From Brevibacillus agri (lineage in GTDB: Bacteria > Bacillota > Bacilli > Brevibacillales > Brevibacillaceae): a stretch of 64,000 nucleotides of DNA. Location: assembly GCF_004117055.1 (NCBI RefSeq), contig NZ_CP026363.1, positions 1,651,001 to 1,715,000 on the forward strand, read 5' to 3'. Shown piece by piece: positions 1 to 64,000 of the stretch; the stretch's first letter is position 1; each line of letters opens with the position of its first letter. The position numbers and the translations under genes were made by a program. The notes beneath the pieces are model-generated. The model saw only the letters and a list, made by a program, of their open reading frames with translations. It made no database searches and had not been told where the DNA came from.

Positions 1-131
1 GGGAGTCTTTCTGCTATCAACCGGAAAAGAGGTGAAGTACCAAAGCAACCGCACAGCGTGGAAATGCAATGGACATACATGAACGCCAGCGATACCGGAT
101 TTGCGCAGCCTCTCGAAGCCCCGTGCTCTCA

Positions 132-161
132 TTGACAAAAAAGGGGACCGAGGGGTATCAT
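132..161 (+). promoter_or_regulatory. Probable sigma-A promoter for the yezD-like gene
   Basis: A perfect -35 TTGACA (132-137) and a -10 TATCAT (156-161) are separated by 18 bp. They lie about 80 bp before the first gene. The stretch 1-131 shows no gene I can recognise; it may be the tail of an upstream locus. Confidence 0.6.
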
Positions 162-238
162 TAGGAAACAAAACATACTAAATAGGTAGGAATAATATAC
201 ATTGATTTTTTTCGCCAAAAACAGGGAGGAGTGACCAT

Positions 239-433
239 ATGGCAAAGAAAGAGAATGCCCTGGATGAACGGTTGTGGGAGAGAATCGCGCGTGCGTTGGA
301 CAGCTTGGAATACGGCTCCATTCACATCGTGGTTCACGACTCGCAGGTGGTCCAGATCGAGCGGACCGAAAAATACAGGCTCCCTGCTGAAAAGGCGGAG
401 ACGAAGTACAATCAGGCACGAACAGGCAGATAG
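239..433 (+). CDS. YezD family small protein (DUF2292)
   Basis: This 64-residue protein carries the core ALDSLEYGSIHIVVHDSQV followed by VQIERTEKYR, the pattern of the YezD/DUF2292 family. Family members are short cytosolic proteins often found near sulfur assimilation genes in Bacilli, but their biochemical role is not established. The start is the ATG at 239, which has GGGAGG about 7 nt upstream. The next gene follows after about 70 bp on the same strand, so the two may be cotranscribed. No sulfur genes are visible inside the window, although the operon could extend to the left. Confidence 0.75.
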   Translation: MAKKENALDERLWERIARALDSLEYGSIHIVVHDSQVVQIERTEKYRLPAEKAETKYNQARTGR

Positions 434-504
434 CAAGCGGAGCAAACAGGCCCAGCGCACGACAGATTGATACTGACGGGAGAATAGAGAGGAGGAGCTT
501 TGTT

Positions 505-786
505 ATGGCAGGCGTTCTTGTAGTAGGTGGAGATCGGGTAGGGGAAATCGAGAGCTTGTTGCAGGATAAAGGGTTTCGCAATGTGTATCACGTTTCCGGA
601 CGAAAAAAATCGGACGTAAAGGCGACGATTCCTGCCGATACGGAGCTGGTTCTCGTCTTTATCAACTTCGTCAGCCACAGTCTCAGCAAAAACATCAAGA
701 AGCTGGCGAAGCAAAAGCACGTCCCGATCGTCTTTTGCAGACGGTCGTGTGACGCGGTTTCCATGCACCAGCCAGCGATCAGCTAA
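505..786 (+). CDS. DUF2325 domain protein
   Basis: The 93-residue product begins MAGVLVVGGDRVGEI, has a central SGRKKSD and ends with VPIVFCRRSCDAV. The N-terminal GGD and the C-terminal CRRS motif define DUF2325, a family of small Rossmann-like proteins of unknown role in Firmicutes. A strong ribosome site (GAGGAGG) lies just before the ATG. It probably shares a transcript with the yezD-like gene and is closed by a strong terminator at 825-856. The two cysteines would suit a metal or redox role, but that is only a guess. Confidence 0.75.
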   Translation: MAGVLVVGGDRVGEIESLLQDKGFRNVYHVSGRKKSDVKATIPADTELVLVFINFVSHSLSKNIKKLAKQKHVPIVFCRRSCDAVSMHQPAIS

Positions 787-824
787 CCCCTGTCTACCGG
801 ACAATTCCATATTCGCGCGTGAAT

Positions 825-856
825 AGAAGTATTCAAGACTGAATACTTCTTTTTTG
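825..856 (+). terminator. Intrinsic terminator
   Basis: An 11-bp perfect stem (825-835 with 840-850), a 4-nt loop and a T tract close the yezD-like/DUF2325 unit. Confidence 0.85.
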
Positions 857-884
857 CGTAATCGGAAAACGAAAAAATGGGCAG
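844..884 (+). promoter_or_regulatory. Weak candidate enhancer boxes upstream of the peptide-binding lipoprotein gene
   Basis: Position 867-884 (AAACGAAAAAATGGGCAG) matches the polyamine-regulon box YTATGCAAAAATGGATAG at about 12 of 18 positions. An inverted relative at 844-861 overlaps the terminator. The spacing is 23 bp rather than the 19 bp seen at the other sites, so this is a weaker case. It lies about 125 bp upstream of the sigma-54 promoter. Confidence 0.35.
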
Positions 885-1006
885 CCTGATCGTGTGGGCC
901 GCGTTTTTTCCCAGGGAAGACAGGCGGAAATTTTTGCCGGAACTGCCCAAAGCAAAAAGTATTCAGCGTTGAATACGCGAAGGGAACAGCGCCCGCAAAA
1001 ACGATC

Positions 1007-1022
1007 TGGCACAAAATTTGCA
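1007..1022 (+). promoter_or_regulatory. Sigma-54 (SigL) promoter
   Basis: TGGCACAAAATTTGCA matches the -24/-12 consensus TGGCAC-N5-TTGCW at every conserved position. It lies 49 bp before the ATG of the peptide-binding lipoprotein and after the upstream terminator, so it should drive that gene. Confidence 0.8.
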
Positions 1023-1070
1023 GAATATTTATGCATCAACCGTTCGCCGAACCAAAAAATGGGGGTAAGC

Positions 1071-2711
1071 ATGAAAAAACCAGTTGTCATCACAAGTCTC
1101 TTGGTTTTGCTATCCGGATTGTTTGCAGGCTGCAGCAACAGTGCGCCCACGAATCAGGCAGCGCCAGACTCGCAAGGGCAGCCGTCATCCGAAGCGGCTT
1201 CGCCTGCACCGGCAGCCAGCCAGATTTTGCGCATGAACGCCTCCGAGCCGGAAACATTGGACTCCGGCATGTCCAACGACGTCATTTCCGGCGCGTTTAT
1301 CCGCTCTTTGTACGACTCGCTCGTGCGGCTGGACAAGGATGGCAAGCCGGTCAATTCCGTAGCCTCGGACATTTCCATATCGGACGATAAAAAGGTGTAC
1401 ACGTTTACGCTGCGCGACAGCAAATGGAGCAACGGCGACCCTGTGACGGCCAACGAATTCGCTTTTGCCTGGATGCGCGTGCTCGATCCGAAAACAGCGA
1501 GCGGCTCCGCCTACAAATACTACCCGATCAAAAATGCCCGCGCCTTTTTCGAAGGCAAGGCGCAGGCAGCAGATGTCGGCATCAAGGTGATCGACGCCAA
1601 GACTTTGCAGGTCACGCTGGAAAATCCGACCCCGTACTTCCTGACGCTCGCCACCTTCTACTATCCGGTCAACCAAAAAGTGGTCGAGTCCAACCCCGAC
1701 TGGGCGAGAAAGCCGGAAACGATCGTGACAAACGGCCCGTTCAAGCTGGTGAACTGGGAGCATAAAAACAAGATCGAGCTGGCGAAAAACGACCAGTATT
1801 GGGACAAAGACGTCGTGAAGCTGGACGAAATCGAGTTTTCCATGATTGAAGATACGAATACCGAGCTGGAGCTGTTCAACAGCGGCGAACTGGACTGGGC
1901 AGGCGGGCCGATCAGCAGTTTGCCAGCGGATGCAATCGGGCCGCTGCGCGACGAAGGCAAGCTCAAGACGATGGAGCGCGCGACCAACTACTACTTGCTG
2001 TTCCAGACGGAAAAGCCGCCGTTTACGAATGCGAAAATTCGCAAGGCGTTTGCCTACGCGATCAACCGCAAGGACATCGCGGACAACATCGGGCAGGCTG
2101 GACAGACGCCGCTGATGGGCTTCGTGCCGCGCTCCGCCTCCCTGAAGCCGGATGGATTTTTCAAGGATAATGACACCGAGACGGCGAAACAGTTACTGGC
2201 AGAAGGCATGAAAGAACTGAACATCGCGACACTGCCGGAGATCACCTACCTGTACAACACTTCCGACCTCAACAAGAAAATTGCCGAAGCGCTGCAAGCC
2301 CAGTGGAAGCAGGTGCTGGGAGTAGACGTCAAGCTCGTCAACAAAGAGCTCAAAGTCATGTTCGACGATCAGGAGCACGGCAAGTACATGATTTCGCGCA
2401 CGGGCTGGACAGGCGATTACAACGACCCCGTCAACTTCCTGGAGCTTTTGATGGAAAAGTACAGCGCAAACAACTCGACCTTCTGGCACAGCGAGCGCTA
2501 TGTGGAGCTGGTAAAGCAGGCGTACGCCGAGCCGGATGAGGCCAAGCGCAACCAGCATTTGCTTGCGGCCGAAAGCATTCTGATGGACGAGATGCCGGTC
2601 ACAGGGGTGTACAGCAGCGTCAACTCCTGGGTGCAAAACGACAAGGTCAAAGGCATCACCGTGGACCCGCTGGGCTATATCGACTTCAAGTGGGGCTACA
2701 AAGAACAATAG
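1071..2711 (+). CDS. Oligopeptide ABC transporter substrate-binding lipoprotein (OppA/DppE type)
   Basis: The 546-residue protein starts with a lipoprotein signal whose lipobox LFAGC places the acylated cysteine at about residue 21. The SBP_bac_5 fold follows, with family hallmarks such as KWSNGDPVTANEFAFAW and the C-terminal SVNSWVQNDKVKG. It should sit on the outer face of the membrane and capture peptides or related cationic solutes. No permease or ATPase genes are nearby, so it is an orphan receptor that must borrow a transporter. A paralogue lies at 54716. The reading frame is open further upstream, but the signal peptide fixes the start at 1071. The sigma-54 promoter at 1007 suggests nitrogen-source control. 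Confidence 0.88.
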   Translation: MKKPVVITSLLVLLSGLFAGCSNSAPTNQAAPDSQGQPSSEAASPAPAASQILRMNASEPETLDSGMSNDVISGAFIRSLYDSLVRLDKDGKPVNSVASDISISDDKKVYTFTLRDSKWSNGDPVTANEFAFAWMRVLDPKTASGSAYKYYPIKNARAFFEGKAQAADVGIKVIDAKTLQVTLENPTPYFLTLATFYYPVNQKVVESNPDWARKPETIVTNGPFKLVNWEHKNKIELAKNDQYWDKDVVKLDEIEFSMIEDTNTELELFNSGELDWAGGPISSLPADAIGPLRDEGKLKTMERATNYYLLFQTEKPPFTNAKIRKAFAYAINRKDIADNIGQAGQTPLMGFVPRSASLKPDGFFKDNDTETAKQLLAEGMKELNIATLPEITYLYNTSDLNKKIAEALQAQWKQVLGVDVKLVNKELKVMFDDQEHGKYMISRTGWTGDYNDPVNFLELLMEKYSANNSTFWHSERYVELVKQAYAEPDEAKRNQHLLAAESILMDEMPVTGVYSSVNSWVQNDKVKGITVDPLGYIDFKWGYKEQ

Positions 2712-2721
2712 CGCATGACAG

Positions 2722-2761
2722 AAATGGCCGACACCCGTGATACATGTGTGTTGGCCGTTTC
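2722..2761 (+). repeat. Intergenic stem-loop before the serine hydrolase gene
   Basis: A 13-bp stem with two G-U pairs (AAATGGCCGACAC with GTGTTGGCCGTTT) spans the gap after the lipoprotein gene. There is no T tract, so it looks more like an mRNA-processing or attenuating hairpin than a terminator. Confidence 0.45.
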
Positions 2762-2784
2762 CATAAAAAGGAGGAGACTTTCCT

Positions 2785-3675
2785 ATGGCATGGCAGAAGG
2801 CATTGGAAAAAGCGCTCGCGGACGCGCCAGGCGTGTTCGGGGTCGCAGCGGAGCATCTGGAAACGGGGGAGTCGGCCGGACAGCTCGACGATCAGCTTTT
2901 TCAACTGGCGAGCGCATTCAAAATTCCGATCATGGTCACCTTGATGCGCGAGGTGGAGGCAGGGCGCGTCCGGCTCGACCAGCGGGTGGTGACGCAAAAA
3001 GACACGCGCGTCCCCGGTTCAGGCATTTTGCAGGAGCTGGATGCGGGCGCGGCCTTGACCGTCAAGGACTTGGCGACGCTGATGACGATTGTCAGCGACA
3101 ACTACGCGACCGATCTTATCATCGAGCTTGTCGGCGGCATCGACAAGGTCGAGGCGCACATGCACGAGCTGGGGCTGAAGCAGATTCATTTGCGGCATAC
3201 GTGCTGGCAACTGCTCAACCGCTGTGTCGGCATGAACGAGCCAGCGCCGTCCCCGGCAGGCTATGACGAATACGAGCGCCGGGAGGAAACCGGCGAGTAC
3301 GAAATCGTCCACGACGTTTCGCTGCCGACTTTAGACAACAACGTAGCGACGCCGCGCGACCTGAACCGTCTGCTCATGCTGATCGCGCGAAAAGAAATTT
3401 TGACGCAAGCCTCCTGTGAGCTGATGCTGGACATTTTGCGCCGCCAGCAGTTCAACAGCCGCCTGCCTTACTTGCTGCCGGAAGGAACGAAGGTCGCGCA
3501 CAAGACCGGGACGGTCAACGCCGTGGTCAACGACGCAGGACTGATTTATTTGCCTGATGGAAAAGGAACGATTGCGATTACCGTACTGTCGCGGGGCGTG
3601 ACCGACAAGCAGGCCGCAGAGCTGGCCATCGCCCGCGCAGCCAGAGCGATTTACGACGAGGCGGTGGGGAACTGA
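2785..3675 (+). CDS. Class A beta-lactamase-like serine hydrolase (cytosolic)
   Basis: The 296-residue protein shows the three active-site motifs of the class A beta-lactamase/transpeptidase fold: SAFK near residues 43-46, SDN near 104 and KTG near 240. I do not see the class A ExxLN glutamate segment. There is no signal peptide, which argues against a secreted antibiotic-resistance enzyme and for an intracellular peptidase or esterase role. GGAGGAG lies just before the ATG. Its stop overlaps the next start (TGATG), so the two hydrolases are translationally coupled, and both may follow the sigma-54 unit. Confidence 0.8.
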   Translation: MAWQKALEKALADAPGVFGVAAEHLETGESAGQLDDQLFQLASAFKIPIMVTLMREVEAGRVRLDQRVVTQKDTRVPGSGILQELDAGAALTVKDLATLMTIVSDNYATDLIIELVGGIDKVEAHMHELGLKQIHLRHTCWQLLNRCVGMNEPAPSPAGYDEYERREETGEYEIVHDVSLPTLDNNVATPRDLNRLLMLIARKEILTQASCELMLDILRRQQFNSRLPYLLPEGTKVAHKTGTVNAVVNDAGLIYLPDGKGTIAITVLSRGVTDKQAAELAIARAARAIYDEAVGN

Positions 3676-4838
3676 TGCAGGTGACGACATGGACGAAATC
3701 GTTTGAAGAGTATGCCGAGCAGCTTTTGGCCGAGGCCAACGCGCCAGGAGCGGCGATTGGGGTCGCGCGGGGAGGAAAGCTGCTGTACCAGAAGACATTC
3801 GGCTACCGCGACAGGGAAAACGGGCTGCCCCTCTCGGCCGACACGGTGTTTGGCATCGCCTCGATCACCAAGTCTTTTACGTGCGTCGCCATCATGCAGT
3901 TGCAGGAGGCTGGCAAGCTGTCTGTCCACGATCCGGTCGTCAAGTATTTGCCGGAGTTTCGCGCCGGGGATGAAGAGCTGACGAAGCGGATAACGATTCA
4001 TCACTTCATGACGCATACGCCGGGAATGGCGCCGCTGCCTTTTTTGGACAAAGCGATGAAGCGCAGTATGGAGCAAGACCCGGCGATTGCGGGGACGGAA
4101 GCGGAGGAAGAGCTGAAAAAGCTGCCGTACCTGGACACGTATGAAGAGGTCCTGCAGGCGATCGCGGCGTTTGACGCCAAGCCGCTCGGCGAGCCGGGAG
4201 AAGTGTTCAGCTACAACAACGACGCCTACGGCTTGCTCGGGGCGATCATCGAGCGGGTGAGCGGGCAGACGTATGAACAGTACGTGACCGAGCACATTTT
4301 GCAGCCGCTCGGGATGCAGCGGACCGTGTTTGACGTGGAGGCGCTTGCGGACAAGGACGACGTCACGATTTTGTACACGAACAAAAAACTCGACGGCGAA
4401 AATCAGGTGATTGCCGCCCCGCACTGGCACGATGCCCCCGCCATGCGCGCCGCCGGCTTTCTCAAATCAACCGTGAACGATCTGTTGGCTTACCTGGAAG
4501 TATTCCGCACGAACGGAGAGGGCGTCGCTCCGGTGTACACATACGCGCCGTATGAGCTGGCAGACGAGCAACTGTCCGAATACGCAGGCCGCTATGAATC
4601 GAACGAATGGCTGAATACCGTGATTGCAAAGCGGGATGGGCAGTTGTATTTGGAAGTGGACGGCCTCGTTTATCCGCTATTGCCTGTAGCAAAAGACAGC
4701 TTTATTTTTAGACGGAGAGATTCCATCGTCTGGATCGACTTTTTCCGGGATCGGGAAGGCGAGGTCGCGAGGATGAGCTACGCCTTGCGTCAATTGACGA
4801 AAGCTTCTGTAAACAACGGCTCGTCGGAGCAGCAATAG
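3675..4838 (+). CDS. Serine hydrolase, beta-lactamase class C/EstB family, internally shortened
   Basis: The 387-residue protein has SITK at about residues 64-67 and the tyrosine motif SYNN near 179, the first two motifs of class C-type serine hydrolases. After NDLLAYLEVFRTNG (near residue 280) the sequence jumps to PYELADEQLSEYAGRY, which is normally the linker to the C-terminal domain. The usual segment with the third motif (HxG/KTG equivalent) is therefore missing. Relatives are about 100 residues longer. The reading frame stays open, so a shortened protein may be made, but it is probably catalytically impaired. It overlaps the previous gene by one base. Confidence 0.75.
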   Translation: MQVTTWTKSFEEYAEQLLAEANAPGAAIGVARGGKLLYQKTFGYRDRENGLPLSADTVFGIASITKSFTCVAIMQLQEAGKLSVHDPVVKYLPEFRAGDEELTKRITIHHFMTHTPGMAPLPFLDKAMKRSMEQDPAIAGTEAEEELKKLPYLDTYEEVLQAIAAFDAKPLGEPGEVFSYNNDAYGLLGAIIERVSGQTYEQYVTEHILQPLGMQRTVFDVEALADKDDVTILYTNKKLDGENQVIAAPHWHDAPAMRAAGFLKSTVNDLLAYLEVFRTNGEGVAPVYTYAPYELADEQLSEYAGRYESNEWLNTVIAKRDGQLYLEVDGLVYPLLPVAKDSFIFRRRDSIVWIDFFRDREGEVARMSYALRQLTKASVNNGSSEQQ

Positions 4839-4849
4839 CTTGTCATAAA

Positions 4850-4888
4850 GAAGGATGCGTAAGCTATTTCGCTGCGTATCCTTTTTTT
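4850..4888 (+). terminator. Probable intrinsic terminator
   Basis: An imperfect stem (AAGGAT..GCG with CGC..ATCCTT) is followed by seven T residues after the serine hydrolase pair. Confidence 0.6.
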
Positions 4889-5051
4889 GCCGGAAAAAAG
4901 CAAACGCTTCGCCTGGCTGCGGCAAACGGACGTTGTCGTGCAAAAAGAGAACCGGCGTATCATTTTTTATTTATGTGTGAGAAGGAACCAGTCACAGTCT
5001 AGCGAATTGTCCTTTGGTTGGGAAAATATGGGGAAGGGCAAGAGGGAAACA

Positions 5052-6254
5052 ATGAGTGACGAAGAGTGGATTTCGGTCAGGGACAGATGGCTGTCGCCGT
5101 TGCTGGTCGCTGCGGAGGAAATCGTGGAGCTGCACATGCAAGACATGCTTTCATTTGGAGAGCCGATTTCCCGTTACTATCGCAAATATCAGCAACAGCA
5201 GCGGATAGGGGTTCACGGCTTGCTGACAGAAGCGGTGCAGCAGCTATTTGCAGAAGAGGGCGAGTACACGGTATATTTGCAGGCGCTGCCCAGGAAGTCG
5301 TACAAGTGGGGGGAGAGGTGGGCGAAGGAAGAAATCCCGAAGGAAGTGCTGCTCGAAGCGATGCACAACCTGCGCCACCATGCGTATGAGGGCATACGGC
5401 GAGCCTGCACGGAGGCACTGGCCAGAGAGGAACTGTTGTCGCGCCTGCACGATGTGCTAAGCGTGCGCTATCACCACACGATGCGCGGATACTTGGCGAG
5501 CAAAGATCAGAAGATCAGCCATTTGCACCAGCAAAAAATGGGGGTCATCGGGCAGATGGCCGCAGGCATGGCGCATGAGATACGCAATCCGTTGACGGCG
5601 ATTCGCGGATTTTTGCAGTTGATGCGAAAAAGTCTGGAACTGGAGGCTCCCTCTCCGGCAGACAGGGAGCGCTTTGCCAAGTACATTCAAATTTGCCAGC
5701 ACGAGGTGCAAACCTTGGACAAGCTGGTCACGAGCTTTTTGATTTTGGCCCGCAAAAATGAAGCGGCGAACAGCCGCAACGAAATCGTCGAGCTGCACCC
5801 GCTGCTGGAGAGGGTGCATGAGCTGACGATGCATTCTCTCATCGAAAAAGATGTGCACTTGTCTTTTCATTATTCACCTGAGCAAGTCCGGGTCTGGGCG
5901 ATTCCATCCCACGTGGAGCAAATTTGCCTCAACCTGATGCAAAACGCGATCGACGCAGTGGACACAAACGGAATCGTCCGGATTCACACCCGTTTTTTTG
6001 CCTCCGAATCAACGGTCAGCGTGACGATTGAGGACAACGGCTGCGGTATTTCCGAGCAGCGCAAGAAGCATTTGTTTGAGCCGTTTTATACGACGAAGGA
6101 AAAGGGGACGGGCATCGGCCTCTCCGTCTGCAAAAAGCTGGTCGAGGAAATGGGCGGGCAGATCGAGATTTACTCGACAGAAGGGCAAGGGACAAGGGTC
6201 GAGTTGCGCTTGAGCGCCGTCGTCCCGGCTGAGCCAGCTTGCCTTGCCAGATGA
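5052..6254 (+). CDS. Orphan sensor histidine kinase, sporulation-kinase-like
   Basis: The 400-residue cytosolic protein has an N-terminal all-helical domain of about 160 residues and then HisKA with AHEIRNPLT (phospho-accepting His near residue 175). The HATPase domain shows the N box (NLMQNAIDAV), DNGCGIS and FYTTKEKGTGIGL. There are no membrane segments. No response regulator is adjacent, as is usual for kinases feeding the Spo0 phosphorelay, so a sporulation or stationary-phase role is plausible but inferred. The start at 5052 is chosen for GAGGG five bases upstream; an in-frame ATG at 5028 is the alternative. A shared terminator separates it from the convergent nupC. Confidence 0.8.
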   Translation: MSDEEWISVRDRWLSPLLVAAEEIVELHMQDMLSFGEPISRYYRKYQQQQRIGVHGLLTEAVQQLFAEEGEYTVYLQALPRKSYKWGERWAKEEIPKEVLLEAMHNLRHHAYEGIRRACTEALAREELLSRLHDVLSVRYHHTMRGYLASKDQKISHLHQQKMGVIGQMAAGMAHEIRNPLTAIRGFLQLMRKSLELEAPSPADRERFAKYIQICQHEVQTLDKLVTSFLILARKNEAANSRNEIVELHPLLERVHELTMHSLIEKDVHLSFHYSPEQVRVWAIPSHVEQICLNLMQNAIDAVDTNGIVRIHTRFFASESTVSVTIEDNGCGISEQRKKHLFEPFYTTKEKGTGIGLSVCKKLVEEMGGQIEIYSTEGQGTRVELRLSAVVPAEPACLAR

Positions 6255-6290
6255 AGCTGGCAAGCTCAATCCGCAGAAGCTGCGAACGCA

Positions 6291-6329
6291 AAAAAACAGG
6301 CATGGCTGTGAGCTGCATGCCTGTTTTTT
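6291..6329. terminator. Bidirectional terminator
   Basis: A 14-bp perfect stem (AAAAAACAGGCATG with its complement) and an 11-nt loop serve both the kinase gene (+) and nupC (-). Confidence 0.85.
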
Positions 6330-6349
6330 GCGTGGAAGCCAGCCGCCGA

Positions 6350-7534
6350 TCACAGAAAGACGCCGATGATCGTGGCGGACAAGACAGAGGCGAGCGTGGA
6401 GCCGAGCAGCAGCTTCAAGCCGAATTTCGCCACGAGATCGCCCTGCTTTTCATTCAGCGCGCGCACAGAGCCTGTAATGATGCCGATGGAGCCGAAGTTG
6501 GCAAAGCTGACGAGGAAGACCGAGACGATGCCGACCGTTTTCGCCGACAGGCTGCTCGCGATTTCCTTGAAGTCGAGCATCGCGACAAATTCGTTCGTGA
6601 CGATTTTCGTCGCCATGATGCTGCCAGCCGTAACGATCTCCGCCTGGGGAATGCCCATCAAAAAGGCGACAGGAGCGAAAATGTACCCGAGCACGTCCTG
6701 GAACGAAATGCGGAAGATCAGCAAAAACAGCTCGTTGACCAGATTCATCAGGGCGATGAAGCCGATCAACATCGCGCCGACGATCACGGCGATTTTCAGC
6801 CCGTCCACGATGCTCTCGCTAATCATCTGGAAAAAGGCAGGCCTCTCTACTTCTGCCTCAGGCTCGATCAAGTCTTCTTCCGCCGTCAGCTCGTACGGGT
6901 TGATGATGTTGGCGACGATCAGCGCCGACAGGATGTTCACGACGATGGCGACGACCACGTATTTTGGCTCCAGCATGGTCATGTAGGCGCCGACGATGGC
7001 AATGCTCACAGCGCTCATGGCAGAGGTGCACAGCGTATAGAGACGCTTGCTGGAGACGAGCCCGAGCTGCTTTTTCGTCGTCAGAAACACTTCCGATTGC
7101 CCGAGAAAAGCAGAGGAGACCGCGATGTAGTTTTCCAGCCGGCCCATTCCGTTCAGCTTGCTCAGCACGAAGCCGGTGAAGCGAATGAGCAGCGGCAAGA
7201 TTTTAAAATGGTTCAAAATCCCGATCAGCACGGAGATGAAAATAATCGGCAGCAGCACATCGAGAAAGAAGGTGGACGTGCCGTTGTTTTCCAGCCCGCC
7301 AAACACGAAGTCCACTCCGCTGATCCCGAGCTTCATCAGTGTATCGAAGCCTTTGGAAATAAACAAAATCAGGTCAATCCCGAGCCCGGTATTGAGCAAA
7401 AGAAAGGCCAGCACGAGCTGGGTGGCGATCATGATGAGAATCGGCTTTAGCCTGATCGCTCTGCGATGATGGCTGAGCGCAAAGCCCACGCCGAACACAA
7501 ACAGTAAACCCGTCAACAAAAAAACGACATTCAT
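6350..7534 (-). CDS. nupC: NupC/CNT family nucleoside transporter
   Basis: This 394-residue membrane protein has the concentrative nucleoside transporter layout: N-terminal helices, a Gate-like region (LGQSEVFLTTKKQL), and a C-terminal core with TAGSIMATKIVTNEF and SFANFGSIGIITGSV. These segments bind nucleoside in the family. It imports nucleosides with H+ or Na+. The ATG at 7534 is favoured because the sequence immediately upstream is poor in protein-like signals; GGAGG lies about 12 nt upstream. It is divergent from the TrmB-type regulator, and the shared intergenic region holds an inverted repeat also found before pbuE/deoD. Confidence 0.88.
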   Translation of the reverse strand: MNVVFLLTGLLFVFGVGFALSHHRRAIRLKPILIMIATQLVLAFLLLNTGLGIDLILFISKGFDTLMKLGISGVDFVFGGLENNGTSTFFLDVLLPIIFISVLIGILNHFKILPLLIRFTGFVLSKLNGMGRLENYIAVSSAFLGQSEVFLTTKKQLGLVSSKRLYTLCTSAMSAVSIAIVGAYMTMLEPKYVVVAIVVNILSALIVANIINPYELTAEEDLIEPEAEVERPAFFQMISESIVDGLKIAVIVGAMLIGFIALMNLVNELFLLIFRISFQDVLGYIFAPVAFLMGIPQAEIVTAGSIMATKIVTNEFVAMLDFKEIASSLSAKTVGIVSVFLVSFANFGSIGIITGSVRALNEKQGDLVAKFGLKLLLGSTLASVLSATIIGVFL

Positions 7535-7601
7535 TGCTACTTTCTGCCTCCCAATTATGACAAGTATCTCATGCTGCGCGAGGTGCATGTCCCTTCCAGG
7601 C

Positions 7602-7634
7602 CCGTGGAGCCGCTTTCAAAGCGTTTTGAAAGAG
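7602..7634. repeat. Inverted repeat in the nupC leader
   Basis: CTTTCAAA and TTTGAAAG flank a short centre, giving a near-perfect dyad between nupC and its likely promoter. It could be a CcpA-like or other operator site; the match to a cre consensus is imperfect. Confidence 0.35.
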
Positions 7635-7654
7635 AAGTGCAACGATTTTGAATT

Positions 7655-7681
7655 TTAGTTACTACTCGTGGAGTAACCTAA
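7655..7681. promoter_or_regulatory. Operator candidate GTTACT-N8-AGTAAC (nupC/trmB)
   Basis: GTTACT at 7658-7663 and AGTAAC at 7672-7677 form an inverted repeat with an 8-bp spacer, with TTA/TAA flanks extending the dyad. The same half-sites with the same spacing occur at 31534-31553 in front of the pbuE-deoD operon. The position between two divergent genes suits a local regulator, most simply the TrmB-type protein at 7807. Confidence 0.6.
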
Positions 7682-7806
7682 TTTGCAGGCTTTTACCAGC
7701 TTACATGGAAGCCAGGCGCCTGTCAATTCGGAGGTTCGTTGGCTTTGTGTCCATCTATGCTTTATCATAGGAAATAAATAACCAGTTGATACGGGCAGGA
7801 GGAAGC

Positions 7807-8565
7807 ATGTTACAAAAATTTGGTTTTTCACAGTATGAAAGCAAAGTTTTTGAAGCGCTGGTGTCGAGCGAGGAACCGTTGGACGCGACGAAAATCGTGA
7901 AATATTCCGGCGTGCCAAAAGCGAAAATATACGAAGTGCTGTCGCGCATGATCGAAAAAGGCATGGTGCTGGATTCGGTATCGGAAAAGAAAAAGCTCTA
8001 CAGTGCGCTGCCCTTGCCGCTTGCCATCGAAAAGCTGACGGCAGAGTTCCAGGACAACATCAAGCAGTTGAAAATCCAGTCGCGCAAAAAGTCCTACTCC
8101 GAAGATTTGGTTTGGAGCCTGAAGGTCGACACGTCGATTCGCGTACAGAGCAAGCAGATGATTCAGGAAGCGAAAAGCTCCATCCGCATTTCGGCGTGGA
8201 AAGACGATCTGGTCGAGTATTTGCCGCTTCTGGAACAGAAAGAAGCGGACGGAGTAGACGTGGAGGTGCTCGTCGTCGGGGCGTTGAAGCCGAATATCGC
8301 CAAAGTGCATACGCTGATTCCGGCAGCAGAGCACCACACGCTGGAGCGCTTTCGCCTGCTGATTATCGACGAGCGCGAGGTGATTTTCGCCTGTGAGGAA
8401 AACCAGTCGTGGCAAGCGATCAAAACGATGTCCAAGCCGTTTGTCAAAGTTTTCACGGAATTTTTCTACCACGATCTCGCGCTGGCGAAAATCAGCCGGA
8501 AGCATTACGATCTGATGATGAATGACGACGAGATCAGAAGCATTTTGATGCAGCTTCGTTATTGA
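7807..8565 (+). CDS. TrmB family transcriptional regulator
   Basis: The 252-residue protein begins with a winged-helix domain (FGFSQYESKVFEALVSSEE, then SGVPKAKIYEVLSRM) typical of TrmB. A coiled linker and a C-terminal phospholipase D-like effector domain (KSSIRISAWKDDLVEYLP) follow. TrmB proteins usually sense sugars or related metabolites. Here the divergent nucleoside transporter and the shared operator suggest a nucleoside or ribose-type ligand (inference). AGGAGG four bases before the ATG fixes the start at 7807. Confidence 0.8.
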   Translation: MLQKFGFSQYESKVFEALVSSEEPLDATKIVKYSGVPKAKIYEVLSRMIEKGMVLDSVSEKKKLYSALPLPLAIEKLTAEFQDNIKQLKIQSRKKSYSEDLVWSLKVDTSIRVQSKQMIQEAKSSIRISAWKDDLVEYLPLLEQKEADGVDVEVLVVGALKPNIAKVHTLIPAAEHHTLERFRLLIIDEREVIFACEENQSWQAIKTMSKPFVKVFTEFFYHDLALAKISRKHYDLMMNDDEIRSILMQLRY

Positions 8566-8629
8566 GGCTCCGTTAGGAAGGCGAAGGGAAACCGCTTTTG
8601 CAGGTGCAGATGAGTTGCGGGATCGCCAG

Positions 8630-8684
8630 CAACGCGCCAGAAATGCGCCAGAAATGCGCCAGAAATGCGCCAACAATCCGCCAG
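8630..8684 (+). repeat. Five-unit 11-bp tandem repeat
   Basis: Five consecutive 11-bp units related to AAATGCGCCAG lie between trmB and ridA. The middle units are identical or nearly so, and the outer two differ by a few bases. The array runs straight into the terminator stem. Confidence 0.8.
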
Positions 8685-8717
8685 ACATGCTTGCAAGCGA
8701 GCGTGCCTGGCTTTTTT
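8680..8717 (+). terminator. Probable terminator after trmB
   Basis: GCCAG and CTGGC close an imperfect hairpin (inner arms pair partly), followed by six T residues. Confidence 0.6.
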
Positions 8718-8840
8718 GCTGGATAGATTTTTAAAAAATTAATCGTATTCAAAAATTTGTTGAAAAAGAAGTGCGCAGAATAGTATGGTTAACGTAACGA
8801 AAAATATTTCTGACTTTTCATTCATTCGCGGGGTGATGCT

Positions 8841-9302
8841 ATGTCGAAGATCGAAAATCGCTTGCAGCAACTGGGCTATACGCTGCCGCCGCCACCGCCG
8901 ACGATGGCGAACTACGTCTCGTGCGTGCGGACGGGCAATCTGCTCTACACTTCCGGGGCGGGCTGCTACGTCGATGGCAAGCCGCTCTACCTGGGCAGGC
9001 TGGGGGCAGACGTGACGATCGAAGAAGGGTACGAGGCGGCGAAAATTACGACGCTCAATCTGCTTTCGATGCTGAAAGCCGAGCTTGGCGATCTCGACCG
9101 GATTGTGCGCATGGTCAAGCTGTTTGCGCTGGTCAGCAGCGCGCCGGATTTTTACGAGCAGCCGCGAGTCATCAACGGCGCTTCCGACCTTTTGATCGAA
9201 GTGTTCGGGGAGGCAGGCAAGCATGCGCGGGCGGCAGCCGGAACCTCTGTCCTGCCCTTCAACAATCCGCTTGAGATTGAGCTGATTGTGGAGGTCAGTT
9301 GA
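8841..9302 (+). CDS. RidA/YjgF/Rid family protein
   Basis: The 153-residue protein has the Rid fold signature: YTSGAGCYVDGKPLYLGRLG near the start and a C-terminal GTSVLPFNNPLEIELIVEV. Rid proteins hydrolyse reactive enamine/imine intermediates or act on related amide bonds. This is the longer subgroup with an N-terminal LQQLGYTLPPPPP segment, common in amino acid and purine degradation clusters. It is the first gene of a likely three-gene operon with a DauR-like regulator and a dipeptidase. A probable sigma-A promoter (TTGTTG, 18 bp, TAGTAT) lies just upstream. Confidence 0.85.
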   Translation: MSKIENRLQQLGYTLPPPPPTMANYVSCVRTGNLLYTSGAGCYVDGKPLYLGRLGADVTIEEGYEAAKITTLNLLSMLKAELGDLDRIVRMVKLFALVSSAPDFYEQPRVINGASDLLIEVFGEAGKHARAAAGTSVLPFNNPLEIELIVEVS

Positions 9303-9336
9303 CATCATCTTAGACAAAAGAAGCGAGGCTTTTTTC

Positions 9337-9990
9337 ATGACGAAACCGATTCATCCGATTCTCACCAGCTACATACCGGTCGTGGAAGGGCTGGCGAAAA
9401 CATTCGGCCAGCATTGCGAAGTGGTGCTGCACAATCTGACGGACGTGTCTTCCTCGATCATTGCGATCCACAACGGCCATGTGAGCGGCAGACAGGTCGG
9501 CTCCCCTGTCACCAATCTGGCGCTGCAAGCGCTGCGCACCGCCAAGACGAGCCAGGAGGACTACGACCTCAACTACCGCAACGACACGATCAAAGGCAAG
9601 CAGATCAAGTCCAGCTCGATCTATATCAAGGACGAAAACGGACAGGTCATCGGCAGCCTGTGCATCAACATCGACCTGACGCACATTGCGATCGCGCAGT
9701 CGGCCTTGAGCGAAATGATGGCGTTTGCCGACAAGGTGGAGGAAGGCCGGACGGCAGAAACGTTCGCGCCAACGGTCACCAGCCTGATGGAGCAAATGAT
9801 CGACGACTGCCTGAAAAAGACGGGCAAGCCGATCGCTCTCATGCAAAAAGAAGAAAAAATCCAGTTTATCCACCTGCTCGACGAAGTCGGCCTGTTTTTA
9901 ATCAAAGGGGCCGTCCAGCATGTGGCCGATTTGCTGGGCGTCACGAAGTACACGATCTACAACTATTTGGACAAAAAAGACGGGAGATGA
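9337..9990 (+). CDS. YheO/DauR-like PAS-HTH transcriptional regulator
   Basis: The 217-residue protein has an N-terminal YheO PAS-like domain (LAKTFGQHCEVVLHNLTD, later YIKDENGQVIGSLCINID) and a C-terminal helix-turn-helix (KGAVQHVADLLGVTKYTIYNYL). DauR of Pseudomonas, of the same family, controls D-arginine use (established knowledge). Here it sits between ridA and a dipeptidase gene with 6 bp to the latter, so it probably controls amino acid or dipeptide degradation. The ATG at 9337 is taken as the start because it begins the conserved MTKPIHPILTSYIPVVEGL stretch. Confidence 0.8.
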   Translation: MTKPIHPILTSYIPVVEGLAKTFGQHCEVVLHNLTDVSSSIIAIHNGHVSGRQVGSPVTNLALQALRTAKTSQEDYDLNYRNDTIKGKQIKSSSIYIKDENGQVIGSLCINIDLTHIAIAQSALSEMMAFADKVEEGRTAETFAPTVTSLMEQMIDDCLKKTGKPIALMQKEEKIQFIHLLDEVGLFLIKGAVQHVADLLGVTKYTIYNYLDKKDGR

Positions 9991-9996
9991 GCGAGC

Positions 9997-10500
9997 ATGG
10001 CAGATGCGACTGTGGAGCAGGCGCGGCGTTTTCACGATGGCGTCCATGTGCTGGACGGGCATTTTGACCTTTTGATGGATGTGGAGATTCAACGCGGCTA
10101 CGGACGGACGAAGCTGATCGAGACGGAGTATTTGCCGCGGTTTCAGCAGGGCGGCGTGCATTCCGTCGTGGCCGCCGTATTCGTCGAAGATGCGTTTGTG
10201 CCGGAAATGGCCTTGCGCAAGGCGCTGAACCAGGTGAGCGCCCTGCACGCGGAAGCGGCGGAGTCCGGCGACCAGTTTGTCATCGCAAAATGCGTGCAAG
10301 ACCTGCTCACAGCCAGACAGGCAGGCAAAGTCTCGTTCATCCTCTCGCTGGAAGGCGCAGAGCCGCTGTACAACGATCTCGGCCTGCTGCGCATTTTTTA
10401 CGAGCTGGGCGTGCGGATGCTGGGGCTGACGTGGAGCCGCCGCAATTACGCGGGAGACGGCAGCTTTTTCGCTCCGGTGCGCGAAGGGAAAAAGGGCGGC
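9997..10500 (+). pseudogene. Membrane dipeptidase (M19), 3' part lost
   Basis: The first 168 codons read as an M19 renal-dipeptidase-type zinc peptidase: the metal motif DGHFD, SLEGAEPL with the bridging glutamate, and WSRRNYAGDG. After GKKGG the homology stops at 10500 and the frame runs into AT-rich foreign DNA, ending at 10524. Intact family members are about twice as long, and the later histidine ligands are absent, so the product should be inactive. The ribosome site GGGAGATGA overlaps the end of the DauR-like gene, showing the original operon arrangement. Confidence 0.85.
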
Positions 10501-10602
10501 TTTATACAATTTCATCTACAATAATGATATTGAACAAATCACCAGCGTTGCATAAAAATCTCTGGACTAATAAACTGATTTTTCTGTACGTGATTCTGGT
10601 TT

Positions 10603-10650
10603 CAAATGGCGAAAGAACGGAATGACCTACAAGGTAGTTCCGTCCATTTG
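10603..10650 (+). repeat. Imperfect bulged hairpin in the mobile scar
   Basis: CAAATGG and CCATTTG enclose a second stem (CGGAA with TTCCG) and an inner one (CTAC with GTAG). Such bulged hairpins are typical of IS200/IS605-type element ends, but no associated gene is left here. Confidence 0.4.
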
Positions 10651-10659
10651 GCATTTATA

Positions 10660-10952
10660 TAGGGCTTGCTGAACAATGCATAAACGCGAGGAATCGTGAA
10701 ATAATCAAAGAAAACTGCGGAAAATCTGGATTTATAACCAAGTGCAAGGTTTTTGCAGGAATTCTTTGAAAAACCTTGCACCAGTAAGAATTTCGTTCAA
10801 TCAAGAGGCACACGAAACGTTCAAAATGGATCGGAAAAACAGTATTTTATACTACTGATATGCCATTCAGACTCTGACTTTGCTGTTTTGGAACCAAATC
10901 TGCATATTATTCATGATTTCTTGTATATTTCTCATTCGTTCAGCAAGCCCTA
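10660..10952 (+). mobile_element. MITE-like element, about 290 bp
   Basis: Perfect 15-bp terminal inverted repeats (TAGGGCTTGCTGAAC and its complement) bound an AT-rich segment with no coding capacity. The outer TA at each end may be a target duplication. An internal 13-bp perfect hairpin (GTGCAAGGTTTTT at 10742-10754 with 10769-10781) gives it a folded core. It would depend on a transposase encoded elsewhere. Confidence 0.75.
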
Positions 10953-10983
10953 ATAGCCAGTGAGAGAGAGCGGGAGGGGTAAA

Positions 10984-11417
10984 ATGACAATAAAAAAATG
11001 GATGCCACTAATAGCGACAGGGATACTGATTTTGTGTATTTACCTAACTTTTTTGCTGGGTGTTCTTTAAATGGTGTTTCAACCAACTGGTCAGGGGAAA
11101 TAAAAGTGACAGCAATTAACCGTAATGTAACAACTGATAATTTGAAGCTTGAATATAGGGTTAAGGAGTTACCTATAAGTTTAAAAAGTATAGAAGTAAA
11201 TCTATCTGAGGAACTAGGTCTTAATAAAACAATCAAGTATCACAATCCATACCAATACAGTGATACTGTTTATTTAATGACACTTGATGGAGGAGAAATG
11301 GATGCTTGGGTTCTTCCTGTTTGGAAACTCCGAAGTAAGCTTTCCAATGCATATGTTACAATCATTTGGGATGACACAAAAGGAATAGAGCATACGGAAA
11401 CTATTAAACTGAAGTAA
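10984..11417 (+). pseudogene. Lipoprotein gene with a frameshift at a T6 run
   Basis: From the ATG at 10984 (GGGAGGGG upstream) a signal peptide MTIKKWMPLIATGILILCIY is read, but the frame stops at 11071. The frame one base away continues with FFAGCSLNGVSTNW and a further 120 residues. Adding one T to the run of six at 11049-11054 joins them into a normal lipoprotein with lipobox FAGC. The rest is a small beta-rich domain ending in TETIKLK that I cannot assign to a named family. It may be a simple loss, a slippage-controlled phase-variable gene, or a base-call error. Confidence 0.65.
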
Positions 11418-11645
11418 TCGAAAAGGAAGCTAGGTTTATGAGCTCTGGGGGAAAAGGTTAACTGTATTAAAATTATTCAAATTCTAGGCCCACGTTTATT
11501 TTTAAGGCTGTTTTCGTAAACTTTGTGGCTTCTGAAGGAGAAAAATAAACATTGTGATATAATAAAGATATAAAAATAGTAATTGTATAAAGGTTTGAAT
11601 ATGATAAATTAGGAATAACAAATAACTTTCAGGAGGTGAACCCAT

Positions 11646-11906
11646 TTGAATAAATACAGTATTTTTTCACTTGCTACTTTGGTAATCTTCATTGGTTTGT
11701 TTTATACAATGTTGAGTGGTGTGTCGTTAGGAACATTCGGTAAACCATTTATTATTTCGATGTTTCTGTTCCCATTATTAGGAGTTTTTTCGGGACTAAA
11801 AGCCAAAAAAGGCATAATGAAATGGCTACTAATAATACTTAACATTATTGCAATTTGTACAATCGGATATATTTCATTACTTGCCAATGGTATTGCCGAA
11901 AATTGA
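11646..11906 (+). CDS. Small membrane protein, unknown function
   Basis: The 86-residue product has three hydrophobic segments (residues about 7-27, 32-50 and 60-80) with a short KAKKG loop between the last two. The start is a TTG at 11646 preceded by AGGAGGTG at good spacing. A -10-like TATAAT preceded by TG lies about 90 bp upstream. Base composition is much more AT-rich than the flanking genes, as in the rest of this 10.5-12.6 kb scar. No family recognised. Confidence 0.65.
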   Translation: MNKYSIFSLATLVIFIGLFYTMLSGVSLGTFGKPFIISMFLFPLLGVFSGLKAKKGIMKWLLIILNIIAICTIGYISLLANGIAEN

Positions 11907-11914
11907 TGCAAGAC

Positions 11915-11938
11915 GGGTAGCATACGCTATCCTTTTTT
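11915..11938 (+). terminator. Intrinsic terminator
   Basis: GGGTAGC and GCTATCC (one G-U pair) with a 4-nt loop are followed by six T residues, directly after the small membrane protein gene. Confidence 0.8.
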
Positions 11939-11943
11939 ATGCC

Positions 11944-12566
11944 TTATAAAACAGACCTTAAAGAATTGACTGTGGTGTTGGTCGATTTTTGACACGCTGA
12001 AATAAGCATTTGCTCAACACGTTTTTCAAATGCCAAATACTTGCCTAATTCAAGCCAACGGAACAGTGTCAATTTCTTCAGCTCTTACACGACCTGTTCC
12101 TGCTTTTCGAGCAATCACACTACCGTTACGGTCTTGTGCAACTACAACAGCAATTTTAAGGTTGGAAATTCCTCTTTTTTCGTCTTTTTCACCTCGTTTC
12201 TTGGATTTTCTATGAGTGATTTCTCTACCTTTCATAGACTCACGAAAGAAGGTTTCGTCACTCTCAACGATACCTTGCAGTTGATTAAAGCCAAGACTTC
12301 CTAATGCGTTCAAGATTTTATGCCTCCAATAAAAGGCAGTAGAAATGTGTATTTGGAGTTTTTCAGCGATTTTTGGTAGGGTATATCCCTCTACCATTAA
12401 TTCAATGTATTTCACCCATTTTTCAGGGTATCGAGAGCCTGAAAATGGCGTATTTGTCAGATCATTGAAAGATTTTCCACAATCATTACATAGATAGCGT
12501 TGTCTTGAGCGATAGATACCGTTCCGTTTAACCGATGTACTACCACAATGGACACAACCCAAGAGC
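11944..12566 (-). mobile_element. IS1595/ISXO2-type transposase fragment fused to a second remnant
   Basis: From about 12566 leftwards the minus strand encodes a zinc ribbon (CVHCG, later LCNDCGKSF), a helix-turn-helix and the start of the DDE domain (GIVESDETFFRES, then IAVVVAQDRNGSVIARKAG). This is the ISXO2-like transposase pattern. It breaks after RVRAEEID near 12057, so the remaining acidic residues are missing, and its N-terminus is cut at the junction with the CocE remnant. From about 12055 to 11944 a different frame (RWLELGKYLAFEKRVEQML) ends at a stop; it looks like the tail of another protein. No intact inverted repeats were found. Confidence 0.8.
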
Positions 12567-13169
12567 GCGGGAGACGGCGCTCTGACGCTCGCGGCTCCGG
12601 GCAACGAGCCAGCCGACGCGTACTTGTTTGACCCGCTGGACGCCGCGCCTTATTTGCTCGATTTGTCCGAAAACGAAAACAGCGTGCCGGAAAATTACCG
12701 GGAGGTCGAAAAGCGCCCGGACGTGCTAGTCTACACCTCGGAGCCGTTGCAGGAAGACGTCGCGATCGCGGGGGAAATCTCGGCTGTCCTGTACGCGGCA
12801 AGCTCTGCGCGGGATACGGACTGGCTGGTGCGCCTGAGCGACGTCGATGAAGAGGGCAACTCCATCCGGCTGTCGGACGGAATCATCTGCGCCCGCTACC
12901 GTCATTCTTTTGCCGAGCCGAAGCTGCTTGAGCCAGGCCAGATTGAGCGCTACGAAATCCGCATGGGCAAAATCGCCAACGTCTTCGAAAAAGGCCACCG
13001 CATTCGGGTCTGTGTCACGTCCGGGGCGGAGAACTTTTCGTTCCCGAATCCGAACACCGGGACAGATTTGGCGACGGAAACCGAGACGGTGGTGGCCCGG
13101 CAGCACATTTACCACGATGAACAGCACCCGAGCCACATTCGCCTTCCTTTGCTGCCAAAAAACAGGTAG
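12564..13169 (+). pseudogene. CocE/NonD family hydrolase, C-terminal part only
   Basis: Reading from about 12564 gives KSAGDGALTLAAPGNEPADA and then the C-terminal beta-sandwich of the CocE/NonD alpha/beta hydrolases (LVYTSEPLQEDVAIAGEI, RYRHSFAEP, HRIRVCVTSG). The whole catalytic N-terminal portion, usually over 300 residues, is missing. No plausible start with a ribosome site is present, so this is a remnant. It and the dipeptidase remnant at 9997 are the two stumps left by one insertion/deletion event. Confidence 0.85.
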
Positions 13170-13224
13170 CAGGCGGCACAGGCACAGGGCGAATTTTCGC
13201 CAGCACATGCCAATCATGAAACAG

Positions 13225-13255
13225 CGGCTGCCAGCAAGTTCGGCAGCCGTTTTTT
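13225..13255 (+). terminator. Intrinsic terminator
   Basis: CGGCTGCC pairs perfectly with GGCAGCCG around a 9-nt loop, followed by six T residues. Confidence 0.85.
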
Positions 13256-13322
13256 CTCGTGCCAGCATACGTGCAACTAAGGCTGTACCAATGGCTTGTC
13301 GCAGCCAAATTTTCTGATCTGA

Positions 13323-13359
13323 TTATGCAAAAATGGGTTGCCGATGCGCGATTGCATAG
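13323..13359 (+). promoter_or_regulatory. Enhancer box pair (polyamine regulon) for the permease-amidohydrolase unit
   Basis: Box 1 at 13323-13340 is TTATGCAAAAATGGGTTG and box 2 at 13342-13359 is CGATGCGCGATTGCATAG. Start-to-start distance is 19 bp, as at the other sites. Box 1 matches the consensus YTATGCAAAAATGGATAG at nearly all positions, box 2 at about 12 of 18. The pair lies about 65-100 bp before the sigma-54 promoter, a normal enhancer distance. Confidence 0.6.
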
Positions 13360-13423
13360 ATGCTACGGCAAAAACGTTTCGAAACAGGGTGAAAATAAAC
13401 TGAAATTCCTAAATAATCAGACT

Positions 13424-13439
13424 TGGTACAAAATATGCA
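13424..13439 (+). promoter_or_regulatory. Sigma-54 promoter
   Basis: TGGTACAAAATATGCA fits the -24/-12 pattern (GG at -24, GC at -12, 10 bp between). It lies about 58 bp before the permease start. Confidence 0.75.
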
Positions 13440-13496
13440 GAGGACAACTTCTCGAAAAAGGAGAGGAGCCTAGCAAAAGAACTGGGGGATTGATCT

Positions 13497-14843
13497 ATGG
13501 AGCATCCGACTGCACCAACGCTGAAACGCTCGCTTACCTTGAAACACATCGTCTTTTTCGGGCTGGCTTTCATGGCCCCGCAAACGTTTTTTTCGACCTA
13601 CGGTGTTGCCGTACACAGCACAAACGGGATGATGCCCACGGCGTATGCGATTGCGCTGATTGTCATGCTGTTTACGGCGTACAGCTATGCGCAACTGGTA
13701 AAAGCGTTTCCGAATGCGGGAGCGGCCTACACGTTTACGCAAAAAACGATCAGCCCGCACGTCGGCTTTATCGTCGGCTGGACGATCATCATCGACTACA
13801 TGTTCAGCCCGATGATTAGCTCGCTGCTCATCGGCATCTCGCTGTCCGCCTTCTTTCCTTCCGTCCCGATGTTCGTCTGGATCGTTTCGTTTGTTGCCGT
13901 CATTACGGCGGTCAACATTCTCGGGATCAAGCTGGCAGCGCAGTTCAATACGTACATGCTGTTTTTGCAACTGTTCGTCTTCCTGCTGTTTTTCGTTTTG
14001 GCGATTTACGGACTGCAAAACGGCAAGGGGGCAGGGACACTGTTCTCGACGCTGCCCTTTTACGATGCAAAAATCAACGTTCCGACGCTTTTGTCCGTCG
14101 TTCCGCTGCTCTGTTTCAGCTTCCTCGGTTTTGACGCGGTGACGACGCTTTCGGAGGAGACGAAGGACGCGACGAAAACATTGCCGCGAGCGATTTACAT
14201 GATTACGCTGATTGGCGGGCTGCTGTTTATTTCCGGCTCTTATTTCGCGCAACTCATTTTCCCGCAGTATCAGTCCTTCCAAAATCCCGACTCCGCTTAC
14301 TTGGAGATTGCCGCGTACATCGGCGGAAACGTGTTTACGAGCATTGTGATTGCGGTCGGGCTGACAGCGGGTTTTGCCTCCGCCGTAGCGTCAGGCACGA
14401 GCGCCTCGCGCATTTTGTACGCGATGGGCAGGGAAAATGTTTTGCCGAAAAAAGTGTTTGGCTATTTGTCGCCGAAGTTCCGCACGCCGATTCCGAATAT
14501 CGTCCTCATCGGCGTAGTCGCGATGAGCGCGCTGTTTCTCGATCTCATGACGGCCGTATCGTTTATCAATTTCGGGGCCTTATTCGCCTTTTTCTTCGTC
14601 AATCTGGCCGTGATTGCCCATTACTACATTCGCGAGAAACAGCGATCGTTCAAAGGCACGATTCAATACTTGCTCCTGCCGCTGATCGGTGCGGCGCTCA
14701 TCGGCCTGTTTTTTGTCAAGCTGGACAAACACTCCTTGCTGCTCGGGGGAAGCTGGCTGCTGATCGGCTTTCTTTATCTGCTGGGGCTGACGAAAATGTT
14801 CAGGCAGCCGCCCCCCATGCTCACTGTCGACGAGGTGCACTAA
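13497..14843 (+). CDS. APC family permease, PuuP-like (putative putrescine/amine importer)
   Basis: The 448-residue protein has the 12-helix APC layout and shares with E. coli PuuP (recalled from memory) segments such as LCFSFLGFDAVTTLSEET, SASRILYAMGRENVLPKK and FINFGALFAFFFVN. It has a close paralogue at 20186-21547. Substrate is inferred as putrescine or another amine from that resemblance and from the regulon it belongs to. A run of G residues serves as ribosome site before the ATG at 13497. It is followed after 63 bp by an amidohydrolase gene, probably on the same sigma-54 transcript. Confidence 0.82.
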   Translation: MEHPTAPTLKRSLTLKHIVFFGLAFMAPQTFFSTYGVAVHSTNGMMPTAYAIALIVMLFTAYSYAQLVKAFPNAGAAYTFTQKTISPHVGFIVGWTIIIDYMFSPMISSLLIGISLSAFFPSVPMFVWIVSFVAVITAVNILGIKLAAQFNTYMLFLQLFVFLLFFVLAIYGLQNGKGAGTLFSTLPFYDAKINVPTLLSVVPLLCFSFLGFDAVTTLSEETKDATKTLPRAIYMITLIGGLLFISGSYFAQLIFPQYQSFQNPDSAYLEIAAYIGGNVFTSIVIAVGLTAGFASAVASGTSASRILYAMGRENVLPKKVFGYLSPKFRTPIPNIVLIGVVAMSALFLDLMTAVSFINFGALFAFFFVNLAVIAHYYIREKQRSFKGTIQYLLLPLIGAALIGLFFVKLDKHSLLLGGSWLLIGFLYLLGLTKMFRQPPPMLTVDEVH

Positions 14844-14906
14844 AGGCGTACGGAATGAGGCAAACGTTTTTTCACAGCAAACACGATCTGGAGAGGATGG
14901 ATATTT

Positions 14907-16538
14907 ATGACCACGCAAACAGCCGACCTGATTGTATCGAGCAACGCCGTTTTTACCGGGCTTTCCGACCGGCCGGAGCCTGCCGCTATTGCCATCGCGG
15001 GCAACCGGATTATCGCGGTTGGCTCCAAGGAAGAAATCAGCAAGTACGCAGGGGAAGAGACAAAACGATACGATTTTCAGGATCAGCTCGTCATGCCAGG
15101 GTTTCACGACTTCCATCTGCACGTGATGCACGGAGCGGTGATGATGGAAAGCGCGATGCTGTTTTCCGCCCGCTCCGAAGCGGAAGCGCTGGAGATCATC
15201 CGCGAATTTGCGCAAGCGAAGCCGAATGAACCGTGGGTCATCGGCGCGGTCTGGGATGCCGGCTACTGGGACACGCAGCGACTGCCGAATCGCTACTCCC
15301 TCGACCGGGTTGTCCCCGATCGGCCTGCGATCATGTTCCACGCCGAAGGCCACTACGTCTGGGTGAACTCCAAGGCGCTGGAGATTGCAGGCATCGACCG
15401 GAACACGGAAGACCCTGCCTTCGGGATTATCGGCAAAGACGAAACCGGAGAGCCGGATGGCCTGCTGTACGAAAAAGCGATGGGGGCCGTCGTCAAGCAC
15501 GCCTATCATTTTACAAAAGCAAAGAAGCAGGAGCTGTTCAAAAACTTCCTGGCGCACGCAGCGAGTCTCGGCGTCACTGCCGTGCACGACCTGTTCGCCA
15601 CAGAATCGATGGATATGCTGACGGATTACGAGCTGTTCAAGGAGTTCGAGGACACAGGGGAGCTGACGGCGCGGCTTCACCTCTGGCCTGCCCTGGACGG
15701 CGACCTGGAGCGGGCGAAAAGGCTGCGGGAGACGTACCAGTCAGACAAGCTGCGAGTGTCGGGCTTGAAGCAGTTCATCGACGGCGTCATTACGGCGCGT
15801 ACCGCCTATTTGCTGGAGCCGTACGCCGACCAGCCGGATACGCGCGGAGAGACGTCGTTTCCGCCGGAGACGATCAAAAAATGGGTGGTGGAGGCCGACA
15901 AGGAAGGCTTTTCCATTCGCTTCCACGCCATCGGAGACGGGGCGATCCGGCTTGCCTTTGACGCCTACGAGGAAGCGCAAAAAACAAACGGCAAGCGCGA
16001 CTCTCGCCACTCCATCGAGCACGTGGAAGTCATCCACCCGGACGACATTCCCCGGTTCAAGGAGCTGGATGTGACCGCTTCGATGCAACCCGACCATTTT
16101 GCCATGTCCGAGCGGGGCGTGTACACCGAGCGCATCGGTTTGGCGCGGGAACCGCATGTGTTCTCCATCAACACGCTGCAGCAGGCCGGAGCGAGACTGG
16201 CGTTTGGCACAGACTTCCCGATCGACATATTGCAGCCGCTCTTGCAAGTGTATCGCGCCGTCACCCGCATCGACAGCAGCGGGGAAAACGTCTGGCATTC
16301 GCATGAACGGATCTCGCTCGCCGATGCGCTCAAGGCGTACACAGCCGGATCGGCATATGGGACGTTCCGCGAGCACGAGCTGGGGACTTTGGAGGCGGGC
16401 AAGCTCGCTGACATCGCCGTCCTGGAGCGCAATCTGTTTGCCATCCCGGTGGAGGAAATTCTGGATACGAAAGTGCGGCTGACGATTTTCGATGGAAAGG
16501 TAGTTTTTGAGCAGGCGGAAACACTCGTCGAAAAGTAG
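14907..16538 (+). CDS. Amidohydrolase, YtcJ-like (amidohydrolase 3 family)
   Basis: The 543-residue enzyme begins with the small beta-sandwich (ADLIVSSNAVFTG) and has the metal-binding motif FHDFHLHV near residue 70. Later ligands include FHAEGH, RFHAIGDGA, SIEHVE and FGTDFPIDIL. It belongs to the YtcJ group of metal-dependent hydrolases, which cleave amide or cyclic imide bonds in small molecules. The natural substrate is unknown. Cotranscription with a PuuP-like permease in a polyamine regulon suggests an N-acylated or amide-linked amine (inference). GAGAGGA precedes the ATG, and a strong terminator follows. Confidence 0.8.
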   Translation: MTTQTADLIVSSNAVFTGLSDRPEPAAIAIAGNRIIAVGSKEEISKYAGEETKRYDFQDQLVMPGFHDFHLHVMHGAVMMESAMLFSARSEAEALEIIREFAQAKPNEPWVIGAVWDAGYWDTQRLPNRYSLDRVVPDRPAIMFHAEGHYVWVNSKALEIAGIDRNTEDPAFGIIGKDETGEPDGLLYEKAMGAVVKHAYHFTKAKKQELFKNFLAHAASLGVTAVHDLFATESMDMLTDYELFKEFEDTGELTARLHLWPALDGDLERAKRLRETYQSDKLRVSGLKQFIDGVITARTAYLLEPYADQPDTRGETSFPPETIKKWVVEADKEGFSIRFHAIGDGAIRLAFDAYEEAQKTNGKRDSRHSIEHVEVIHPDDIPRFKELDVTASMQPDHFAMSERGVYTERIGLAREPHVFSINTLQQAGARLAFGTDFPIDILQPLLQVYRAVTRIDSSGENVWHSHERISLADALKAYTAGSAYGTFREHELGTLEAGKLADIAVLERNLFAIPVEEILDTKVRLTIFDGKVVFEQAETLVEK

Positions 16539-16557
16539 GCGGCCATCCCCAACACAA

Positions 16558-16601
16558 AATCCCAATTTCTCGTTATCCACGCGAGAGATTGGGATTTTTT
16601 T
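16558..16601. terminator. Bidirectional terminator
   Basis: A 16-bp stem with one wobble pair (AAATCCCAATTTCTCG) has a T tract on the plus side and an A tract on the other. It serves the amidohydrolase gene and the convergent cupin gene. Confidence 0.8.
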
Positions 16602-16620
16602 CGGGCTGATGCATTCACAT

Positions 16621-17175
16621 TCAGGAGTGGTGGCGTTCTTCTGCTGCGGCCTGCGCTTTTGTTCGGTGCACCGTTCCGTGCGGATGATGGGGCGGCGCGT
16701 AGATCGTGTACAGTTTCAACGGCTCGTTTCCGGTGTTGATGATGTTGTGCCACGTTCCTGCCGGGACCATCACGGCATAGTCGTCATTCAGTCTGGCCTG
16801 ATAGTCCAGCCTGTCTCTTCGCGGCCCCATTTGCACAAGCCCGTGGCCCTCTTCGATGCGGAGGAACTGATCGGTGTCCGGATGGATTTCCAAGCCAATG
16901 TCTCCGCCCACGGGAATACTCATCAGCGTCACCTGCAAATGCTTCCCTGTCCACAGGGCGGTGCGATAGTTTGTATTTTGCTTCGCAGCTTCATCAATGT
17001 TGATCGCCAGTGGATGAGGGCCGTAGTCTTTCAGCTCAACGCGATTCCAGCCGCCCTCCCAGCTTGCATGCCAATGGGAGTAGGCCGGAAGCCAGTAGTG
17101 CTCCCAATACGGCTGATTCCAGTTGACCGGCATGGCGGTGGGATGCCATGGATGGTGATAATACGATGGGTACAT
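16621..17175 (-). CDS. Cupin domain protein with an aromatic-rich N-terminus
   Basis: The 184-residue protein starts MYPSYYHHPWHP and has an N-terminal stretch unusually rich in Tyr, Trp and His over about 45 residues. A cupin barrel follows with IPVGGDIGLEIHPDTDQF and VMVPAGTWHNIINTG, carrying the metal-ligand histidines. Cupins of this small type bind metals and may act as isomerases or dioxygenases. The aromatic head is reminiscent of spore coat or surface proteins, but this is not proven. AAAGGAG lies six bases before the ATG at 17175. Confidence 0.78.
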   Translation of the reverse strand: MYPSYYHHPWHPTAMPVNWNQPYWEHYWLPAYSHWHASWEGGWNRVELKDYGPHPLAINIDEAAKQNTNYRTALWTGKHLQVTLMSIPVGGDIGLEIHPDTDQFLRIEEGHGLVQMGPRRDRLDYQARLNDDYAVMVPAGTWHNIINTGNEPLKLYTIYAPPHHPHGTVHRTKAQAAAEERHHS

Positions 17176-17301
17176 CGTGTTGCTCCTTTCGCGGGTTTTG
17201 CTCTCCCGATTACCATATGCGGATGCCCATGTGTGTGAAAGCCCAAAAATCGAAAACAGAGCAGAGCGCACAGGCGATCGCCGCCTGTTCGTCACCGCCT
17301 G

Positions 17302-17385
17302 GCGTTTGCGAAAGTCGTTGCCTCATCGCTTGAGAAAGTCGCTGTCCCCTCGCTTGAGAAAGTTGCCACCCCATCGCTTGCCATT
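17302..17385. repeat. Short imperfect tandem repeat (about 24 bp, three to four units)
   Basis: Units built on CGCTTGAGAAAGT recur about every 24 bp between the cupin gene and the lipoprotein gene. The rest of the 17176-17480 gap shows no gene I would support. Confidence 0.6.
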
Positions 17386-17480
17386 CCCACGCTATTCCTA
17401 TGGAAGCTTGCTCGCTATCTGTCGCAAAAAAGCCGCTGTATTTTTGCCGAAGGGAACGCTATCAAGCTGCCCTCCCGCAT

Positions 17481-18545
17481 TTATTGCGCCGCCGCCGAAG
17501 CGCCGTCCAGCAGCACAAAATTGTTGATGTAAGTATCTGGCCTGGAAAAGAGCAGGGTGATCGTGCGGGTGGCAAAGTCGTAGTAATACAGGCCGTTCAA
17601 TGCTCCGGCGACAGGGGCCAGATGCTTGGGCGGGTTTTTCACAGTTCCAGCGAAGTAAAACCCTTGTTTGTCAACAGACAAGTACATTTCCTCGATTCTC
17701 CCCAACTCGGGAAGGTCCAGCTTCTCTTTTTTGCCTGAACCCAGGTAGTGCAAGTAGTTCTCCCGCTGTTTATGGACCATGGGCGCACTTCTGACCAGCG
17801 CTAGCTTCGCATCCTTTGAGACGGAAAAGGAAGGAATCACTTCTCGGGCCTTGTACAATTCCCGCAAGGCATTTCCGTTCAGATCGTACTCGACAACGCG
17901 GTGCGTGGCGGCCACGACGTCATCTGCCTGTGTTTCGTTTGCCTTTTCCATGTTTTGGCTGCTTTCTGCAAAAGAATACAACGTCGCGTACAGCTTGCGA
18001 GTAAACGGATTATAGGACAACGATCGGACGGACGTATCGTGATCTTCGGGCTTCATCCAGTACGTAAGCGTGTTGGCGCGCAAGTCATAGGAGGCGAGCT
18101 GGACAACGTCTTTCCTTTTTTCCGCGGTCGCCAAAATCACCTTGTCGCCCGTCGGAATGATGGAATTGATCGCAAACAGATCGGTGGTCAACGTTTCTTT
18201 CCGCTGCGTCGCCAGGTCGAGCTTCACCAGTTGGTCTGACCCGGTGGCATCGCGTTCCGCATAAAACAGCGCCCCGTTTTGCAGGTCGACGGCGCCGAGC
18301 GGGTATTGGGCGGTATCGGGCGTTTCGATTACGTGCTGTACGGTCTTGGTATCGAACTGGTAGGTAAAATACAAATTTTTGCCCTGCTCGGTTGTCGCCG
18401 TGATCGACAGGTAGGGAGAGACGGGTGGCGGTGGCGGCAGGGGCACAGAGACAGTCTCCGACGCGGGACCTGTCGTTTGCGAACACGCGGTTAGCGCCAA
18501 CAAGCCTGTCGCCAATACAAGGATGCTGCGGAACAAGCCGTTCAT
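17481..18545 (-). CDS. Lipoprotein, possible beta-propeller, unknown function
   Basis: The 354-residue protein has a lipoprotein signal (LLALTAC, Cys at about residue 21) and a proline-rich linker (PLPPPPPVSP). The remainder has repeated beta-type segments of about 45 residues (LYFTYQFDTKTVQ, LFYAERDATGSDQLVKLDL, LYYYDFATRTITLLF), consistent with a propeller displayed on the cell surface. No named family recognised. AAAGGAG lies 9 nt before the ATG. The next gene upstream on the strand also encodes an exported protein, with about 80 bp between them. Confidence 0.75.
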   Translation of the reverse strand: MNGLFRSILVLATGLLALTACSQTTGPASETVSVPLPPPPPVSPYLSITATTEQGKNLYFTYQFDTKTVQHVIETPDTAQYPLGAVDLQNGALFYAERDATGSDQLVKLDLATQRKETLTTDLFAINSIIPTGDKVILATAEKRKDVVQLASYDLRANTLTYWMKPEDHDTSVRSLSYNPFTRKLYATLYSFAESSQNMEKANETQADDVVAATHRVVEYDLNGNALRELYKAREVIPSFSVSKDAKLALVRSAPMVHKQRENYLHYLGSGKKEKLDLPELGRIEEMYLSVDKQGFYFAGTVKNPPKHLAPVAGALNGLYYYDFATRTITLLFSRPDTYINNFVLLDGASAAAQ

Positions 18546-18623
18546 TGGGTGTGCTCCTTTTTCATAACATGATGAAGATAAGCGTCCCGAACTAGCAGAC
18601 GCATATGGCAGAGATGCTTCTGC

Positions 18624-19511
18624 TTATTTTTCATGATAGGTTCTGCCTTTGAAACGGCCAGTCCCTTTCTTTTTGTCGACTTTCGTTTCGAACTCCTGCT
18701 CCATGAAGTCAGGCATAATATCTAGGACGGCGTGGGGAAGCCCACCAATATCTCCCTTGTAAGTTTCCTTGACGATGTCGTTTTCAAGGTTTCTAACTCT
18801 GATTTCCGTATTGTAGGGTGGTCGGTCGTATTTCATCTTTGTCGCGCAGTTATTGTTTTTTAATTTTTTGTTATCAGACCCTGTTTTTCCTTCGCCATCG
18901 TACCAAGTAACCCAGCCTTCACCCATCACATAGTTATCGGTTATCGTAATTTTGTTCTCGTTGTTTTTGCCATAGACGTACTCACCGTTTTTAGGAGGAG
19001 TCCAGCCAGCAGCGGCAGCATGACTTGTCGAGAGCGCTTTGGCATTGCTTGTACCGATGCTTGCGGAGTCGTAATCAACCAGCTTTCCATCCGCGGCTAC
19101 GATCTTGGTCGGATATCCCATCCCATCGTAGTAGACGGTCATGCCGGGGTGCGGCGCAGGCAATTCCGGCTCCGTATCATAGTAGACGGGCAGCGACACT
19201 CTCTCCTGTTCGATATGGGCAAGAACGGCTTTCTCTTCTTTATCCGGCTTCTGTTTCTGCACTGCTTTGGCTCTTGGCCTCTCTGCTTCTTCCTTATATT
19301 CATAAGGGTGGACGATCATCTTGTTGTTTTCATCAAAAGTAATGATGGTGCCCGGTTCCATCGTTTCCGGGATTTTTTCCGCCGGGGCTTCGCTGTCTGT
19401 TTTGGCAGCCGAAACGGTAGAGAGTTCGTCTACGAATGGCACAGCGAGAACAGAGACGGCGAATACGACGGGCAATACAATTTTGAGCGAATGACATTTG
19501 TACTGGTTCAT
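18624..19511 (-). CDS. Secreted protein with RlpA-like C-terminal region
   Basis: The 295-residue protein has an N-terminal signal segment (hydrophobic about 9-27, then VSAA as likely cleavage) and a Lys/Glu-rich linker. The C-terminal part includes NNNCATKMKYD, NTEIRVRNLEND and HAVLDIMPDFM. That spacing recalls the double-psi beta-barrel of RlpA and expansins (GTxVRVTNL then VIDLS), which bind or cut cell-wall glycans. The resemblance is by eye and moderate. AGGAGGG lies before the ATG at 19511. Just upstream is a perfect TGTAATTAATTACA dyad. Confidence 0.65.
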   Translation of the reverse strand: MNQYKCHSLKIVLPVVFAVSVLAVPFVDELSTVSAAKTDSEAPAEKIPETMEPGTIITFDENNKMIVHPYEYKEEAERPRAKAVQKQKPDKEEKAVLAHIEQERVSLPVYYDTEPELPAPHPGMTVYYDGMGYPTKIVAADGKLVDYDSASIGTSNAKALSTSHAAAAGWTPPKNGEYVYGKNNENKITITDNYVMGEGWVTWYDGEGKTGSDNKKLKNNNCATKMKYDRPPYNTEIRVRNLENDIVKETYKGDIGGLPHAVLDIMPDFMEQEFETKVDKKKGTGRFKGRTYHEK

Positions 19512-19530
19512 ATCTTTAACCCTCCTTTTT

Positions 19531-19544
19531 TGTAATTAATTACA
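19531..19544. promoter_or_regulatory. Perfect 14-bp palindrome upstream of the secreted protein gene
   Basis: TGTAATTAATTACA lies about 20 bp before the start codon, next to the ribosome site. It is a plausible operator. The rest of 19545-19820 shows nothing I can assign. Confidence 0.4.
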
Positions 19545-19820
19545 TTTAATAACAAAATTTGTTGAAAACGTGTCGCAATTTGTCGTTCATAAAAATGTCA
19601 TACGCTTGGAATGTTGCTTGTTCCCGATGGTTCTCTGTCCTATTCAGCTAATAGAGAAGTTGTCCCTTGCTAAAAACAGGGGAAGACCGCGCTGTTACCA
19701 AGAATGCCAACCAGCCCTCAAAAACCCTGCCCAACCCCAAAAAGCCGATGCCCAACATCCCGGCATCAGCCCAAAGATCAATCATCCACCTAAAGACTTG
19801 CTTACAGATTCACCCCTCAT

Positions 19821-20114
19821 TCAATCAAGATCATCATGCCGAAACAAAGAAGAGAGCGCTTTCTGCAAAAAGCTCGTGACGACGTCCTCGTCTTCTGCAT
19901 GCACCGCAAGCGGCTGCACCCAGCTATGATTGTGCGCAAGGTCGTCGGAAGAGATCAGGGCGGCGCGCATGTTTTGCAGCGACATGACAATGCTTTTGCC
20001 GTCGAAGTGCTGGGAGTAGAAAAAGGCAAAGTCGTAGCGATGGTGCTCCGTGGCGAAGGTGACAAAGCGCGAGAGCAAATTTTCCGATTGATCGTACAAA
20101 TATTCGAATTTCAT
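19821..20114 (-). CDS. DUF3055-like small protein
   Basis: The 97-residue cytosolic protein reads YDQSENLLSRFVTFATEHHR, then YDFAFFYSQHF, GKSIVMSLQNMRAALISSDD. This follows the pattern of the DUF3055 family of Firmicutes as I remember it (YDE.E...RFVGF....RYDFGI..T..F.GK). Function is unknown. The start at 20114 has AGGAG 11 nt upstream. It lies downstream of the PuuP-like permease gene on the same strand with a 70-bp gap and no clear terminator, so read-through from the sigma-54 promoter is possible. Confidence 0.6.
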   Translation of the reverse strand: MKFEYLYDQSENLLSRFVTFATEHHRYDFAFFYSQHFDGKSIVMSLQNMRAALISSDDLAHNHSWVQPLAVHAEDEDVVTSFLQKALSSLFRHDDLD

Positions 20115-20185
20115 GAGCAGCTCAACTCCTGATAATAGTTTTGGCTAAAGCGCACTGGCTGGCTGACGGTCAGCGCAGAGCGAAA

Positions 20186-21547
20186 TCAAATCGCTTCCTC
20201 AAAGTCGATGACAGGCGGCTTTTTCGTGAAAAACTTGGTGCCGATCAGCAAGTAGCCGATGCCCGCCAGCGTCCAGAGCAGCCCGAGCGTCAGGGCATGG
20301 CTGTCCAGGTTGTACCAGAGAAACGCGACGAAGCTGGTCCCGCACAACGGGGCAAGCAAGTAGCGATACGTATCCGCCAGGGAACGCCGTTGGTTGCGAA
20401 TATAGTAATGGGCGATGACGGAAGCGTTGACGGCAGTAAAGGCGGTCAATGCCCCAAAATTAATGAAGGCGAGCGCCGTCTCCAGATCGAGGAACAGCGC
20501 AGCAAGCGACACCGCCCCGACGAAAAACACGTTGCGAACCGGGATTCCTCTCGTTGGATGCAAGTGGCCGAACAACTTTTTCGGCAAGACGTTTTCCCTG
20601 CCCATTACGTACAGCAGGCGGGAAGCGCTCGTGTGGGAAGCGATCCCGGAGGCGAGAGCGGCGGTAATGCTGCCTGCCACGAAAAACGCATAAAACAAGT
20701 CTTGTCCGAGAATCATCGACATCTCCGGCGAGGGGGACTCCGGGTTTTGGAACTGGTCGACAACCGGAAAAGCGAGCTGCGTGAAATAGGAGGTAGTAAT
20801 GAAAATGACGCCGCCAATCAATGCGACGAGAAAAATGCCGCGCGGAATCGTCTTCATTGGATCGACCGCTTCTTCCGTATAAGTGGTGACCGCGTCAAAG
20901 CCGAGAAACGAAAAGCAGAGAATGGCCGCTCCGGTCAGCAAGGTGGGAAAAGAAATCGCTTCGCCGTAAAATGGCTGGATCGTGAAGGCGCTCTCCCCGT
21001 TTGCTGCCGCACTGATGTGCGAGATGCTCAAGCCGATAAAGACGACGACCACGATCACCTGAAACACGACCAGCAGCGTGTTGAAGTTGGCCGTAGACTG
21101 AATACCGCGAAAATTGATAAAAGTAGTCACCGCAGCAAGCAAAATGCCCAAAATCCAGCCGGGAACCATCGGGAAGGCGGCGGATAAATAAATTTTGCCC
21201 AAAAGCACATTGATGACGGGCAGAAACACGTAGTCCAAAAGCGACACCCAGCCGACCAGAAAGCCGATGTGCGGATTGATCGCCTGGCGCGCATACGAGT
21301 AAGCCGAGCCGGCGACAGGGAACACCCGCACCATTTTTCCGTAGCTGGATGCGGTAAACAGCATCGCTGCCAGCGCGAGAATGTACGCGGTCGGGACGTG
21401 GCCCCCGGTTTCCTGGCTGACGATCCCGTACGTGTCAAACACAGTCAGAGGCGTCAAATAGCCAAGCCCCAATACGATGACTTGCCACAGCTTCAAGCTT
21501 CTTTTTAACGTGGGTGCTGAAGTTGAATAATTCAGGCTTTTTTCCAT
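20186..21547 (-). CDS. puuP: PuuP-like putrescine importer (APC family)
   Basis: The 453-residue permease is very like E. coli PuuP as recalled: LKRSLKLWQVIVLGLGYL, TVFDTYGIVS, GHVPTAY, NPHIGFLVGWVSLLDYVFLP, INVLLGKIYLSA, CFSFLGFDAVTTYTEE and SRLLYVMGRENVLPKK. PuuP imports putrescine with protons. The ATG at 21547 is preferred over an in-frame TTG two codons earlier because AAAGGGGA lies seven bases upstream. The gene has a 200-bp leader, a sigma-54 promoter at 21786-21771 and the enhancer pair at 21851-21887. This is the better of the two PuuP candidates in the window. Confidence 0.88.
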   Translation of the reverse strand: MEKSLNYSTSAPTLKRSLKLWQVIVLGLGYLTPLTVFDTYGIVSQETGGHVPTAYILALAAMLFTASSYGKMVRVFPVAGSAYSYARQAINPHIGFLVGWVSLLDYVFLPVINVLLGKIYLSAAFPMVPGWILGILLAAVTTFINFRGIQSTANFNTLLVVFQVIVVVVFIGLSISHISAAANGESAFTIQPFYGEAISFPTLLTGAAILCFSFLGFDAVTTYTEEAVDPMKTIPRGIFLVALIGGVIFITTSYFTQLAFPVVDQFQNPESPSPEMSMILGQDLFYAFFVAGSITAALASGIASHTSASRLLYVMGRENVLPKKLFGHLHPTRGIPVRNVFFVGAVSLAALFLDLETALAFINFGALTAFTAVNASVIAHYYIRNQRRSLADTYRYLLAPLCGTSFVAFLWYNLDSHALTLGLLWTLAGIGYLLIGTKFFTKKPPVIDFEEAI

Positions 21548-21770
21548 GACCAATCCCCTTTGCGAGTGAAATGAGAGCGTTTAACATTCAGAAGTCGCTT
21601 CGTCCAAAAGCAAGCTTCGATCAACGGCCTGTTACGAGCAAAAGCCAGTTCCTATTCGATCCAGTCCTCCCGCCGCCCGGCTGCGGAGTCTGGTCGCATC
21701 GTTTCTCCTCATGTCATTTGCCCCCCTTGCCAAATCGGTGGTGATGCGACTGTTTGCATCAGCAACTGTA

Positions 21771-21786
21771 AGCAAGGGATGTGCCA
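21771..21786 (-). promoter_or_regulatory. Sigma-54 promoter (leftward, puuP)
   Basis: On the minus strand the site reads TGGCACATCCCTTGCT, matching TGGCAC-N5-TTGCW at all conserved positions. It is about 225 bp upstream of the puuP start. Confidence 0.8.
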
Positions 21787-21850
21787 AAAGCGAAAGCAGC
21801 CCGCAGTCCGGCTTTTTCGCTCACGAGCAAGCCTAATCGAAGACAATGAT

Positions 21851-21887
21851 CCATGCAAAAATTCATCGTTTACCCAAAAATGCATAA
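21851..21887. promoter_or_regulatory. Shared enhancer box pair between divergent sigma-54 promoters
   Basis: CCATGCAAAAATTCATCG (21851-21868) and TTACCCAAAAATGCATAA (21870-21887) start 19 bp apart. They lie 65 bp from the leftward puuP promoter and 45 bp from the rightward promoter in front of the glutamate dehydrogenase remnant, so one enhancer could serve both. Confidence 0.65.
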
Positions 21888-21931
21888 AGCGAGAAAGCGC
21901 ATGCCAATAAGAAGGCACGAGGATCGCCGTT

Positions 21932-21947
21932 TGGCACACGACTTGCT
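21932..21947 (+). promoter_or_regulatory. Sigma-54 promoter (rightward, glutamate dehydrogenase remnant)
   Basis: TGGCACACGACTTGCT is a full match to TGGCAC-N5-TTGCW. The remaining coding homology begins only about 30 bp downstream, so the promoter outlived the 5' part of its gene. Confidence 0.75.
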
Positions 21948-21978
21948 AAAACAGCAGAGGTGTAGCAGCAAAACGCAG

Positions 21979-22441
21979 GACGCCCGGGTCATCATTCAAG
22001 GGGTTGGAAACGTCGGCAGCTACCTGGCGAAGTTTTTACATGAACAAGGAGTAAAAATCGTCGGGATCGGGGACGCCAATGGCGCGATCTACGACGAAGC
22101 TGGCCTCGACATTCCGTACTTGCTGGAGCGCCGCGATTCGTTTGGCGCGGTCACCCAGTTGTTTGCCGACCGGATCACCAACCAGGAGCTGTTGGAGCGG
22201 CCGTGCGACATCCTCATTCCGGCGGCGTGATCGTTTCTTATTTTGAATGGGTGCAAAACAACCAGGGCTACTACTGGGATGAGGCGACGGTCGACAAGAT
22301 GCTGCGCGAGAAGATGGAGGGAAGCTTCCGCAAGGCGTACGAGACAGCAGAGCAATACAGCATCGACATGCGCAAGGCCGTGTACATGGTCGCCGTCAAA
22401 AGGCTGGCGGAAGCGGCACGTGTGCGGGGCTGGGCGAACTA
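21979..22441 (+). pseudogene. Glutamate dehydrogenase remnant (RocG/GudB type)
   Basis: The first part reads the NAD-binding core of Glu/Leu dehydrogenases (VIIQGVGNVGSYLAKFLHE, DIPYLLERRDSFGAVTQLF, CDILIPAA). At about 22228 it jumps into another frame that gives the family's C-terminus (GGVIVSYFEWVQNNQGYYWD, AVYMVAVKRLAEAARVRGW). The catalytic N-terminal half and an internal stretch of roughly 80 codons are gone. The internal junction lies at a short CGGCGG repeat, suggesting slippage-type deletion. In related bacteria this enzyme links amino acid breakdown to 2-oxoglutarate and is sigma-54 controlled. Confidence 0.88.
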
Positions 22442-22472
22442 AGCGGGGAAACACGGGCATAAAAACAGCGGC

Positions 22473-22506
22473 AGGAGCGTTGCTCATTCGGGCGGCGCTC
22501 CTTTTT
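22473..22506 (+). terminator. Terminator after the glutamate dehydrogenase remnant
   Basis: AGGAGCG pairs with CGCTCCT around a 16-nt loop, followed by five T residues. Confidence 0.7.
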
Positions 22507-22530
22507 CGCGATCAGACCAGGCAAAAGCGG

Positions 22531-22567
22531 TTATGCAAAAATGGATAGATCATGAAAAAACGAATAG
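22531..22567 (+). promoter_or_regulatory. Enhancer box pair for the agmatinase unit
   Basis: TTATGCAAAAATGGATAG (22531-22548) and TCATGAAAAAACGAATAG (22550-22567) start 19 bp apart. The first is the best single copy in the window. The pair ends 40 bp before the sigma-54 promoter. Confidence 0.7.
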
Positions 22568-22606
22568 AAAACAGCCTGCCTTTCAACGTTTTCACGAAAG
22601 ATAAAT

Positions 22607-22622
22607 TGGCATAATTTTTGCA
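22607..22622 (+). promoter_or_regulatory. Sigma-54 promoter (agmatinase)
   Basis: TGGCATAATTTTTGCA has the conserved GG and GC doublets at the right spacing. The agmatinase start lies 290 bp downstream, leaving a long leader that holds a 40-codon reading frame. Confidence 0.78.
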
Positions 22623-22673
22623 ATAATATTTCAATGAACGCGCAAGGAAGGAAACAAGGAGTGGTTACAAGCG

Positions 22674-22796
22674 ATGCGAAACAAGCTTTTCCTCATCGCT
22701 GTCCTGCTGTCCATGATCCTGTTGCCGGCTTTCGCCCATCCGGCGAGCTTGTTTGCAAAAGGATACAGGCAGCGTTGGGCAGGAGCTGAGGGATAG
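22674..22796 (+). CDS. Possible small secreted peptide (40 aa)
   Basis: MRNKLFLIAVLLSMILLPAF starts a signal-peptide-like sequence ending in a short charged tail. AAGGAG lies 12 nt before the ATG, and the frame ends at 22796. It sits in the leader of the agmatinase transcript. It may be a real small exported peptide, a leader peptide, or the stump of a truncated secreted protein. No homologue recognised. Confidence 0.4.
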   Translation: MRNKLFLIAVLLSMILLPAFAHPASLFAKGYRQRWAGAEG

Positions 22797-22911
22797 AGAG
22801 GCACTACGGTAACAAAGCCAACTGCCCGTCATCTTTGCCAAAAAGTCCAACGCTGTAGAGAAGAAACAGACGATTCATACCCGACAACCTACAAACGGAG
22901 GACTGAAACTC

Positions 22912-23856
22912 ATGCAATATCCACTTTCCCCAGATGTAAAACCGGAGTTTTGCACGACAGGCACTTTCATGCGTCTGCCGTCCGCGCGAGAAAATGCCAA
23001 GGTAGCGATCATCGGACAGCCGTTTGACACGGCGGCGTCCTTCCGCGTCGGAGCGCGCTTTGCGCCGCAAGCGATTCGCCAGGCTTCGATGACGCTGTTC
23101 CCGTACCATCCGACGCACAAAGTGTACCCGTTTGAAGACACCAAGGCGATCGACATCGGGGACGTCCCGGTCATCCCGCACAATATCCACCGCAGCTACG
23201 AGCTGATGGAGGAAGCCATGCTCGACCTGATGCAAAAAGGAATCGTGCCGATCGGCTTGGGCGGGGATCACTCGATTACGCTGGCCTCGCTGCGGGCCGC
23301 CAAAAAAGTGTACGGCCAGGTCGCGATGATTCAGTTCGACTCGCACACGGACACGTGGGATACGTATTACGACGAAAAATATTGGCACGGCTCGCCGTTT
23401 ATCCGGGCGCATGAGGAAGGGCTGCTTTTGCCGGACAAAGTGTTTCAGGTCGGCATTCGCGGGACGCTCAACCACCCCGGCGATCTCGAAGCGAGCTACG
23501 AGCTTGGCTACAACGTCGTCACGACGCAAGAGCTGCGCAACCGCGGCTGGGATGACGTGCTTGGCGAGATCAAGGCAAAAATCGGGGACACGCCGTGCTT
23601 TTTGACCTTTGACATCGACTTTGTCGATCCGGCTTTTGCTCCGGGAACAGGCACGCTCGAAGTAGGCGGCTTCACCAGCCACGAGGCGCTGCAAATGATT
23701 CGCTCCTTGACCGGCCTGAACTACATCGGCTTCGATCTGGTCGAGGTGCTGCCTCCGTACGACCCGGCACAGATCACGTCGCTGTTGGCAGCTACGCTGA
23801 TTCACGACTTTGCCGCCCTGGTCGCCCTGCAACAAAAGCAGGCTGTGAGCAAGTAA
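22912..23856 (+). CDS. speB: Agmatinase family ureohydrolase
   Basis: The 314-residue enzyme has all manganese-site motifs of the ureohydrolase fold: GGDHS near residue 118, DSHTDTWD near 143 and DIDFVDPAFAPGTG near 234. These proteins split a guanidino group into urea and an amine. SpeB converts agmatine to putrescine, the best fit here since the next genes degrade putrescine. Guanidinobutyrase (giving GABA) is the main alternative. GGAGGA lies eight bases before the ATG. No other biosynthetic polyamine genes are near, and the sigma-54 promoter points to catabolic use. Confidence 0.88.
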   Translation: MQYPLSPDVKPEFCTTGTFMRLPSARENAKVAIIGQPFDTAASFRVGARFAPQAIRQASMTLFPYHPTHKVYPFEDTKAIDIGDVPVIPHNIHRSYELMEEAMLDLMQKGIVPIGLGGDHSITLASLRAAKKVYGQVAMIQFDSHTDTWDTYYDEKYWHGSPFIRAHEEGLLLPDKVFQVGIRGTLNHPGDLEASYELGYNVVTTQELRNRGWDDVLGEIKAKIGDTPCFLTFDIDFVDPAFAPGTGTLEVGGFTSHEALQMIRSLTGLNYIGFDLVEVLPPYDPAQITSLLAATLIHDFAALVALQQKQAVSK

Positions 23857-23861
23857 TCCAG

Positions 23862-23898
23862 CTATTCATTTTTGCATAATCTATGAATTTTTGAATAG
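23862..23898 (-). promoter_or_regulatory. Enhancer box pair for the dehydrogenase-aminotransferase unit
   Basis: Read on the minus strand, TTATGCAAAAATGAATAG (23879-23862) and CTATTCAAAAATTCATAG (23898-23881) start 19 bp apart. The second is an imperfect palindrome with CTAT/ATAG ends. The pair starts right after the agmatinase stop and lies about 55-90 bp before the sigma-54 promoter. Confidence 0.7.
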
Positions 23899-23951
23899 AT
23901 CATTCGTGCAGGTGATCCGGGTTTGCGCATGTGCACGGGCGCATCCCGGAT

Positions 23952-23967
23952 TGGCACGAGAGTTGCT
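23952..23967 (+). promoter_or_regulatory. Sigma-54 promoter (aldehyde dehydrogenase)
   Basis: TGGCACGAGAGTTGCT is a full match to TGGCAC-N5-TTGCW, about 50 bp before the start of the dehydrogenase gene. Confidence 0.82.
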
Positions 23968-24015
23968 TTAGGTAGTTTACGTAAATGGATACAGCGGAAG
24001 GAGAGGATTCGTTGC

Positions 24016-25488
24016 ATGATGAACCTGAAGATGTACATCAACGGGGAATGGGTAGACGCGCAAAGCAAAAAGACCCGCGAGATTGTGAATCCCGCTACGG
24101 GGGAAGTGATTGCCCTCTCGGCAGAAGGGGACGTGGAAGACGCCCGCCATGCCATTCAGGTCGCTCGCGAAGCATTCGACAGCGGCATCTGGTCGGAGCT
24201 TCCGGCAGCAGAGCGCGCCCGCTACCTGTTTAAGATCGCCGACAAGCTCGAGGAGCGCGCGGAAGAAATCGGCAGGCTGGAGACGCTGGACAACGGCAAG
24301 CCGCTGCGCGAGACCGCTTTTGACGTTGCCGACGCGGCTGCGTGCTTCCGCTATTACGCGGGCCTCGTTACCAAGCCGGACGGGCAGACCTATCACGTGG
24401 CAGACCCTGTGCAGGCGATGGTCGTGCGCGAGCCTGTCGGCGTATGCGGCCTGATCGTGCCGTGGAACTACCCGCTGCTCATGGGCGTGTGGAAGATCGC
24501 GCCTGCCTTGGCCGCCGGGAACACGATCGTCTTCAAGCCGTCTGAGGTCACCCCGGTCACTGCGCAAAAGCTGTTTGAAATCATAGAAGAAGTAGGCATC
24601 CCGAAAGGCGTAGCCAACATGGTGCTGGGCGCGGGAGCTACGGTAGGCAACGAGCTGGCGGAGAGCCACCTGGTGGACAAAATCTCGTTTACAGGCGGCA
24701 CGGCTACCGGACGCAGCATCATGCGGGCCGCTACAGGCAACATCAAAAAAATTTCCCTCGAGCTTGGCGGCAAGTCGCCGAACATCGTGTTTGCCGATGC
24801 CGACTTCGAGACGGCTGTCGATTACGCGCTATTCGGAATTTTCGCGAATCAAGGCCAGGTCTGCTCCGCCGGATCGCGCCTGCTGCTTGAGGACAGCATC
24901 CACGACCGCTTCGTCGAGCGGCTGGTGGAACGGGCGAAAAAAATACGCGTAGGCCGCGGCGACGATCCCGCTACCGAGATGGGGCCAGTCGTCAGCCAGG
25001 CGCACATGGAAAAAATCTTGCACTACATCGAGCTTGGAAAAGCAGAAGGCGCCCGTCTGGTGTGCGGAGGCAACCGCTTGACGGCAAACGGCCTGGAAAA
25101 AGGCTACTTCATCGAGCCGACGATTTTCACCGATACGACCCCGTCCATGAAGATCGTCCAGGAGGAAATTTTCGGTCCTGTGCTGGCGATCCAGCGCTTC
25201 CGGGACGAAGCAGACGCCATCCGCATCGCCAACGATACCGTCTACGGACTGGCGGGCGGCGTGTTCACTCAGGACGGCGCCAAGGCGATGCGCGTCATCA
25301 AGAAGCTGCGCGCCGGGATTACGTGGATCAACTGTTACCATCCGACGTACAACGAAGCGCCGTGGGGCGGCTACAAGCAGAGCGGCATCGGCCGCGGTCT
25401 GGGCACGTATGGCTTCGAGGAGTACACAGAAGTCAAGCAGATCAACATCAACCTGCACGTACAGCCAACCGGCTGGTTTGAAAACTAA
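24016..25488 (+). CDS. Aldehyde dehydrogenase, probable 4-aminobutanal dehydrogenase
   Basis: The 490-residue NAD(P)-dependent aldehyde dehydrogenase has the catalytic glutamate in LELGGKSPNIV (about residue 250), the catalytic cysteine in NQGQVCSAGSRLL (about 283), and the cofactor segment FTGGTATGRSI. Sequence type is that of betaine/aminobutyraldehyde dehydrogenases. With a putrescine aminotransferase directly downstream (24 bp gap) it should oxidise 4-aminobutanal to GABA in the cytosol. The start at 24016 has GGAGAGG upstream. The open frame runs further 5', but that part includes the promoter. Confidence 0.88.
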   Translation: MMNLKMYINGEWVDAQSKKTREIVNPATGEVIALSAEGDVEDARHAIQVAREAFDSGIWSELPAAERARYLFKIADKLEERAEEIGRLETLDNGKPLRETAFDVADAAACFRYYAGLVTKPDGQTYHVADPVQAMVVREPVGVCGLIVPWNYPLLMGVWKIAPALAAGNTIVFKPSEVTPVTAQKLFEIIEEVGIPKGVANMVLGAGATVGNELAESHLVDKISFTGGTATGRSIMRAATGNIKKISLELGGKSPNIVFADADFETAVDYALFGIFANQGQVCSAGSRLLLEDSIHDRFVERLVERAKKIRVGRGDDPATEMGPVVSQAHMEKILHYIELGKAEGARLVCGGNRLTANGLEKGYFIEPTIFTDTTPSMKIVQEEIFGPVLAIQRFRDEADAIRIANDTVYGLAGGVFTQDGAKAMRVIKKLRAGITWINCYHPTYNEAPWGGYKQSGIGRGLGTYGFEEYTEVKQININLHVQPTGWFEN

Positions 25489-26898
<1,410 letters not shown>

Positions 26899-26908
26899 AT
26901 CGTTTACC

Positions 26909-26943
26909 GGAAAAGAAGACTGCCCACCCCAGTCTTCTTTTCC
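26909..26943 (+). terminator. Terminator after patA
   Basis: A 14-bp perfect stem (GGAAAAGAAGACTG) with a 7-nt loop and T-rich 3' arm separates the catabolic unit from the activator gene. Confidence 0.82.
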
Positions 26944-26969
26944 CCTTTCTTCTCCATGGGAGCCCTGAG

Positions 26970-26975
26970 TATAAT
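26970..26975 (+). promoter_or_regulatory. -10-like TATAAT before the activator gene
   Basis: A perfect TATAAT lies 34 bp before the activator start, after the patA terminator. No good -35 is seen. It suggests separate, sigma-A-type expression of the regulator. Confidence 0.4.
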
Positions 26976-27009
26976 AGAAGTCACACGCCAAGCAATATTG
27001 GGAGGACCT

Positions 27010-29148
27010 ATGGTTTCAAATCGTTTTGTCAGAAAAGCGTTGACTGTATCGTTTGAATCTTCAGTAAATGAAGTCCGGAACATCATGTCACGGTTCAACG
27101 AACGCTATGTGTTTGTAACCGATCCGAACAATGAACAAAAGCTCGTTGCCTATATACGCAACACCGATCTGCTGCAACGGATGACGGACGCGGACTGGAT
27201 GGACAGGCCCGTGCGCGAGTTGCCCTATCAAACGAACCTTTCTTTTTTGCAACAGGGAGAAGACGTCCCGGATTTTTTCAAAGTATGCGGAGAAGAAGTC
27301 GTCGTGGTTTCCGGTCCGGCCGGACAGCCCGAAGGCTACTTGCGCCGCGAAGATGTGCTGTACTACGTCCTGACCAGCCAGTCCGGGCACCCCGACTGGA
27401 TTCGCTCGCTGCTCAACTCGATCCCGATGGGCATTTTGATTGTGGACGAGAAGGGGCGGATCGAGAACTTCAGCTCGGAAGTGTTGCGGATGGTTCGCGT
27501 GACCCCGGAGGAGCTGCGCCAGCAACGGGTCGGCGAGTTGCTCGACCCGGACGTTTTTCACAAAGTGATCGAGTACGGGGAAAAGGTGCTCAACTACATC
27601 ATTGTCAACGAACGGATCGGGGTGCTGGCCGATTTTTGCCCGATTCGCAGCCAGGACGGCACGGTAACCGGGGCGACGATCGTCCTGCAAGATTTGCCGT
27701 ACATCGAAAAAATGGCGATGGAGATGGAATACGTCAAAAACCTCAACACCGACCTGCAAGGGATTCTTTCCTCGATCTACGACGAGATTCTCGTCCTCGA
27801 TGAAAAAGGCGTGCTGTTGCGCTACAGCGGCAACCTGATCGAAGACTTTTGGGAGATCAACAAGGAGCAGCTCGTCGGCATCAATCTGATGGAGCTGGAG
27901 CAGGAGGGGCTGTTTTTCTCCGCGATCGTCCGGATGGTGATGGAGCGAAAACGAAAAGTGTCCGTCACCCAGGAGAGCCGCTCGGGCAAAAATGTGCTCG
28001 CGGTCGGCAACCCGATTTTTGACGGCAAAGGCAAGCTGGAGCGGATCGTCATTGCGCTGCGGGATATTACGGAGACGGTCATGCTGAAGGAAGAGCTGCT
28101 CCAGGTCAAAAAAATATCGGAGAAATACAAAAAGGAACTGGAGCATTTGCGCGACCAGAAGCAGTACGCGAAAAACCGCCAGTTGATCTACGCCAGCGAG
28201 CCGATGGAAAGAGTGATGAAGTACATTCACAAGATCGCCAACACTTCGTCGACCGTGCTGCTCACCGGGGAATCCGGCGTCGGCAAAGAAGTGTTCGCTC
28301 GCACGATTTACGAGTTGGGGCCGCGCTACAACCACCCGTTCGTCAAGGTCAACTGCGGGGCGATCCCGGAGACGCTGTTGGAGAGCGAGCTGTTCGGCTA
28401 TGAAAAGGGCGCGTTTACAGGCGCGAATACGAACGGCAAGCCGGGGTATTTCCGCATGGCCCACAAAGGCGTGCTGTTTCTCGACGAGATCGGAGAAATG
28501 CCGCTCAATCTGCAGGTCAAGCTGCTGCGCGTCCTCCAGGAGCGAGAGATCATCCCGGTAGGCGGCTCGGAGATCGTCGAGGTCGATGTGCAAATCATCG
28601 CCGCGACGAACAAAAATCTCGAAAAAATGGTCGAGGAAGGCACGTTTCGCGAGGACCTTTACTATCGGCTGAACGTCATTCCTGTCGTGATTCCGCCGCT
28701 GCGCGACCGCCCGGAGGACATCCCGCTCATCAGCCTGCACTTTTTGCAAACCTTCAATGAAAAATACGACCGTTCCACCCAACTGTCCCAAGACGCCCTC
28801 GACCTGCTGGAATCGTATTCCTGGCCAGGCAACGTGCGCGAATTGCAAAACATCATCGAGCGAATCGTGGTCACCGCAGACGAGGATCTCATCGAAGCGC
28901 ACCACATTACGCCGCTGTTGAAGACGAAGAAAAAGCAGTATATGCGGCAGCGTTTGACCAAGATCATGCCGCTGAAGGAAGCGACGAGAGCGATGGAGGA
29001 GCAGCTTATCAAGATGGCGATGGACGAGTTCAAGACGACGTCCATGGCAGCCAAGGTGCTCGGCGTCAGCCAGTCCACGATCAGTCGCAAATATCAGGAA
29101 ATCCAAGAGAAGATAAGTCGAGGTGAGCAGATTGGGTTTAAAGTATGA
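27010..29148 (+). CDS. Sigma-54-dependent transcriptional activator, CBS-PAS-PAS-AAA+-HTH
   Basis: The 712-residue protein has an N-terminal CBS pair (residues about 1-115), two PAS domains (about 130-235 and 250-365, e.g. LNSIPMGILIVDEKGRIENF), then an AAA+ domain. The AAA+ domain has Walker A GESGVGKE (about 419), the sigma-54 contact loop GAFTGA (about 466) and Walker B LFLDEIGE. The C-terminus has a Fis-type helix-turn-helix (AAKVLGVSQSTISRKYQEI). There is no receiver domain, so ligands probably act through CBS/PAS. It follows the polyamine genes and is the natural candidate to bind the 19-bp-spaced boxes. GGGAGG before the ATG at 27010 sets the start; a longer frame exists upstream. Confidence 0.92.
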   Translation: MVSNRFVRKALTVSFESSVNEVRNIMSRFNERYVFVTDPNNEQKLVAYIRNTDLLQRMTDADWMDRPVRELPYQTNLSFLQQGEDVPDFFKVCGEEVVVVSGPAGQPEGYLRREDVLYYVLTSQSGHPDWIRSLLNSIPMGILIVDEKGRIENFSSEVLRMVRVTPEELRQQRVGELLDPDVFHKVIEYGEKVLNYIIVNERIGVLADFCPIRSQDGTVTGATIVLQDLPYIEKMAMEMEYVKNLNTDLQGILSSIYDEILVLDEKGVLLRYSGNLIEDFWEINKEQLVGINLMELEQEGLFFSAIVRMVMERKRKVSVTQESRSGKNVLAVGNPIFDGKGKLERIVIALRDITETVMLKEELLQVKKISEKYKKELEHLRDQKQYAKNRQLIYASEPMERVMKYIHKIANTSSTVLLTGESGVGKEVFARTIYELGPRYNHPFVKVNCGAIPETLLESELFGYEKGAFTGANTNGKPGYFRMAHKGVLFLDEIGEMPLNLQVKLLRVLQEREIIPVGGSEIVEVDVQIIAATNKNLEKMVEEGTFREDLYYRLNVIPVVIPPLRDRPEDIPLISLHFLQTFNEKYDRSTQLSQDALDLLESYSWPGNVRELQNIIERIVVTADEDLIEAHHITPLLKTKKKQYMRQRLTKIMPLKEATRAMEEQLIKMAMDEFKTTSMAAKVLGVSQSTISRKYQEIQEKISRGEQIGFKV

Positions 29149-29401
29149 CGTAGTATCGCCATTTGCCGGAACCATTGCGCGAATCTTTTTTCGATTGAGT
29201 GATTCTGTGCAGGAGGGAGAAGTGCTGTTCACGCTCGCAGACGGCAGCCGGAGCATCGACATCCTCTCTCCGGTTACAGGGAGTGTGGAGGCGATTGAAG
29301 TCGAGCAAGGCGAGCTGGTAATTGCGGGGATGATTTTGGCGTCGATCATGCTCTGCAGCGAAGAGTCGAGCAAGCGGGACGAATGCGAAAGCAAGGCGTA
29401 A
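29123..29401 (+). CDS. Lipoyl/biotinyl-like small domain protein without the modifiable lysine
   Basis: The 92-residue product has two hammerhead halves: VVSPFAGTIARIFFRLSDS then VQEGEVLF, and ILSPVTGSVEAIEVEQGE then LVIAGMILASI. In carriers the turn between them holds the E(S/M)KM-type lysine; here it reads ADGSRSID, with no lysine. So it is either a non-modified relative (glycine cleavage H-like or efflux-adaptor-like) or a degenerate carrier. It overlaps the activator gene by 26 bp using a GTG start; TTG at 29132, preceded by AGGTGAG, is an alternative. Overlap suggests coexpression with the activator. Confidence 0.65.
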   Translation: MSRLGLKYDVVSPFAGTIARIFFRLSDSVQEGEVLFTLADGSRSIDILSPVTGSVEAIEVEQGELVIAGMILASIMLCSEESSKRDECESKA

Positions 29402-29482
29402 CCCGGATCGTTTCGCCTGGGCAAAAAGCGGGCGAATGCCCGAAGCAAGCAAAATGGTTCATGCTGCGTCAAATACGTACAG

Positions 29483-29520
29483 CAAAAAGGGATCTGCCAG
29501 CGAGCGCAGATCCCTTTTTG
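29483..29520. terminator. Bidirectional terminator
   Basis: A 15-bp perfect stem (CAAAAAGGGATCTGC) with an 8-nt loop ends the activator unit and the convergent deoD. Confidence 0.88.
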
Positions 29521-29551
29521 TTGTAAGCTTTCTCGCGTACGCCGATGATGC

Positions 29552-30259
29552 TTACTCGGCGATAACGGCCTCCAGCGCCATGACGATCATGTCGTTGAAC
29601 GTCGTCTGCCGCTCTTCGGCCGTCGTTTCCTCGCCCGTGAAAATATGGTCGCTGACGGTCAGGATCGACAAACCGTTGACGCCGTACTTCGCGGCAAGCG
29701 TATAGAGCGCCGTCGTCTCCATCTCTACGGCGAGCACCCCGTAGTCGCCGAGCTTTTTCACCGGCTCCATGCTTTCGCGGTAAAACACATCGGCCGTCAG
29801 CACGTTGCCGACCCGCACCGGCAAGCCTTTGGCAACGCCTGCGTTGTACGCTTTTTGCAACAGCTCGAAATTGGCGCAAGGCGCGTAGTCGAAGCCCGGG
29901 AATGTCAGGCGGTTCATGTTCGAGTCCGTGCATGCCGTCATGGCGATAATGACGTCGCGCACATGCACGTCTTTCTGGATGCCGCCGCACGTTCCGACGC
30001 GAACCAAATTTTTCACGCCGTAGTCGCGGATCAGCTCGTTGACGTAAATCGAAATCGACGGAACGCCCATGCCTGTCCCTTGCACAGACACTCGTTTGCC
30101 TTGATAAGTGCCCGTGAAGCCGAGCATGCCGCGCACCTGGTTGTAGCAGGTCACGTCTGTGAGAAACGTCTCAGCAATGTACTTGGCCCGCAGCGGATCG
30201 CCTGGCAGCAGGATGCTTTCTGCGATTTCACCTGGTTTGGCTTGAATATGTGTGCTCAT
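29552..30259 (-). CDS. deoD: Purine nucleoside phosphorylase DeoD
   Basis: The 235-residue protein starts [20 protein letters not shown] and carries the hexameric-type phosphorylase motifs: [28 protein letters not shown], and [12 protein letters not shown]. It cleaves purine nucleosides with phosphate into base and ribose 1-phosphate. The conserved N-terminus sets the ATG at 30259. However, the only good ribosome site (AAGGAGGTG) lies 60 bp upstream and abuts another in-frame ATG at 30316, with a strong hairpin in between (see 30262-30313). The exporter gene stop overlaps that ribosome site, so the genes form an operon. Confidence 0.88.
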
Positions 30260-30261
30260 GA

Positions 30262-30313
30262 TAAGGCCGTCGCGCACCGAGCGGAACGCACAGGCTCGCT
30301 CTCGGCGCGACGG
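30262..30313 (-). repeat. GC-rich hairpin between the ribosome site and the deoD start
   Basis: On the minus strand CCGTCGCG-CCGAG pairs with CTCGG-TG-CGCGACGG, giving 13 base pairs with one 2-nt bulge. It separates AAGGAGGTG (30326-30318) from the conserved ATG at 30259. Folding would bring them close together. Confidence 0.65.
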
Positions 30314-30324
30314 CATTCACCTCC

Positions 30325-31494
30325 TTAAATGGTAAAGGACTGACCAAGCTTGGACGTAGCAGGTCTTGTAATAGAAAAAACAGCGCAGACAAAGGCAATC
30401 AGCACGAAGATGCCGCCTACCCAGGCCGTGTCCACGACAGAGTGATGCTCAATGACAAAGCCGCCGACGGCCGAGCCGAGCGCAATGCCGACGTGCAACG
30501 CGGACGTGTTCAAGCCTTGCTGAATCTCGTACGACTCGGGGGCCGTTTCGATCAGGTAGTTTTGCTGCGCGGGCGTGATCGCCCAACTGAGCATGCTCCA
30601 GACAATCATCACGACGAGGAACAAATAGAGCGAAAACGTCACTGCCGGAATGAGGAACATCACGACAGCGAACGAGGCGATAATGACCAAAATGCTTTTC
30701 GTCGAACCGAGCTTGTCTGCCGCCCAGCCGCCAACGCCGCCGCCGAGCACAGCGGAGATGCCGAAAATAAAGTAGACGATGCTGACCCAGCCGGAAGACA
30801 GGTGCAAAGCCGTTTTCAAAAACGGAGTGAAATAGGCGTACAACGTCAAATGTCCGGTCAGCATGAACACGGACGTCAGTTGCGCGCTGATGATCTTCGG
30901 CTTTTTCAGCGTCAAAAGCTGCTCTCTGAGCGGAATCGTCGGCCTTGCCGGGATTTTCGGCAAAAAGGCGGAAATCCCGATCATGGAGACGAGCGTCAAA
31001 ACGGAAATAAGCAAAAACGGCGCGCGCCAGCCAAACGAATTGCCGATGACAAGGCCAAGCGGCACACCCAGCACGAGCGAACCGCTCACGCCCATGAAAA
31101 TGACGCCGATTGCTCTCGCCCGGTACGCCTCCTGGACGATCGAGGAAGCGATGGTGATGGACAGCACGATAATCAGCGAACCGCTCGCTGCGGAAAAAAT
31201 CCGCCCAAGCATCAAGATCGAATAATGAGGACTGAGCCAAGAAATGACGTTGCCGACGAAAAAAACGGCCAGCGCCCACAAATACAGCGCTTTTCGCTCG
31301 GCCTTTGCCGTTACGGTCAGCAAAATCGGAGCGGAAAGCGCAAAAACAACAGAGAACATCGTAATCAGCCAGCCTGCGGTGCTGATGGAGACTTGCAAAT
31401 CCCCCGCGATGATGTCCAAGATGCCGCCGATAATCAGCTCTACCGTTCCTACGACAAAGGCAGCGATAGCCAGGAGGTACACTTTCATGTTCAC
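30325..31494 (-). CDS. MFS purine efflux transporter, PbuE-like
   Basis: The 389-residue, 12-helix major facilitator protein resembles B. subtilis PbuE along its length as recalled: AIGVIFMGVSGSLVLGVPLG, GHLTLYAYFTPFLK, LHLSSGWVSIVYF and LNTSALHVGIALGSAVGG. PbuE exports adenine and hypoxanthine. The GTG at 31494 gives MNMKVYLLA, in line with the family N-terminus, and lies 12 nt after GGAGGT. deoD follows with overlapping signals, so nucleoside cleavage and base export are coupled. An operator-like inverted repeat covers the likely -10 box. Confidence 0.82.
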   Translation of the reverse strand: MNMKVYLLAIAAFVVGTVELIIGGILDIIAGDLQVSISTAGWLITMFSVVFALSAPILLTVTAKAERKALYLWALAVFFVGNVISWLSPHYSILMLGRIFSAASGSLIIVLSITIASSIVQEAYRARAIGVIFMGVSGSLVLGVPLGLVIGNSFGWRAPFLLISVLTLVSMIGISAFLPKIPARPTIPLREQLLTLKKPKIISAQLTSVFMLTGHLTLYAYFTPFLKTALHLSSGWVSIVYFIFGISAVLGGGVGGWAADKLGSTKSILVIIASFAVVMFLIPAVTFSLYLFLVVMIVWSMLSWAITPAQQNYLIETAPESYEIQQGLNTSALHVGIALGSAVGGFVIEHHSVVDTAWVGGIFVLIAFVCAVFSITRPATSKLGQSFTI

Positions 31495-31529
31495 GGTGGC
31501 GAGCAAACCTCCTTTTGAAATAGTTTATT

Positions 31530-31557
31530 ATAGGTTACTACGATTATAGTAACCTAT
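31530..31557. promoter_or_regulatory. Operator candidate with 10-bp arms over the pbuE promoter
   Basis: ATAGGTTACT (31530-31539) and AGTAACCTAT (31548-31557) are a perfect inverted repeat with an 8-bp centre. The minus-strand -10 TATAAT lies inside it, so binding should repress. The core GTTACT-N8-AGTAAC recurs at 7658-7677 upstream of nupC/trmB. A related half-site lies at 31573-31591. Confidence 0.65.
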
Positions 31558-31613
31558 ATCGCGGTGGATAACAACCACTATCGTAGTAACCTTTTATCTT
31601 GAGGTAACAATAT

Positions 31614-31643
31614 TTGACAATAGAGTTGGCAGACTCTTATAGT
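31614..31643 (+). promoter_or_regulatory. Sigma-A promoter for the TPR protein gene
   Basis: TTGACA (31614-31619) and TATAGT (31638-31643) with an 18-bp spacer lie about 35 bp before the TTG start. Confidence 0.75.
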
Positions 31644-31678
31644 AAAAAAAGAAAAAAGAGAGGATCGAGGGGAAATCT

Positions 31679-32353
31679 TTGGGGAAACTGTTCTTGTTCT
31701 CAATCCTGTGGTGGCTGACAGGCAATCCGTTTATCGCCATGCTGATTATTTTGCTCGTCCTGTATTTCCTGGATCGCCGCTTTGTCCGGCTGCTGCCTGA
31801 CATTACCAAGCCGTATCGCCGTTGGAGAAGGCTGTCGGCGTTACGCACGCAGTTGCGGCTGAACCCGCACGACACGCCAGCCAAGCTGGAGGCGGCCCGT
31901 CTGCACATGGAAAAGCGGCAATATGCAGAAGCACTGGCTTACTTGGAAGGGATCGCCGCCACGATGCAGGATTCGTCCGAATATTTGTGTGACAAAGGCA
32001 TTTGCTTGCTGAAGACAGGGCGGATGGAAGAGGGGCTGGAGCTGATCGGGCAGGCGTTGAAGCTCAATCCGCGCGTCAGATACGGGGAGCCGCGCCTGAT
32101 TGTCGGGGAAGAGTACGCGAAGCGCCAGCAGCGGGAAAAAGCGCTGGAATACCTGGAGGAGCTGGCGAAAATGAACATGTCGTCGTGCGAGGTGTACTTC
32201 AAGCTTGGCGTCGTGTACGACGAGCTGCAGCAAAAAGACAAGGCGAAGGCATCTTTTCGCGAAGCGACAGAAGTGTACCGGGGACTGCCCGCCTACAAGC
32301 GCCGGACAGAAAGGCGCTGGGCGCTGCTCGCGTGGCTGCGGAAAACGTTTTGA
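31679..32353 (+). CDS. Membrane-anchored TPR protein
   Basis: The 224-residue protein has an N-terminal transmembrane region (residues about 4-30, ILWWLTGNPFIAMLIILLVL) and then tetratricopeptide repeats (YAEALAYLEGIAATM, GICLLKTGRMEEGLELIGQAL, AKRQQREKALEYLEELAKM, YDELQQKDKAKASFREATE). TPRs bind partner proteins, probably on the cytoplasmic side; the partner is unknown. The TTG at 31679 with AGGGGA at good spacing is the start. It is transcribed away from pbuE and ends at a clear terminator. Confidence 0.78.
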   Translation: MGKLFLFSILWWLTGNPFIAMLIILLVLYFLDRRFVRLLPDITKPYRRWRRLSALRTQLRLNPHDTPAKLEAARLHMEKRQYAEALAYLEGIAATMQDSSEYLCDKGICLLKTGRMEEGLELIGQALKLNPRVRYGEPRLIVGEEYAKRQQREKALEYLEELAKMNMSSCEVYFKLGVVYDELQQKDKAKASFREATEVYRGLPAYKRRTERRWALLAWLRKTF

Positions 32354-32383
32354 AAATCCGGCACAACCAGATAGAGGCTTTTC

Positions 32384-32412
32384 GTGGCTGCCATGTACGG
32401 CAGCCATTTTTT
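32384..32412 (+). terminator. Intrinsic terminator
   Basis: TGGCTGCC pairs with GGCAGCCA around a 6-nt loop, followed by six T residues. Confidence 0.85.
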
Positions 32413-32540
32413 GCTTTGTTTTTTGTCCGCGCTCCTATACAATTATCCATTAAATAAGGAAAGCGTTTGCCTGCTGCTTTTTGCAATCCATGCCCGCAAC
32501 CGTTCATAATAGAACCAATACATTCAGGATGTGATACTGC

Positions 32541-33260
32541 TTGCAAATCATTGTCTATGACCTGGAAACAACCCTTACCCATCAACGGGACAAGATCCCG
32601 GAAATCATCGAGATCGGTGCGGCAAAAGTCGTGACCGGAAAAAACGGCGTGGAGGTCGACACCTTCCAGCGCTACACGTTTCCGGCCATCGAGCGCAGAA
32701 TTACGGAGCGCACCCGCAAATTTATCGGCCTGGACAAAGAAAACATGCCGACGTTTATTCCGTTTCGCAAAGCCTTCGACGCTTTTCTCGACTGGATCGG
32801 CACGGACGAGGACTACTATTTGTGCTCGTGGGGCCAGGACGACAAACGGCTGATGATCGAGCATTGCGCCCGCTTCGGACTTGATTTCAACTGGCTGCGC
32901 AACTACAACGACATCCAGCCCGCGATCAGCATGCTGCTCGCCGACCGCAAGCAGATGAGTCTGAAAGACGCGATTGATGCAGCCGGCATCGTTCAGGAAG
33001 GAAGGCTGCACTCGGCTTTGGTCGATGCCATACATACGGCGCACCTTTTAATCAAATACAACAAGACCGTCCACCTTTCGCAAAACACGCCCGAGCAAAA
33101 CTACAATTTGTCCAGCTCGCTGTACGTGACGTGCCGCTCCTGCAAAAAGCTCAAATACTACACCGCTTTTGGCAGAAAAAGCAGAAGATGCCAGGCGTGC
33201 CTGCAACATAAAAAGCAACTGGAGCAGACGGCGGAAGCGACAGCCACGAAGCAGAGCTAG
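32541..33260 (+). CDS. DEDDh 3'-5' exonuclease with a C-terminal zinc-ribbon-like tail
   Basis: The 239-residue protein has ExoI (VYDLETT), a middle acidic motif (LCSWGQDDKRLM) and ExoIII (LHSALVDAIHTAHLL) with the catalytic histidine, so it is a DEDDh exonuclease like KapD or RNase T-type enzymes. After residue 195 it adds VTCRSCKKLKYY..FG..SRRCQACLQ, two CxxC pairs that probably bind zinc. KapD-type proteins affect sporulation kinase activity in Bacillus, but assignment to that group is uncertain. The TTG at 32541 is used; the ribosome site is modest. Confidence 0.78.
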   Translation: MQIIVYDLETTLTHQRDKIPEIIEIGAAKVVTGKNGVEVDTFQRYTFPAIERRITERTRKFIGLDKENMPTFIPFRKAFDAFLDWIGTDEDYYLCSWGQDDKRLMIEHCARFGLDFNWLRNYNDIQPAISMLLADRKQMSLKDAIDAAGIVQEGRLHSALVDAIHTAHLLIKYNKTVHLSQNTPEQNYNLSSSLYVTCRSCKKLKYYTAFGRKSRRCQACLQHKKQLEQTAEATATKQS

Positions 33261-33296
33261 CGCGCAGGCGATGAGCAGCAGAGGGAGAGAAGAGAA

Positions 33297-34163
33297 ATGA
33301 TTCGCAACCTGAAGGAGCGCGACCTGGGCACGGTCGTGGCGATGCTGCAAAAAGAGGTGCAATGGCGCCCGGTGGAACTCGCGGCAATCCTGAAATCGGC
33401 CACGGTGTTTCTCTGTGAGGAGCAAGGGGAGATCGTCGCTTGCAGCTTGTACGATTTAACCTCTTTTGGCGAAGAGGGGACGGCGGAAATGTACGTGTAC
33501 ACACGTCCCGAGCAGCGCAAAAAAGGGATCGGCTCCCGGCTGTTCGACCTCGTCTGGACACAGTTGCTTGCGCACGAACAGAAGCCGACGGCGGTCGTCG
33601 CCACGTATCGCATCGACGAGGGCGATGCCGGGGGGTTTTTTGCCAAAAAAGGCTTCGCGCCGTTGTGGGGACAGCATACGATGAAGTACACAGGCGGGAT
33701 GGTGCCGGAGCCGACGCTTGCGGTCAAGCCTTTTGCCGAGCAGGAGCTGCCCTGCTACATCCAGTCCCAAAGCGACGCCTACTATGAGGTGCGCAAAAGC
33801 ATTGATCTGAAGCCGTACCGTCTGACCGACTACTGCGAACAAACGATGGACTCCTGGCAAAAGTGGCTGCTCACGGAAATGAAGGACGACATCTACATGT
33901 TCTACGAGGAACAGGGCGAGTTTGTCGGCTCGTTGATCGTGACCCCGCACGGCGAAGCCTACGATGTTTTCGTCGACCCCAAGCACCAGAAAAAAGGCTA
34001 CGGCAAACAGCTTGCCCGGTTTTTCATAAACCGGACGCTGGAAAAAGGCTTGCAGCCGTACCTCGTGACAGGAACGCACAACAAGCCTGCGATTGCTTTG
34101 TACGAAGGGACAGGCTTTCGGATTACCCAGACGATGCTGACGGCGAAGCGAGCGCTCCTGTAG
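33297..34163 (+). CDS. Tandem GNAT N-acetyltransferase
   Basis: The 288-residue protein contains two GNAT domains. The first has MYVYTRPEQRKKGIGSRLFD (acetyl-CoA loop R-x-x-G-I-G) and the second VFVDPKHQKKGYGKQLARFF. The fold uses acetyl-CoA to acetylate amines; substrates cannot be told from sequence. GAGGGAGAGA lies just before the ATG. The gap to the exonuclease gene is 36 bp, so they may be cotranscribed. A shared terminator faces the TagO-like gene. Confidence 0.8.
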   Translation: MIRNLKERDLGTVVAMLQKEVQWRPVELAAILKSATVFLCEEQGEIVACSLYDLTSFGEEGTAEMYVYTRPEQRKKGIGSRLFDLVWTQLLAHEQKPTAVVATYRIDEGDAGGFFAKKGFAPLWGQHTMKYTGGMVPEPTLAVKPFAEQELPCYIQSQSDAYYEVRKSIDLKPYRLTDYCEQTMDSWQKWLLTEMKDDIYMFYEEQGEFVGSLIVTPHGEAYDVFVDPKHQKKGYGKQLARFFINRTLEKGLQPYLVTGTHNKPAIALYEGTGFRITQTMLTAKRALL

Positions 34164-34230
34164 AGAAGCGGGCCTCGCCTGGCCTGGGCGACAAGCGAAA
34201 ACGGCAGCGCCAGCCAGCCTGTTCAGCATA

Positions 34231-34274
34231 AAAAAATGCCGCAGGTCCGTGGGAGGACCGAAGCGGCATTTTTT
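34231..34274. terminator. Bidirectional terminator
   Basis: AAAAAATGCCGC pairs with GCGGCATTTTTT, with a second inner stem (GGTCC/GGACC). Confidence 0.85.
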
Positions 34275-34278
34275 CGTT

Positions 34279-35241
34279 CTATACACCCAGCAAAAGCAGG
34301 ATAATCGAGGTCAGCGAGAAGCACATGCTGATTAAGCATAGAAACGCCACGACCTGCTTGGGATTAAGCCCCGTGCGCAGCAAGCGGTAATGCACCTGGC
34401 TGGCGTCTGCCTGGTAGATCGGCTTGCCTTGCATGAACCGTTTTGCTACGACGAACAGGTTGTCGAAGATCGGCACACCCAGCGCCAAAATCGGGATGAA
34501 CAGCGACAGGACCGTTGCCTGTTTGAAGGCTCCGTCCAGCGCGATCACGGCGAGGATAAAGCCGAGAAAAGTCGCCCCTGCGTCTCCCATGAAAATTTTC
34601 GCGGGCGGCTTGTTGTAGCGCAAGTAAGCGAGAGCGACCCCGATCAGGCTGATCGCCATGATGGCGGAGGTCGTCTGTCCTTTGACAAGGGCGACGACGA
34701 ACAGCGTACCGGCAGAAATGGCGGTCAGCCCTCCGGCGAGGCCGTCCATGCCGTCCGAAAAGTTGATGACCGTCGTCACACCGAAAATCCACAAGATCGT
34801 GAGGATGAACTGCAGCCATTCCGGCAGCAGGATGTACTCCCCGCTCAGCGGATTGTAAAAGCCGGAGAAGTTGATTCCGGACAAGTACACGATCACGGCG
34901 GCGGAAAGCTGGACAATCATTTTTGGCAGAGCGGAGAAGTCTTTGCCCTGCGTCTTGTACCAGTCGTCAATCGTGCCGATGGTAAGAAGGAGCAGCGAGC
35001 CGATCAAAACGGCAATCGTCTGTTCCGGCGATTCTTTGGAAAACAGCAGAAACGATGTAGCGAAGCCGACGAAGATCGCATAGCTGGCGGTTAGCGGGAT
35101 CGGCTCCCGATGAATCTTGCGCTCGACGTCTTTCCGGGGCTTGTCCACAAAATCAAGGCGAAACGCCAATTTGGCCAGCGGTGGAATCAGCACCATGACG
35201 ATAGCAAACGACAGCAAAAACGAAATCGCGTATGTAATCAT
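34279..35241 (-). CDS. tagO: Undecaprenyl-phosphate GlcNAc-1-phosphate transferase (TagO/WecA type)
   Basis: The 320-residue membrane protein has the GT4 hallmarks: DDW after the fourth helix region, NFSDGMDGLAGG, IFMGDAGATFLGF and a cytoplasmic HYRLLRTGLNPKQ loop. TagO transfers GlcNAc-1-phosphate to the lipid carrier and starts wall teichoic acid or related polymer synthesis. The ATG at 35241 is preferred since AGGAG lies six bases upstream. On the minus strand TCGACA, a 17-bp spacer and TATAAT form a promoter just upstream. Confidence 0.88.
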   Translation of the reverse strand: MITYAISFLLSFAIVMVLIPPLAKLAFRLDFVDKPRKDVERKIHREPIPLTASYAIFVGFATSFLLFSKESPEQTIAVLIGSLLLLTIGTIDDWYKTQGKDFSALPKMIVQLSAAVIVYLSGINFSGFYNPLSGEYILLPEWLQFILTILWIFGVTTVINFSDGMDGLAGGLTAISAGTLFVVALVKGQTTSAIMAISLIGVALAYLRYNKPPAKIFMGDAGATFLGFILAVIALDGAFKQATVLSLFIPILALGVPIFDNLFVVAKRFMQGKPIYQADASQVHYRLLRTGLNPKQVVAFLCLISMCFSLTSIILLLLGV

Positions 35242-35334
35242 GACCATCTCCTACGAAAAGACAGCTTTTTTTTGACAAGTCTATTATAGGAAGGATTCCA
35301 AATTTTGTCGACTCTTGCCGGGAAAGCCGGGGAG

Positions 35335-35354
35335 GTACCAAAAAAAGTTGGTAC
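35335..35354. promoter_or_regulatory. Inverted repeat upstream of a small membrane protein gene
   Basis: GTACCAA and TTGGTAC flank a 6-bp centre about 50 bp before the start at 35404. A TATAAT lies between it and the ribosome site. Plausible operator. Confidence 0.45.
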
Positions 35355-35403
35355 TTATTTCATGCAGCGCGAAAAAATATAATCCCTTCTAGGAGGGATC
35401 GGG

Positions 35404-35796
35404 ATGGAATACATGGCCTTATGGTTCATCTTGGGCATCATTTTTATGCTGTTATGGACGACAAAAGGGATAAAGGGCTGGGTCAAGGCCGCTGTAATCG
35501 TCTATTATATCGTTCTGTCGTACGTGTTCATCTCACGCAAGGAAGCAATTTACGCGGAGTATCATACGCTGCCGGTGCCGGAGCAATTTTGGGACAACAA
35601 TTCGGCGTGGGTCGAGTCCATGCTCGGATTTTTCTTTGTTCCGTTTCTGCTCGTGCTGCTGTTCAACTACTACGGTTGGTTCAAGGCTGCCCGTGGAACG
35701 GCGCAAAAATTTTGGATCGCGCTCTCGATTGTTCCGGCAGGGGTTGTGTATGCGTGTCTTTTTTTCATCTTTAGCATGTACGGGTATCGTCCATAA
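35404..35796 (+). CDS. Four-helix membrane protein, unknown function
   Basis: The 130-residue product has hydrophobic segments at about residues 4-18, 27-44, 70-90 and 101-123. A short polar loop (KEAIYAEYHTLPVPEQFWDN) lies between the second and third. No family recognised. AGGAGGG lies just before the ATG. It stands alone, flanked by a divergent tagO and a separate acetyltransferase gene. Confidence 0.7.
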   Translation: MEYMALWFILGIIFMLLWTTKGIKGWVKAAVIVYYIVLSYVFISRKEAIYAEYHTLPVPEQFWDNNSAWVESMLGFFFVPFLLVLLFNYYGWFKAARGTAQKFWIALSIVPAGVVYACLFFIFSMYGYRP

Positions 35797-35938
35797 CGGA
35801 TCGGTGATATATGTATGTTAATTTTCCTTACATAAAATGTTCCGTTTTAACTGACAGCGCTCCGTTTCTCGGTTATAGTGGTGCTAAAGGATACAGAATA
35901 ATCACGCACATAGCGAAACGTAACGGAGGGGACAAAGC

Positions 35939-36457
35939 ATGACGCCAGGTTTATCGTATCGAGAAGTGATCCAGCCAACGGAGCAGGAGCTTCGCGAGCT
36001 GGCCGGGCTGCTGGTGGATGTCGTAGCGGATGGGGCTTCCGTCGGGTTTTTGCCGCCACTGGCCTGGGAAGAAGCATACGCCTACTGGGCCTCGGTAACG
36101 GGCGAGCAGGTGGTAGTCTGGGTGGCAGCCAATGAAAACGGCATCGTCGGGACAGTCCAGCTCCACCTGGCTGAGCGGCCAAACGGACGGCATCGGGCGG
36201 AAATCGCCAAGCTGATGGTGCATCCTTCCGCGCAGCGGCAAGGCATTGGCCGCACGCTGATGCTGCTTGCACAGGCGCGGGCGCTGGCCGAGAACCGCAG
36301 CCTGCTCGTTTTGGATACGCGCGCCGAAGATCCGTCCAATCGGCTGTATCAGGCGATGGGGTACCAAGAGGGCGGGAGAATCCCGCACTACGCCATGTCT
36401 GCTGACGGCAGCCTGCACGACACGGTGATCTACTACAAACTCATCGGCTCGCAGTAA
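35939..36457 (+). CDS. GNAT family N-acetyltransferase
   Basis: The 172-residue protein has the acetyl-CoA loop LMVHPSAQRQGIGRTLM and the C-terminal DTRAEDPSNRLYQAMGYQEG typical of GNAT enzymes. This type includes small-molecule and antibiotic acetyltransferases; the substrate is unknown. ACGGAGGGG lies before the ATG. A short terminator follows at 36489. Confidence 0.82.
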   Translation: MTPGLSYREVIQPTEQELRELAGLLVDVVADGASVGFLPPLAWEEAYAYWASVTGEQVVVWVAANENGIVGTVQLHLAERPNGRHRAEIAKLMVHPSAQRQGIGRTLMLLAQARALAENRSLLVLDTRAEDPSNRLYQAMGYQEGGRIPHYAMSADGSLHDTVIYYKLIGSQ

Positions 36458-36488
36458 AACGTAAGCAGCAGCGAAAAGCAGCGCCAAG

Positions 36489-36514
36489 CGGACGAAGTGA
36501 CGTCCGTGTTTTTT
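36489..36514 (+). terminator. Intrinsic terminator
   Basis: CGGACG pairs with CGTCCG around a 6-nt loop, followed by TG and six T residues. Confidence 0.7.
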
Positions 36515-36521
36515 CTTTCGC

Positions 36522-36550
36522 TTGACAAACCGACCGACGGTTTGTATAGT
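36522..36550 (+). promoter_or_regulatory. Promoter with embedded TetR-type operator
   Basis: TTGACA (36522-36527), a 17-bp spacer and TATAGT (36545-36550) make a strong sigma-A promoter. The spacer holds ACAAACCG-N5-CGGTTTGT (36525-36545), an 8-bp perfect dyad. This is the classic place for autorepression by the TetR protein encoded next. Confidence 0.82.
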
Positions 36551-36597
36551 GGTCGTAAGGAACCGACTTCCATGTCCATTTTCTACAGGAGGATACT

Positions 36598-37188
36598 ATG
36601 TCATCGATTCATCAAAACCCCAGCTTCCAATTGCTGCTGACGGCGACAGAGGAATTGATTTTGGAAAAAGGATGCCAGCAGACGACGTTGCAGGACATCA
36701 TGAAGCGTTCAGGCTTGTCCAAGGGAGCGATCTACCATTACGTAAAAAGCAAGGATGAACTGCTCGGCTTGCTGTTGCAAAGACGTTTTGCCGCCATCAG
36801 CCAGCGGTTTTACCAAACCGTAAAAGAAGGGGGAAGCGAATTGACGGGGGCACTCGGGAGTATCTCGCAGGGCTTGCGCCACATTCACAACCCGCGCGAT
36901 GTGACGAATCTGATCCTGATTTACTTGCTGAGCAAAAGAGAAGACCCGGTGATTGGCGAGATGCTTGCCAAGCTGCACGAGGAGAGCATCCAGACGTCGA
37001 AGGAATGGATCGAGGTTGGGCAGCGGGCTGGAGTGATCCCGGCCACGCTCGATGCGGAGAAGGTCGCGATTTTTTTCACGATGATTACGTACGGCATCCG
37101 GATGAAGACGCAAATCGCGCCGAATGCGAGCGGACTGACTGTCGATGAAGTGCATCAGATCATGTATCAGACGCTGACCAATGGTTAG
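36598..37188 (+). CDS. TetR family transcriptional regulator
   Basis: The 196-residue protein has the TetR helix-turn-helix (TTLQDIMKRSGLSKGAIYHYVKSKDELL) in residues about 25-55 and an all-helical ligand domain. It most likely represses its own promoter through the dyad at 36525-36545 and controls the downstream membrane protein gene, whose start lies 19 bp after its stop. AGGAGG-like sequence precedes the ATG. Confidence 0.88.
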   Translation: MSSIHQNPSFQLLLTATEELILEKGCQQTTLQDIMKRSGLSKGAIYHYVKSKDELLGLLLQRRFAAISQRFYQTVKEGGSELTGALGSISQGLRHIHNPRDVTNLILIYLLSKREDPVIGEMLAKLHEESIQTSKEWIEVGQRAGVIPATLDAEKVAIFFTMITYGIRMKTQIAPNASGLTVDEVHQIMYQTLTNG

Positions 37189-37207
37189 CAGAGGGGGAAA
37201 CAGCGCC

Positions 37208-37900
37208 ATGCTTCTTTTCTCGATTTTCAAAGTGATTCACATCATCGCCGGATTTACCGCCTTGCTCGTATTCTGGCTGCCAATCGTCACCAAAAAGGGC
37301 GGAAAGGCGCACGTGCGCTCAGGCTGGGTCTACGTGATCGCGATGGGAACAGTCGCGATCTCGGCCCTCGTCATGGGCATCTGGCGGATCGGATTCGATC
37401 CGGACAAAACGGTCGAGTCCGTCGCCTTCGCCTGGTTCCTCATTTTCATCTCGATTTTGAGCTCGGCGACAGCCTGGTACGGGATTCGCGTGCTGCGGTA
37501 CAAAAACCGCAAAGCGGCGCATCGCCAACCGGTCGACCTGCTATTTCCCGCTTTGCTGGTCGCCTCGGGCGCAGCCATGAGCCTGTACGGGGCGACGATC
37601 GACTTTACCCTGCTGACCTGGTTTCCGTTCATCGGGATTTTCCTCGGCACGACGCAGCTTGTGTACTGGCTGCGGCCGCCGGGGCGAAAGCTCCACTGGT
37701 GGTTTGAGCATCTGGGAGGAATGCTCGGCTGCTGTATCGCGACGATTACGGCCTTTACCGTATTCGGTGCGCCGCGCCTGCTCGGCCTAAGCTCTGTTCA
37801 CCCGCTCGTCTGGTTTATGCCGACGATCGTCCTCGTCCCCTGTATCATCGGATTTTCCCGCTATTACCACAAAAAATTCAACTCATCCAAAAGCGCATGA
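37208..37900 (+). CDS. DUF2306-like multi-pass membrane protein
   Basis: The 230-residue protein has about seven hydrophobic segments, an early HIIAGFTALLVFWLPIVTKKGG followed by AHVRSGWVYVIAM, and HWWFEHLGGML later. Histidines in helices and the H-x-x-x-G pattern recall DUF2306/cytochrome-b561-like membrane proteins. It is the likely target of the TetR regulator. The ATG at 37208 is chosen because AGAGGGGG lies upstream. Confidence 0.7.
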   Translation: MLLFSIFKVIHIIAGFTALLVFWLPIVTKKGGKAHVRSGWVYVIAMGTVAISALVMGIWRIGFDPDKTVESVAFAWFLIFISILSSATAWYGIRVLRYKNRKAAHRQPVDLLFPALLVASGAAMSLYGATIDFTLLTWFPFIGIFLGTTQLVYWLRPPGRKLHWWFEHLGGMLGCCIATITAFTVFGAPRLLGLSSVHPLVWFMPTIVLVPCIIGFSRYYHKKFNSSKSA

Positions 37901-37908
37901 CTGCATCG

Positions 37909-37949
37909 GCAAAGCTTCCTCGATGAATGAGGGGGCTTTGCTATTTTTC
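37909..37949 (+). terminator. Intrinsic terminator
   Basis: GCAAAGC-TTCCTC pairs with GAGGGG-GCTTTGC and is followed by a T-rich tract. Confidence 0.8.
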
Positions 37950-38053
37950 TAAAAGCCAGTGCCAAAAGTTTTCTGGAAAAAACGAAACTTTCCAGCTATT
38001 GGCTCGTCTCATTGAAAGAGTAAATTTCGTCCCGAGAGAAAGGAAGGTTGGAA

Positions 38054-38590
38054 ATGGCGAAACTGTCTTTGGCAGCACTTGTTCCGTTGCGTTCAGATAT
38101 TGCCCACAAGGTCAGCGAGCTCGATCAGGAGCGCGAAAAAAACGCCTTCTGCGTCTATGTGAAAGGCGAGCAAGCGGAGGAGCCGACTCGTTCGTTTGCG
38201 CTCATCACGGAAGAGCTGGAGGAAGCGCGCGAAGACTTCCGCGTCATTGACGAGCTGATCCACAGCGCCAATCTCGCCCACAAAATCACCTGGAACAATC
38301 AGGAGATCAGCCTTTTTACTGCGATGCAGATTGCGAAGCATATGCGCAAGGAAGCTGCCTCGCTGAAGCGATACGGTTCGATGAAAAAAGAGGAACTGAA
38401 TACGGGTGGCTACTTCAATGGCGGGGACAAGACGATCACGCGCGCCATGTACGACATTGAAAAAGCGCGGGAAAGCGGCTTGAAGCTGGAGAGAAAAGTC
38501 AAGCGCTTGTCCCAGTTGATTGAAGACGAATGCCACAACATTTTTCTGGAGTTTCCGCAGGCCGAAAAATATATCGAGCTGGAAGACTAG
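38054..38590 (+). CDS. Helical protein, possibly DIP1984-related
   Basis: The 178-residue protein is highly charged and helical. It starts MAKLSLAALVPLRSDIAHKV and has RVIDELIHSANLAHKITWNN in the middle. This order (KL..AL..R.DL, then INRTN/NSAN) resembles the DIP1984 family, but weakly. AAGGAAGG lies six bases before the ATG. No operon partners. Function unknown. Confidence 0.6.
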   Translation: MAKLSLAALVPLRSDIAHKVSELDQEREKNAFCVYVKGEQAEEPTRSFALITEELEEAREDFRVIDELIHSANLAHKITWNNQEISLFTAMQIAKHMRKEAASLKRYGSMKKEELNTGGYFNGGDKTITRAMYDIEKARESGLKLERKVKRLSQLIEDECHNIFLEFPQAEKYIELED

Positions 38591-38608
38591 GCACAGCTTC
38601 ATGTGCTT

Positions 38609-38644
38609 AGCTTAGAAAACGTAACGGATTGCGTTTTGTAAGCT
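38609..38644 (+). terminator. Stem-loop after the helical protein gene
   Basis: AGCTTA-G-AAAACG and CGTTTT-G-TAAGCT pair with one central mismatch. There is no clear T tract. The following 38645-38890 holds no gene I can support. Confidence 0.5.
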
Positions 38645-38893
38645 GAGTACATCTCAGCCACAGGAAATCGCGGACAACGCCTATCCTTGTGCGAGACAAG
38701 GACCCCTATGAGCGCTGGTCGCTCGTAGAAATGTATGACAGAGCATACGTGCTAATCCTAATTTGTATGGGTAGAACGAATCGCCAGACGCCTATTCGGT
38801 TCATCGGTTACTCGTTCGATTCGGCTGGACAACCGCGAACACCAACCTCCCTATTTCGTCCCGTTTCCTGTGCCTTATTCTGAAAATCCAACT

Positions 38894-38922
38894 CCTTCTC
38901 TTTCGGCAGAGAAGGTTTTTTT
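38894..38922 (+). terminator. Intrinsic terminator-like hairpin
   Basis: CCTTCTC pairs with GAGAAGG around an 8-nt loop and is followed by seven T residues, directly before the M20 remnant. Confidence 0.7.
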
Positions 38923-38934
38923 ATGCCGCCACGC

Positions 38935-39150
38935 TACAATTCCCCTGGGACACGACGGACATACGGCGCTCTTGCTCGCCGTCGCGAAATGGATGGCTGA
39001 AAACCGGGAAGCGGTCAAGCCAAACATCGTGTTTTTGTGCGGAAAAAAAAGAGCGCCTATCCGCATCATCACCCCAAATTTGATATCGACGAGGAAGAGA
39101 TCGGCACGGCTATTGATCTGTTTCTGAATCTGGTCAAGCATTTCGCGTGA
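38935..39150 (+). pseudogene. M20 amidohydrolase/peptidase remnant
   Basis: GHDGHTALLLAVAKWMAENR and VKPNIVFLCG are the zinc-site region of M20 amidohydrolases. After 39045 the frame changes and AYPHHHPKFDIDEEEIGTAI and then LVKHFA give the usual C-terminus with its last zinc histidine. Most of the gene (N-terminus and the central lid domain) is missing, so only two stubs remain. Confidence 0.8.
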
Positions 39151-39157
39151 CTAGCGG

Positions 39158-39191
39158 CAAGCGATTCCTGTTTGGGGATCGCTTGTTTTTT
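39158..39191 (+). terminator. Intrinsic terminator
   Basis: CAAGCGAT and ATCGCTTG pair with a short extension; six T residues follow. It ends the M20 remnant. Confidence 0.75.
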
Positions 39192-39268
39192 CTTCCGCGG
39201 CGAAAAGGGCTGCCGCTTCCCGGGCGCTACTTATGCTACTATGGAAGAAAAAAGGAAGTGAACGGCCG

Positions 39269-39919
39269 ATGAAGCTGCAAAAGGTGACGTTGACGACGAG
39301 CAAGCCGGAAGAACTGCTGGCTTTTTACACGCAAGTTTTGCACATGCCGCTGATCGAAAGCACGCCCCGCTCGTTTGCCGTATCGGTAGGGGAAGCCACA
39401 CTGGCTTTTCAGCGGGCGGAGCAAAAGCCGTTTTACCATTTTGCCTGCGGCATCGCGGAGCGGGCGTTCGATTCGTATGCGGAAGCGATCAGACAGCGCG
39501 GCATCGTTTTACGCAGCAAAGACGGGCAGGAGGTCATGCAGTCGTACACGTGGAAAGGAAAGCAGCTCTACTTCGCAGACCCGGAAGGAAACATTTTGGA
39601 GCTGCTGGCTTTTCCGACAGAGGCGAAGACGGATTGGCTCTCGATTCAGGAAGTCGGCATGCCCGTTCCCGATGTCGCCGCATTCGCGGCTTCGCTCGCC
39701 CCGATCCCGAGCGAATTTGAGGCTGAATCGGAAGTCTTTCGCTTTTACGGCGATCAGGACGGCGTGCTCGTGCTGGTAAAAGCAAACCGCCCGTGGTATC
39801 CGACCGACAGAGGGGCCACCATCCATCCTATCGCGATCGAGCTTGCGCCTGAGCCTGAGCGGGGACAGCAGGGGCTTGTGCATACGAGTCCGCCGTTGCC
39901 GTACCGGATCGTCTGCTGA
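39269..39919 (+). CDS. VOC/glyoxalase superfamily protein, two-domain
   Basis: The 216-residue protein starts MKLQKVTLTTSKPEELLAFY, the first beta-alpha unit of a VOC domain. It continues FADPEGNILELLAF, the metal-side strand. A second, less complete VOC half follows (VGMPVPDVAAFAASL, YGDQDGVLVLVK). Such proteins include glyoxalases, dioxygenases and drug-binding proteins. AAGGAAGTGA before the ATG at 39269 sets the start. Confidence 0.8.
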   Translation: MKLQKVTLTTSKPEELLAFYTQVLHMPLIESTPRSFAVSVGEATLAFQRAEQKPFYHFACGIAERAFDSYAEAIRQRGIVLRSKDGQEVMQSYTWKGKQLYFADPEGNILELLAFPTEAKTDWLSIQEVGMPVPDVAAFAASLAPIPSEFEAESEVFRFYGDQDGVLVLVKANRPWYPTDRGATIHPIAIELAPEPERGQQGLVHTSPPLPYRIVC

Positions 39920-39943
39920 ACGGAACGGTTGCCGACTGCGTTC

Positions 39944-40030
39944 CAAAGACAGAGAAGTGGCGCTGCGGGAAATCAGCATCGTGTTTGCTACGCTGATCGG
40001 CGTCGTCTGGCTCAAGGAGCAGACACGCAC
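39944..40030 (+). pseudogene. EamA/DMT transporter fragment
   Basis: The stretch encodes REVALREISIVFATLIGVVW followed by LKEQT, the hallmark end of an EamA repeat (AREVSIVFATLIGVLFLKE). Nothing before or after completes the gene, so this is a relic of about 30 codons. Confidence 0.7.
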
Positions 40031-40037
40031 GCATAAA

Positions 40038-40098
40038 AAAACACCTTCAAGATTGTCCCCGATCTTGCGAAATGATCGGATCGTCTTGAAGGTGTTTT
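40038..40098. terminator. Long bidirectional terminator
   Basis: A 15-bp perfect outer stem (AAAACACCTTCAAGA) encloses a second stem CCGATC/GATCGG. It lies just after the DJ-1-type gene (minus) and the EamA relic (plus). Confidence 0.85.
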
Positions 40099-40136
40099 CA
40101 TCTGTTTCACATGCTTGGGATCAGTTTCGGCAGAGA

Positions 40137-41522
40137 TTACAGCGTGCGCTTGTGCAAACAGCAAATCGATTTCTTGGCAATGAACTTGCGATCAATGAAA
40201 AATGCCGTAAAGAAAGCAAGAGCGAGAGTAAGCAGCAGGTGCGCATAGGTCATGAGAGGAAGCGCACTGCCTTCCAGCTTGATATTGTCGAAGCGGTATT
40301 CCAAACGCTTTACGCCATGCCGGGCTGTCAGCAGGTCTTCCTGCTTGGCCAGGTCTTCCAATGGAGCTTCAAACACATAACGGTTGGGAGAATCGGCGTG
40401 AATGAGCAGAGTCACATCGGCCTTGCCTTTTTCATTCCAAAACTTGATGTCATCGTGAGCCAGCGAAGGCGCGTCGCCGCCAGGGATAATCATTTTATCC
40501 AATTGTGGCGCATTCTCGATGGTGTGTCGTGCCACGATGTTGAGGTGATGCTTGGTCGTAAGCGGTGTCATCGTCCTCGAAATGGTCCGAACGCGTGTCG
40601 TTCCTGTGTCCGCGTACGAGTCAAAGATCGAAGACAGGGCCAGTTCTTCCATGCCGTCATAGAGCAGCACGCCCATTTGCTTTTTCTGCCAGCGGAATGT
40701 GCTATTCAGAATGTAGGTGGAAAATTTGTAGTCGAGAACAAACGGTTCCACTTTTGGATTCGCGACAAATTCGTAATTCGGATAGCTGATTTGTTTGGCA
40801 ATGCTTGCTGCTGTCGGCTCGCCCACTTGCTGCGAGATGAGGTGAAGCACCGCATCGATACCAGCCGTTTGACCGGATGAAGTCAGCGTATTTCCTTCGT
40901 GGACATATCTCACATCCTCTACCCAAGTCGTATCCGGGTAGAATACTCGCAATGACGGAATCGCTTGCCAGTGAGACGCAGCCGATTTTCCTTTCAGCAG
41001 ACCGGCATCAGCCAGGTTGCCTGACCCCCCGCAAATGCTCAGGAAAGTGGTATCGCTGTTAGCGTGTTTCTGAATCCACTCGCGGGTAGGGGCATATGTC
41101 GCTTCAGCGATAATGGGCATAAACGGGACTACGATTACGTCAGGGTCTTTCCCCAACAGAGCATCCAACTCTGCATACGTGTAGTGCGGGACGACATCGA
41201 GTCCGCCTGACAGAGCTTTGAGGTCTTTGTCGGGTGCGACAGCATAGACATTATACGCTTCTGTCATCGAGAGCAGCGTGTACGGAATGAGAAAATCGAA
41301 ATCCTCTGTTGTAATCGAAGAATCTCCCAAGACGACTGCAACGGTAGGTTTCGCCGGATCATGAGGGGGAATGGTGACTCCCTCCAGGGAAGGGACGGCC
41401 TCTTCGCGGAGCGCGTTGTAAAATTCCTTCTGCGTATGGGAATATCCAAGAAAGCCAAGACCGCCTACAAATACAACCAGACTAAGCAGATACACCGCCA
41501 AACGCAACAAAACTTTTTTCAC
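40137..41522 (-). CDS. Membrane-anchored DJ-1/PfpI-type protein
   Basis: The 461-residue protein has an N-terminal membrane helix (about 8-27) and one near the C-terminus (LLLTLALAFFTAFFID). Between them is a DJ-1/PfpI domain with the nucleophile elbow FLSICGGSGNLADAGLLKGK. A second, divergent copy follows (VLLYDGMEELALSSIFDSYAD, DKMIIPGGDAPS) without the cysteine. Single-domain relatives act as glyoxalases, deglycases or chaperones, or precede AraC domains. A GTG start with AGGAGG upstream is clear. It is the next gene after the two-component system and may be its target. Confidence 0.8.
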   Translation of the reverse strand: MKKVLLRLAVYLLSLVVFVGGLGFLGYSHTQKEFYNALREEAVPSLEGVTIPPHDPAKPTVAVVLGDSSITTEDFDFLIPYTLLSMTEAYNVYAVAPDKDLKALSGGLDVVPHYTYAELDALLGKDPDVIVVPFMPIIAEATYAPTREWIQKHANSDTTFLSICGGSGNLADAGLLKGKSAASHWQAIPSLRVFYPDTTWVEDVRYVHEGNTLTSSGQTAGIDAVLHLISQQVGEPTAASIAKQISYPNYEFVANPKVEPFVLDYKFSTYILNSTFRWQKKQMGVLLYDGMEELALSSIFDSYADTGTTRVRTISRTMTPLTTKHHLNIVARHTIENAPQLDKMIIPGGDAPSLAHDDIKFWNEKGKADVTLLIHADSPNRYVFEAPLEDLAKQEDLLTARHGVKRLEYRFDNIKLEGSALPLMTYAHLLLTLALAFFTAFFIDRKFIAKKSICCLHKRTL

Positions 41523-41648
41523 TTTTGATTCCTCCTGTTTACTATACCACCGTAGGGTAATTAGCTTCTAAGAGGAATATAAAGCAGCTATGTGAACTGA
41601 ATATGAACGGGAAACAAAACAAGAAAAAAACCGCACGCTGGCGGTTTT

Positions 41649-43010
41649 TCACTGCGGCAAGGTAACTTCAAACGTCGCTCCTTTTCCTGCTTCACCTAAA
41701 ACCCGAATGTTTCCCCGATGCCCGTCAATGATTTGCTTCACGATGGACAACCCAAGGCCGTTTCCTTTTACGGCAGAATTGCGAGCTTTGTCTACTTTGT
41801 AAAAAGGCTTGAAAATGTGAGCCCTTTCTTCTTCAGGAATCCCGATTCCGTTATCGGAAATGGAAACGATGCACTGATTGCCTTTCTTGACAGCCGTGAT
41901 TTGAATCGTGCCGTTTATAGGTGTGAATTTGATGCTATTGCTCAGCAGATTGATCCACACCTGGCTGAACTGGTCCTCGTCTGCTTCTATCATGAGCGGC
42001 TCCAGATGAAGGTCGAAGTCGATCTGTTTGGTTTCCCAGTGTGGAGCAAGCGCAATCACGACCTTGCGAATCTGCTCGTCGAGACGATACGTCTTGGTGC
42101 GCAGCGGCATGTTCTCTTGCTGCAGTTGGGATAATTGCAGCAAATTTTGGCTCAACCGAGACAGTCTCTCGCTCTCTTCCTCGATAATGGTCAAATAGCG
42201 AAGGCGGTTTTCCTCGCTTACTTCCTTGTGCTTCAACGCCTTTGTGAAACCGGAAATCGAAGTTAAAGGGGAACCGATCTCATGCGAGACGTTGGAGACG
42301 AAATCCCGCCGCATTTGATCCAGCATTCCGAGCTTTTTGGCCATCTGGTTGAAGCTGGCGCTCAAGATTCCGATCTCGTCTTTGCGCTTGATAGGTACTT
42401 CTACTGCGAACTCTCCTTCCGCCATTCGCCGGGTGGCTTCGGTCAATTGAACAATCGGCTTGACCAGGTAACGGGCGGCGATGAGAATCAAAAAGCTTCC
42501 GATGAACAGGATTAAACCGTACAGCAAATGAATCGAATTCATCAATTCTTCGTCAGCGCTGTTTCGTGTCAGCGTCACGAACAAGGCATAAGGCTGTCCG
42601 TCCACCTGAAAAGGCAGGCCAATTACAGGCAGTGCAGCTTCATGGGAAGCAGAAGTGTCGATTCGCAGCAGATCAGTTAGCTTTTCACCAGCGAGGACAC
42701 GCGCGACATCACGAGGCTCCACCTGCAACGAGGTTCCTTTCTCGGCGAGGAGCGGAACGCCCTCTGCATTGTAAAGCTGCGTATGGGTTAGGGAAAGGCC
42801 CGACAAGTGCTGCATGAGCGGAACCAGCTCTGCGGTGGGAGTGGATTGGTAGGTGGCGATCATTTGGCTTCCGTTTTCGATGAGCATGTCTCGGACGATG
42901 CCTTTGGCGCGTTCTTCATACAGCCAGGTCGTAATGAAAAAAGCCGTCACCAGGCTGAGCATGACGATTCCGACGAATACGAGCACGACCCGTGTATAGA
43001 GCGATTTCAT
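41649..43010 (-). CDS. Sensor histidine kinase (HAMP, HisKA, HATPase)
   Basis: The 453-residue kinase has transmembrane helices at about residues 7-28 and 165-187 with a sensor domain between. HAMP follows (LVKPIVQLTEATRRMAEGEF), then HisKA VSNVSHEIGSPLTSI, and HATPase motifs NLLSNSIKFTP, DNGIGIP and GNGLGLSIV. It overlaps the response regulator gene by ATGA. The kinase looks intact, but its partner carries a nonsense codon. Confidence 0.88.
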   Translation of the reverse strand: MKSLYTRVVLVFVGIVMLSLVTAFFITTWLYEERAKGIVRDMLIENGSQMIATYQSTPTAELVPLMQHLSGLSLTHTQLYNAEGVPLLAEKGTSLQVEPRDVARVLAGEKLTDLLRIDTSASHEAALPVIGLPFQVDGQPYALFVTLTRNSADEELMNSIHLLYGLILFIGSFLILIAARYLVKPIVQLTEATRRMAEGEFAVEVPIKRKDEIGILSASFNQMAKKLGMLDQMRRDFVSNVSHEIGSPLTSISGFTKALKHKEVSEENRLRYLTIIEEESERLSRLSQNLLQLSQLQQENMPLRTKTYRLDEQIRKVVIALAPHWETKQIDFDLHLEPLMIEADEDQFSQVWINLLSNSIKFTPINGTIQITAVKKGNQCIVSISDNGIGIPEEERAHIFKPFYKVDKARNSAVKGNGLGLSIVKQIIDGHRGNIRVLGEAGKGATFEVTLPQ

Positions 43011-43693
43011 TGCGCTGTTACCTCCAGTCGATAGCCCAAACCGCGAATCGTCACGATGCGAAATCCGGATTCGGCTTCGGGGAACCGCTCGCGAAGCCGC
43101 TTGATATGCACATCTACCGTTCGTTCGTCCCCTTCATAATCGAGCCCCCAAATTTGTTAGATCAATGTTTCGCGAGTAAATAATTGCCCGGCATAGTTGC
43201 CCAGTTTGTACAGCAGTTCAAATTCTTTCATGGGGATCGTTTTGGTCTGTCCGTCTGCGTATACCACCAGATAGCGTGAACGGTCCAACGAAAGATGGCC
43301 AAGCGTAATGATGTTGGATACCGAAATGCGATACCGCTTGAGCAGTGCCTTTACGCGCAGAACCAGTTCTACGGGATCAAACGGCTTTACCAGATAATCA
43401 TCGGTCCCCAGCTTGAATCCATGGATGCGGTCCTGCGCCTCGCCTTTGGCGGTAATCATGATGATCGGCATATCGCCAAACTCACGCAGTTTGGAGCATA
43501 GCTCCCAGCCGTCCATTTGCGGCATCATGATGTCGATAACCGCCAAATCCACGGCATGATTTTCCGCGTATGCCAATGCGTCTGCTCCATTTGTTTTTTC
43601 TACAATGTCAAACCCCTCGTCTTTTAAGTACAATGCGACCAATTCCCGAATGTGCGGGTCGTCATCGACCACTAATGCCCTTGGCACGCTCAT
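43007..43693 (-). pseudogene. OmpR-family response regulator interrupted by a stop codon
   Basis: The receiver (RALVVDDDPHIRE, phospho-acceptor in DIMMPQMDGW, DDYLVKPFDPVE) and the start of the winged helix are intact. Then LFTRETLI is followed by TAA at 43159-43157. The same frame continues QIWGLDYEGDERTVDVHIKR through GLGYRLEV to the stop overlapping the kinase start. A single codon change (normally Glu or a similar residue) is enough to explain it. The truncated product would lack the recognition helix and should not bind DNA. Confidence 0.85.
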
Positions 43694-43766
43694 CCGCTCC
43701 TTTCCGTTCTGCATATCAGGACCGTCATTACTGCATTTTTACCATTTACTATAGGGCCTTCTGTTT

Positions 43767-44789
43767 TTGGGAACAAGTAGCAAGTCTTGCCCACTGGCGG
43801 TCAAACGTTTGTATGCAAAAGGAGCTTACCCGCACCTGCGTTTTATCAGGCCACGCGTCGAGCGGGAGTGGATGCTCGGGCTGACAGCGGCACAGCTTGC
43901 GCAAGTCGCCGAATGGGAAAAAGACATGTGGAACGGCATCCACGGCTACATCGGCATTCACGGTGAGACGAATGACAGCGAGTATAAAGACGTGCCAGAG
44001 GAAAAGCAGCGGCTGCTTGCCGAAGCTTTTCAACCCATGGCGCACCGCGTCGACAATGAAATCAAAGGAATCCGTATTCATTACCCGACGGCGGCAACCG
44101 CGCAAAAGGCAAACATGAGCACAGACGCTTTCGAGGACTTTTTCTTCGACGTCTGCTCGTTTGACTACCGGAAAATGGCCAAGGCAAGCACGCCGCTGCT
44201 TGAGCTGATGGACAAAACGGATCAGGTGCGGATAGTGGGGCCGGGAACCGACCTGGCTTTTTCCATCAAAGGAATCGGCAAACAGGTGGCGGTCGGCAAG
44301 CGGAATATGCCGGACGGGGAAGTGTACACAGCGCCCGTGCGCGGCTCGCTCCACGGAACGATCCAGTACAACGCGCCAAGCCGCTACAGAGGGACGGCTT
44401 TTGACAACGTGCGCTTCACGTTTCGCGAGGGCAAGATCGTCGAGGCGACGGCGAATCATACCGAGAAGCTGAACGAAATACTGGATACGGATGAGGGAGC
44501 GCGCTACATCGGAGAGTTTGCGATTGCGTTTCATCCGCACATTTTGCACCCGATCGGCGACATTTTGTTCGATGAAAAAATCGCCGGGAGCTTCCACCTG
44601 ACGCCGGGACAGGCGTACGATTCGGCGGACAACGGCAATCGCAGCACGATTCACTGGGATTTGATCGCGATTCAAAGGCCGGAGTACGGCGGCGGGGAAA
44701 TCTGGTTTGACGACGTGTTGATCCGCAAAGACGGAAGGTTCGTGCACGAGGCTTTACTGGGGCTGAATCCGGAGCAGTTGATTTTGTAG
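43767..44789 (+). pseudogene. M29 family aminopeptidase, N-terminus missing
   Basis: From about 43790 the frame matches the 371-residue M29 aminopeptidases as recalled: MSTDAFEDFFFDVCSFDY, RIVGPGTDLAFSIKGIG, DEGARYIGEFAIAFHPHILH and NRSTIHWDLIAIQRPEYGGG with metal ligands. About 40 N-terminal residues and a proper start with a ribosome site are absent. The first codons (43767-43790) do not look like the family. The catalytic domain is complete, so low expression from an internal start is possible. Confidence 0.7.
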
Positions 44790-44816
44790 GAGGGCAGATG
44801 CGCCCTCCTTTTTTAT
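44788..44816. terminator. Bidirectional terminator
   Basis: AGGAGGGC pairs with GCCCTCCT around a short loop, with T and A tracts on the two sides. It serves the M29 remnant and the convergent transporter gene. Confidence 0.85.
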
Positions 44817-45241
44817 TTCAGCTTAAAGACGAGCACGCCTGCGATCATGATGCCGATTCCCAGCAGTTTGTTTGCGCCAAGCGGGACTTTTTCCACGCCG
44901 AACAAGCCGAGAGAGTCGATGAGCAGGGCGACGAGCAACTGGGAGATGAGCAGGATGGAGACGGAGTAGGCCGGGCCGATCAAGGTGATGCCTTTCATGA
45001 CGCTGAAAACGATCAGCGCCCCGAATACGCCTCCGAGCAAGTACAGCTTGTTCACTTCCTCGATTTTTTGCCAGTCCCCGTCGCGGACGATGGCGAAGAC
45101 GGCGAGCGAGACGAGGAAGCCCAGCCCGTGGACGATGGCGTTCGTTTGCCACAGGCCCAGCTTGTCGCTCGCCTGGGCATTGAAGACGCTCTGCAAGCAG
45201 ATGAACACGCCTGCGAGCAGCGAAAACAGAATGCCTTGCAT
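44813..45241 (-). CDS. YdcZ-type DMT family transporter
   Basis: The 142-residue protein has about five hydrophobic helices: MQGILFSLLAGVFICLQSVF, GLGFLVSLAVFAIV, GVFGALIVFSVMKGI, SVSILLISQLLVALLIDSLG and GIGIMIAGVLVF. This is the short DUF606/YdcZ form of drug/metabolite transporters, usually dimeric. The ATG at 45241 is chosen over a GTG three codons upstream, which would sit almost on the ribosome site. It is next to a Crp-type regulator with 27 bp between, so both share an operon. Confidence 0.82.
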   Translation of the reverse strand: MQGILFSLLAGVFICLQSVFNAQASDKLGLWQTNAIVHGLGFLVSLAVFAIVRDGDWQKIEEVNKLYLLGGVFGALIVFSVMKGITLIGPAYSVSILLISQLLVALLIDSLGLFGVEKVPLGANKLLGIGIMIAGVLVFKLK

Positions 45242-45268
45242 GCTTTTCACGCCCTCCTATGCGGCCAT

Positions 45269-45967
45269 TTATTCGTAAATGTTGCCGCTCGCAAGCTCCA
45301 CGACTTTTTTTCGATTGCGAATGTGCAACGCCCCTCTTTTCCGCTCGATGATGCCGGACGCGCTCATGCTCTGAATGACCCGGTTCAGATGACGGTAGCT
45401 CGTGCCGAGCAGCTCCGCTACTTCTGTGAGCTTCGCCGTCTTCAATTCGTCCGAGGCAGTCGGCTGCGTGCCGCCTTCGAGGGTGGAGAGCAGGTAGCTT
45501 GCGAAGCGGTTTTCCACCGGATACAGCAAATTCAGGCTCGTCGAGTTGGACGAGGTGTACAGCTTGTGGCTGATTTTTTGCAGGATGAACTGTAAAAAGC
45601 CCGGATGGTTCTGATAGCGCTCGTACAATACTTTGAAGGGCAAGGCAATCAGCTTGCCCGGATGGACAAATTCAACCGTGTTGCGCGCCTCCAGCCGCGT
45701 GACGAACTCCACGTCACCGATGATCGCCAGCGGGTTGTTGAAGCGCAGCAGCAGCGACTTGCCGTTGGGGAGCGTCGTGAAAATTTTGATTTTGCCTTCG
45801 ACGACGAAGTACATGTGCTGGAGCACGTCGCCTTTGGCGCACAACAGCTCGCCTTTTTCCGCCTGGTACAGATGCATTTCGCGGATGGCGGCAGCGTCGA
45901 ACAGCTCGTGCAGACAACTGTTTTCGATAAAAGCGTGGAGCACAGCTCGATCGTGTATTTCCTTCAT
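45269..45967 (-). CDS. Crp/Fnr family regulator (YeiL-like)
   Basis: The 232-residue protein has a cyclic-nucleotide-type beta barrel (AEKGELLCAKGDVLQHMYFVVEGK) and a C-terminal winged helix (KLTEVAELLGTSYRHLNRVIQSM). The arginine and serine of a true cAMP pocket are not obvious, so it probably senses something else. GGAGG lies six bases before the ATG at 45967. A perfect palindrome AGGACATATGTCCT upstream is the likely binding site. Confidence 0.85.
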   Translation of the reverse strand: MKEIHDRAVLHAFIENSCLHELFDAAAIREMHLYQAEKGELLCAKGDVLQHMYFVVEGKIKIFTTLPNGKSLLLRFNNPLAIIGDVEFVTRLEARNTVEFVHPGKLIALPFKVLYERYQNHPGFLQFILQKISHKLYTSSNSTSLNLLYPVENRFASYLLSTLEGGTQPTASDELKTAKLTEVAELLGTSYRHLNRVIQSMSASGIIERKRGALHIRNRKKVVELASGNIYE

Positions 45968-46038
45968 GGCAATCCTCCGAGAAAAAAGGATGGGGCAGAC
46001 GGCATCTTCTATAGTAAAAGACTGGGGGGCGAGAAAAA

Positions 46039-46052
46039 AGGACATATGTCCT
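46039..46052. promoter_or_regulatory. Palindrome AGGACATATGTCCT in a divergent promoter region
   Basis: A perfect 14-bp dyad lies about 70 bp before the Crp-type regulator gene and about 120 bp before the divergent oxidoreductase gene. Crp-family dimers bind sites of this size. Confidence 0.6.
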
Positions 46053-46170
46053 GTTGGCTGAAAGTGTGGCCGTGCAGGCGCTCGCTTTGCCAGAGAGTAG
46101 CAGGAATATCCCGCTTTGTTCCAGAACTATACGGGTAGGTATTACAGAGAGAAACGAGGGAGCTGGTAGC

Positions 46171-47055
46171 GTGACTGTACGTGCAGAAGAAACGGTTATC
46201 GGGTTTGTAGGAACGGGCGTCATGGGCAAAAGCATGGCGGGACATTTTTTGCGGGCAGGGTATCGGGTGCTCGTTTATACGCGCACGAAGGCAAAAGCCG
46301 AGGAACTGCTGGCGGCAGGAGCAGTCTGGAAGGAACGGGTAAGCGAGCTGGCTGCTGAAGCCAATGTCATCATTACGATGGTCGGATACCCGTCTGATGT
46401 GGAAGAAGTGTACCTTGGGCCTGAGGGCATCATTTCGCATGCGAAGCCGGGTACTTTTTTGATCGATATGACAACGTCGAAGCCTTCGCTCGCCCAAAAA
46501 ATATACGAGGAAGCGAAAAAGCATGCGCTGCATGCGCTGGACGCCCCGGTGTCCGGCGGAGATGTCGGAGCGCGGGAAGCGCGGCTTGCGATCATGGTCG
46601 GCGGCGATCAGGAAGCGTTCGACGCGGTGGAGCCGCTGCTTGCGGTCATGGGCAAAAACGTCGTTCTCCAGGGCGGCCCTGGTGCCGGACAGCATACGAA
46701 AATGTGCAACCAAATCTGCATCGCGACCAATATGATCGGCGTGTGCGAAGCGATCGCCTACGCGAAAAAAGCGGGATTGGACCCGGCGCGCGTGCTGACG
46801 AGCATCGAAGCGGGAGCGGCGGGCAGTTGGTCTTTGTCCAATCTGGCTCCGCGGATGATTGCGGGCAATTACGCGCCCGGCTTTTACATCAAGCATTTTA
46901 TCAAGGACATGGGCATCGCCCTGGAAGCGGCCGAGGAGATGGGACTGTTGACGCCTGGGCTCGCGCTGTCCAAGTCGCTCTATGAGGAGCTTGCGGAAAA
47001 AGGCGAGGCAGACAGCGGGACACAGGCGCTGATTAAATGGTTTGAACGCGAGTAG
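46171..47055 (+). CDS. NAD(P)-dependent oxidoreductase, 3-hydroxyisobutyrate dehydrogenase family
   Basis: The 294-residue protein starts with the dinucleotide site GFVGTGVMGKSMAGH. It has the substrate motif DAPVSGGDVGAREARL and the catalytic lysine in HTKMCNQI. The family reduces or oxidises beta-hydroxyacids such as tartronate semialdehyde, succinic semialdehyde or hydroxyisobutyrate. A link to GABA-derived succinic semialdehyde would be attractive but is unsupported. The GTG at 46171 with GAGGGAG upstream is taken as start; an open frame continues upstream without family similarity. Confidence 0.85.
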   Translation: MTVRAEETVIGFVGTGVMGKSMAGHFLRAGYRVLVYTRTKAKAEELLAAGAVWKERVSELAAEANVIITMVGYPSDVEEVYLGPEGIISHAKPGTFLIDMTTSKPSLAQKIYEEAKKHALHALDAPVSGGDVGAREARLAIMVGGDQEAFDAVEPLLAVMGKNVVLQGGPGAGQHTKMCNQICIATNMIGVCEAIAYAKKAGLDPARVLTSIEAGAAGSWSLSNLAPRMIAGNYAPGFYIKHFIKDMGIALEAAEEMGLLTPGLALSKSLYEELAEKGEADSGTQALIKWFERE

Positions 47056-47083
47056 CACAATTTGGAAAGAGTAAAGCAAACAA

Positions 47084-47114
47084 AAAAGGAGCCCGCACGA
47101 GAAGGGCTCCTTTT
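47084..47114. terminator. Bidirectional terminator
   Basis: AAAAGGAGCCC pairs with GGGCTCCTTTT around a 9-nt loop. Confidence 0.85.
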
Positions 47115-47153
47115 GCTTGGTTATGTCGAGGATTGAGGCGGCTGTCCGTTTTC

Positions 47154-48215
47154 CTATTTGGCATTGACCCGCACGTCCAGCACTTCTTTGGAAACAGGTC
47201 TGTTTTTGGACATCGGGGTTCCCATTTTTTTTACTTCCAAAATGTCGAGCAAAAATACAAACGACGGAATCCCCACGATCAGTCCCCAGACGCCGAAGAA
47301 GTGTTCGGAGAAGATCAGGACGACGAACGTGTAAAAAATCGGCAGATGGGTCTTCGACGCCATCAGGCGAGGGTTGAGGACGTAAGCTTCCATGGCGTGA
47401 ATCAGCATGATGAACACCAGCAGGTAGATCACCGTAGGCAAGCCGCCGATGCTAAAGGCGATGGCGCTGAGCGGAATCAGGGAAATGATGACGCCGGCCA
47501 CGGGGATCAGCCCGAGCACGAACACCATCAGCGCCAGGCCAAACAAGTTCGGGAAGCCGAGAATCCACAGGCCGATGACCGTGAACACAGTGTTGAACAG
47601 GGCGATCAGCAACTGGGTTTCAATGACTTTTCCAAAGGTCAAAATAAACTTTTGGCTGAAATATTCAATCTCGTTGTACAGCCACGACAGCTTGCTGGTG
47701 CGGAACTGCGCGGTAAACGCGATCACGTTGTCCTTGCCCAGCAGGAAAAACAGGCTGAGCAGCAGCGCCAGAAACAGGTTGAAGCCCATGTCCTTGACGA
47801 CCGTCAAAAAGTCAAGACTCCCTTTGACAAGCCCTTTCATGTCAAGCTTGTCTAGGGCGGACATGAGATAAGGCGCAAATTCGTTATGCTGGTTTTCCCG
47901 CACCACCTGCTCGATGAGGTGGATCAATTGCCCGGTTTGATGAATCAGGGCCGGGAAAGCTTTCATCCCTCCGCCAACCAGAAAGGCCGTCAACAGTGCG
48001 TAGAGGGCTATGAGAATCAATTTGGGATGGACGGGCACGAGCTTGTGAGTCGCCCTGGTGAGAAACAGGTGCAGCCGATCCATCAAAAATGTGACGAGAA
48101 ACGTGAGCAAAACGACATTGAGCATGCTTCCGAGCGAGTAGAGCAGGAAACAAAACAACGCCAAAATACCGAAACGTCTGAAATCCTTATTTTGCAAGAC
48201 GGTGAGCAAGTTCAT
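47154..48215 (-). CDS. AI-2E family transporter
   Basis: The 353-residue membrane protein has the AI-2E (UPF0118) layout of about seven to eight helices. Conserved regions include LPTVIYLLVFIMLIHAMEAYVLNP and PIFYTFVVLIFSEHFFGVWGLIVGIP. Members export autoinducer-2 or act in Na+/H+ exchange; which applies is unknown. It is divergent from a two-component system with a 130-bp intergenic region. Confidence 0.85.
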   Translation of the reverse strand: MNLLTVLQNKDFRRFGILALFCFLLYSLGSMLNVVLLTFLVTFLMDRLHLFLTRATHKLVPVHPKLILIALYALLTAFLVGGGMKAFPALIHQTGQLIHLIEQVVRENQHNEFAPYLMSALDKLDMKGLVKGSLDFLTVVKDMGFNLFLALLLSLFFLLGKDNVIAFTAQFRTSKLSWLYNEIEYFSQKFILTFGKVIETQLLIALFNTVFTVIGLWILGFPNLFGLALMVFVLGLIPVAGVIISLIPLSAIAFSIGGLPTVIYLLVFIMLIHAMEAYVLNPRLMASKTHLPIFYTFVVLIFSEHFFGVWGLIVGIPSFVFLLDILEVKKMGTPMSKNRPVSKEVLDVRVNAK

Positions 48216-48345
48216 GGGAACATCCTTTCCAATTTCGAGACGCGCTATTTTCTATGCTAAGCTTACCGTAACGATGTGTATTTCCTGTGTCTTTTTTTGG
48301 CGAATGCTGTAATTATCACACCATCCAAGGAAGGGAGAGCCATCC

Positions 48346-49026
48346 ATGAAGCGACAGGTGCTGCTTGTCGAAGACGAGAGCCGCATCCGCGAAATCGTCG
48401 CGGACTACTTCGAGCAGGAGCAATGGATTGTACACGAAGCGGAAAACGGAAAGCAAGCCATTCAGATGCTGGAAAGCCTCCGGGTCGATCTGGTCATTCT
48501 CGACATTTTGATGCCGGAGATGGATGGCTGGACGGTTTGCAAAGAAATCCGCACAACCTCTGATGTGCCGATCATCATCCTCACCGCCAAGTCCGAAGAA
48601 GACGACAAGATGCAAGGCTTTGAGCTTGGCGCCGACGATTACGTCACGAAGCCGTTCAGCCCGCGAGTGCTGGTCGCCAGGGCCAACTCCTTGATGAAGC
48701 GGGTTGAGGGCACGGTCAGAGGAACCGACCATCTGCTGCGCTTCGGCCAGGTCGTCATTAATCGGCATGCCCGGCGCATGAAGATCAGGGGCGAAGAAAT
48801 CGACCTCGCCCCGAAAGAGTATGAGTTGCTCGTCTATCTTATCAAAAATGCCGGGATCGTGCTGTCGCGGGAAACGATCATGGATCACGTCTGGGGCTTC
48901 GACTACTTTGGCGATTTGCGCGTCGTCGACACCCATATCAAGAAGCTTCGCAGCAAGCTCGGCAGCGAAGCGCGACACATCCGGACAGTTATCAAGGCAG
49001 GCTATACGTTCGAGGAAGAGCGATGA
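48346..49026 (+). CDS. OmpR-family response regulator
   Basis: The 226-residue protein has a complete receiver (VLLVEDESRIRE, phospho-acceptor in DILMPEMDGW, DDYVTKPFSP) and a complete winged helix (LAPKEYELLVYL, DTHIKKLRSKLG, YTFEEER). AAGGAAGGGAG precedes the ATG. Its stop overlaps the start of the kinase gene by ATGA, giving translational coupling. Confidence 0.9.
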   Translation: MKRQVLLVEDESRIREIVADYFEQEQWIVHEAENGKQAIQMLESLRVDLVILDILMPEMDGWTVCKEIRTTSDVPIIILTAKSEEDDKMQGFELGADDYVTKPFSPRVLVARANSLMKRVEGTVRGTDHLLRFGQVVINRHARRMKIRGEEIDLAPKEYELLVYLIKNAGIVLSRETIMDHVWGFDYFGDLRVVDTHIKKLRSKLGSEARHIRTVIKAGYTFEEER

Positions 49027-50798
49027 AAAAATGGGGCGTCACACTCAAGCTGTTTGCCATCACTTCATCGTGTTTCCTGTTGTTTTATACGATTATCATG
49101 ATCGGTCAGTTACTTTTTTTTGAGCAATTTTATCAATCGAAAAAGCTGGACGACCTGGAGAAGAAGCTCGAAGCGTTTGCCAAAGAGTACGTCTCGCGGG
49201 AATGGGACGCAGAGAGCATGGCCCGGGAGTTGTCCGTTTTTATCAGCCGCAACAAGACGCAACTGGCGATTGTCAGCCCAAACGGCCAGGTGAAGTACGA
49301 CAATCCGTTTCGCATCGTCATTCGCGATCGCGAAGGCAAAAACGTGAAAATCTCGCTGTCCCTGCTCCCGGAGGAAGACCGCAGCGCCCTTTTGAGCGCG
49401 AATCTGCACAAAGGCGACCGGATTGAAGCGATCGGCGTCTTTGAGGAAGGGCTGCTGCAGGAGATGTTTTATCCGCGCGTCATTAAAAAAGCGGGGGCAG
49501 CCGATATCGGCACGTTGCGAGGGAGCGACACGACTCTGACGCTGTCGACTGTCTCCGGCGAAATTACCGAGCTGTTTTTGCCTGCGCCCAACCAGTGGAA
49601 TTTGCGGCAAGGGATTCTGTTTCATGTGCTGAAGGACTTATTCCCGTTATCGGAGGAACGCAAACGCGCGCTGGAGGGCGGAAGCGTGCTGGAGGAGGAA
49701 TGGGTGGAGCCGTGGAGCGGCGTGCGCAGCCTGGTTGCGATTCACCCGATCGTACAGGACGGGCGGCTCAGTGAACTGGTCGTCGCCCTCACCTCCTTGC
49801 AGCAGATCAGCGAGGCAAACGATGCACTGCGGCTGTTTTACGTCTACATCGGAATCGGCGGCTTCGCGCTGATCCTGCTGTTGTCCCTGCTTTTGTCCAA
49901 AATCGTCACCAAGCCGCTACTTTCCTTAAACAAAAGCGCCCTGCGCATGGCGCGGCTCGACTTCTCGGTCAAGTCGCCGATTATCCGCAACGACGAGTTC
50001 GGCAGCCTGGCGCGCAGTCTGAACACGATGGCGGAAAAGCTGGATGTGACGCTGCGGGAGTTGCAGCAAGCCAACGAACAACTGCGCAGCGAGATGGACC
50101 ACAAGCAGCGGATGGAGCTGATCCAGAAGGAGTTTGTCTCCAATGCCTCGCACGAGCTGAAAACGCCGCTGAGCATCGTGAAAAGCTTCGCGGAAGGGCT
50201 GCGGGACGGCGTCGGCGAGAACAAGCGCGAGCGCTACATCGAGGTCATCCTCGACGAGACGGAAAAAATGGAGGAACTCGTCCGCGATTTGCTGGAGCTG
50301 GCCAAGCTGGAGTCGAAGACGATCAAGCTGAAAAAGAGCTGGTTTTTCTTAAGCGAGCTGACGGAGGAAATCGTCGAGCGGCTGATGCATCATTTCCGCG
50401 AAAAAGAGCTGCGGGCCGTGACGATTTTGGCCAACGAGGAAGCGCTGTACGCCGATCAGGAGAAAATCGAGCAAGTGTTGCTCAACATGCTGGTCAACGC
50501 CATCCGCCATGCGAATCCGGGCAGCGAGATTACCGTGCGGATCGAAGGCGAGGCGCAAGCGCTGCGCGTCACGATTGAAAATGAAGGCGAGCAAATCCCG
50601 CAGGAGCAACTCGCTTTTGTCTGGGACCGCTTTTACCGGATTGAGCGCTCGCGAAACCGCAAGACAGGCGGGACCGGGCTCGGACTTGCCATCGTCCGGC
50701 ACATTCTGGAACTGCATGAAGCCTCCTACAGTGTGCGAAATACGAAGACAGGCGTCGCTTTTTCCTTTTCGCTGCCCACCCATGGAAAAGGAAAGTGA
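49023..50798 (+). CDS. Sensor histidine kinase with large extracytoplasmic domain
   Basis: The 591-residue kinase has membrane helices at about residues 10-34 and 275-298, leaving a roughly 240-residue outer sensor with no family I recognise. HAMP follows (KPLLSLNKSALRMARLDFSV), then a coiled linker, HisKA SNASHELKTPLSIVKSF (about residue 380), and HATPase motifs NMLVNAIRHANPG and GTGLGLAIV. It forms a pair with the preceding regulator. A WG-repeat surface protein gene follows after 68 bp. Confidence 0.9.
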   Translation: MKKWGVTLKLFAITSSCFLLFYTIIMIGQLLFFEQFYQSKKLDDLEKKLEAFAKEYVSREWDAESMARELSVFISRNKTQLAIVSPNGQVKYDNPFRIVIRDREGKNVKISLSLLPEEDRSALLSANLHKGDRIEAIGVFEEGLLQEMFYPRVIKKAGAADIGTLRGSDTTLTLSTVSGEITELFLPAPNQWNLRQGILFHVLKDLFPLSEERKRALEGGSVLEEEWVEPWSGVRSLVAIHPIVQDGRLSELVVALTSLQQISEANDALRLFYVYIGIGGFALILLLSLLLSKIVTKPLLSLNKSALRMARLDFSVKSPIIRNDEFGSLARSLNTMAEKLDVTLRELQQANEQLRSEMDHKQRMELIQKEFVSNASHELKTPLSIVKSFAEGLRDGVGENKRERYIEVILDETEKMEELVRDLLELAKLESKTIKLKKSWFFLSELTEEIVERLMHHFREKELRAVTILANEEALYADQEKIEQVLLNMLVNAIRHANPGSEITVRIEGEAQALRVTIENEGEQIPQEQLAFVWDRFYRIERSRNRKTGGTGLGLAIVRHILELHEASYSVRNTKTGVAFSFSLPTHGKGK

Positions 50799-50866
50799 AA
50801 CCAACGTGGCCGTTTGCGCGTCTGACTGATAGCAAGCAAAAAGCACAGGGGGAGGCCAACAAGCCC

Positions 50867-53782
50867 ATGAAACATAAAGCGATCAGTCTGATGGCGGCTG
50901 CGCTGCTCTGCGCGAGCGCATGGACAGCTCCGGTGCAAGCGGCTTCGTTTGCAACCGTTCAGCCGTACTTGACGGATTACAAGATCGGTTTCACCAATGG
51001 CAACGAGCTGGTAACGAAAGCCCAGTACGATGCATTCGACTACTCTGCGCACGCGGTGATCGTCACCAAGGCCGGAAAAAAAGGATTGCTCGACGTGCGT
51101 ACCGGCAAGGAAATCACTCCCGCCGTCTGGGACGAGATCGAAATTCCCGGCTCGAATAACATCGCCATCGTGCAAAAAGGCGGCTGGTTTCAATACATCG
51201 ACCTGACGACGAAAAAGCTGTCAGCCACGAAGTTTGCAGGGGCGCACAGCTACTATCTGTCTTCTGACCATGACCCAGTCATTGTGCTGGGCGGACAGAC
51301 TTCCATGCTGCTGGACAAAACGGGCAAGGTGCTGATTCCTCCCGTGGCAGGCAAGCTGTCCATCGTCTCGCTGATTCCCCCAGAGGTAAAGGGCGATCAG
51401 GAAGCAGACGCGACGCGCTACGTTGTGGCGACGACCGCGAAGGCGATGACCTTGTACGATCTGGTGACGTTCAAGCCGAGATTTTCCTTGCCGGGGGCCG
51501 CGCTGATTCCCAATGAAGGCGGGCCAAAGACTGCCTATCTCAAGGTGCGCTCGGGCGGCAAGGAAGGTCTGGTCGATGTGAATGGACAGTACGTGCTGCC
51601 TGCGCAATACAAGGCGATCTACACCTGGAACCATGGATATTTTCAACTGGTGGGGCCAAACGGAGTCGGTTTGTGGAAGGACGGACAGCTTTTGGCGGAG
51701 CCGCTCTATGCCGAGGTGGGATTTGCGCATAGCAACCCGGATTTGTACTGGACCGTCTCCAAAGATATTGTGACCTACCATTCCATCGCCAAAGGAACGG
51801 CTCATTCGTTGAAAAAGGGCGCGGACTATTTGCGCGACAGCTACGTGCTGGGACAGGACCCGAAGACGGGCATGTACGGCGTTGTGCAGGTAGACGCAGG
51901 AGTGGTGATCCCGTTCGTGCATCCGCGCGTGGAAGGGGCGCCTGCCTCCCGTCTGCTGGTGCGCAGCGACGGGAAAAAGACGATTCTCCCCGGTTGGGAA
52001 AAGCCGATCCGCGAACCGGACTTCTGGTTCGATTCGTTGACGCCGTTAGGCAGTTACGGTCTGCAGAGCGTCAAGGACGGCAGCAAAATCGGGCTGTATT
52101 CGGAGCGCGAAGGTTTGCTGCTCACACCAGCAGAAAATCGGGTCATTCGCTATGAGGAAGCTTCGGGACAGGTGGTGGTAACCGAGCCGGATGGAAAAGT
52201 GCTACGCTTCGGTGGCATTAGTGGCAAGCCGGAGAGCGAACACGACGTCCAGCCGTTGTCCGAGCAGTTGAATGCGGTGTACGAAGCGGGCAAAGGGAGC
52301 GTAATCGTCGACCGTTCGACCGATAAACCGATCAGCAAGCATTATGAACAGCTTTACGCAGACGATGCCTCCAAGCTGATCGTCGCAGCAGATGGGCAGA
52401 CGGCTGACCTGTACACGCCAGACGGCACGCTGCTCACGACAGAGATCAAGCTGGCGCGGTGGAAGGGGCGCTACGACGCTCCGCCCGTCACCATCATGCA
52501 GGTGGGCGACGCCTTCTACACATTGGGCGTGAAGGAGGGCACAAACAAGCGGGCATTCATCCGGATCGCAGACGGGCAGTTGCAGGTCGCAGGCGAGTTT
52601 GCGTATCGGGAGGCTGCGGAAATAGCGATGGGCGAGAAAAAAGCGGCCGTTGCGATGCGGGCGGACGGGACGCTCGATGTTTGGGCGCAGGAAGGCAGCC
52701 GGCTCGTGCAAAAGCTGGCGAACGCAACCGGATACGAGACAGCCTCTACTTTCGACAAGCTGCTGGTGCAAACGAAAGATGGCTGGGATGTGTACTCCTC
52801 TTCGCTGGAGCGCATCACCACAGGGAACTACCAGTCGTTGAAGCCGCTGCCGCAAAGCGACAAAAGACCAGGCGTTGTCGTCTACCAGGATAAGCAGACG
52901 GGCTTGTACGGGCTTTTGGCAGCAGACGGCAGACAGTTGACTGCTCCCAGGTACGAAGCGATCAAGCCGTCCGGCGAAGTCTTTCCCGGACTTTGGCTGC
53001 ACGACGACACACAGCCGCCATTTGCGTTTGCGACGAAGGACCAGTTCGGCTATCTCGATCAGGACGGCAAAGAGCTGTTTACGACCAAGTTCCTGACGAA
53101 AAAGCCTGTGATTACGTATCGCCCGCTCCAGTTGCAAAGCTTCGAGGCATATACGACACTGATGAAACAAAACCCGCTGGAGCTTGTCGACTTCGGCAAG
53201 CCGTATAGCTGGTCCGGGAAGGGCAGCAGCGAGAGCAAGTTTTACGCGAATCTCGCGCTGTATGTGGGACTGCCACAGGGCGCAGGAAAAGCAGAGGTGT
53301 TCGCGGCACTGGAAGCAAAAGGCGCGATCAAGCCCGATGCGAAACGCGCTGACATGAGCGACGAAGACATGTACAGCCTCGCCTACTTCATGCCGACAGG
53401 CAAAAGCAGCCAGTCGCTGACCGCCAAGGAGTTGACGGAATGGGCGCAAAAGCGGGGCATCGTGCCGCAGCGTGGAGGCATGAGCTACTATATGTCGATG
53501 GATTTGTACAAAGAGTATCACCAGATGTTTTTTGCGGAGCTGTTACGATCGGTGGCGGGGAAAAAGCTCGCGAAGCCGAAAGTGCTGAAGGCTGGAGAGC
53601 TGTCGCCTGAGCAGAAGGCGCTGGTCGAGACGATGCTGCTGGTCAACGGAAAGCAGGCGAACCAGTTGCCGCTGCCGTTGCCGCAGGCGGAGTGGAACCG
53701 GGGCGTTCAAGGATTTTTGACAGCATACCAAAAACAGGCAGCCGGACTTCTTGCCGCCTACGAAAAGCAAGCCGGAAATTGA
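50867..53782 (+). CDS. Secreted WG-repeat protein
   Basis: The 971-residue protein has a signal peptide (MKHKAISLMAAALLCASAW, cleavage near VQAA). The mature part contains many WG-type repeats of about 50-60 residues (KKGLLDVRTGKEITPAVWDEIE, KEGLVDVNGQYVLPAQYKAI, GLLAADGRQLTAPRYEAI), which form beta-propeller-like or pentein-like surfaces. A C-terminal region of about 200 residues with FYANLALYVGLPQ and SLTAKELTEWAQKRG is helical and may be an SLH-like wall-binding part. It is likely cotranscribed with the upstream two-component system, and could be its sensor partner or output. Confidence 0.8.
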   Translation: MKHKAISLMAAALLCASAWTAPVQAASFATVQPYLTDYKIGFTNGNELVTKAQYDAFDYSAHAVIVTKAGKKGLLDVRTGKEITPAVWDEIEIPGSNNIAIVQKGGWFQYIDLTTKKLSATKFAGAHSYYLSSDHDPVIVLGGQTSMLLDKTGKVLIPPVAGKLSIVSLIPPEVKGDQEADATRYVVATTAKAMTLYDLVTFKPRFSLPGAALIPNEGGPKTAYLKVRSGGKEGLVDVNGQYVLPAQYKAIYTWNHGYFQLVGPNGVGLWKDGQLLAEPLYAEVGFAHSNPDLYWTVSKDIVTYHSIAKGTAHSLKKGADYLRDSYVLGQDPKTGMYGVVQVDAGVVIPFVHPRVEGAPASRLLVRSDGKKTILPGWEKPIREPDFWFDSLTPLGSYGLQSVKDGSKIGLYSEREGLLLTPAENRVIRYEEASGQVVVTEPDGKVLRFGGISGKPESEHDVQPLSEQLNAVYEAGKGSVIVDRSTDKPISKHYEQLYADDASKLIVAADGQTADLYTPDGTLLTTEIKLARWKGRYDAPPVTIMQVGDAFYTLGVKEGTNKRAFIRIADGQLQVAGEFAYREAAEIAMGEKKAAVAMRADGTLDVWAQEGSRLVQKLANATGYETASTFDKLLVQTKDGWDVYSSSLERITTGNYQSLKPLPQSDKRPGVVVYQDKQTGLYGLLAADGRQLTAPRYEAIKPSGEVFPGLWLHDDTQPPFAFATKDQFGYLDQDGKELFTTKFLTKKPVITYRPLQLQSFEAYTTLMKQNPLELVDFGKPYSWSGKGSSESKFYANLALYVGLPQGAGKAEVFAALEAKGAIKPDAKRADMSDEDMYSLAYFMPTGKSSQSLTAKELTEWAQKRGIVPQRGGMSYYMSMDLYKEYHQMFFAELLRSVAGKKLAKPKVLKAGELSPEQKALVETMLLVNGKQANQLPLPLPQAEWNRGVQGFLTAYQKQAAGLLAAYEKQAGN

Positions 53783-53794
53783 GCGTGCCGAAAG

Positions 53795-53828
53795 ACAAGC
53801 GCGGGAGCATCAAGCCCGCGCTTGTTTT
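53795..53828 (+). terminator. Intrinsic terminator
   Basis: ACAAGCGCGGG pairs with CCCGCGCTTGT around a 9-nt loop and is followed by T residues. Confidence 0.85.
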
Positions 53829-53870
53829 CGCAGGTGCGTGATCTGCTGCTGTAGCAAGCAGGCGGCGCGT

Positions 53871-54047
53871 TTAAAAGATCGGCCAATATTTTAGCATGAG
53901 CAGGTAAAAGGCAGCGTGCACCGCCGCTGTCGCGATCAATGAAACAACGAAGGCGACGAACGAAATCTGATCCAGCTTGTAGGCGACCAGGAAAAAAATC
54001 GAAAAGGCGAGAAAGGCAATGAACGTGCCTTCTTCCAAATAAGCCAT
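53871..54047 (-). CDS. Small two-helix membrane protein
   Basis: The 58-residue protein has two hydrophobic segments (FIAFLAFSIFFLVAYKL and FVAFVVSLIATAAVHAAF) separated by DQIS. GAGGTGA lies eight bases before the ATG at 54047. No family recognised. Confidence 0.6.
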   Translation of the reverse strand: MAYLEEGTFIAFLAFSIFFLVAYKLDQISFVAFVVSLIATAAVHAAFYLLMLKYWPIF

Positions 54048-54143
54048 TTGCGCATTCACCTCGTTTTTGTACCTGTCTCCTATTCTAGCGGATTTCGGCC
54101 GCGGATGAAGAACCAATCATGTTTGTGAAGGAGTGTCGTTTTC

Positions 54144-54629
54144 ATGTCCATCCATATCGAGCCGTTGAAGCAGCAGGATGCCCCGGCGCTTTTTGCCTTC
54201 GAGTGCAAAAATCGGGAGTTTTTCGAGCGGACAGTCCCCAGCCGCGGGGAGGCGTACTATCACTGCGATTATTTTCAAAACAGTCTGCAAGCTTTGTTGG
54301 CAGAGCAAGAGCAGCGTATTTCCTGCTTTACGCTCATCAAAAATGCGGCGGGAGACATTTTGGGCCGGATGAATCTGGTCGACCTCGATCACGAACGAGG
54401 AAGCGCCGAACTCGGCTACCGGGTCGGAGCGGATGCCGCAGGCAAAGGAGTGGCGTCTCAGGCGCTCAAGCTCCTGCTTACCGAATACATACAGCCGCTC
54501 GGTATCCGTGAAGTACAGGCCAAGACGACAGCCGAAAATATCGCCTCGCAAAAAGTGCTGCTCAAAAACGGCTTTGTTTTTCGCGAGACTGACGCTGCGG
54601 GATTTTGGCACTACTGCTGGACGCGGTAG
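54144..54629 (+). CDS. RimJ/RimL-type GNAT acetyltransferase
   Basis: The 161-residue protein has the RimJ-like profile: RGEAYYHCDYF, LGRMNLVDLDHERGSAELGY, VASQALKLLLTEYI and NIASQKVLLKNGFVFRETD. These enzymes acetylate ribosomal proteins, other N-termini or small molecules. AAGGAGTG precedes the ATG. Confidence 0.85.
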   Translation: MSIHIEPLKQQDAPALFAFECKNREFFERTVPSRGEAYYHCDYFQNSLQALLAEQEQRISCFTLIKNAAGDILGRMNLVDLDHERGSAELGYRVGADAAGKGVASQALKLLLTEYIQPLGIREVQAKTTAENIASQKVLLKNGFVFRETDAAGFWHYCWTR

Positions 54630-54715
54630 CGGTGGATAGTGGCTTGTTTGTGTTTATTTTAGTTATTTGGTATTATATGTAAAGTTCGAAAACTAGAAAT
54701 CAAAGGAGAATCGCG

Positions 54716-56332
54716 ATGAAATCACGCAGCAAAAGCGTTTTGAATGTGTTGGTAGCCGCTGGAGTGATTGCCTCTTGCGCTGGCTACGCGGCAGCCAATG
54801 AAGCAAAGCCAAAGGCAGCCAGTCCGGCCGCTACGGAAAAAGTACTGCGGCTCAATTTGGTCGCGGAGCCGCTCACGGTCGACCCGGCGCTGGCAGAGGA
54901 TGAAGTATCGTTCATGTTGACCAGGGCGATGTACGACGGCCTGGTTCGCGTTGGCCCGGATGGAAAGCTGCAGCCATCCATGGCGCACAAGATCGAGGTG
55001 TCTGACGATTTGAAGACGTACACCTTCCACTTGCGCGATGCCAAATGGAGCAACGGCGATCCCGTCACGGCCTACGATTTTGAATACGCATGGAAGCGGG
55101 TGCTCGATCCGAAAACGGACAGCATCTACTCCCATCAGCTCTACGTGATCGAAAATGCCGAAGCAGCCAACAGCGGCAAGGAGAAGCTGGACGCCGTAGG
55201 GGTGAAGGCGGTTGATGCGAAGACGTTGCGCGTCGTGCTGGAGGAGCCGACTCCTTATTTTGCCCAACTGACAGCCTTCCCGACCTTTTATCCGGTCAAC
55301 CAGAAGGTCGTGGCCGCGAATCCGAAATGGGCCAATGCCGTCTCGACGCATGTAGGAAATGGCCCTTACAAGCTCGCTTCCTGGACGCGCGCTGAACAGA
55401 TGACGCTGGTGAAAAATGCGTCGTACTGGGATCAGGCAGCCGTGAAGCTGGACAAGCTCGCCTTTTCGATGGTTGAGGACGAAGAGACGGAGCTGGCCTT
55501 GTTCGATACGGGTGAGCTGGACTGGGCGGGTGCTCCCGGGCAGCTTCCGGCAGATGCTCTGCCAGTGCTGAAGGAGAAAGGGCTTCTGCACACGAAGCCG
55601 ATCGCGGGTGTCTACTGGTACAAGTTCAATACGGAGCAGGCTCCTTTTACCAATGCGAAAATCCGCAAAGCGTTCGCCTACGCGATGAACCGCCAGGCGA
55701 TTGTCGACACGGTGACCAAGGGAAGCCAGGTGCCCGCTACGGCAATCGTGCCTGTGACCAATGGCGAGAAGCAGTCTGGCTACTTCAAGGACAATGATCG
55801 CGAGACAGCGAAAAAGCTTTTGGCAGAAGGGATGAAGGAGCTGGGAATCGGCAAGCTCCCGCCGATCTCCCTGTCCATGAATCGCTCGGAAAACCATCGA
55901 AAGATTGCGCTTGAAGTTCAAAAGCAGTGGAAAGAGGCGCTGGGTGTTGACGTGAAGCTGGTGGAAGAGGAATGGAAGGTCTTTTTGGATCATATAACCG
56001 AGGGCAATTACCAAATTGGACGGATGGGCTGGCTGGCGGACTACGGCGATCCTGCGAATTTTTTGGGACTGTTCTACGACAAAAAGGGCGGTAACAACAA
56101 TACGAACTGGGAAAACAAGCAGTACCAGTCGCTCCTCGACAAAGCGGCGACAGAAGCGGACCCGGCCAAGCGCAAGCAATTGCTGGCGGAGGCAGAAGCC
56201 ATCCTGACGGAAGAAATGCCCGTGCTTCCGATTTATTTTTATTCGAGCAACTGGGTGCAGGACGAGAAGCTGAAGGGCGTCGTCATGGATGAGTTGGGCT
56301 ACCTTGATTTCAAATGGGCCACGAAGGAATAA
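54716..56332 (+). CDS. Oligopeptide ABC transporter substrate-binding protein (OppA/DppE type)
   Basis: The 538-residue protein is a paralogue of the one at 1071, sharing AKWSNGDPVTA, NAKIRKAFAYAMNR, GYFKDNDRETAKKLLAEGMK and SSNWVQDEKLKGVVMDELGY. The signal segment ends in VIASC, so Cys at about residue 21 can be lipidated although the box is weaker than LAGC. It is again an orphan receptor. AAAGGAG lies eight bases before the ATG. Unlike the paralogue, no sigma-54 promoter is seen upstream. Confidence 0.88.
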   Translation: MKSRSKSVLNVLVAAGVIASCAGYAAANEAKPKAASPAATEKVLRLNLVAEPLTVDPALAEDEVSFMLTRAMYDGLVRVGPDGKLQPSMAHKIEVSDDLKTYTFHLRDAKWSNGDPVTAYDFEYAWKRVLDPKTDSIYSHQLYVIENAEAANSGKEKLDAVGVKAVDAKTLRVVLEEPTPYFAQLTAFPTFYPVNQKVVAANPKWANAVSTHVGNGPYKLASWTRAEQMTLVKNASYWDQAAVKLDKLAFSMVEDEETELALFDTGELDWAGAPGQLPADALPVLKEKGLLHTKPIAGVYWYKFNTEQAPFTNAKIRKAFAYAMNRQAIVDTVTKGSQVPATAIVPVTNGEKQSGYFKDNDRETAKKLLAEGMKELGIGKLPPISLSMNRSENHRKIALEVQKQWKEALGVDVKLVEEEWKVFLDHITEGNYQIGRMGWLADYGDPANFLGLFYDKKGGNNNTNWENKQYQSLLDKAATEADPAKRKQLLAEAEAILTEEMPVLPIYFYSSNWVQDEKLKGVVMDELGYLDFKWATKE

Positions 56333-56356
56333 CATAGGAAGGCTGATAAAACGAGC

Positions 56357-56393
56357 AAGCTCCCCTTTTCGACGGCTGGAAAGGGGAGCTTTT
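56357..56393 (+). terminator. Intrinsic terminator
   Basis: AAGCTCCCCTTT pairs with AAAGGGGAGCTT, followed by T residues, after the peptide-binding protein gene. Confidence 0.85.
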
Positions 56394-56415
56394 GTCTGGG
56401 CAAAAGGATCGCGTG

Positions 56416-56640
56416 GCAGCTTACGGTTCCCAAGGGCGGCCCCGTGCCGAGCGAATCAGGAGAGACGTTCGCGGCGTTGCAGTCGCGCGTCCGAGCGTCC
56501 GTCAGCTACGGCTCCCACGGGCGCTCCGTGCCGAGCGAATCAGGAGAGACGCTCGCGGCGTTGCAGTCGCGCGTCCGAGCGTCCGTCAGCTACGGCTCCC
56601 ACGGGCGCCCCGTTCCGAGCAAATCCGCGAGATGCTTGCT
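56416..56640 (+). repeat. 84-bp GC-rich tandem repeat, about two and a half units
   Basis: The unit starting CCGTGCCGAGCGAATCAGG recurs at 56442, 56526 and, diverged, 56610 (84-bp period, equal to 28 codons). The two full units are nearly identical. All three forward frames stay open across it, but none has a ribosome site, so I treat it as non-coding. The rest of 56641-56999 shows no supported gene. Confidence 0.8.
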
Positions 56641-56999
56641 GCGCTTGCGGCTTTAGCCGTGGGAGTCTCAAGGGAGAAGTGTGTCCAAAAACGGATATAG
56701 CGACTGGGACCCTGTGAGATAATCGGTTTTTTCGAGCGAGACAGCAGAAAAAACGCCACAGGCCGCGCCCTTGTAGTGTTTTTTTGTGTGCAAAAATGTT
56801 GGAATGGCGCGAGTGCTTTGGCTATGCGAAGCGCGAGGGAGCCTTGTGCTCACTGACGAGCGGCTTTTATTCTGTGCCTTTTTGACAGGAAAAGATGTCG
56901 GAAGATGAAGGAAAATGCTGGCGAGTCGCGAATTTTTAACGAATAGGCTGGATTTTCCAATCTTGCTGACGATCTCTATACAAAAGGGGAAAGAGAATC

Positions 57000-58748
57000 T
57001 TGCTTGCACGCGTAAAAAACAGCGTTATCGCTGCCTGCTGCCTGATTTTTCTGCTGCCGGCTTCCTTCGCGGAAGCAGCCACACATGTCGAGGTAACAGT
57101 CGATCAGTTGAATATTCGCAGTACACCCGGAACAACCTCCCAGATTGTCGGCACGATTTCGAAAGCGACACGGCTGCCGATCGTGCAGGGACAAAAAGAT
57201 TGGACGCAAGTCAGGCTCAGCAACGGCAAGACAGGCTGGGTCAACAACAAGTACGTCAAAATGCTTGAGATTCCTCAACTGAAATACGTCAAGAGCAACG
57301 TGGATATGTTGAACGTGCGGGCAGAGCCAAATGCCACTTCGCAAATCTTGCAAGTCATCGACAAGAACGGAGTTTTCCTGCAAGTGAAAAAACAAGGCGA
57401 GTGGGCGCAGATCAAGCTGTCCAACACAACAAGCGGCTGGGTCAACGCACGCTTTTTGGTGGAAACGACGGCGCCACAGCCCGCTCCAGCTCCAGCTCCT
57501 GCGCCAGCCCCAACGCCAGTACCGACTCCCGCCCCCGCGCCAGTTCCGCAGCCGACTCCCGTTCCGACCGTGCCGGAAATGCCGATCGAGCTGGGCGCAG
57601 GCTCGCTCGTACTGAACGAGAGCTACGAGGTGTACGCCGCTCCCGACTTTTTGGGCACTGTGATCGGACAGGTCAATGGCGGCTCGACGATTACCCATTA
57701 CGGCTATGCGGACGGCTGGTACACGATTGACTACTACGGCACGTACGCCTATATTTTCAAGCCAATCGTCCCGGATGAGACAGGCCAGGTGACGACACCG
57801 CCCGTCGCGGCGAATCCGGTGCAGCCTGCACCTGCTCCCGCAGAAGAGTCGATTCGCGTCAGAAACGCCGATACCAATCTGCGCAGCGGTCCCGGCACGA
57901 ACTACCCTGTGGTGGGCAACGTGCAGCCGGGCCAGACTTTCCCGATTGTGCAAATCGTGGGAGACTGGTACGTCATCCGCATGCCTGACAACTCGCTCGC
58001 CTACATCGCAGGCTGGATCGTCGACCGCATCCCTGCGGCGGGCAACCTGTCGCCAGTCGGTGCAGGGACACCAGGCGTCGGCTATAACCAGGGCATGATC
58101 GGCAATGAAACCGTCTATATTTACCACACGCACAACCGCGAGTCGTGGCGCAACGTCGCGCGCAACACCCAGGGCAGCTCCGTCGACGACCCTGAAATCA
58201 ACATTACGCTGGTCGGCAAGCGGCTGGGGGAAATTTTGCAAGCAAAAGGCATCCCGGCGATGGTCAACCAGGATGACTTCGCCCAGAAGCTGGCCGAGCA
58301 GAAGAAAAGCTATGCGATGTCGTACACTGAGTCGTACAAGGCGGTGGCGGCAGCGGCGACGACCAGTCCGAACCTGAAGTACATTTTCGACATCCACCGC
58401 GACAGCGACGAGCCGCGCAGCAAGGTGGCAATCACGATCAACGGCAAGACGTACTCACGCATTTTGTTCGTGATCGGCACAGCCAACCCGGGTTATCTGG
58501 AAAACAAAAAGCTGGCCGACGCCCTGCATGCGCGCCTCGAGGCATATTATCCCGGCTTGTCGCGCGGCGTCATTTTGAAAGGGAAAAACGAAGGAAATGG
58601 CGTGTACAACCAGTCGATTTCTTCGGGCAGCCTGCTGCTGGAATTTGGCGGAACAAACAATACGCTGGAAGAATGCTACAATACCGCTGAGGCTTTTGCC
58701 GAGGTGTTCGTGCAGCACATGCTCGAATCGCAAATCGCCTTCAAGTAA
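57000..58748 (+). CDS. SH3-domain cell-wall protein with C-terminal SpoIIP-like amidase domain
   Basis: The 582-residue protein has a signal peptide (cleavage near AEA), two N-terminal bacterial SH3 domains (VDQLNIRSTPGTTSQIVG and VDMLNVRAEPNATSQILQ), and a Pro/Ala linker. Two more SH3-like units follow (the second ADTNLRSGPGTNYPVVG). The C-terminal 210 residues match the SpoIIP peptidoglycan amidase/endopeptidase domain: IYHTHNRESW, DIHRDS, NPGYLENKKLADAL, and LLLEFGGTNNTLEEC. SpoIIP itself has a membrane anchor and no SH3 repeats, so this is a secreted relative. A TTG start with a G-rich site upstream is used. Confidence 0.85.
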   Translation: MLARVKNSVIAACCLIFLLPASFAEAATHVEVTVDQLNIRSTPGTTSQIVGTISKATRLPIVQGQKDWTQVRLSNGKTGWVNNKYVKMLEIPQLKYVKSNVDMLNVRAEPNATSQILQVIDKNGVFLQVKKQGEWAQIKLSNTTSGWVNARFLVETTAPQPAPAPAPAPAPTPVPTPAPAPVPQPTPVPTVPEMPIELGAGSLVLNESYEVYAAPDFLGTVIGQVNGGSTITHYGYADGWYTIDYYGTYAYIFKPIVPDETGQVTTPPVAANPVQPAPAPAEESIRVRNADTNLRSGPGTNYPVVGNVQPGQTFPIVQIVGDWYVIRMPDNSLAYIAGWIVDRIPAAGNLSPVGAGTPGVGYNQGMIGNETVYIYHTHNRESWRNVARNTQGSSVDDPEINITLVGKRLGEILQAKGIPAMVNQDDFAQKLAEQKKSYAMSYTESYKAVAAAATTSPNLKYIFDIHRDSDEPRSKVAITINGKTYSRILFVIGTANPGYLENKKLADALHARLEAYYPGLSRGVILKGKNEGNGVYNQSISSGSLLLEFGGTNNTLEECYNTAEAFAEVFVQHMLESQIAFK

Positions 58749-58756
58749 CGACAGAC

Positions 58757-58801
58757 AGCCCGTTCCGTGTCGCTCGCAGCGCAAAGCGGATCGGGCTTTT
58801 G
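58757..58801 (+). terminator. Probable terminator
   Basis: AGCCCG and CGGGCT close an imperfect hairpin followed by four T residues. The remaining 58802-59100 shows no gene I can support. Confidence 0.6.
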
Positions 58802-59110
58802 CGTGCGAAAGCGCATAGCGAGACGATGAACGAAGCGAAAAGCAAAGACGTGTGCGCCTGGGGGCGGAGGCTTTTGCCAATTGGCTTGGGCCTTGGTTTT
58901 GCGCGCATCCAAGTTTTCGTACTGCTGGCGGACGGCTTGTTTTGAGGCGAACACCAGTGCATGGGCGAGACAATGCCGCCGCACCGCGAGCTCGGAGTTG
59001 CACGCGGTGCGAAAAGAAACAGGAATGGCTTTGGCAAGCAGCCAGGCTTCATCGGGCGCTCATCGCCTTTACGCCAATAGGAAAAAAGAGAATTTGTCAG
59101 GAGGGCATAC

Positions 59111-59989
59111 ATGACTGCTCATCAAGAACAAGGCGAGTCGAGCCTGGGGAGGTTGCGCCATGACTTGCGCGGGGACTGCGAAAAATGCTTCGGGCTGTGC
59201 TGTGTGGCGCTGCCTTTTGCCGCTTCCTCCGACTTTGCCGCAACCAAGGACAAAGGCACCCCCTGTCGCAACTTGCAGGACGATTTTCGCTGCGCGGTTC
59301 ACCAGAGCTTGCGCCAGCTCGGCTTTCGCGGCTGTACCGTGTACGATTGCTTTGGCGCAGGGCAAAAGGTTTCACAGGAAACGTACGCCGGACGCGACTG
59401 GCGGCAGGCGCCGGAGCTGGCCAAGCAAATGTACGAGGTGTTTCCGCTCATGTGGCAACTGCATGAGCTGCTCTGGTATTTGACCGAAGCGTCGACTTTG
59501 CAGCCAGCCCGTCCGCTGCACGCAAAGATCAAGCGCGTCCTGCGCGAGACGGAGAGCTTTACGGAGCTGGCCCCGGAAGCGCTGTTGCAAGTGGATGTTG
59601 CCGCTCAGCGGGCAAAAGTGGGCGAACTGCTGCGGCAGGTGAGCGAGCTCGTCCGGACAGAAGCCTGTCGCCAGCAAAAAGGGGGGCGGGGAAAAGCGAA
59701 CCATGTTGGCCGGGGCGCTGATCTCATGGGGGCGAAGCTCAGAGGCGCCGACCTCAGGGGAGCCAATTTGCGCGGAGCGTATCTCATCGCGGCTGATCTG
59801 CGCGGAGCGAACCTCAGGTGGGCCGACCTGATCGGCGCAGACTTCCGCGATACCGATCTGCGCGGGGCCGATTTGACCGACAGCCTGTTTCTCACTCAGG
59901 CACAGCTCAACGCGGCAAAGGGGGACGCCTCCACGAAAATACCCCCGTCGTTTACGCGCCCGCCGCATTGGGCTGGCTCTTCGGCCTAG
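59111..59989 (+). CDS. Pentapeptide-repeat protein with Cys-rich N-terminus
   Basis: The 292-residue protein opens with [14 protein letters not shown] and further cysteines ([19 protein letters not shown]), a possible metal or Fe-S site. A helical middle follows, then pentapeptide repeats A(D/N)LRG over about residues 200-265 ([20 protein letters not shown]). These fold as a right-handed quadrilateral helix and often mimic DNA or mediate binding. CAGGAGGG lies before the ATG. The gene ends exactly where a 27-bp tandem repeat begins. Confidence 0.85.
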
Positions 59990-60110
59990 CAGCGGCCGGG
60001 GTTGTCGGTCTAATAGCGGCCGGGCTTGTCGGCCTAGTAGCCGCCGGGCTTGTCGGTCTCGCAGTCGTCGGGCTTGTCGGCCTAGCAATCGCCGGGCTTG
60101 TCCGCTTGAC
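59988..60110 (+). repeat. 27-bp tandem repeat, about four to five units
   Basis: Units built on GCCGGGCTTGTCGGCCTAG recur every 27 bp right after the pentapeptide-repeat stop. In one frame they would encode repeated AGLVGL, but no start is associated. Confidence 0.75.
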
Positions 60111-60141
60111 ATCCGTCAGCCAGCGAAAACGAAACGAAAAA

Positions 60142-60164
60142 CCCCGCGTGATAGCGGGGCTTTT
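60142..60164 (+). terminator. Intrinsic terminator
   Basis: CCCCGC pairs with GCGGGG around a 6-nt loop and is followed by CTTTT. Confidence 0.75.
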
Positions 60165-60183
60165 GCGCTTTTGCCGACAGGGC

Positions 60184-60210
60184 AGACCTCTCGCCAAAAG
60201 AGGTCTTTTT
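60184..60210. terminator. Terminator between convergent genes
   Basis: AGACCTCT pairs with AGAGGTCT around a 7-nt loop with a T tract. It stands just after the nucleotidyltransferase gene on the minus strand. Confidence 0.75.
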
Positions 60211-60219
60211 CCGATCGGA

Positions 60220-60990
60220 TTAAAAAGGAATGCGCTTCGTATGAATCACATAATGGTGCTTGGCTGCCCAGACGTGCAGTCCGCTCCAAAACTGCTCGCA
60301 CGCCGCGACGATTTTTGCCGGATCAGCCAACTCGCCCGACATCACCAGCTTTGCCACTTGCTCGTAGCCATCCGGTCGGTCCGTCAGCAGGAGCGACTCC
60401 GGCAACACCTGGGCGCCTGTCGAATAGCAGGTGCGATGGTGCAGCCCGAGCAGCATCGCTCCGTATTGGGCAAACTGCATGGCTAGATAGGGCAAGTAGG
60501 TGTGCGGGCCGTTCAGGTGGGCATTGCGCAGCTTGCCGATAAACTCGTACATTTCCCCGACGAGCACGCCGTTGATCGCCTCTGTGAACGCTTCCTGGGT
60601 AGGCGATTGCGCCGCCTTTTTCAGCGTGGGAAAAAAGTCCTTTGGATCGTACAGAGCGAGCGGAGCAAAAAACGCGCCGTGCGACAGCGGCCAGCCTTCG
60701 TCAACCGTGGCGGCCATGTGCAAAAGCACGTTGGCGCTCAGCACGTTCACTTCGGCCTTCCATGGCCCGGCTGACCATTCATGGCTGAAATCGACGTCTT
60801 CGTCCGACTCCTCCAGCACGCAAAACATTTCGATATCGGAAAAAGGGCCGTCTGTCCCGCGGGCAACCGAGCCGTAGACGCCGAGCGCCAAAATTTTCGC
60901 GCCGTACACCTCATGCAGCCTGGCGGCGATTTCCTGGCACGTTTGCAGTCGCTCGTTGCGCGTTATGTTTTCAGGTCCATTCATGTTCAT
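60220..60990 (-). CDS. ANT(4')-like aminoglycoside nucleotidyltransferase
   Basis: The 256-residue protein follows kanamycin nucleotidyltransferase ANT(4')-I over its whole length as recalled: NGPENITRNERL, GVYGSVARGTDGPFSDIE with the catalytic acidic pair, FSHEWSAGPWKAEVN, GPHTYLPYLAMQ, LGLHHRTCYSTGAQVL, GYEQVAKLVMSG and the terminal TKRIPF. Family members adenylylate the 4' hydroxyl of kanamycin and related drugs. The chromosomal setting, without mobile elements, suggests an intrinsic gene. The ATG at 60990 has GGGAG about 10 nt upstream. Confidence 0.88.
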   Translation of the reverse strand: MNMNGPENITRNERLQTCQEIAARLHEVYGAKILALGVYGSVARGTDGPFSDIEMFCVLEESDEDVDFSHEWSAGPWKAEVNVLSANVLLHMAATVDEGWPLSHGAFFAPLALYDPKDFFPTLKKAAQSPTQEAFTEAINGVLVGEMYEFIGKLRNAHLNGPHTYLPYLAMQFAQYGAMLLGLHHRTCYSTGAQVLPESLLLTDRPDGYEQVAKLVMSGELADPAKIVAACEQFWSGLHVWAAKHHYVIHTKRIPF

Positions 60991-61196
60991 TTGTACACAT
61001 CTCCCTTTGCAGTGGTTGGTGGGTGAGTGGTCAAACGGACAGGAACGGAGGGCCACGGGATTAACGGGGGACGTGTTTTGGATGCATGAATAGGCTCCTC
61101 CTCGTAATGTGTTGGGGGTTCGGTTTCTCATTTCTTTCAGTTTAGCGAGTTTTCCGCTTCTTTACCATCCGTTTTATATGGCCTTGATTCAGACAA

Positions 61197-61228
61197 AAAA
61201 AGAAGACGCTGTCACACGTCTTCTTTTT
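61197..61228. terminator. Bidirectional terminator overlapping the DUF6173 gene end
   Basis: AAAAAGAAGACG pairs with CGTCTTCTTTTT around an 8-nt loop. The stem includes the last codons of the minus-strand gene. Confidence 0.82.
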
Positions 61229-61625
61229 CATCTTCTTCTGGGGCCTTGAACCCAATTCGCTTGGGAGGATTAGCTGGATCGGCTTTTTTGACGGCCATTA
61301 ACAAAAAGCTGATTTGCGTAACATGCTGGATCAGCTCCACCGGCGCGCCGGTCTCTGTCGTTCCGAAGAAGCGGATCAGGCTCGGATTGTAGTAGCCGAT
61401 CCCTTCGACGCGCAGTGTGACGTTTTGTCCAAACGAGACTAGCCGCATCCCGACCTCGTGCTGTTCATCCAGCGCAAGCTCAAATTCCGCAATCATCTGG
61501 ATCAATCGCTTGTGAAACTCGCTCGCGAGGTTTTGATCCGGCTGCACTTCGAATACCGGAAGCTCATTGTCTTTCAGTTTTACTGCCTGTGGGGATGTTG
61601 GTAAGCTGTATTCGTTGACTGCCAT
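61212..61625 (-). CDS. DUF6173 family protein
   Basis: The 137-residue protein has a conserved-looking core FHKRLIQMIAEFELALDEQH, EVGMRLVSFGQNVTLRVEGI, GYYNPSLIRFFG and VELIQHVTQISFLLMAV, which I associate with DUF6173. It is cytosolic and of unknown role. The ATG at 61625 is preferred because AAGGGGG lies seven bases upstream, whereas the earlier ATG two codons before abuts it. Confidence 0.7.
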   Translation of the reverse strand: MAVNEYSLPTSPQAVKLKDNELPVFEVQPDQNLASEFHKRLIQMIAEFELALDEQHEVGMRLVSFGQNVTLRVEGIGYYNPSLIRFFGTTETGAPVELIQHVTQISFLLMAVKKADPANPPKRIGFKAPEEDEKEDV

Positions 61626-61703
61626 GGCCATACCCCCTTTTCAGATAATTATAAACTATGAAAAAGCTTTGAAAAAGGGGGAAGTGGGTACGGGAAGAGG
61701 CAT

Positions 61704-61752
61704 AAGTGCCAATCCCCTCCTGCGGATTAATCCGGGGAGGGGATTGGCACTT
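61704..61752. repeat. Perfect nested hairpin, 17-bp arms
   Basis: AAGTGCCAATCCCCTCC (61704-61720) pairs perfectly with 61736-61752, and the loop holds its own palindrome CGGATTAATCCG. There is no T tract. It lies in the 61626-61979 gap, which otherwise holds no gene I can see. Confidence 0.8.
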
Positions 61753-61979
61753 GGACCAAAGCAGACAAAGATTACAACGCCTGCGCTCTTGGGTTTGAAG
61801 GATTTGTAAGAGATAGCAAAAAATGTAGTTTCATGTTGGCAGATCGTTCGCACAAAATACAAACGAACGTTCTTGTTTTGGGGCAAACAGCAAAAAAGAG
61901 CGGCAATCAGGATTGAGAAAGACGTCCTGGAATGCCGCTTGTGTTCGTTCATTTATTCAACGATTGGCTTCTTCGTCAG

Positions 61980-62449
61980 TTACACCTTATCCTCGCGAAA
62001 TGCCTGCTTTACCCGCGCAATTTGGGCGAGGTGGTCGCGGACATGCTGGACGCGATATTCCAGCAGCTCTTTGAACGTGAATCGCGCTCCATCGGGATAT
62101 TGCCCGACCCGATCAAGCTGCGCGGAAGTCAGATTTTCCAGAAGCGGCAGCATGCTGGCCCGCAGCATTTGAACAGGAGCATGTGCTGCTCGCGGTCCAA
62201 CCGCTCATAGCCAAGGTGATCCACCCAGGCTTCCTGATTAAACGATAGCAGAAGCGGTTCTTCCTCCGCCAACACTTTTCTCAGCCGATGCGTAGACAAA
62301 ATCTCGGAATCTGTTACATGAATCAGAAGCTGGTGGATGCTCCATTTGTCCGGTGCAGGCTGGAAACGCAGCTCTTCCTCAGACAATCCTTCCACGGCTT
62401 CTCGCAACAGCTCACAGCCTTGGCGGTACTCTTCGATCAACTTTTCCAT
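61980..62449 (-). pseudogene. DinB family protein with a one-base frameshift
   Basis: The first part (MEKLIEEYRQGCELLREAVE, PDKWSIHQLLIHVTDSE with a metal histidine) and the second part (MLRASMLPLLENLTSAQLD, then HVRDHLAQIARVKQAF with the paired histidine region) together make a normal DinB-like four-helix protein of about 155 residues. They are in different frames. The shift is near 62165, where AAA should be AAAA. GGGAGAG precedes the ATG at 62449. Confidence 0.8.
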
Positions 62450-62597
62450 TCGATACTCTCCCTTTTGCATCATGCATGTGGCTGGCCATGATTGATAGTA
62501 GTATTCTTCGGTAAAGAACAAGTACCTTACCGGCTTTCATCCATAGTCAGTCTTCCAAAAGTGATTGCTTCAGAAAATCGCTACATCTGCAAACAAG

Positions 62598-62625
62598 AAA
62601 AAACCCTTATAAAATAAGGGTTTTT
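62598..62625. terminator. Bidirectional terminator
   Basis: AAAAACCCTTA pairs with TAAGGGTTTTT around a short A-rich loop, downstream of queF. Confidence 0.85.
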
Positions 62626-62646
62626 GCATAGGTACTTACATACCTT

Positions 62647-63141
62647 TTACCGATTATCCACCTTCTCCGGATACATATCATGATTCATCAGCCGATAGCT
62701 CGCCATCTCCTCATACTTCGTCCCTGGACGGCCGTAGTTGCAGTACGGGTCGATCGAGATGCCGCCGCGCGGGGTGAATTTGCCCCAGACCTCGATATAT
62801 TTCGGGTCCATCAGTTTAATCAGGTCGTTCATGATGATGTTCACGCAGTCCTCGTGGAAATCGCCGTGGTTGCGGAAGCTGAACAGGTACAGCTTCAGCG
62901 ACTTGCTCTCGACCATTTTGATGTCCGGGATGTAGCTGATGTAGATGGTGGCAAAATCCGGCTGTCCGGTAATCGGGCACAGGCTGGTGAATTCCGGACA
63001 GTTGAATTTGACGAAGTAATCGCGGTACGGGTGCTTGTTATCAAAAGACTCCAGCACGCTCGGATCGTAGGAATAGCTGTAAGTCGTTCCCTGGTTGCCC
63101 AAAAGGGTGAGGGAAGACAGATCGCGTTGTTGTTCGCTCAT
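62647..63141 (-). CDS. queF: NADPH-dependent 7-cyano-7-deazaguanine reductase
   Basis: The 164-residue protein is the short unimodular QueF. It has the catalytic cysteine in [13 protein letters not shown], the NADPH motif [21 protein letters not shown] (E then S-K-S-L-K) and the T-fold end [15 protein letters not shown]. It reduces preQ0 to preQ1 in queuosine synthesis. GAGGAGG lies eight bases before the ATG. queE lies 72 bp upstream on the same strand. Confidence 0.95.
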
Positions 63142-63213
63142 GGATGTTTCCTCCTCGTTTCTGTTTATCTGTTCCTGGTTTGTCCTTTCATCTACACGCT
63201 TGCACGTACACCT

Positions 63214-63948
63214 CTACACGCCGCGCTTGTTTCCCCAGACCAGCGCGTGGAGCTGCGGGAGCACCTTGGCGTCGTTCAAATCGGGGGCGGCCATCGCCTG
63301 GTCGATCAGCCATTCAAAGCTTTCCAATAGCTTTTCTCTCAGTTCCTGCGTGTCTGCGCTGACGAGATCGCTATTTCCCGGCTGGAGGAAAAAAGGAACC
63401 GCCGGATACCGCCGATGAATGTCGCGCGCATAGGCGAAGTCGGCGTCGTCAAACACGACGACCTTTAGGTTCAGCCCCGGATGCTTTTGCTCAAGCAAAG
63501 CGTGGACGATGCGGTCGAGCACGGCGTAGTCGGTGTTCATGCCGGAGCTTGGCGGCTTCGGCGAAAGGGTGATGTCGTCGATCAGGGGCAGCCATTCCTG
63601 CCAGCGGCTTCCTTGCGTTTCCAGCGCCGTGCGAATGCCGCGTTCCTTTAAAAACGAGACAAGCTCGCCCATGCCTGCGAGCAGCGCCGGGTTGCCGCCG
63701 GAGATCGTGACGTGGGAAAAACGGTTCTTCCCCAGACGCTCCAGCTCCGCCCAAATTTGCTCCGGCGTCATCTGCCTGATTTCATCCTGCGCCGAGCCGT
63801 CCCAGGTAAAGGCGGAGTCGCACCAGCTACAACGGTAGTCGCAGCCTGCCGTGCGGACGAACATCGTCTTTTGGCCGATGACCATGCCTTCCCCCTGAAT
63901 CGTCGGGCCGAAAATTTCCAGAACGGGAATGCTCACTCCATCATCCAC
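63214..63948 (-). CDS. queE: 7-carboxy-7-deazaguanine synthase
   Basis: The 244-residue radical SAM enzyme has IQGEGMVIGQKTMFVR, the cluster motif CDYRCSWC (CxxxCxxC) and TISGGNPALLAG. It converts 6-carboxytetrahydropterin to carboxydeazaguanine, the step between QueD and QueC. A GTG at 63948 is used; it overlaps the end of queD, and GAGG lies about 10 nt upstream. A second GTG at 63936 is possible. Confidence 0.93.
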   Translation of the reverse strand: MDDGVSIPVLEIFGPTIQGEGMVIGQKTMFVRTAGCDYRCSWCDSAFTWDGSAQDEIRQMTPEQIWAELERLGKNRFSHVTISGGNPALLAGMGELVSFLKERGIRTALETQGSRWQEWLPLIDDITLSPKPPSSGMNTDYAVLDRIVHALLEQKHPGLNLKVVVFDDADFAYARDIHRRYPAVPFFLQPGNSDLVSADTQELREKLLESFEWLIDQAMAAPDLNDAKVLPQLHALVWGNKRGV

Positions 63949-64000
63949 TCCCGTCTCGCCTCGGCATAGCTTGTCGGCGTTTCAAACAGGCGGACAAATT
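63933..64000 (-). CDS. queD: 6-carboxytetrahydropterin synthase, C-terminal end only (cut by the window edge)
   Basis: The last 21 codons read FVRLFETPTSYAEARREW and MME before a stop that overlaps the start of queE. This is the usual C-terminus of QueD and fits the queC-queD-queE-queF order. The rest lies outside the window. Confidence 0.75.
   Translation of the reverse strand, partial: FVRLFETPTSYAEARREWMME

Follow-up and report, generated by a model that had tools for sequence, protein, structure and literature searches.

The window, a 64,000-nucleotide stretch of the Brevibacillus agri genome, carries two divergent sigma-54 promoters around one enhancer, and one of the two target genes, a glutamate dehydrogenase (gdh), is a relic. 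The question is why a promoter and an enhancer stand intact before a broken gene, and to which regulon that gene belonged. We are confident that the site is what remains of a divergent sigma-54 polyamine regulon from which gdh was recently deleted. The features of the locus are as follows.

20186..21553, minus strand: puuP-like permease of the APC family, the leftward target of the divergent promoter pair (Pfam PF00324/PF13520)
21771..21786, minus strand: sigma-54 -24/-12 site of puuP, exact match to TGGCAC-N5-TTGCW
21852..21886, no strand given: enhancer of two dyad boxes between the divergent promoters (box-pair pattern scan, alignment)
21932..21947, plus strand: sigma-54 -24/-12 site of the gdh relic, exact match, aligning with the gdh promoters of loci L012 and L123
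21979..22220, plus strand: gdh relic piece 1, corresponding to roughly codons 222-302 of an intact copy (homology to intact gdh, Pfam)
22221..22442, plus strand: gdh relic piece 2, the last 73 codons with the stop, in a different frame from piece 1
22473..22507, plus strand: probable intrinsic terminator after the relic, a 13-bp stem and then U5
22532..22566, plus strand: second enhancer box pair, lying ahead of the promoter for leader-speB (repeats and box-pair pattern scan)
22607..22622, plus strand: sigma-54 site of the leader-speB unit, TGGCAT, one mismatch
22674..22796, plus strand: small ORF (40 aa) opening with a conserved 16-aa leader peptide
22912..23856, plus strand: speB, agmatinase (TIGR01230, 211.4 bits, cut-off 174.3)
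23863..23897, minus strand: third enhancer box pair (repeats and box-pair pattern scan)
23952..23967, plus strand: sigma-54 site of the aldehyde dehydrogenase unit, exact match
24016..25488, plus strand: aldehyde dehydrogenase, aminobutyraldehyde/betaine-aldehyde type (Pfam Aldedh)
25513..26898, plus strand: patA, putrescine aminotransferase (NF008570, 761.2 bits, cut-off 612)
26956..29148, plus strand: sigma-54 enhancer-binding activator with PAS, AAA+ and HTH domains, likely regulator (domain profiles)

The name puuP is a label by context because the permease reached no NCBIfam cut-off, and the NCBIfam models for the aldehyde dehydrogenase were likewise under cut-off among the matches listed. 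The gene at 25513 encodes a putrescine aminotransferase and not GabT; gabT is absent from the window locus, so that a GabR-type activator with a gabT target was not found there. The activator has 730 residues, and its best NCBIfam model, PrdR, scored 454.6 bits, below the cut-off of 795. A small protein with a biotin/lipoyl-like carrier domain (29123-29401) overlaps the end of the activator gene and occupies the same place in all eight Brevibacillus puuP-speB loci.

Both divergent sites displayed the GG and GC expected at -24 and -12 of a sigma-54-dependent promoter, and the puuP site was kept in 8 of 8 Brevibacillus loci compared, the copy of B. parabrevis (L121) with one mismatch. The window holds five -24/-12 sites at up to one mismatch; shuffled sequences averaged 2.74 and 16 of 100 reached five, therefore the window-wide count is no proof by itself. 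Across the genome, the pattern TTGGCAYN5TTGCW occurred 27 times and its reversed control five times, with four of the 27 matches lying within 2.2 kb at the puuP-speB locus. These genome-wide counts, together with presence in relatives, ruled out chance promoters despite the non-significant count in the window. No sigma-70 promoter was found between 21560 and 24050 (shuffle mean 1.4), and no Rfam element matched between 21500 and 24100 at E values up to 1. Another exact -24/-12 match, at 1007-1022, lies away from the polyamine locus and does not have the box pair.

The original prediction placed full -24/-12 matches on both sides of a box pair, and both proved exact, with the pair located at 21852-21886, 66 bp from the puuP site and 46 bp from that of the relic. 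The second pair lies 41 bp before the -24/-12 site of the leader-speB unit, and the third 55 bp before that of the aldehyde dehydrogenase. By gene and box positions, the locus thus combines an activator gene with enhancer-like boxes near its promoters, a synteny which suggests that this activator acts on the boxes. The first pair aligned in L012, L123, L122, L121 and L118, whereas L119 and L120 had none at the corresponding position. An earlier scan with a different consensus and an A-run filter gave a single box for each of the window, L118, L120 and L123, and none in L119, L122, L121 and L012; the final calls rest on repeats, the derived pair pattern, alignment and a scan of upstream regions. 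The pair pattern was derived from three sites of the locus and run at up to three mismatches over the whole 5.37 Mb genome, where it matched four times (three by construction) and its reversed control not at all.

The one independent match lies before gabT at 688 kb, in a separate gab locus (L195, about 4596-8988; G000:C1:686595-690988) that encodes a GabR-like activator of 467 aa and carries the same box type, a sigma-54 site, gabT and gabD. No gdh, puuP or speB match was present in the 16-kb stretch around it. The GabR-like activator may recognise the same box type as is found at the polyamine locus, and cross-talk between the GABA and polyamine regulons through this locus is possible.

The relic retains the Pfam ELFV_dehydrog domain at 26-120 and 171-241 of 241 residues. 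As predicted, a dehydrogenase had lost its N-terminal half and an internal piece behind a promoter and enhancer that are still whole: alignment to the complete genes of relatives showed that 154 internal nucleotides are gone, along with codons 1-222 of 426 (220 in the numbering of L123). Besides these 222 codons, the first deletion took the start, the ribosome-binding site and some of the leader, and shortened the distance from promoter to homologous codons to 50 bp, against 733 and 724 bp in the intact relatives; the second, of 154 nt, shifts the frame. Start, domain integrity and reading frame are therefore lost, and intact syntenic orthologues exist (L012, L123), as expected of a pseudogene. 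The substitution pattern was not relaxed (dN/dS 0.083 against 0.093 for the intact pair), and the 153 codons still comparable contain no internal stop. We read this pattern as a sign of probable recent loss, though it is also compatible with function. Behind the relic, a hairpin missed by a simple terminator scan was recovered at 22473-22507 by folding against shuffles (-28 kcal/mol over 22455-22515, z -4.81, equalled by 0 of 200 shuffles). Two further complete gdh genes are present elsewhere in the genome.

The check proposed at the outset was to look in sister species for an intact gdh between puuP and speB, and it was found at the syntenic place, with promoter and box pair, in B. migulae (L012, 426 aa) and in Brevibacillus G009 (L123, 424 aa). 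In both, the box pair stands between the puuP and gdh promoters as in the window, and the gdh site (TGGCAT, one mismatch) lies 158 and 160 bp from that of puuP (161 bp in the window). The gene order is puuP on one side and gdh, gabT, leader peptide, SSADH-like gene, speB, aldehyde dehydrogenase, patA and activator on the other. GabT of L012 passed the NCBIfam cut-off for GABA transaminase (596.5 against 506.65), and the SSADH-like gene reached none among the matches listed. Compared with these two loci, the window lacks an intact gdh, gabT and the SSADH-like gene. No scraps of gabT or of the second aldehyde dehydrogenase gene (aldh2) were detected in six gap regions (window, L121, L118-L120, L122), the best E values being 0.47 and 0.70. 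The proposed link between polyamine nitrogen and glutamate was thus supported by the intact orthologues, but it was drawn too narrowly, since the whole agmatine-putrescine-GABA-succinate route is linked and not gdh alone.

A total of 11 among 26 genomes of the genus, including that of the window, hold a close speB (81% identity or more). Eight Brevibacillus loci have puuP upstream of speB; two carry an intact gdh, the only such copies found in the genus, and the window, its species represented by one strain, carries the relic. At the gdh place of B. parabrevis there is a GDH C-terminal scrap (E 1e-7), with two shorter and weak matches (E 0.04) and no promoter, and four of the eight (L118, L119, L120, L122) have no gdh at all. 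Outside the eight and not counted as losses are B. invocatus (L126), where neither puuP nor gdh was seen, and B. massiliensis (L019), which has a puuP fragment only. L122 has no gdh, and the enhancer adjoins the gabT promoter instead. In L119 and L120, gdh and the puuP-side box pair are both gone; in the alignment the sole boxes between the divergent puuP and speB promoters are degenerate ones before the leader-speB promoter, and one enhancer may again be common to both promoters.

A different gdh fragment might have landed behind an unrelated sigma-54 promoter, with one of the two complete genes elsewhere in the genome as its source. Phylogenetic analysis makes this origin exceedingly improbable. 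The relic is 80% identical to the L012 GDH at the amino-acid level; its pieces are 75 and 81% identical to that protein but only 63 and 53% identical to the nearer paralogue of the same genome. Relic, L012 and L123 formed one group (100/100), and the syntenic intact genes share promoter and enhancer, so the idea that the fragment came from elsewhere does not hold and a displaced paralogue was ruled out by the GDH tree. All polyamine-locus GDHs including the relic fell on one side of that tree (33 rows, 99/66), or with support of 100/100 for the 32 left when Ammoniphilus is removed, the placement of the latter in the group being weak (SH-aLRT 66). RocG, GudB and the Brevibacillus housekeeping GDH fell outside; the group did not join B. 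subtilis RocG, which sits with GudB and the housekeeping GDH. L069 and L075 were left out of all trees, and the main tree also omits L182-L184, which have a second GDH type on a long branch. When L182-L184 were included, the polyamine group still formed one side of a branch, with 91 SH-aLRT in one tree and 86/78 in another in which the second piece of the relic is misread.

The relic might instead still do something, either as protein or through its promoter. Translation of the two pieces as a truncated useful protein would account for 153 stop-free codons with a purifying-type substitution pattern; it is very unlikely, as the stretch leading from the expected transcription start to the homologous codons offers no start codon with an evident ribosome-binding site, a frameshift separates the pieces, the N-terminal half is gone, and recency yields the same pattern. 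A promoter kept by selection for a new role, whether a regulatory RNA or read-through into speB, is somewhat easier to entertain and nevertheless improbable. Its -24/-12 site is exact and thus nearer the consensus than the TGGCAT (one mismatch) of the intact relatives, and in L122, which has no gdh, the enhancer stands beside the gabT promoter. Against this, no such site is left at this position in B. parabrevis or in the three reuszeri-group loci, speB has its own enhancer and promoter with a strong terminator-like hairpin in between, and the first 147 nt of the expected transcript showed no more stable a fold than shuffled sequence (z -0.87, equalled by 32 of 200 shuffles). The age of the relic, moreover, suffices to explain persistence.

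This age was estimated from the retained codons, where dN/dS was 0.083 from the relic to L012, 0.047 to L123 and 0.093 between the intact pair; the method is simple, codons are few and dS is near saturation, so that the direction seems firm and the dates do not. The relic branch had a dN of 0.047 (bootstrap 0.023-0.073), where about 0.29 would be expected under neutrality since the split from B. parabrevis, this expectation being half of the aldh dS of 0.581 to that species (the speB dS is larger, 1.087 in all; patA was excluded for unequal lengths). The relic codons show no excess of amino-acid change, which argues for a recent loss, and because neutral decay since the split would leave more change, gdh probably still functioned once the lineage of the window had diverged from B. 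parabrevis. A low dN would also be expected if the pieces were still under selection. If gdh survived that split, the losses are separate on the locus tree, and we infer four of them: the window, B. parabrevis, the reuszeri group and G007, which stands beside the intact G009 (88/95). Parsimony on the locus tree alone, leaving the age argument aside, gives two changes. That a promoter was kept while its gene decayed was observed as predicted, yet a selective explanation is needless, since after a recent loss an intact promoter persists without selection. The relic itself is ordinary decay, and the polyamine-gdh regulon is the interesting part.

That regulon extends beyond Brevibacillus. In a survey of agmatinases, 80 loci were kept from 258 matches, several of them from one genome and with flanks varying up to 8 kb. 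A gdh lay inside the fetched flank in 35 of the 80, L012 included, often in the company of a puuP-like gene and of an activator sharing about 50% identity with that of the window. Among 33 polyamine-locus gdh genes read over at least 350 codons, 31 had a -24/-12 site (at most two mismatches, within 250 bp upstream): 16 exact, 14 with one mismatch and one with two, a count made without a shuffled control. Of the other two, L060 gains a site from a later start and the gene of L075 is broken. This count leaves aside short GDH fragments from L055 (three), L038 and L075 (one each). A dyad box at up to three mismatches was present in 30 of 34 gdh upstream regions, each of the 30 being matched by at most 3 of 50 base shuffles; L061, L068 and L082 (four mismatches) and L013 (five) fell short of the threshold. 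The last, from Ammoniphilus, has gdh and the -24/-12 site and no recognisable box. In Neobacillus pocheonensis (L055) and one Peribacillus frigoritolerans strain (L075) gdh is split into several pieces, which could reflect either sequencing errors or additional losses.

The idea that the two complete gdh genes of the window genome were rewired into the regulon was rejected, as their 3.7-kb loci hold no -24/-12 site at up to one mismatch on the gdh strand. At two mismatches L001 had a single match, downstream of its gdh, and L002 had three, which by our estimate fall about 0.4 kb ahead of the start, within the gene and beyond its end. No box pair was found in either locus at up to three mismatches, by a scan which a single degenerate box would escape.

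Several known systems resemble this one in part. In the B. subtilis roc system, a SigL promoter enhanced by RocR drives the catabolic GDH gene rocG, as described in the relevant passages of PMC4348106, and on that account sigma-54-type control of a GDH within a catabolic regulon is common to both. The roc inducers, however, are arginine, ornithine and proline. The boxes described here are located upstream, between divergent promoters, whereas the rocG enhancer reportedly lies downstream, a finding ascribed to Belitsky and Sonenshein in 1999, and the polyamine GDHs lie outside RocG in the tree. The gab cluster of Bacillus thuringiensis, in the account given by parts of PMC4279683 and PMC4428206, has a sigma-54 activator with a PAS domain, GabR, that controls GABA transaminase through a repeat-type enhancer. 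It is in this respect like the 688-kb locus in kind, the boxes of the latter being of the polyamine-locus type, and its GabR, given there as 57 kDa (PMC4279683), differs from the 730-residue activator of the polyamine locus. A general link of sigma-54 with GDH and agmatinase in Bacillota has been published at COG level (PMC12316311), in passages that are silent on losses, on enhancer sharing and on any GDH group of polyamine loci. Laboratory B. subtilis carries gudB as a cryptic GDH gene with a perfect 18-bp direct repeat and constitutive expression, according to PMC4285742. Like the relic, on this description, it is one Bacillales GDH inactivated while another remains, but the relic arose by two deletions and has a sigma-54 promoter. 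No polyamine-locus GDH group was found in the open-licence papers searched.

The leader peptide before speB was a separate observation. It reads MxxKLFLIAVLLSMIL, followed by a tail variable in length and sequence. Across Brevibacillus, Aneurinibacillus and Ammoniphilus there is almost no variation at residues 4-16 (KLFLIAVLLSMIL), with B. invocatus differing at three, and the peptide can still be recognised in Priestia and Robertmurraya. Of the 80 agmatinase loci, 16 have it upstream of speB; in L012 it precedes the SSADH-like gene. The loci having it are the window, L008-L015, L017, L019, L022, L024, L054, L063, L064, L067, L072 and L118-L123, some with a sigma-54 site and some without. In 16 chosen sequences, a set that omits L011 and L120 (shifted start) and L063, L064 and L067 (divergent), one of 12 second codon positions varied against 11 of 12 third positions. 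Among 39 genomes of the order the pattern occurred once each in nine, and never in controls; seven of the nine are Brevibacillus, with the peptide before speB (five) or before the SSADH-like gene and speB (two), and the remaining two have letters identical to L019 and L014. We would guess that it may be a leader or arrest peptide.

Taken as the leftover right arm of a divergent, presumably sigma-54-dependent polyamine-catabolism regulon, the relic site fits the following mechanism. The activator encoded at 26956-29148 would bind paired dyad boxes of about TATKC-N6-KMATA and fire the promoters for uptake (puuP) and for agmatine and putrescine breakdown (speB, aldehyde dehydrogenase, patA). Its ancestral targets would have included gdh-gabT-SSADH as well. 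There GDH would have consumed glutamate produced by the transaminases, with ammonium release and renewed supply of 2-oxoglutarate. Two deletions, probably recent, then destroyed gdh in the window lineage, with gabT and the SSADH-like gene gone too; the two other GDH genes and the separate sigma-54-type gab locus could cover the chemistry. Enhancer and promoter would persist owing to the youth of the loss and to the continued use of the enhancer by puuP, and any transcript from 21932 would probably be untranslated and end at the terminator.

A wider reading, for which we see about even chances, is that of a Bacillales polyamine regulon, so far undescribed, with its own non-RocG GDH group and paired TATKC-N6-KMATA enhancers. 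From this regulon gdh would have been deleted independently at least four times in Brevibacillus, with the surviving enhancer re-paired (to gabT in L122, and to leader-speB, with degenerate boxes, in L119 and L120) and still serving divergent units.

A single relic thus becomes a tree-supported case of a regulon that appears to have lost its glutamate output while its control DNA stayed. It is also a warning that an intact promoter and enhancer do not guarantee a functional target when the loss is young. For the polyamine-locus GDH, which is distinct from RocG, the conserved promoter and enhancer predict co-induction with agmatine and putrescine breakdown.
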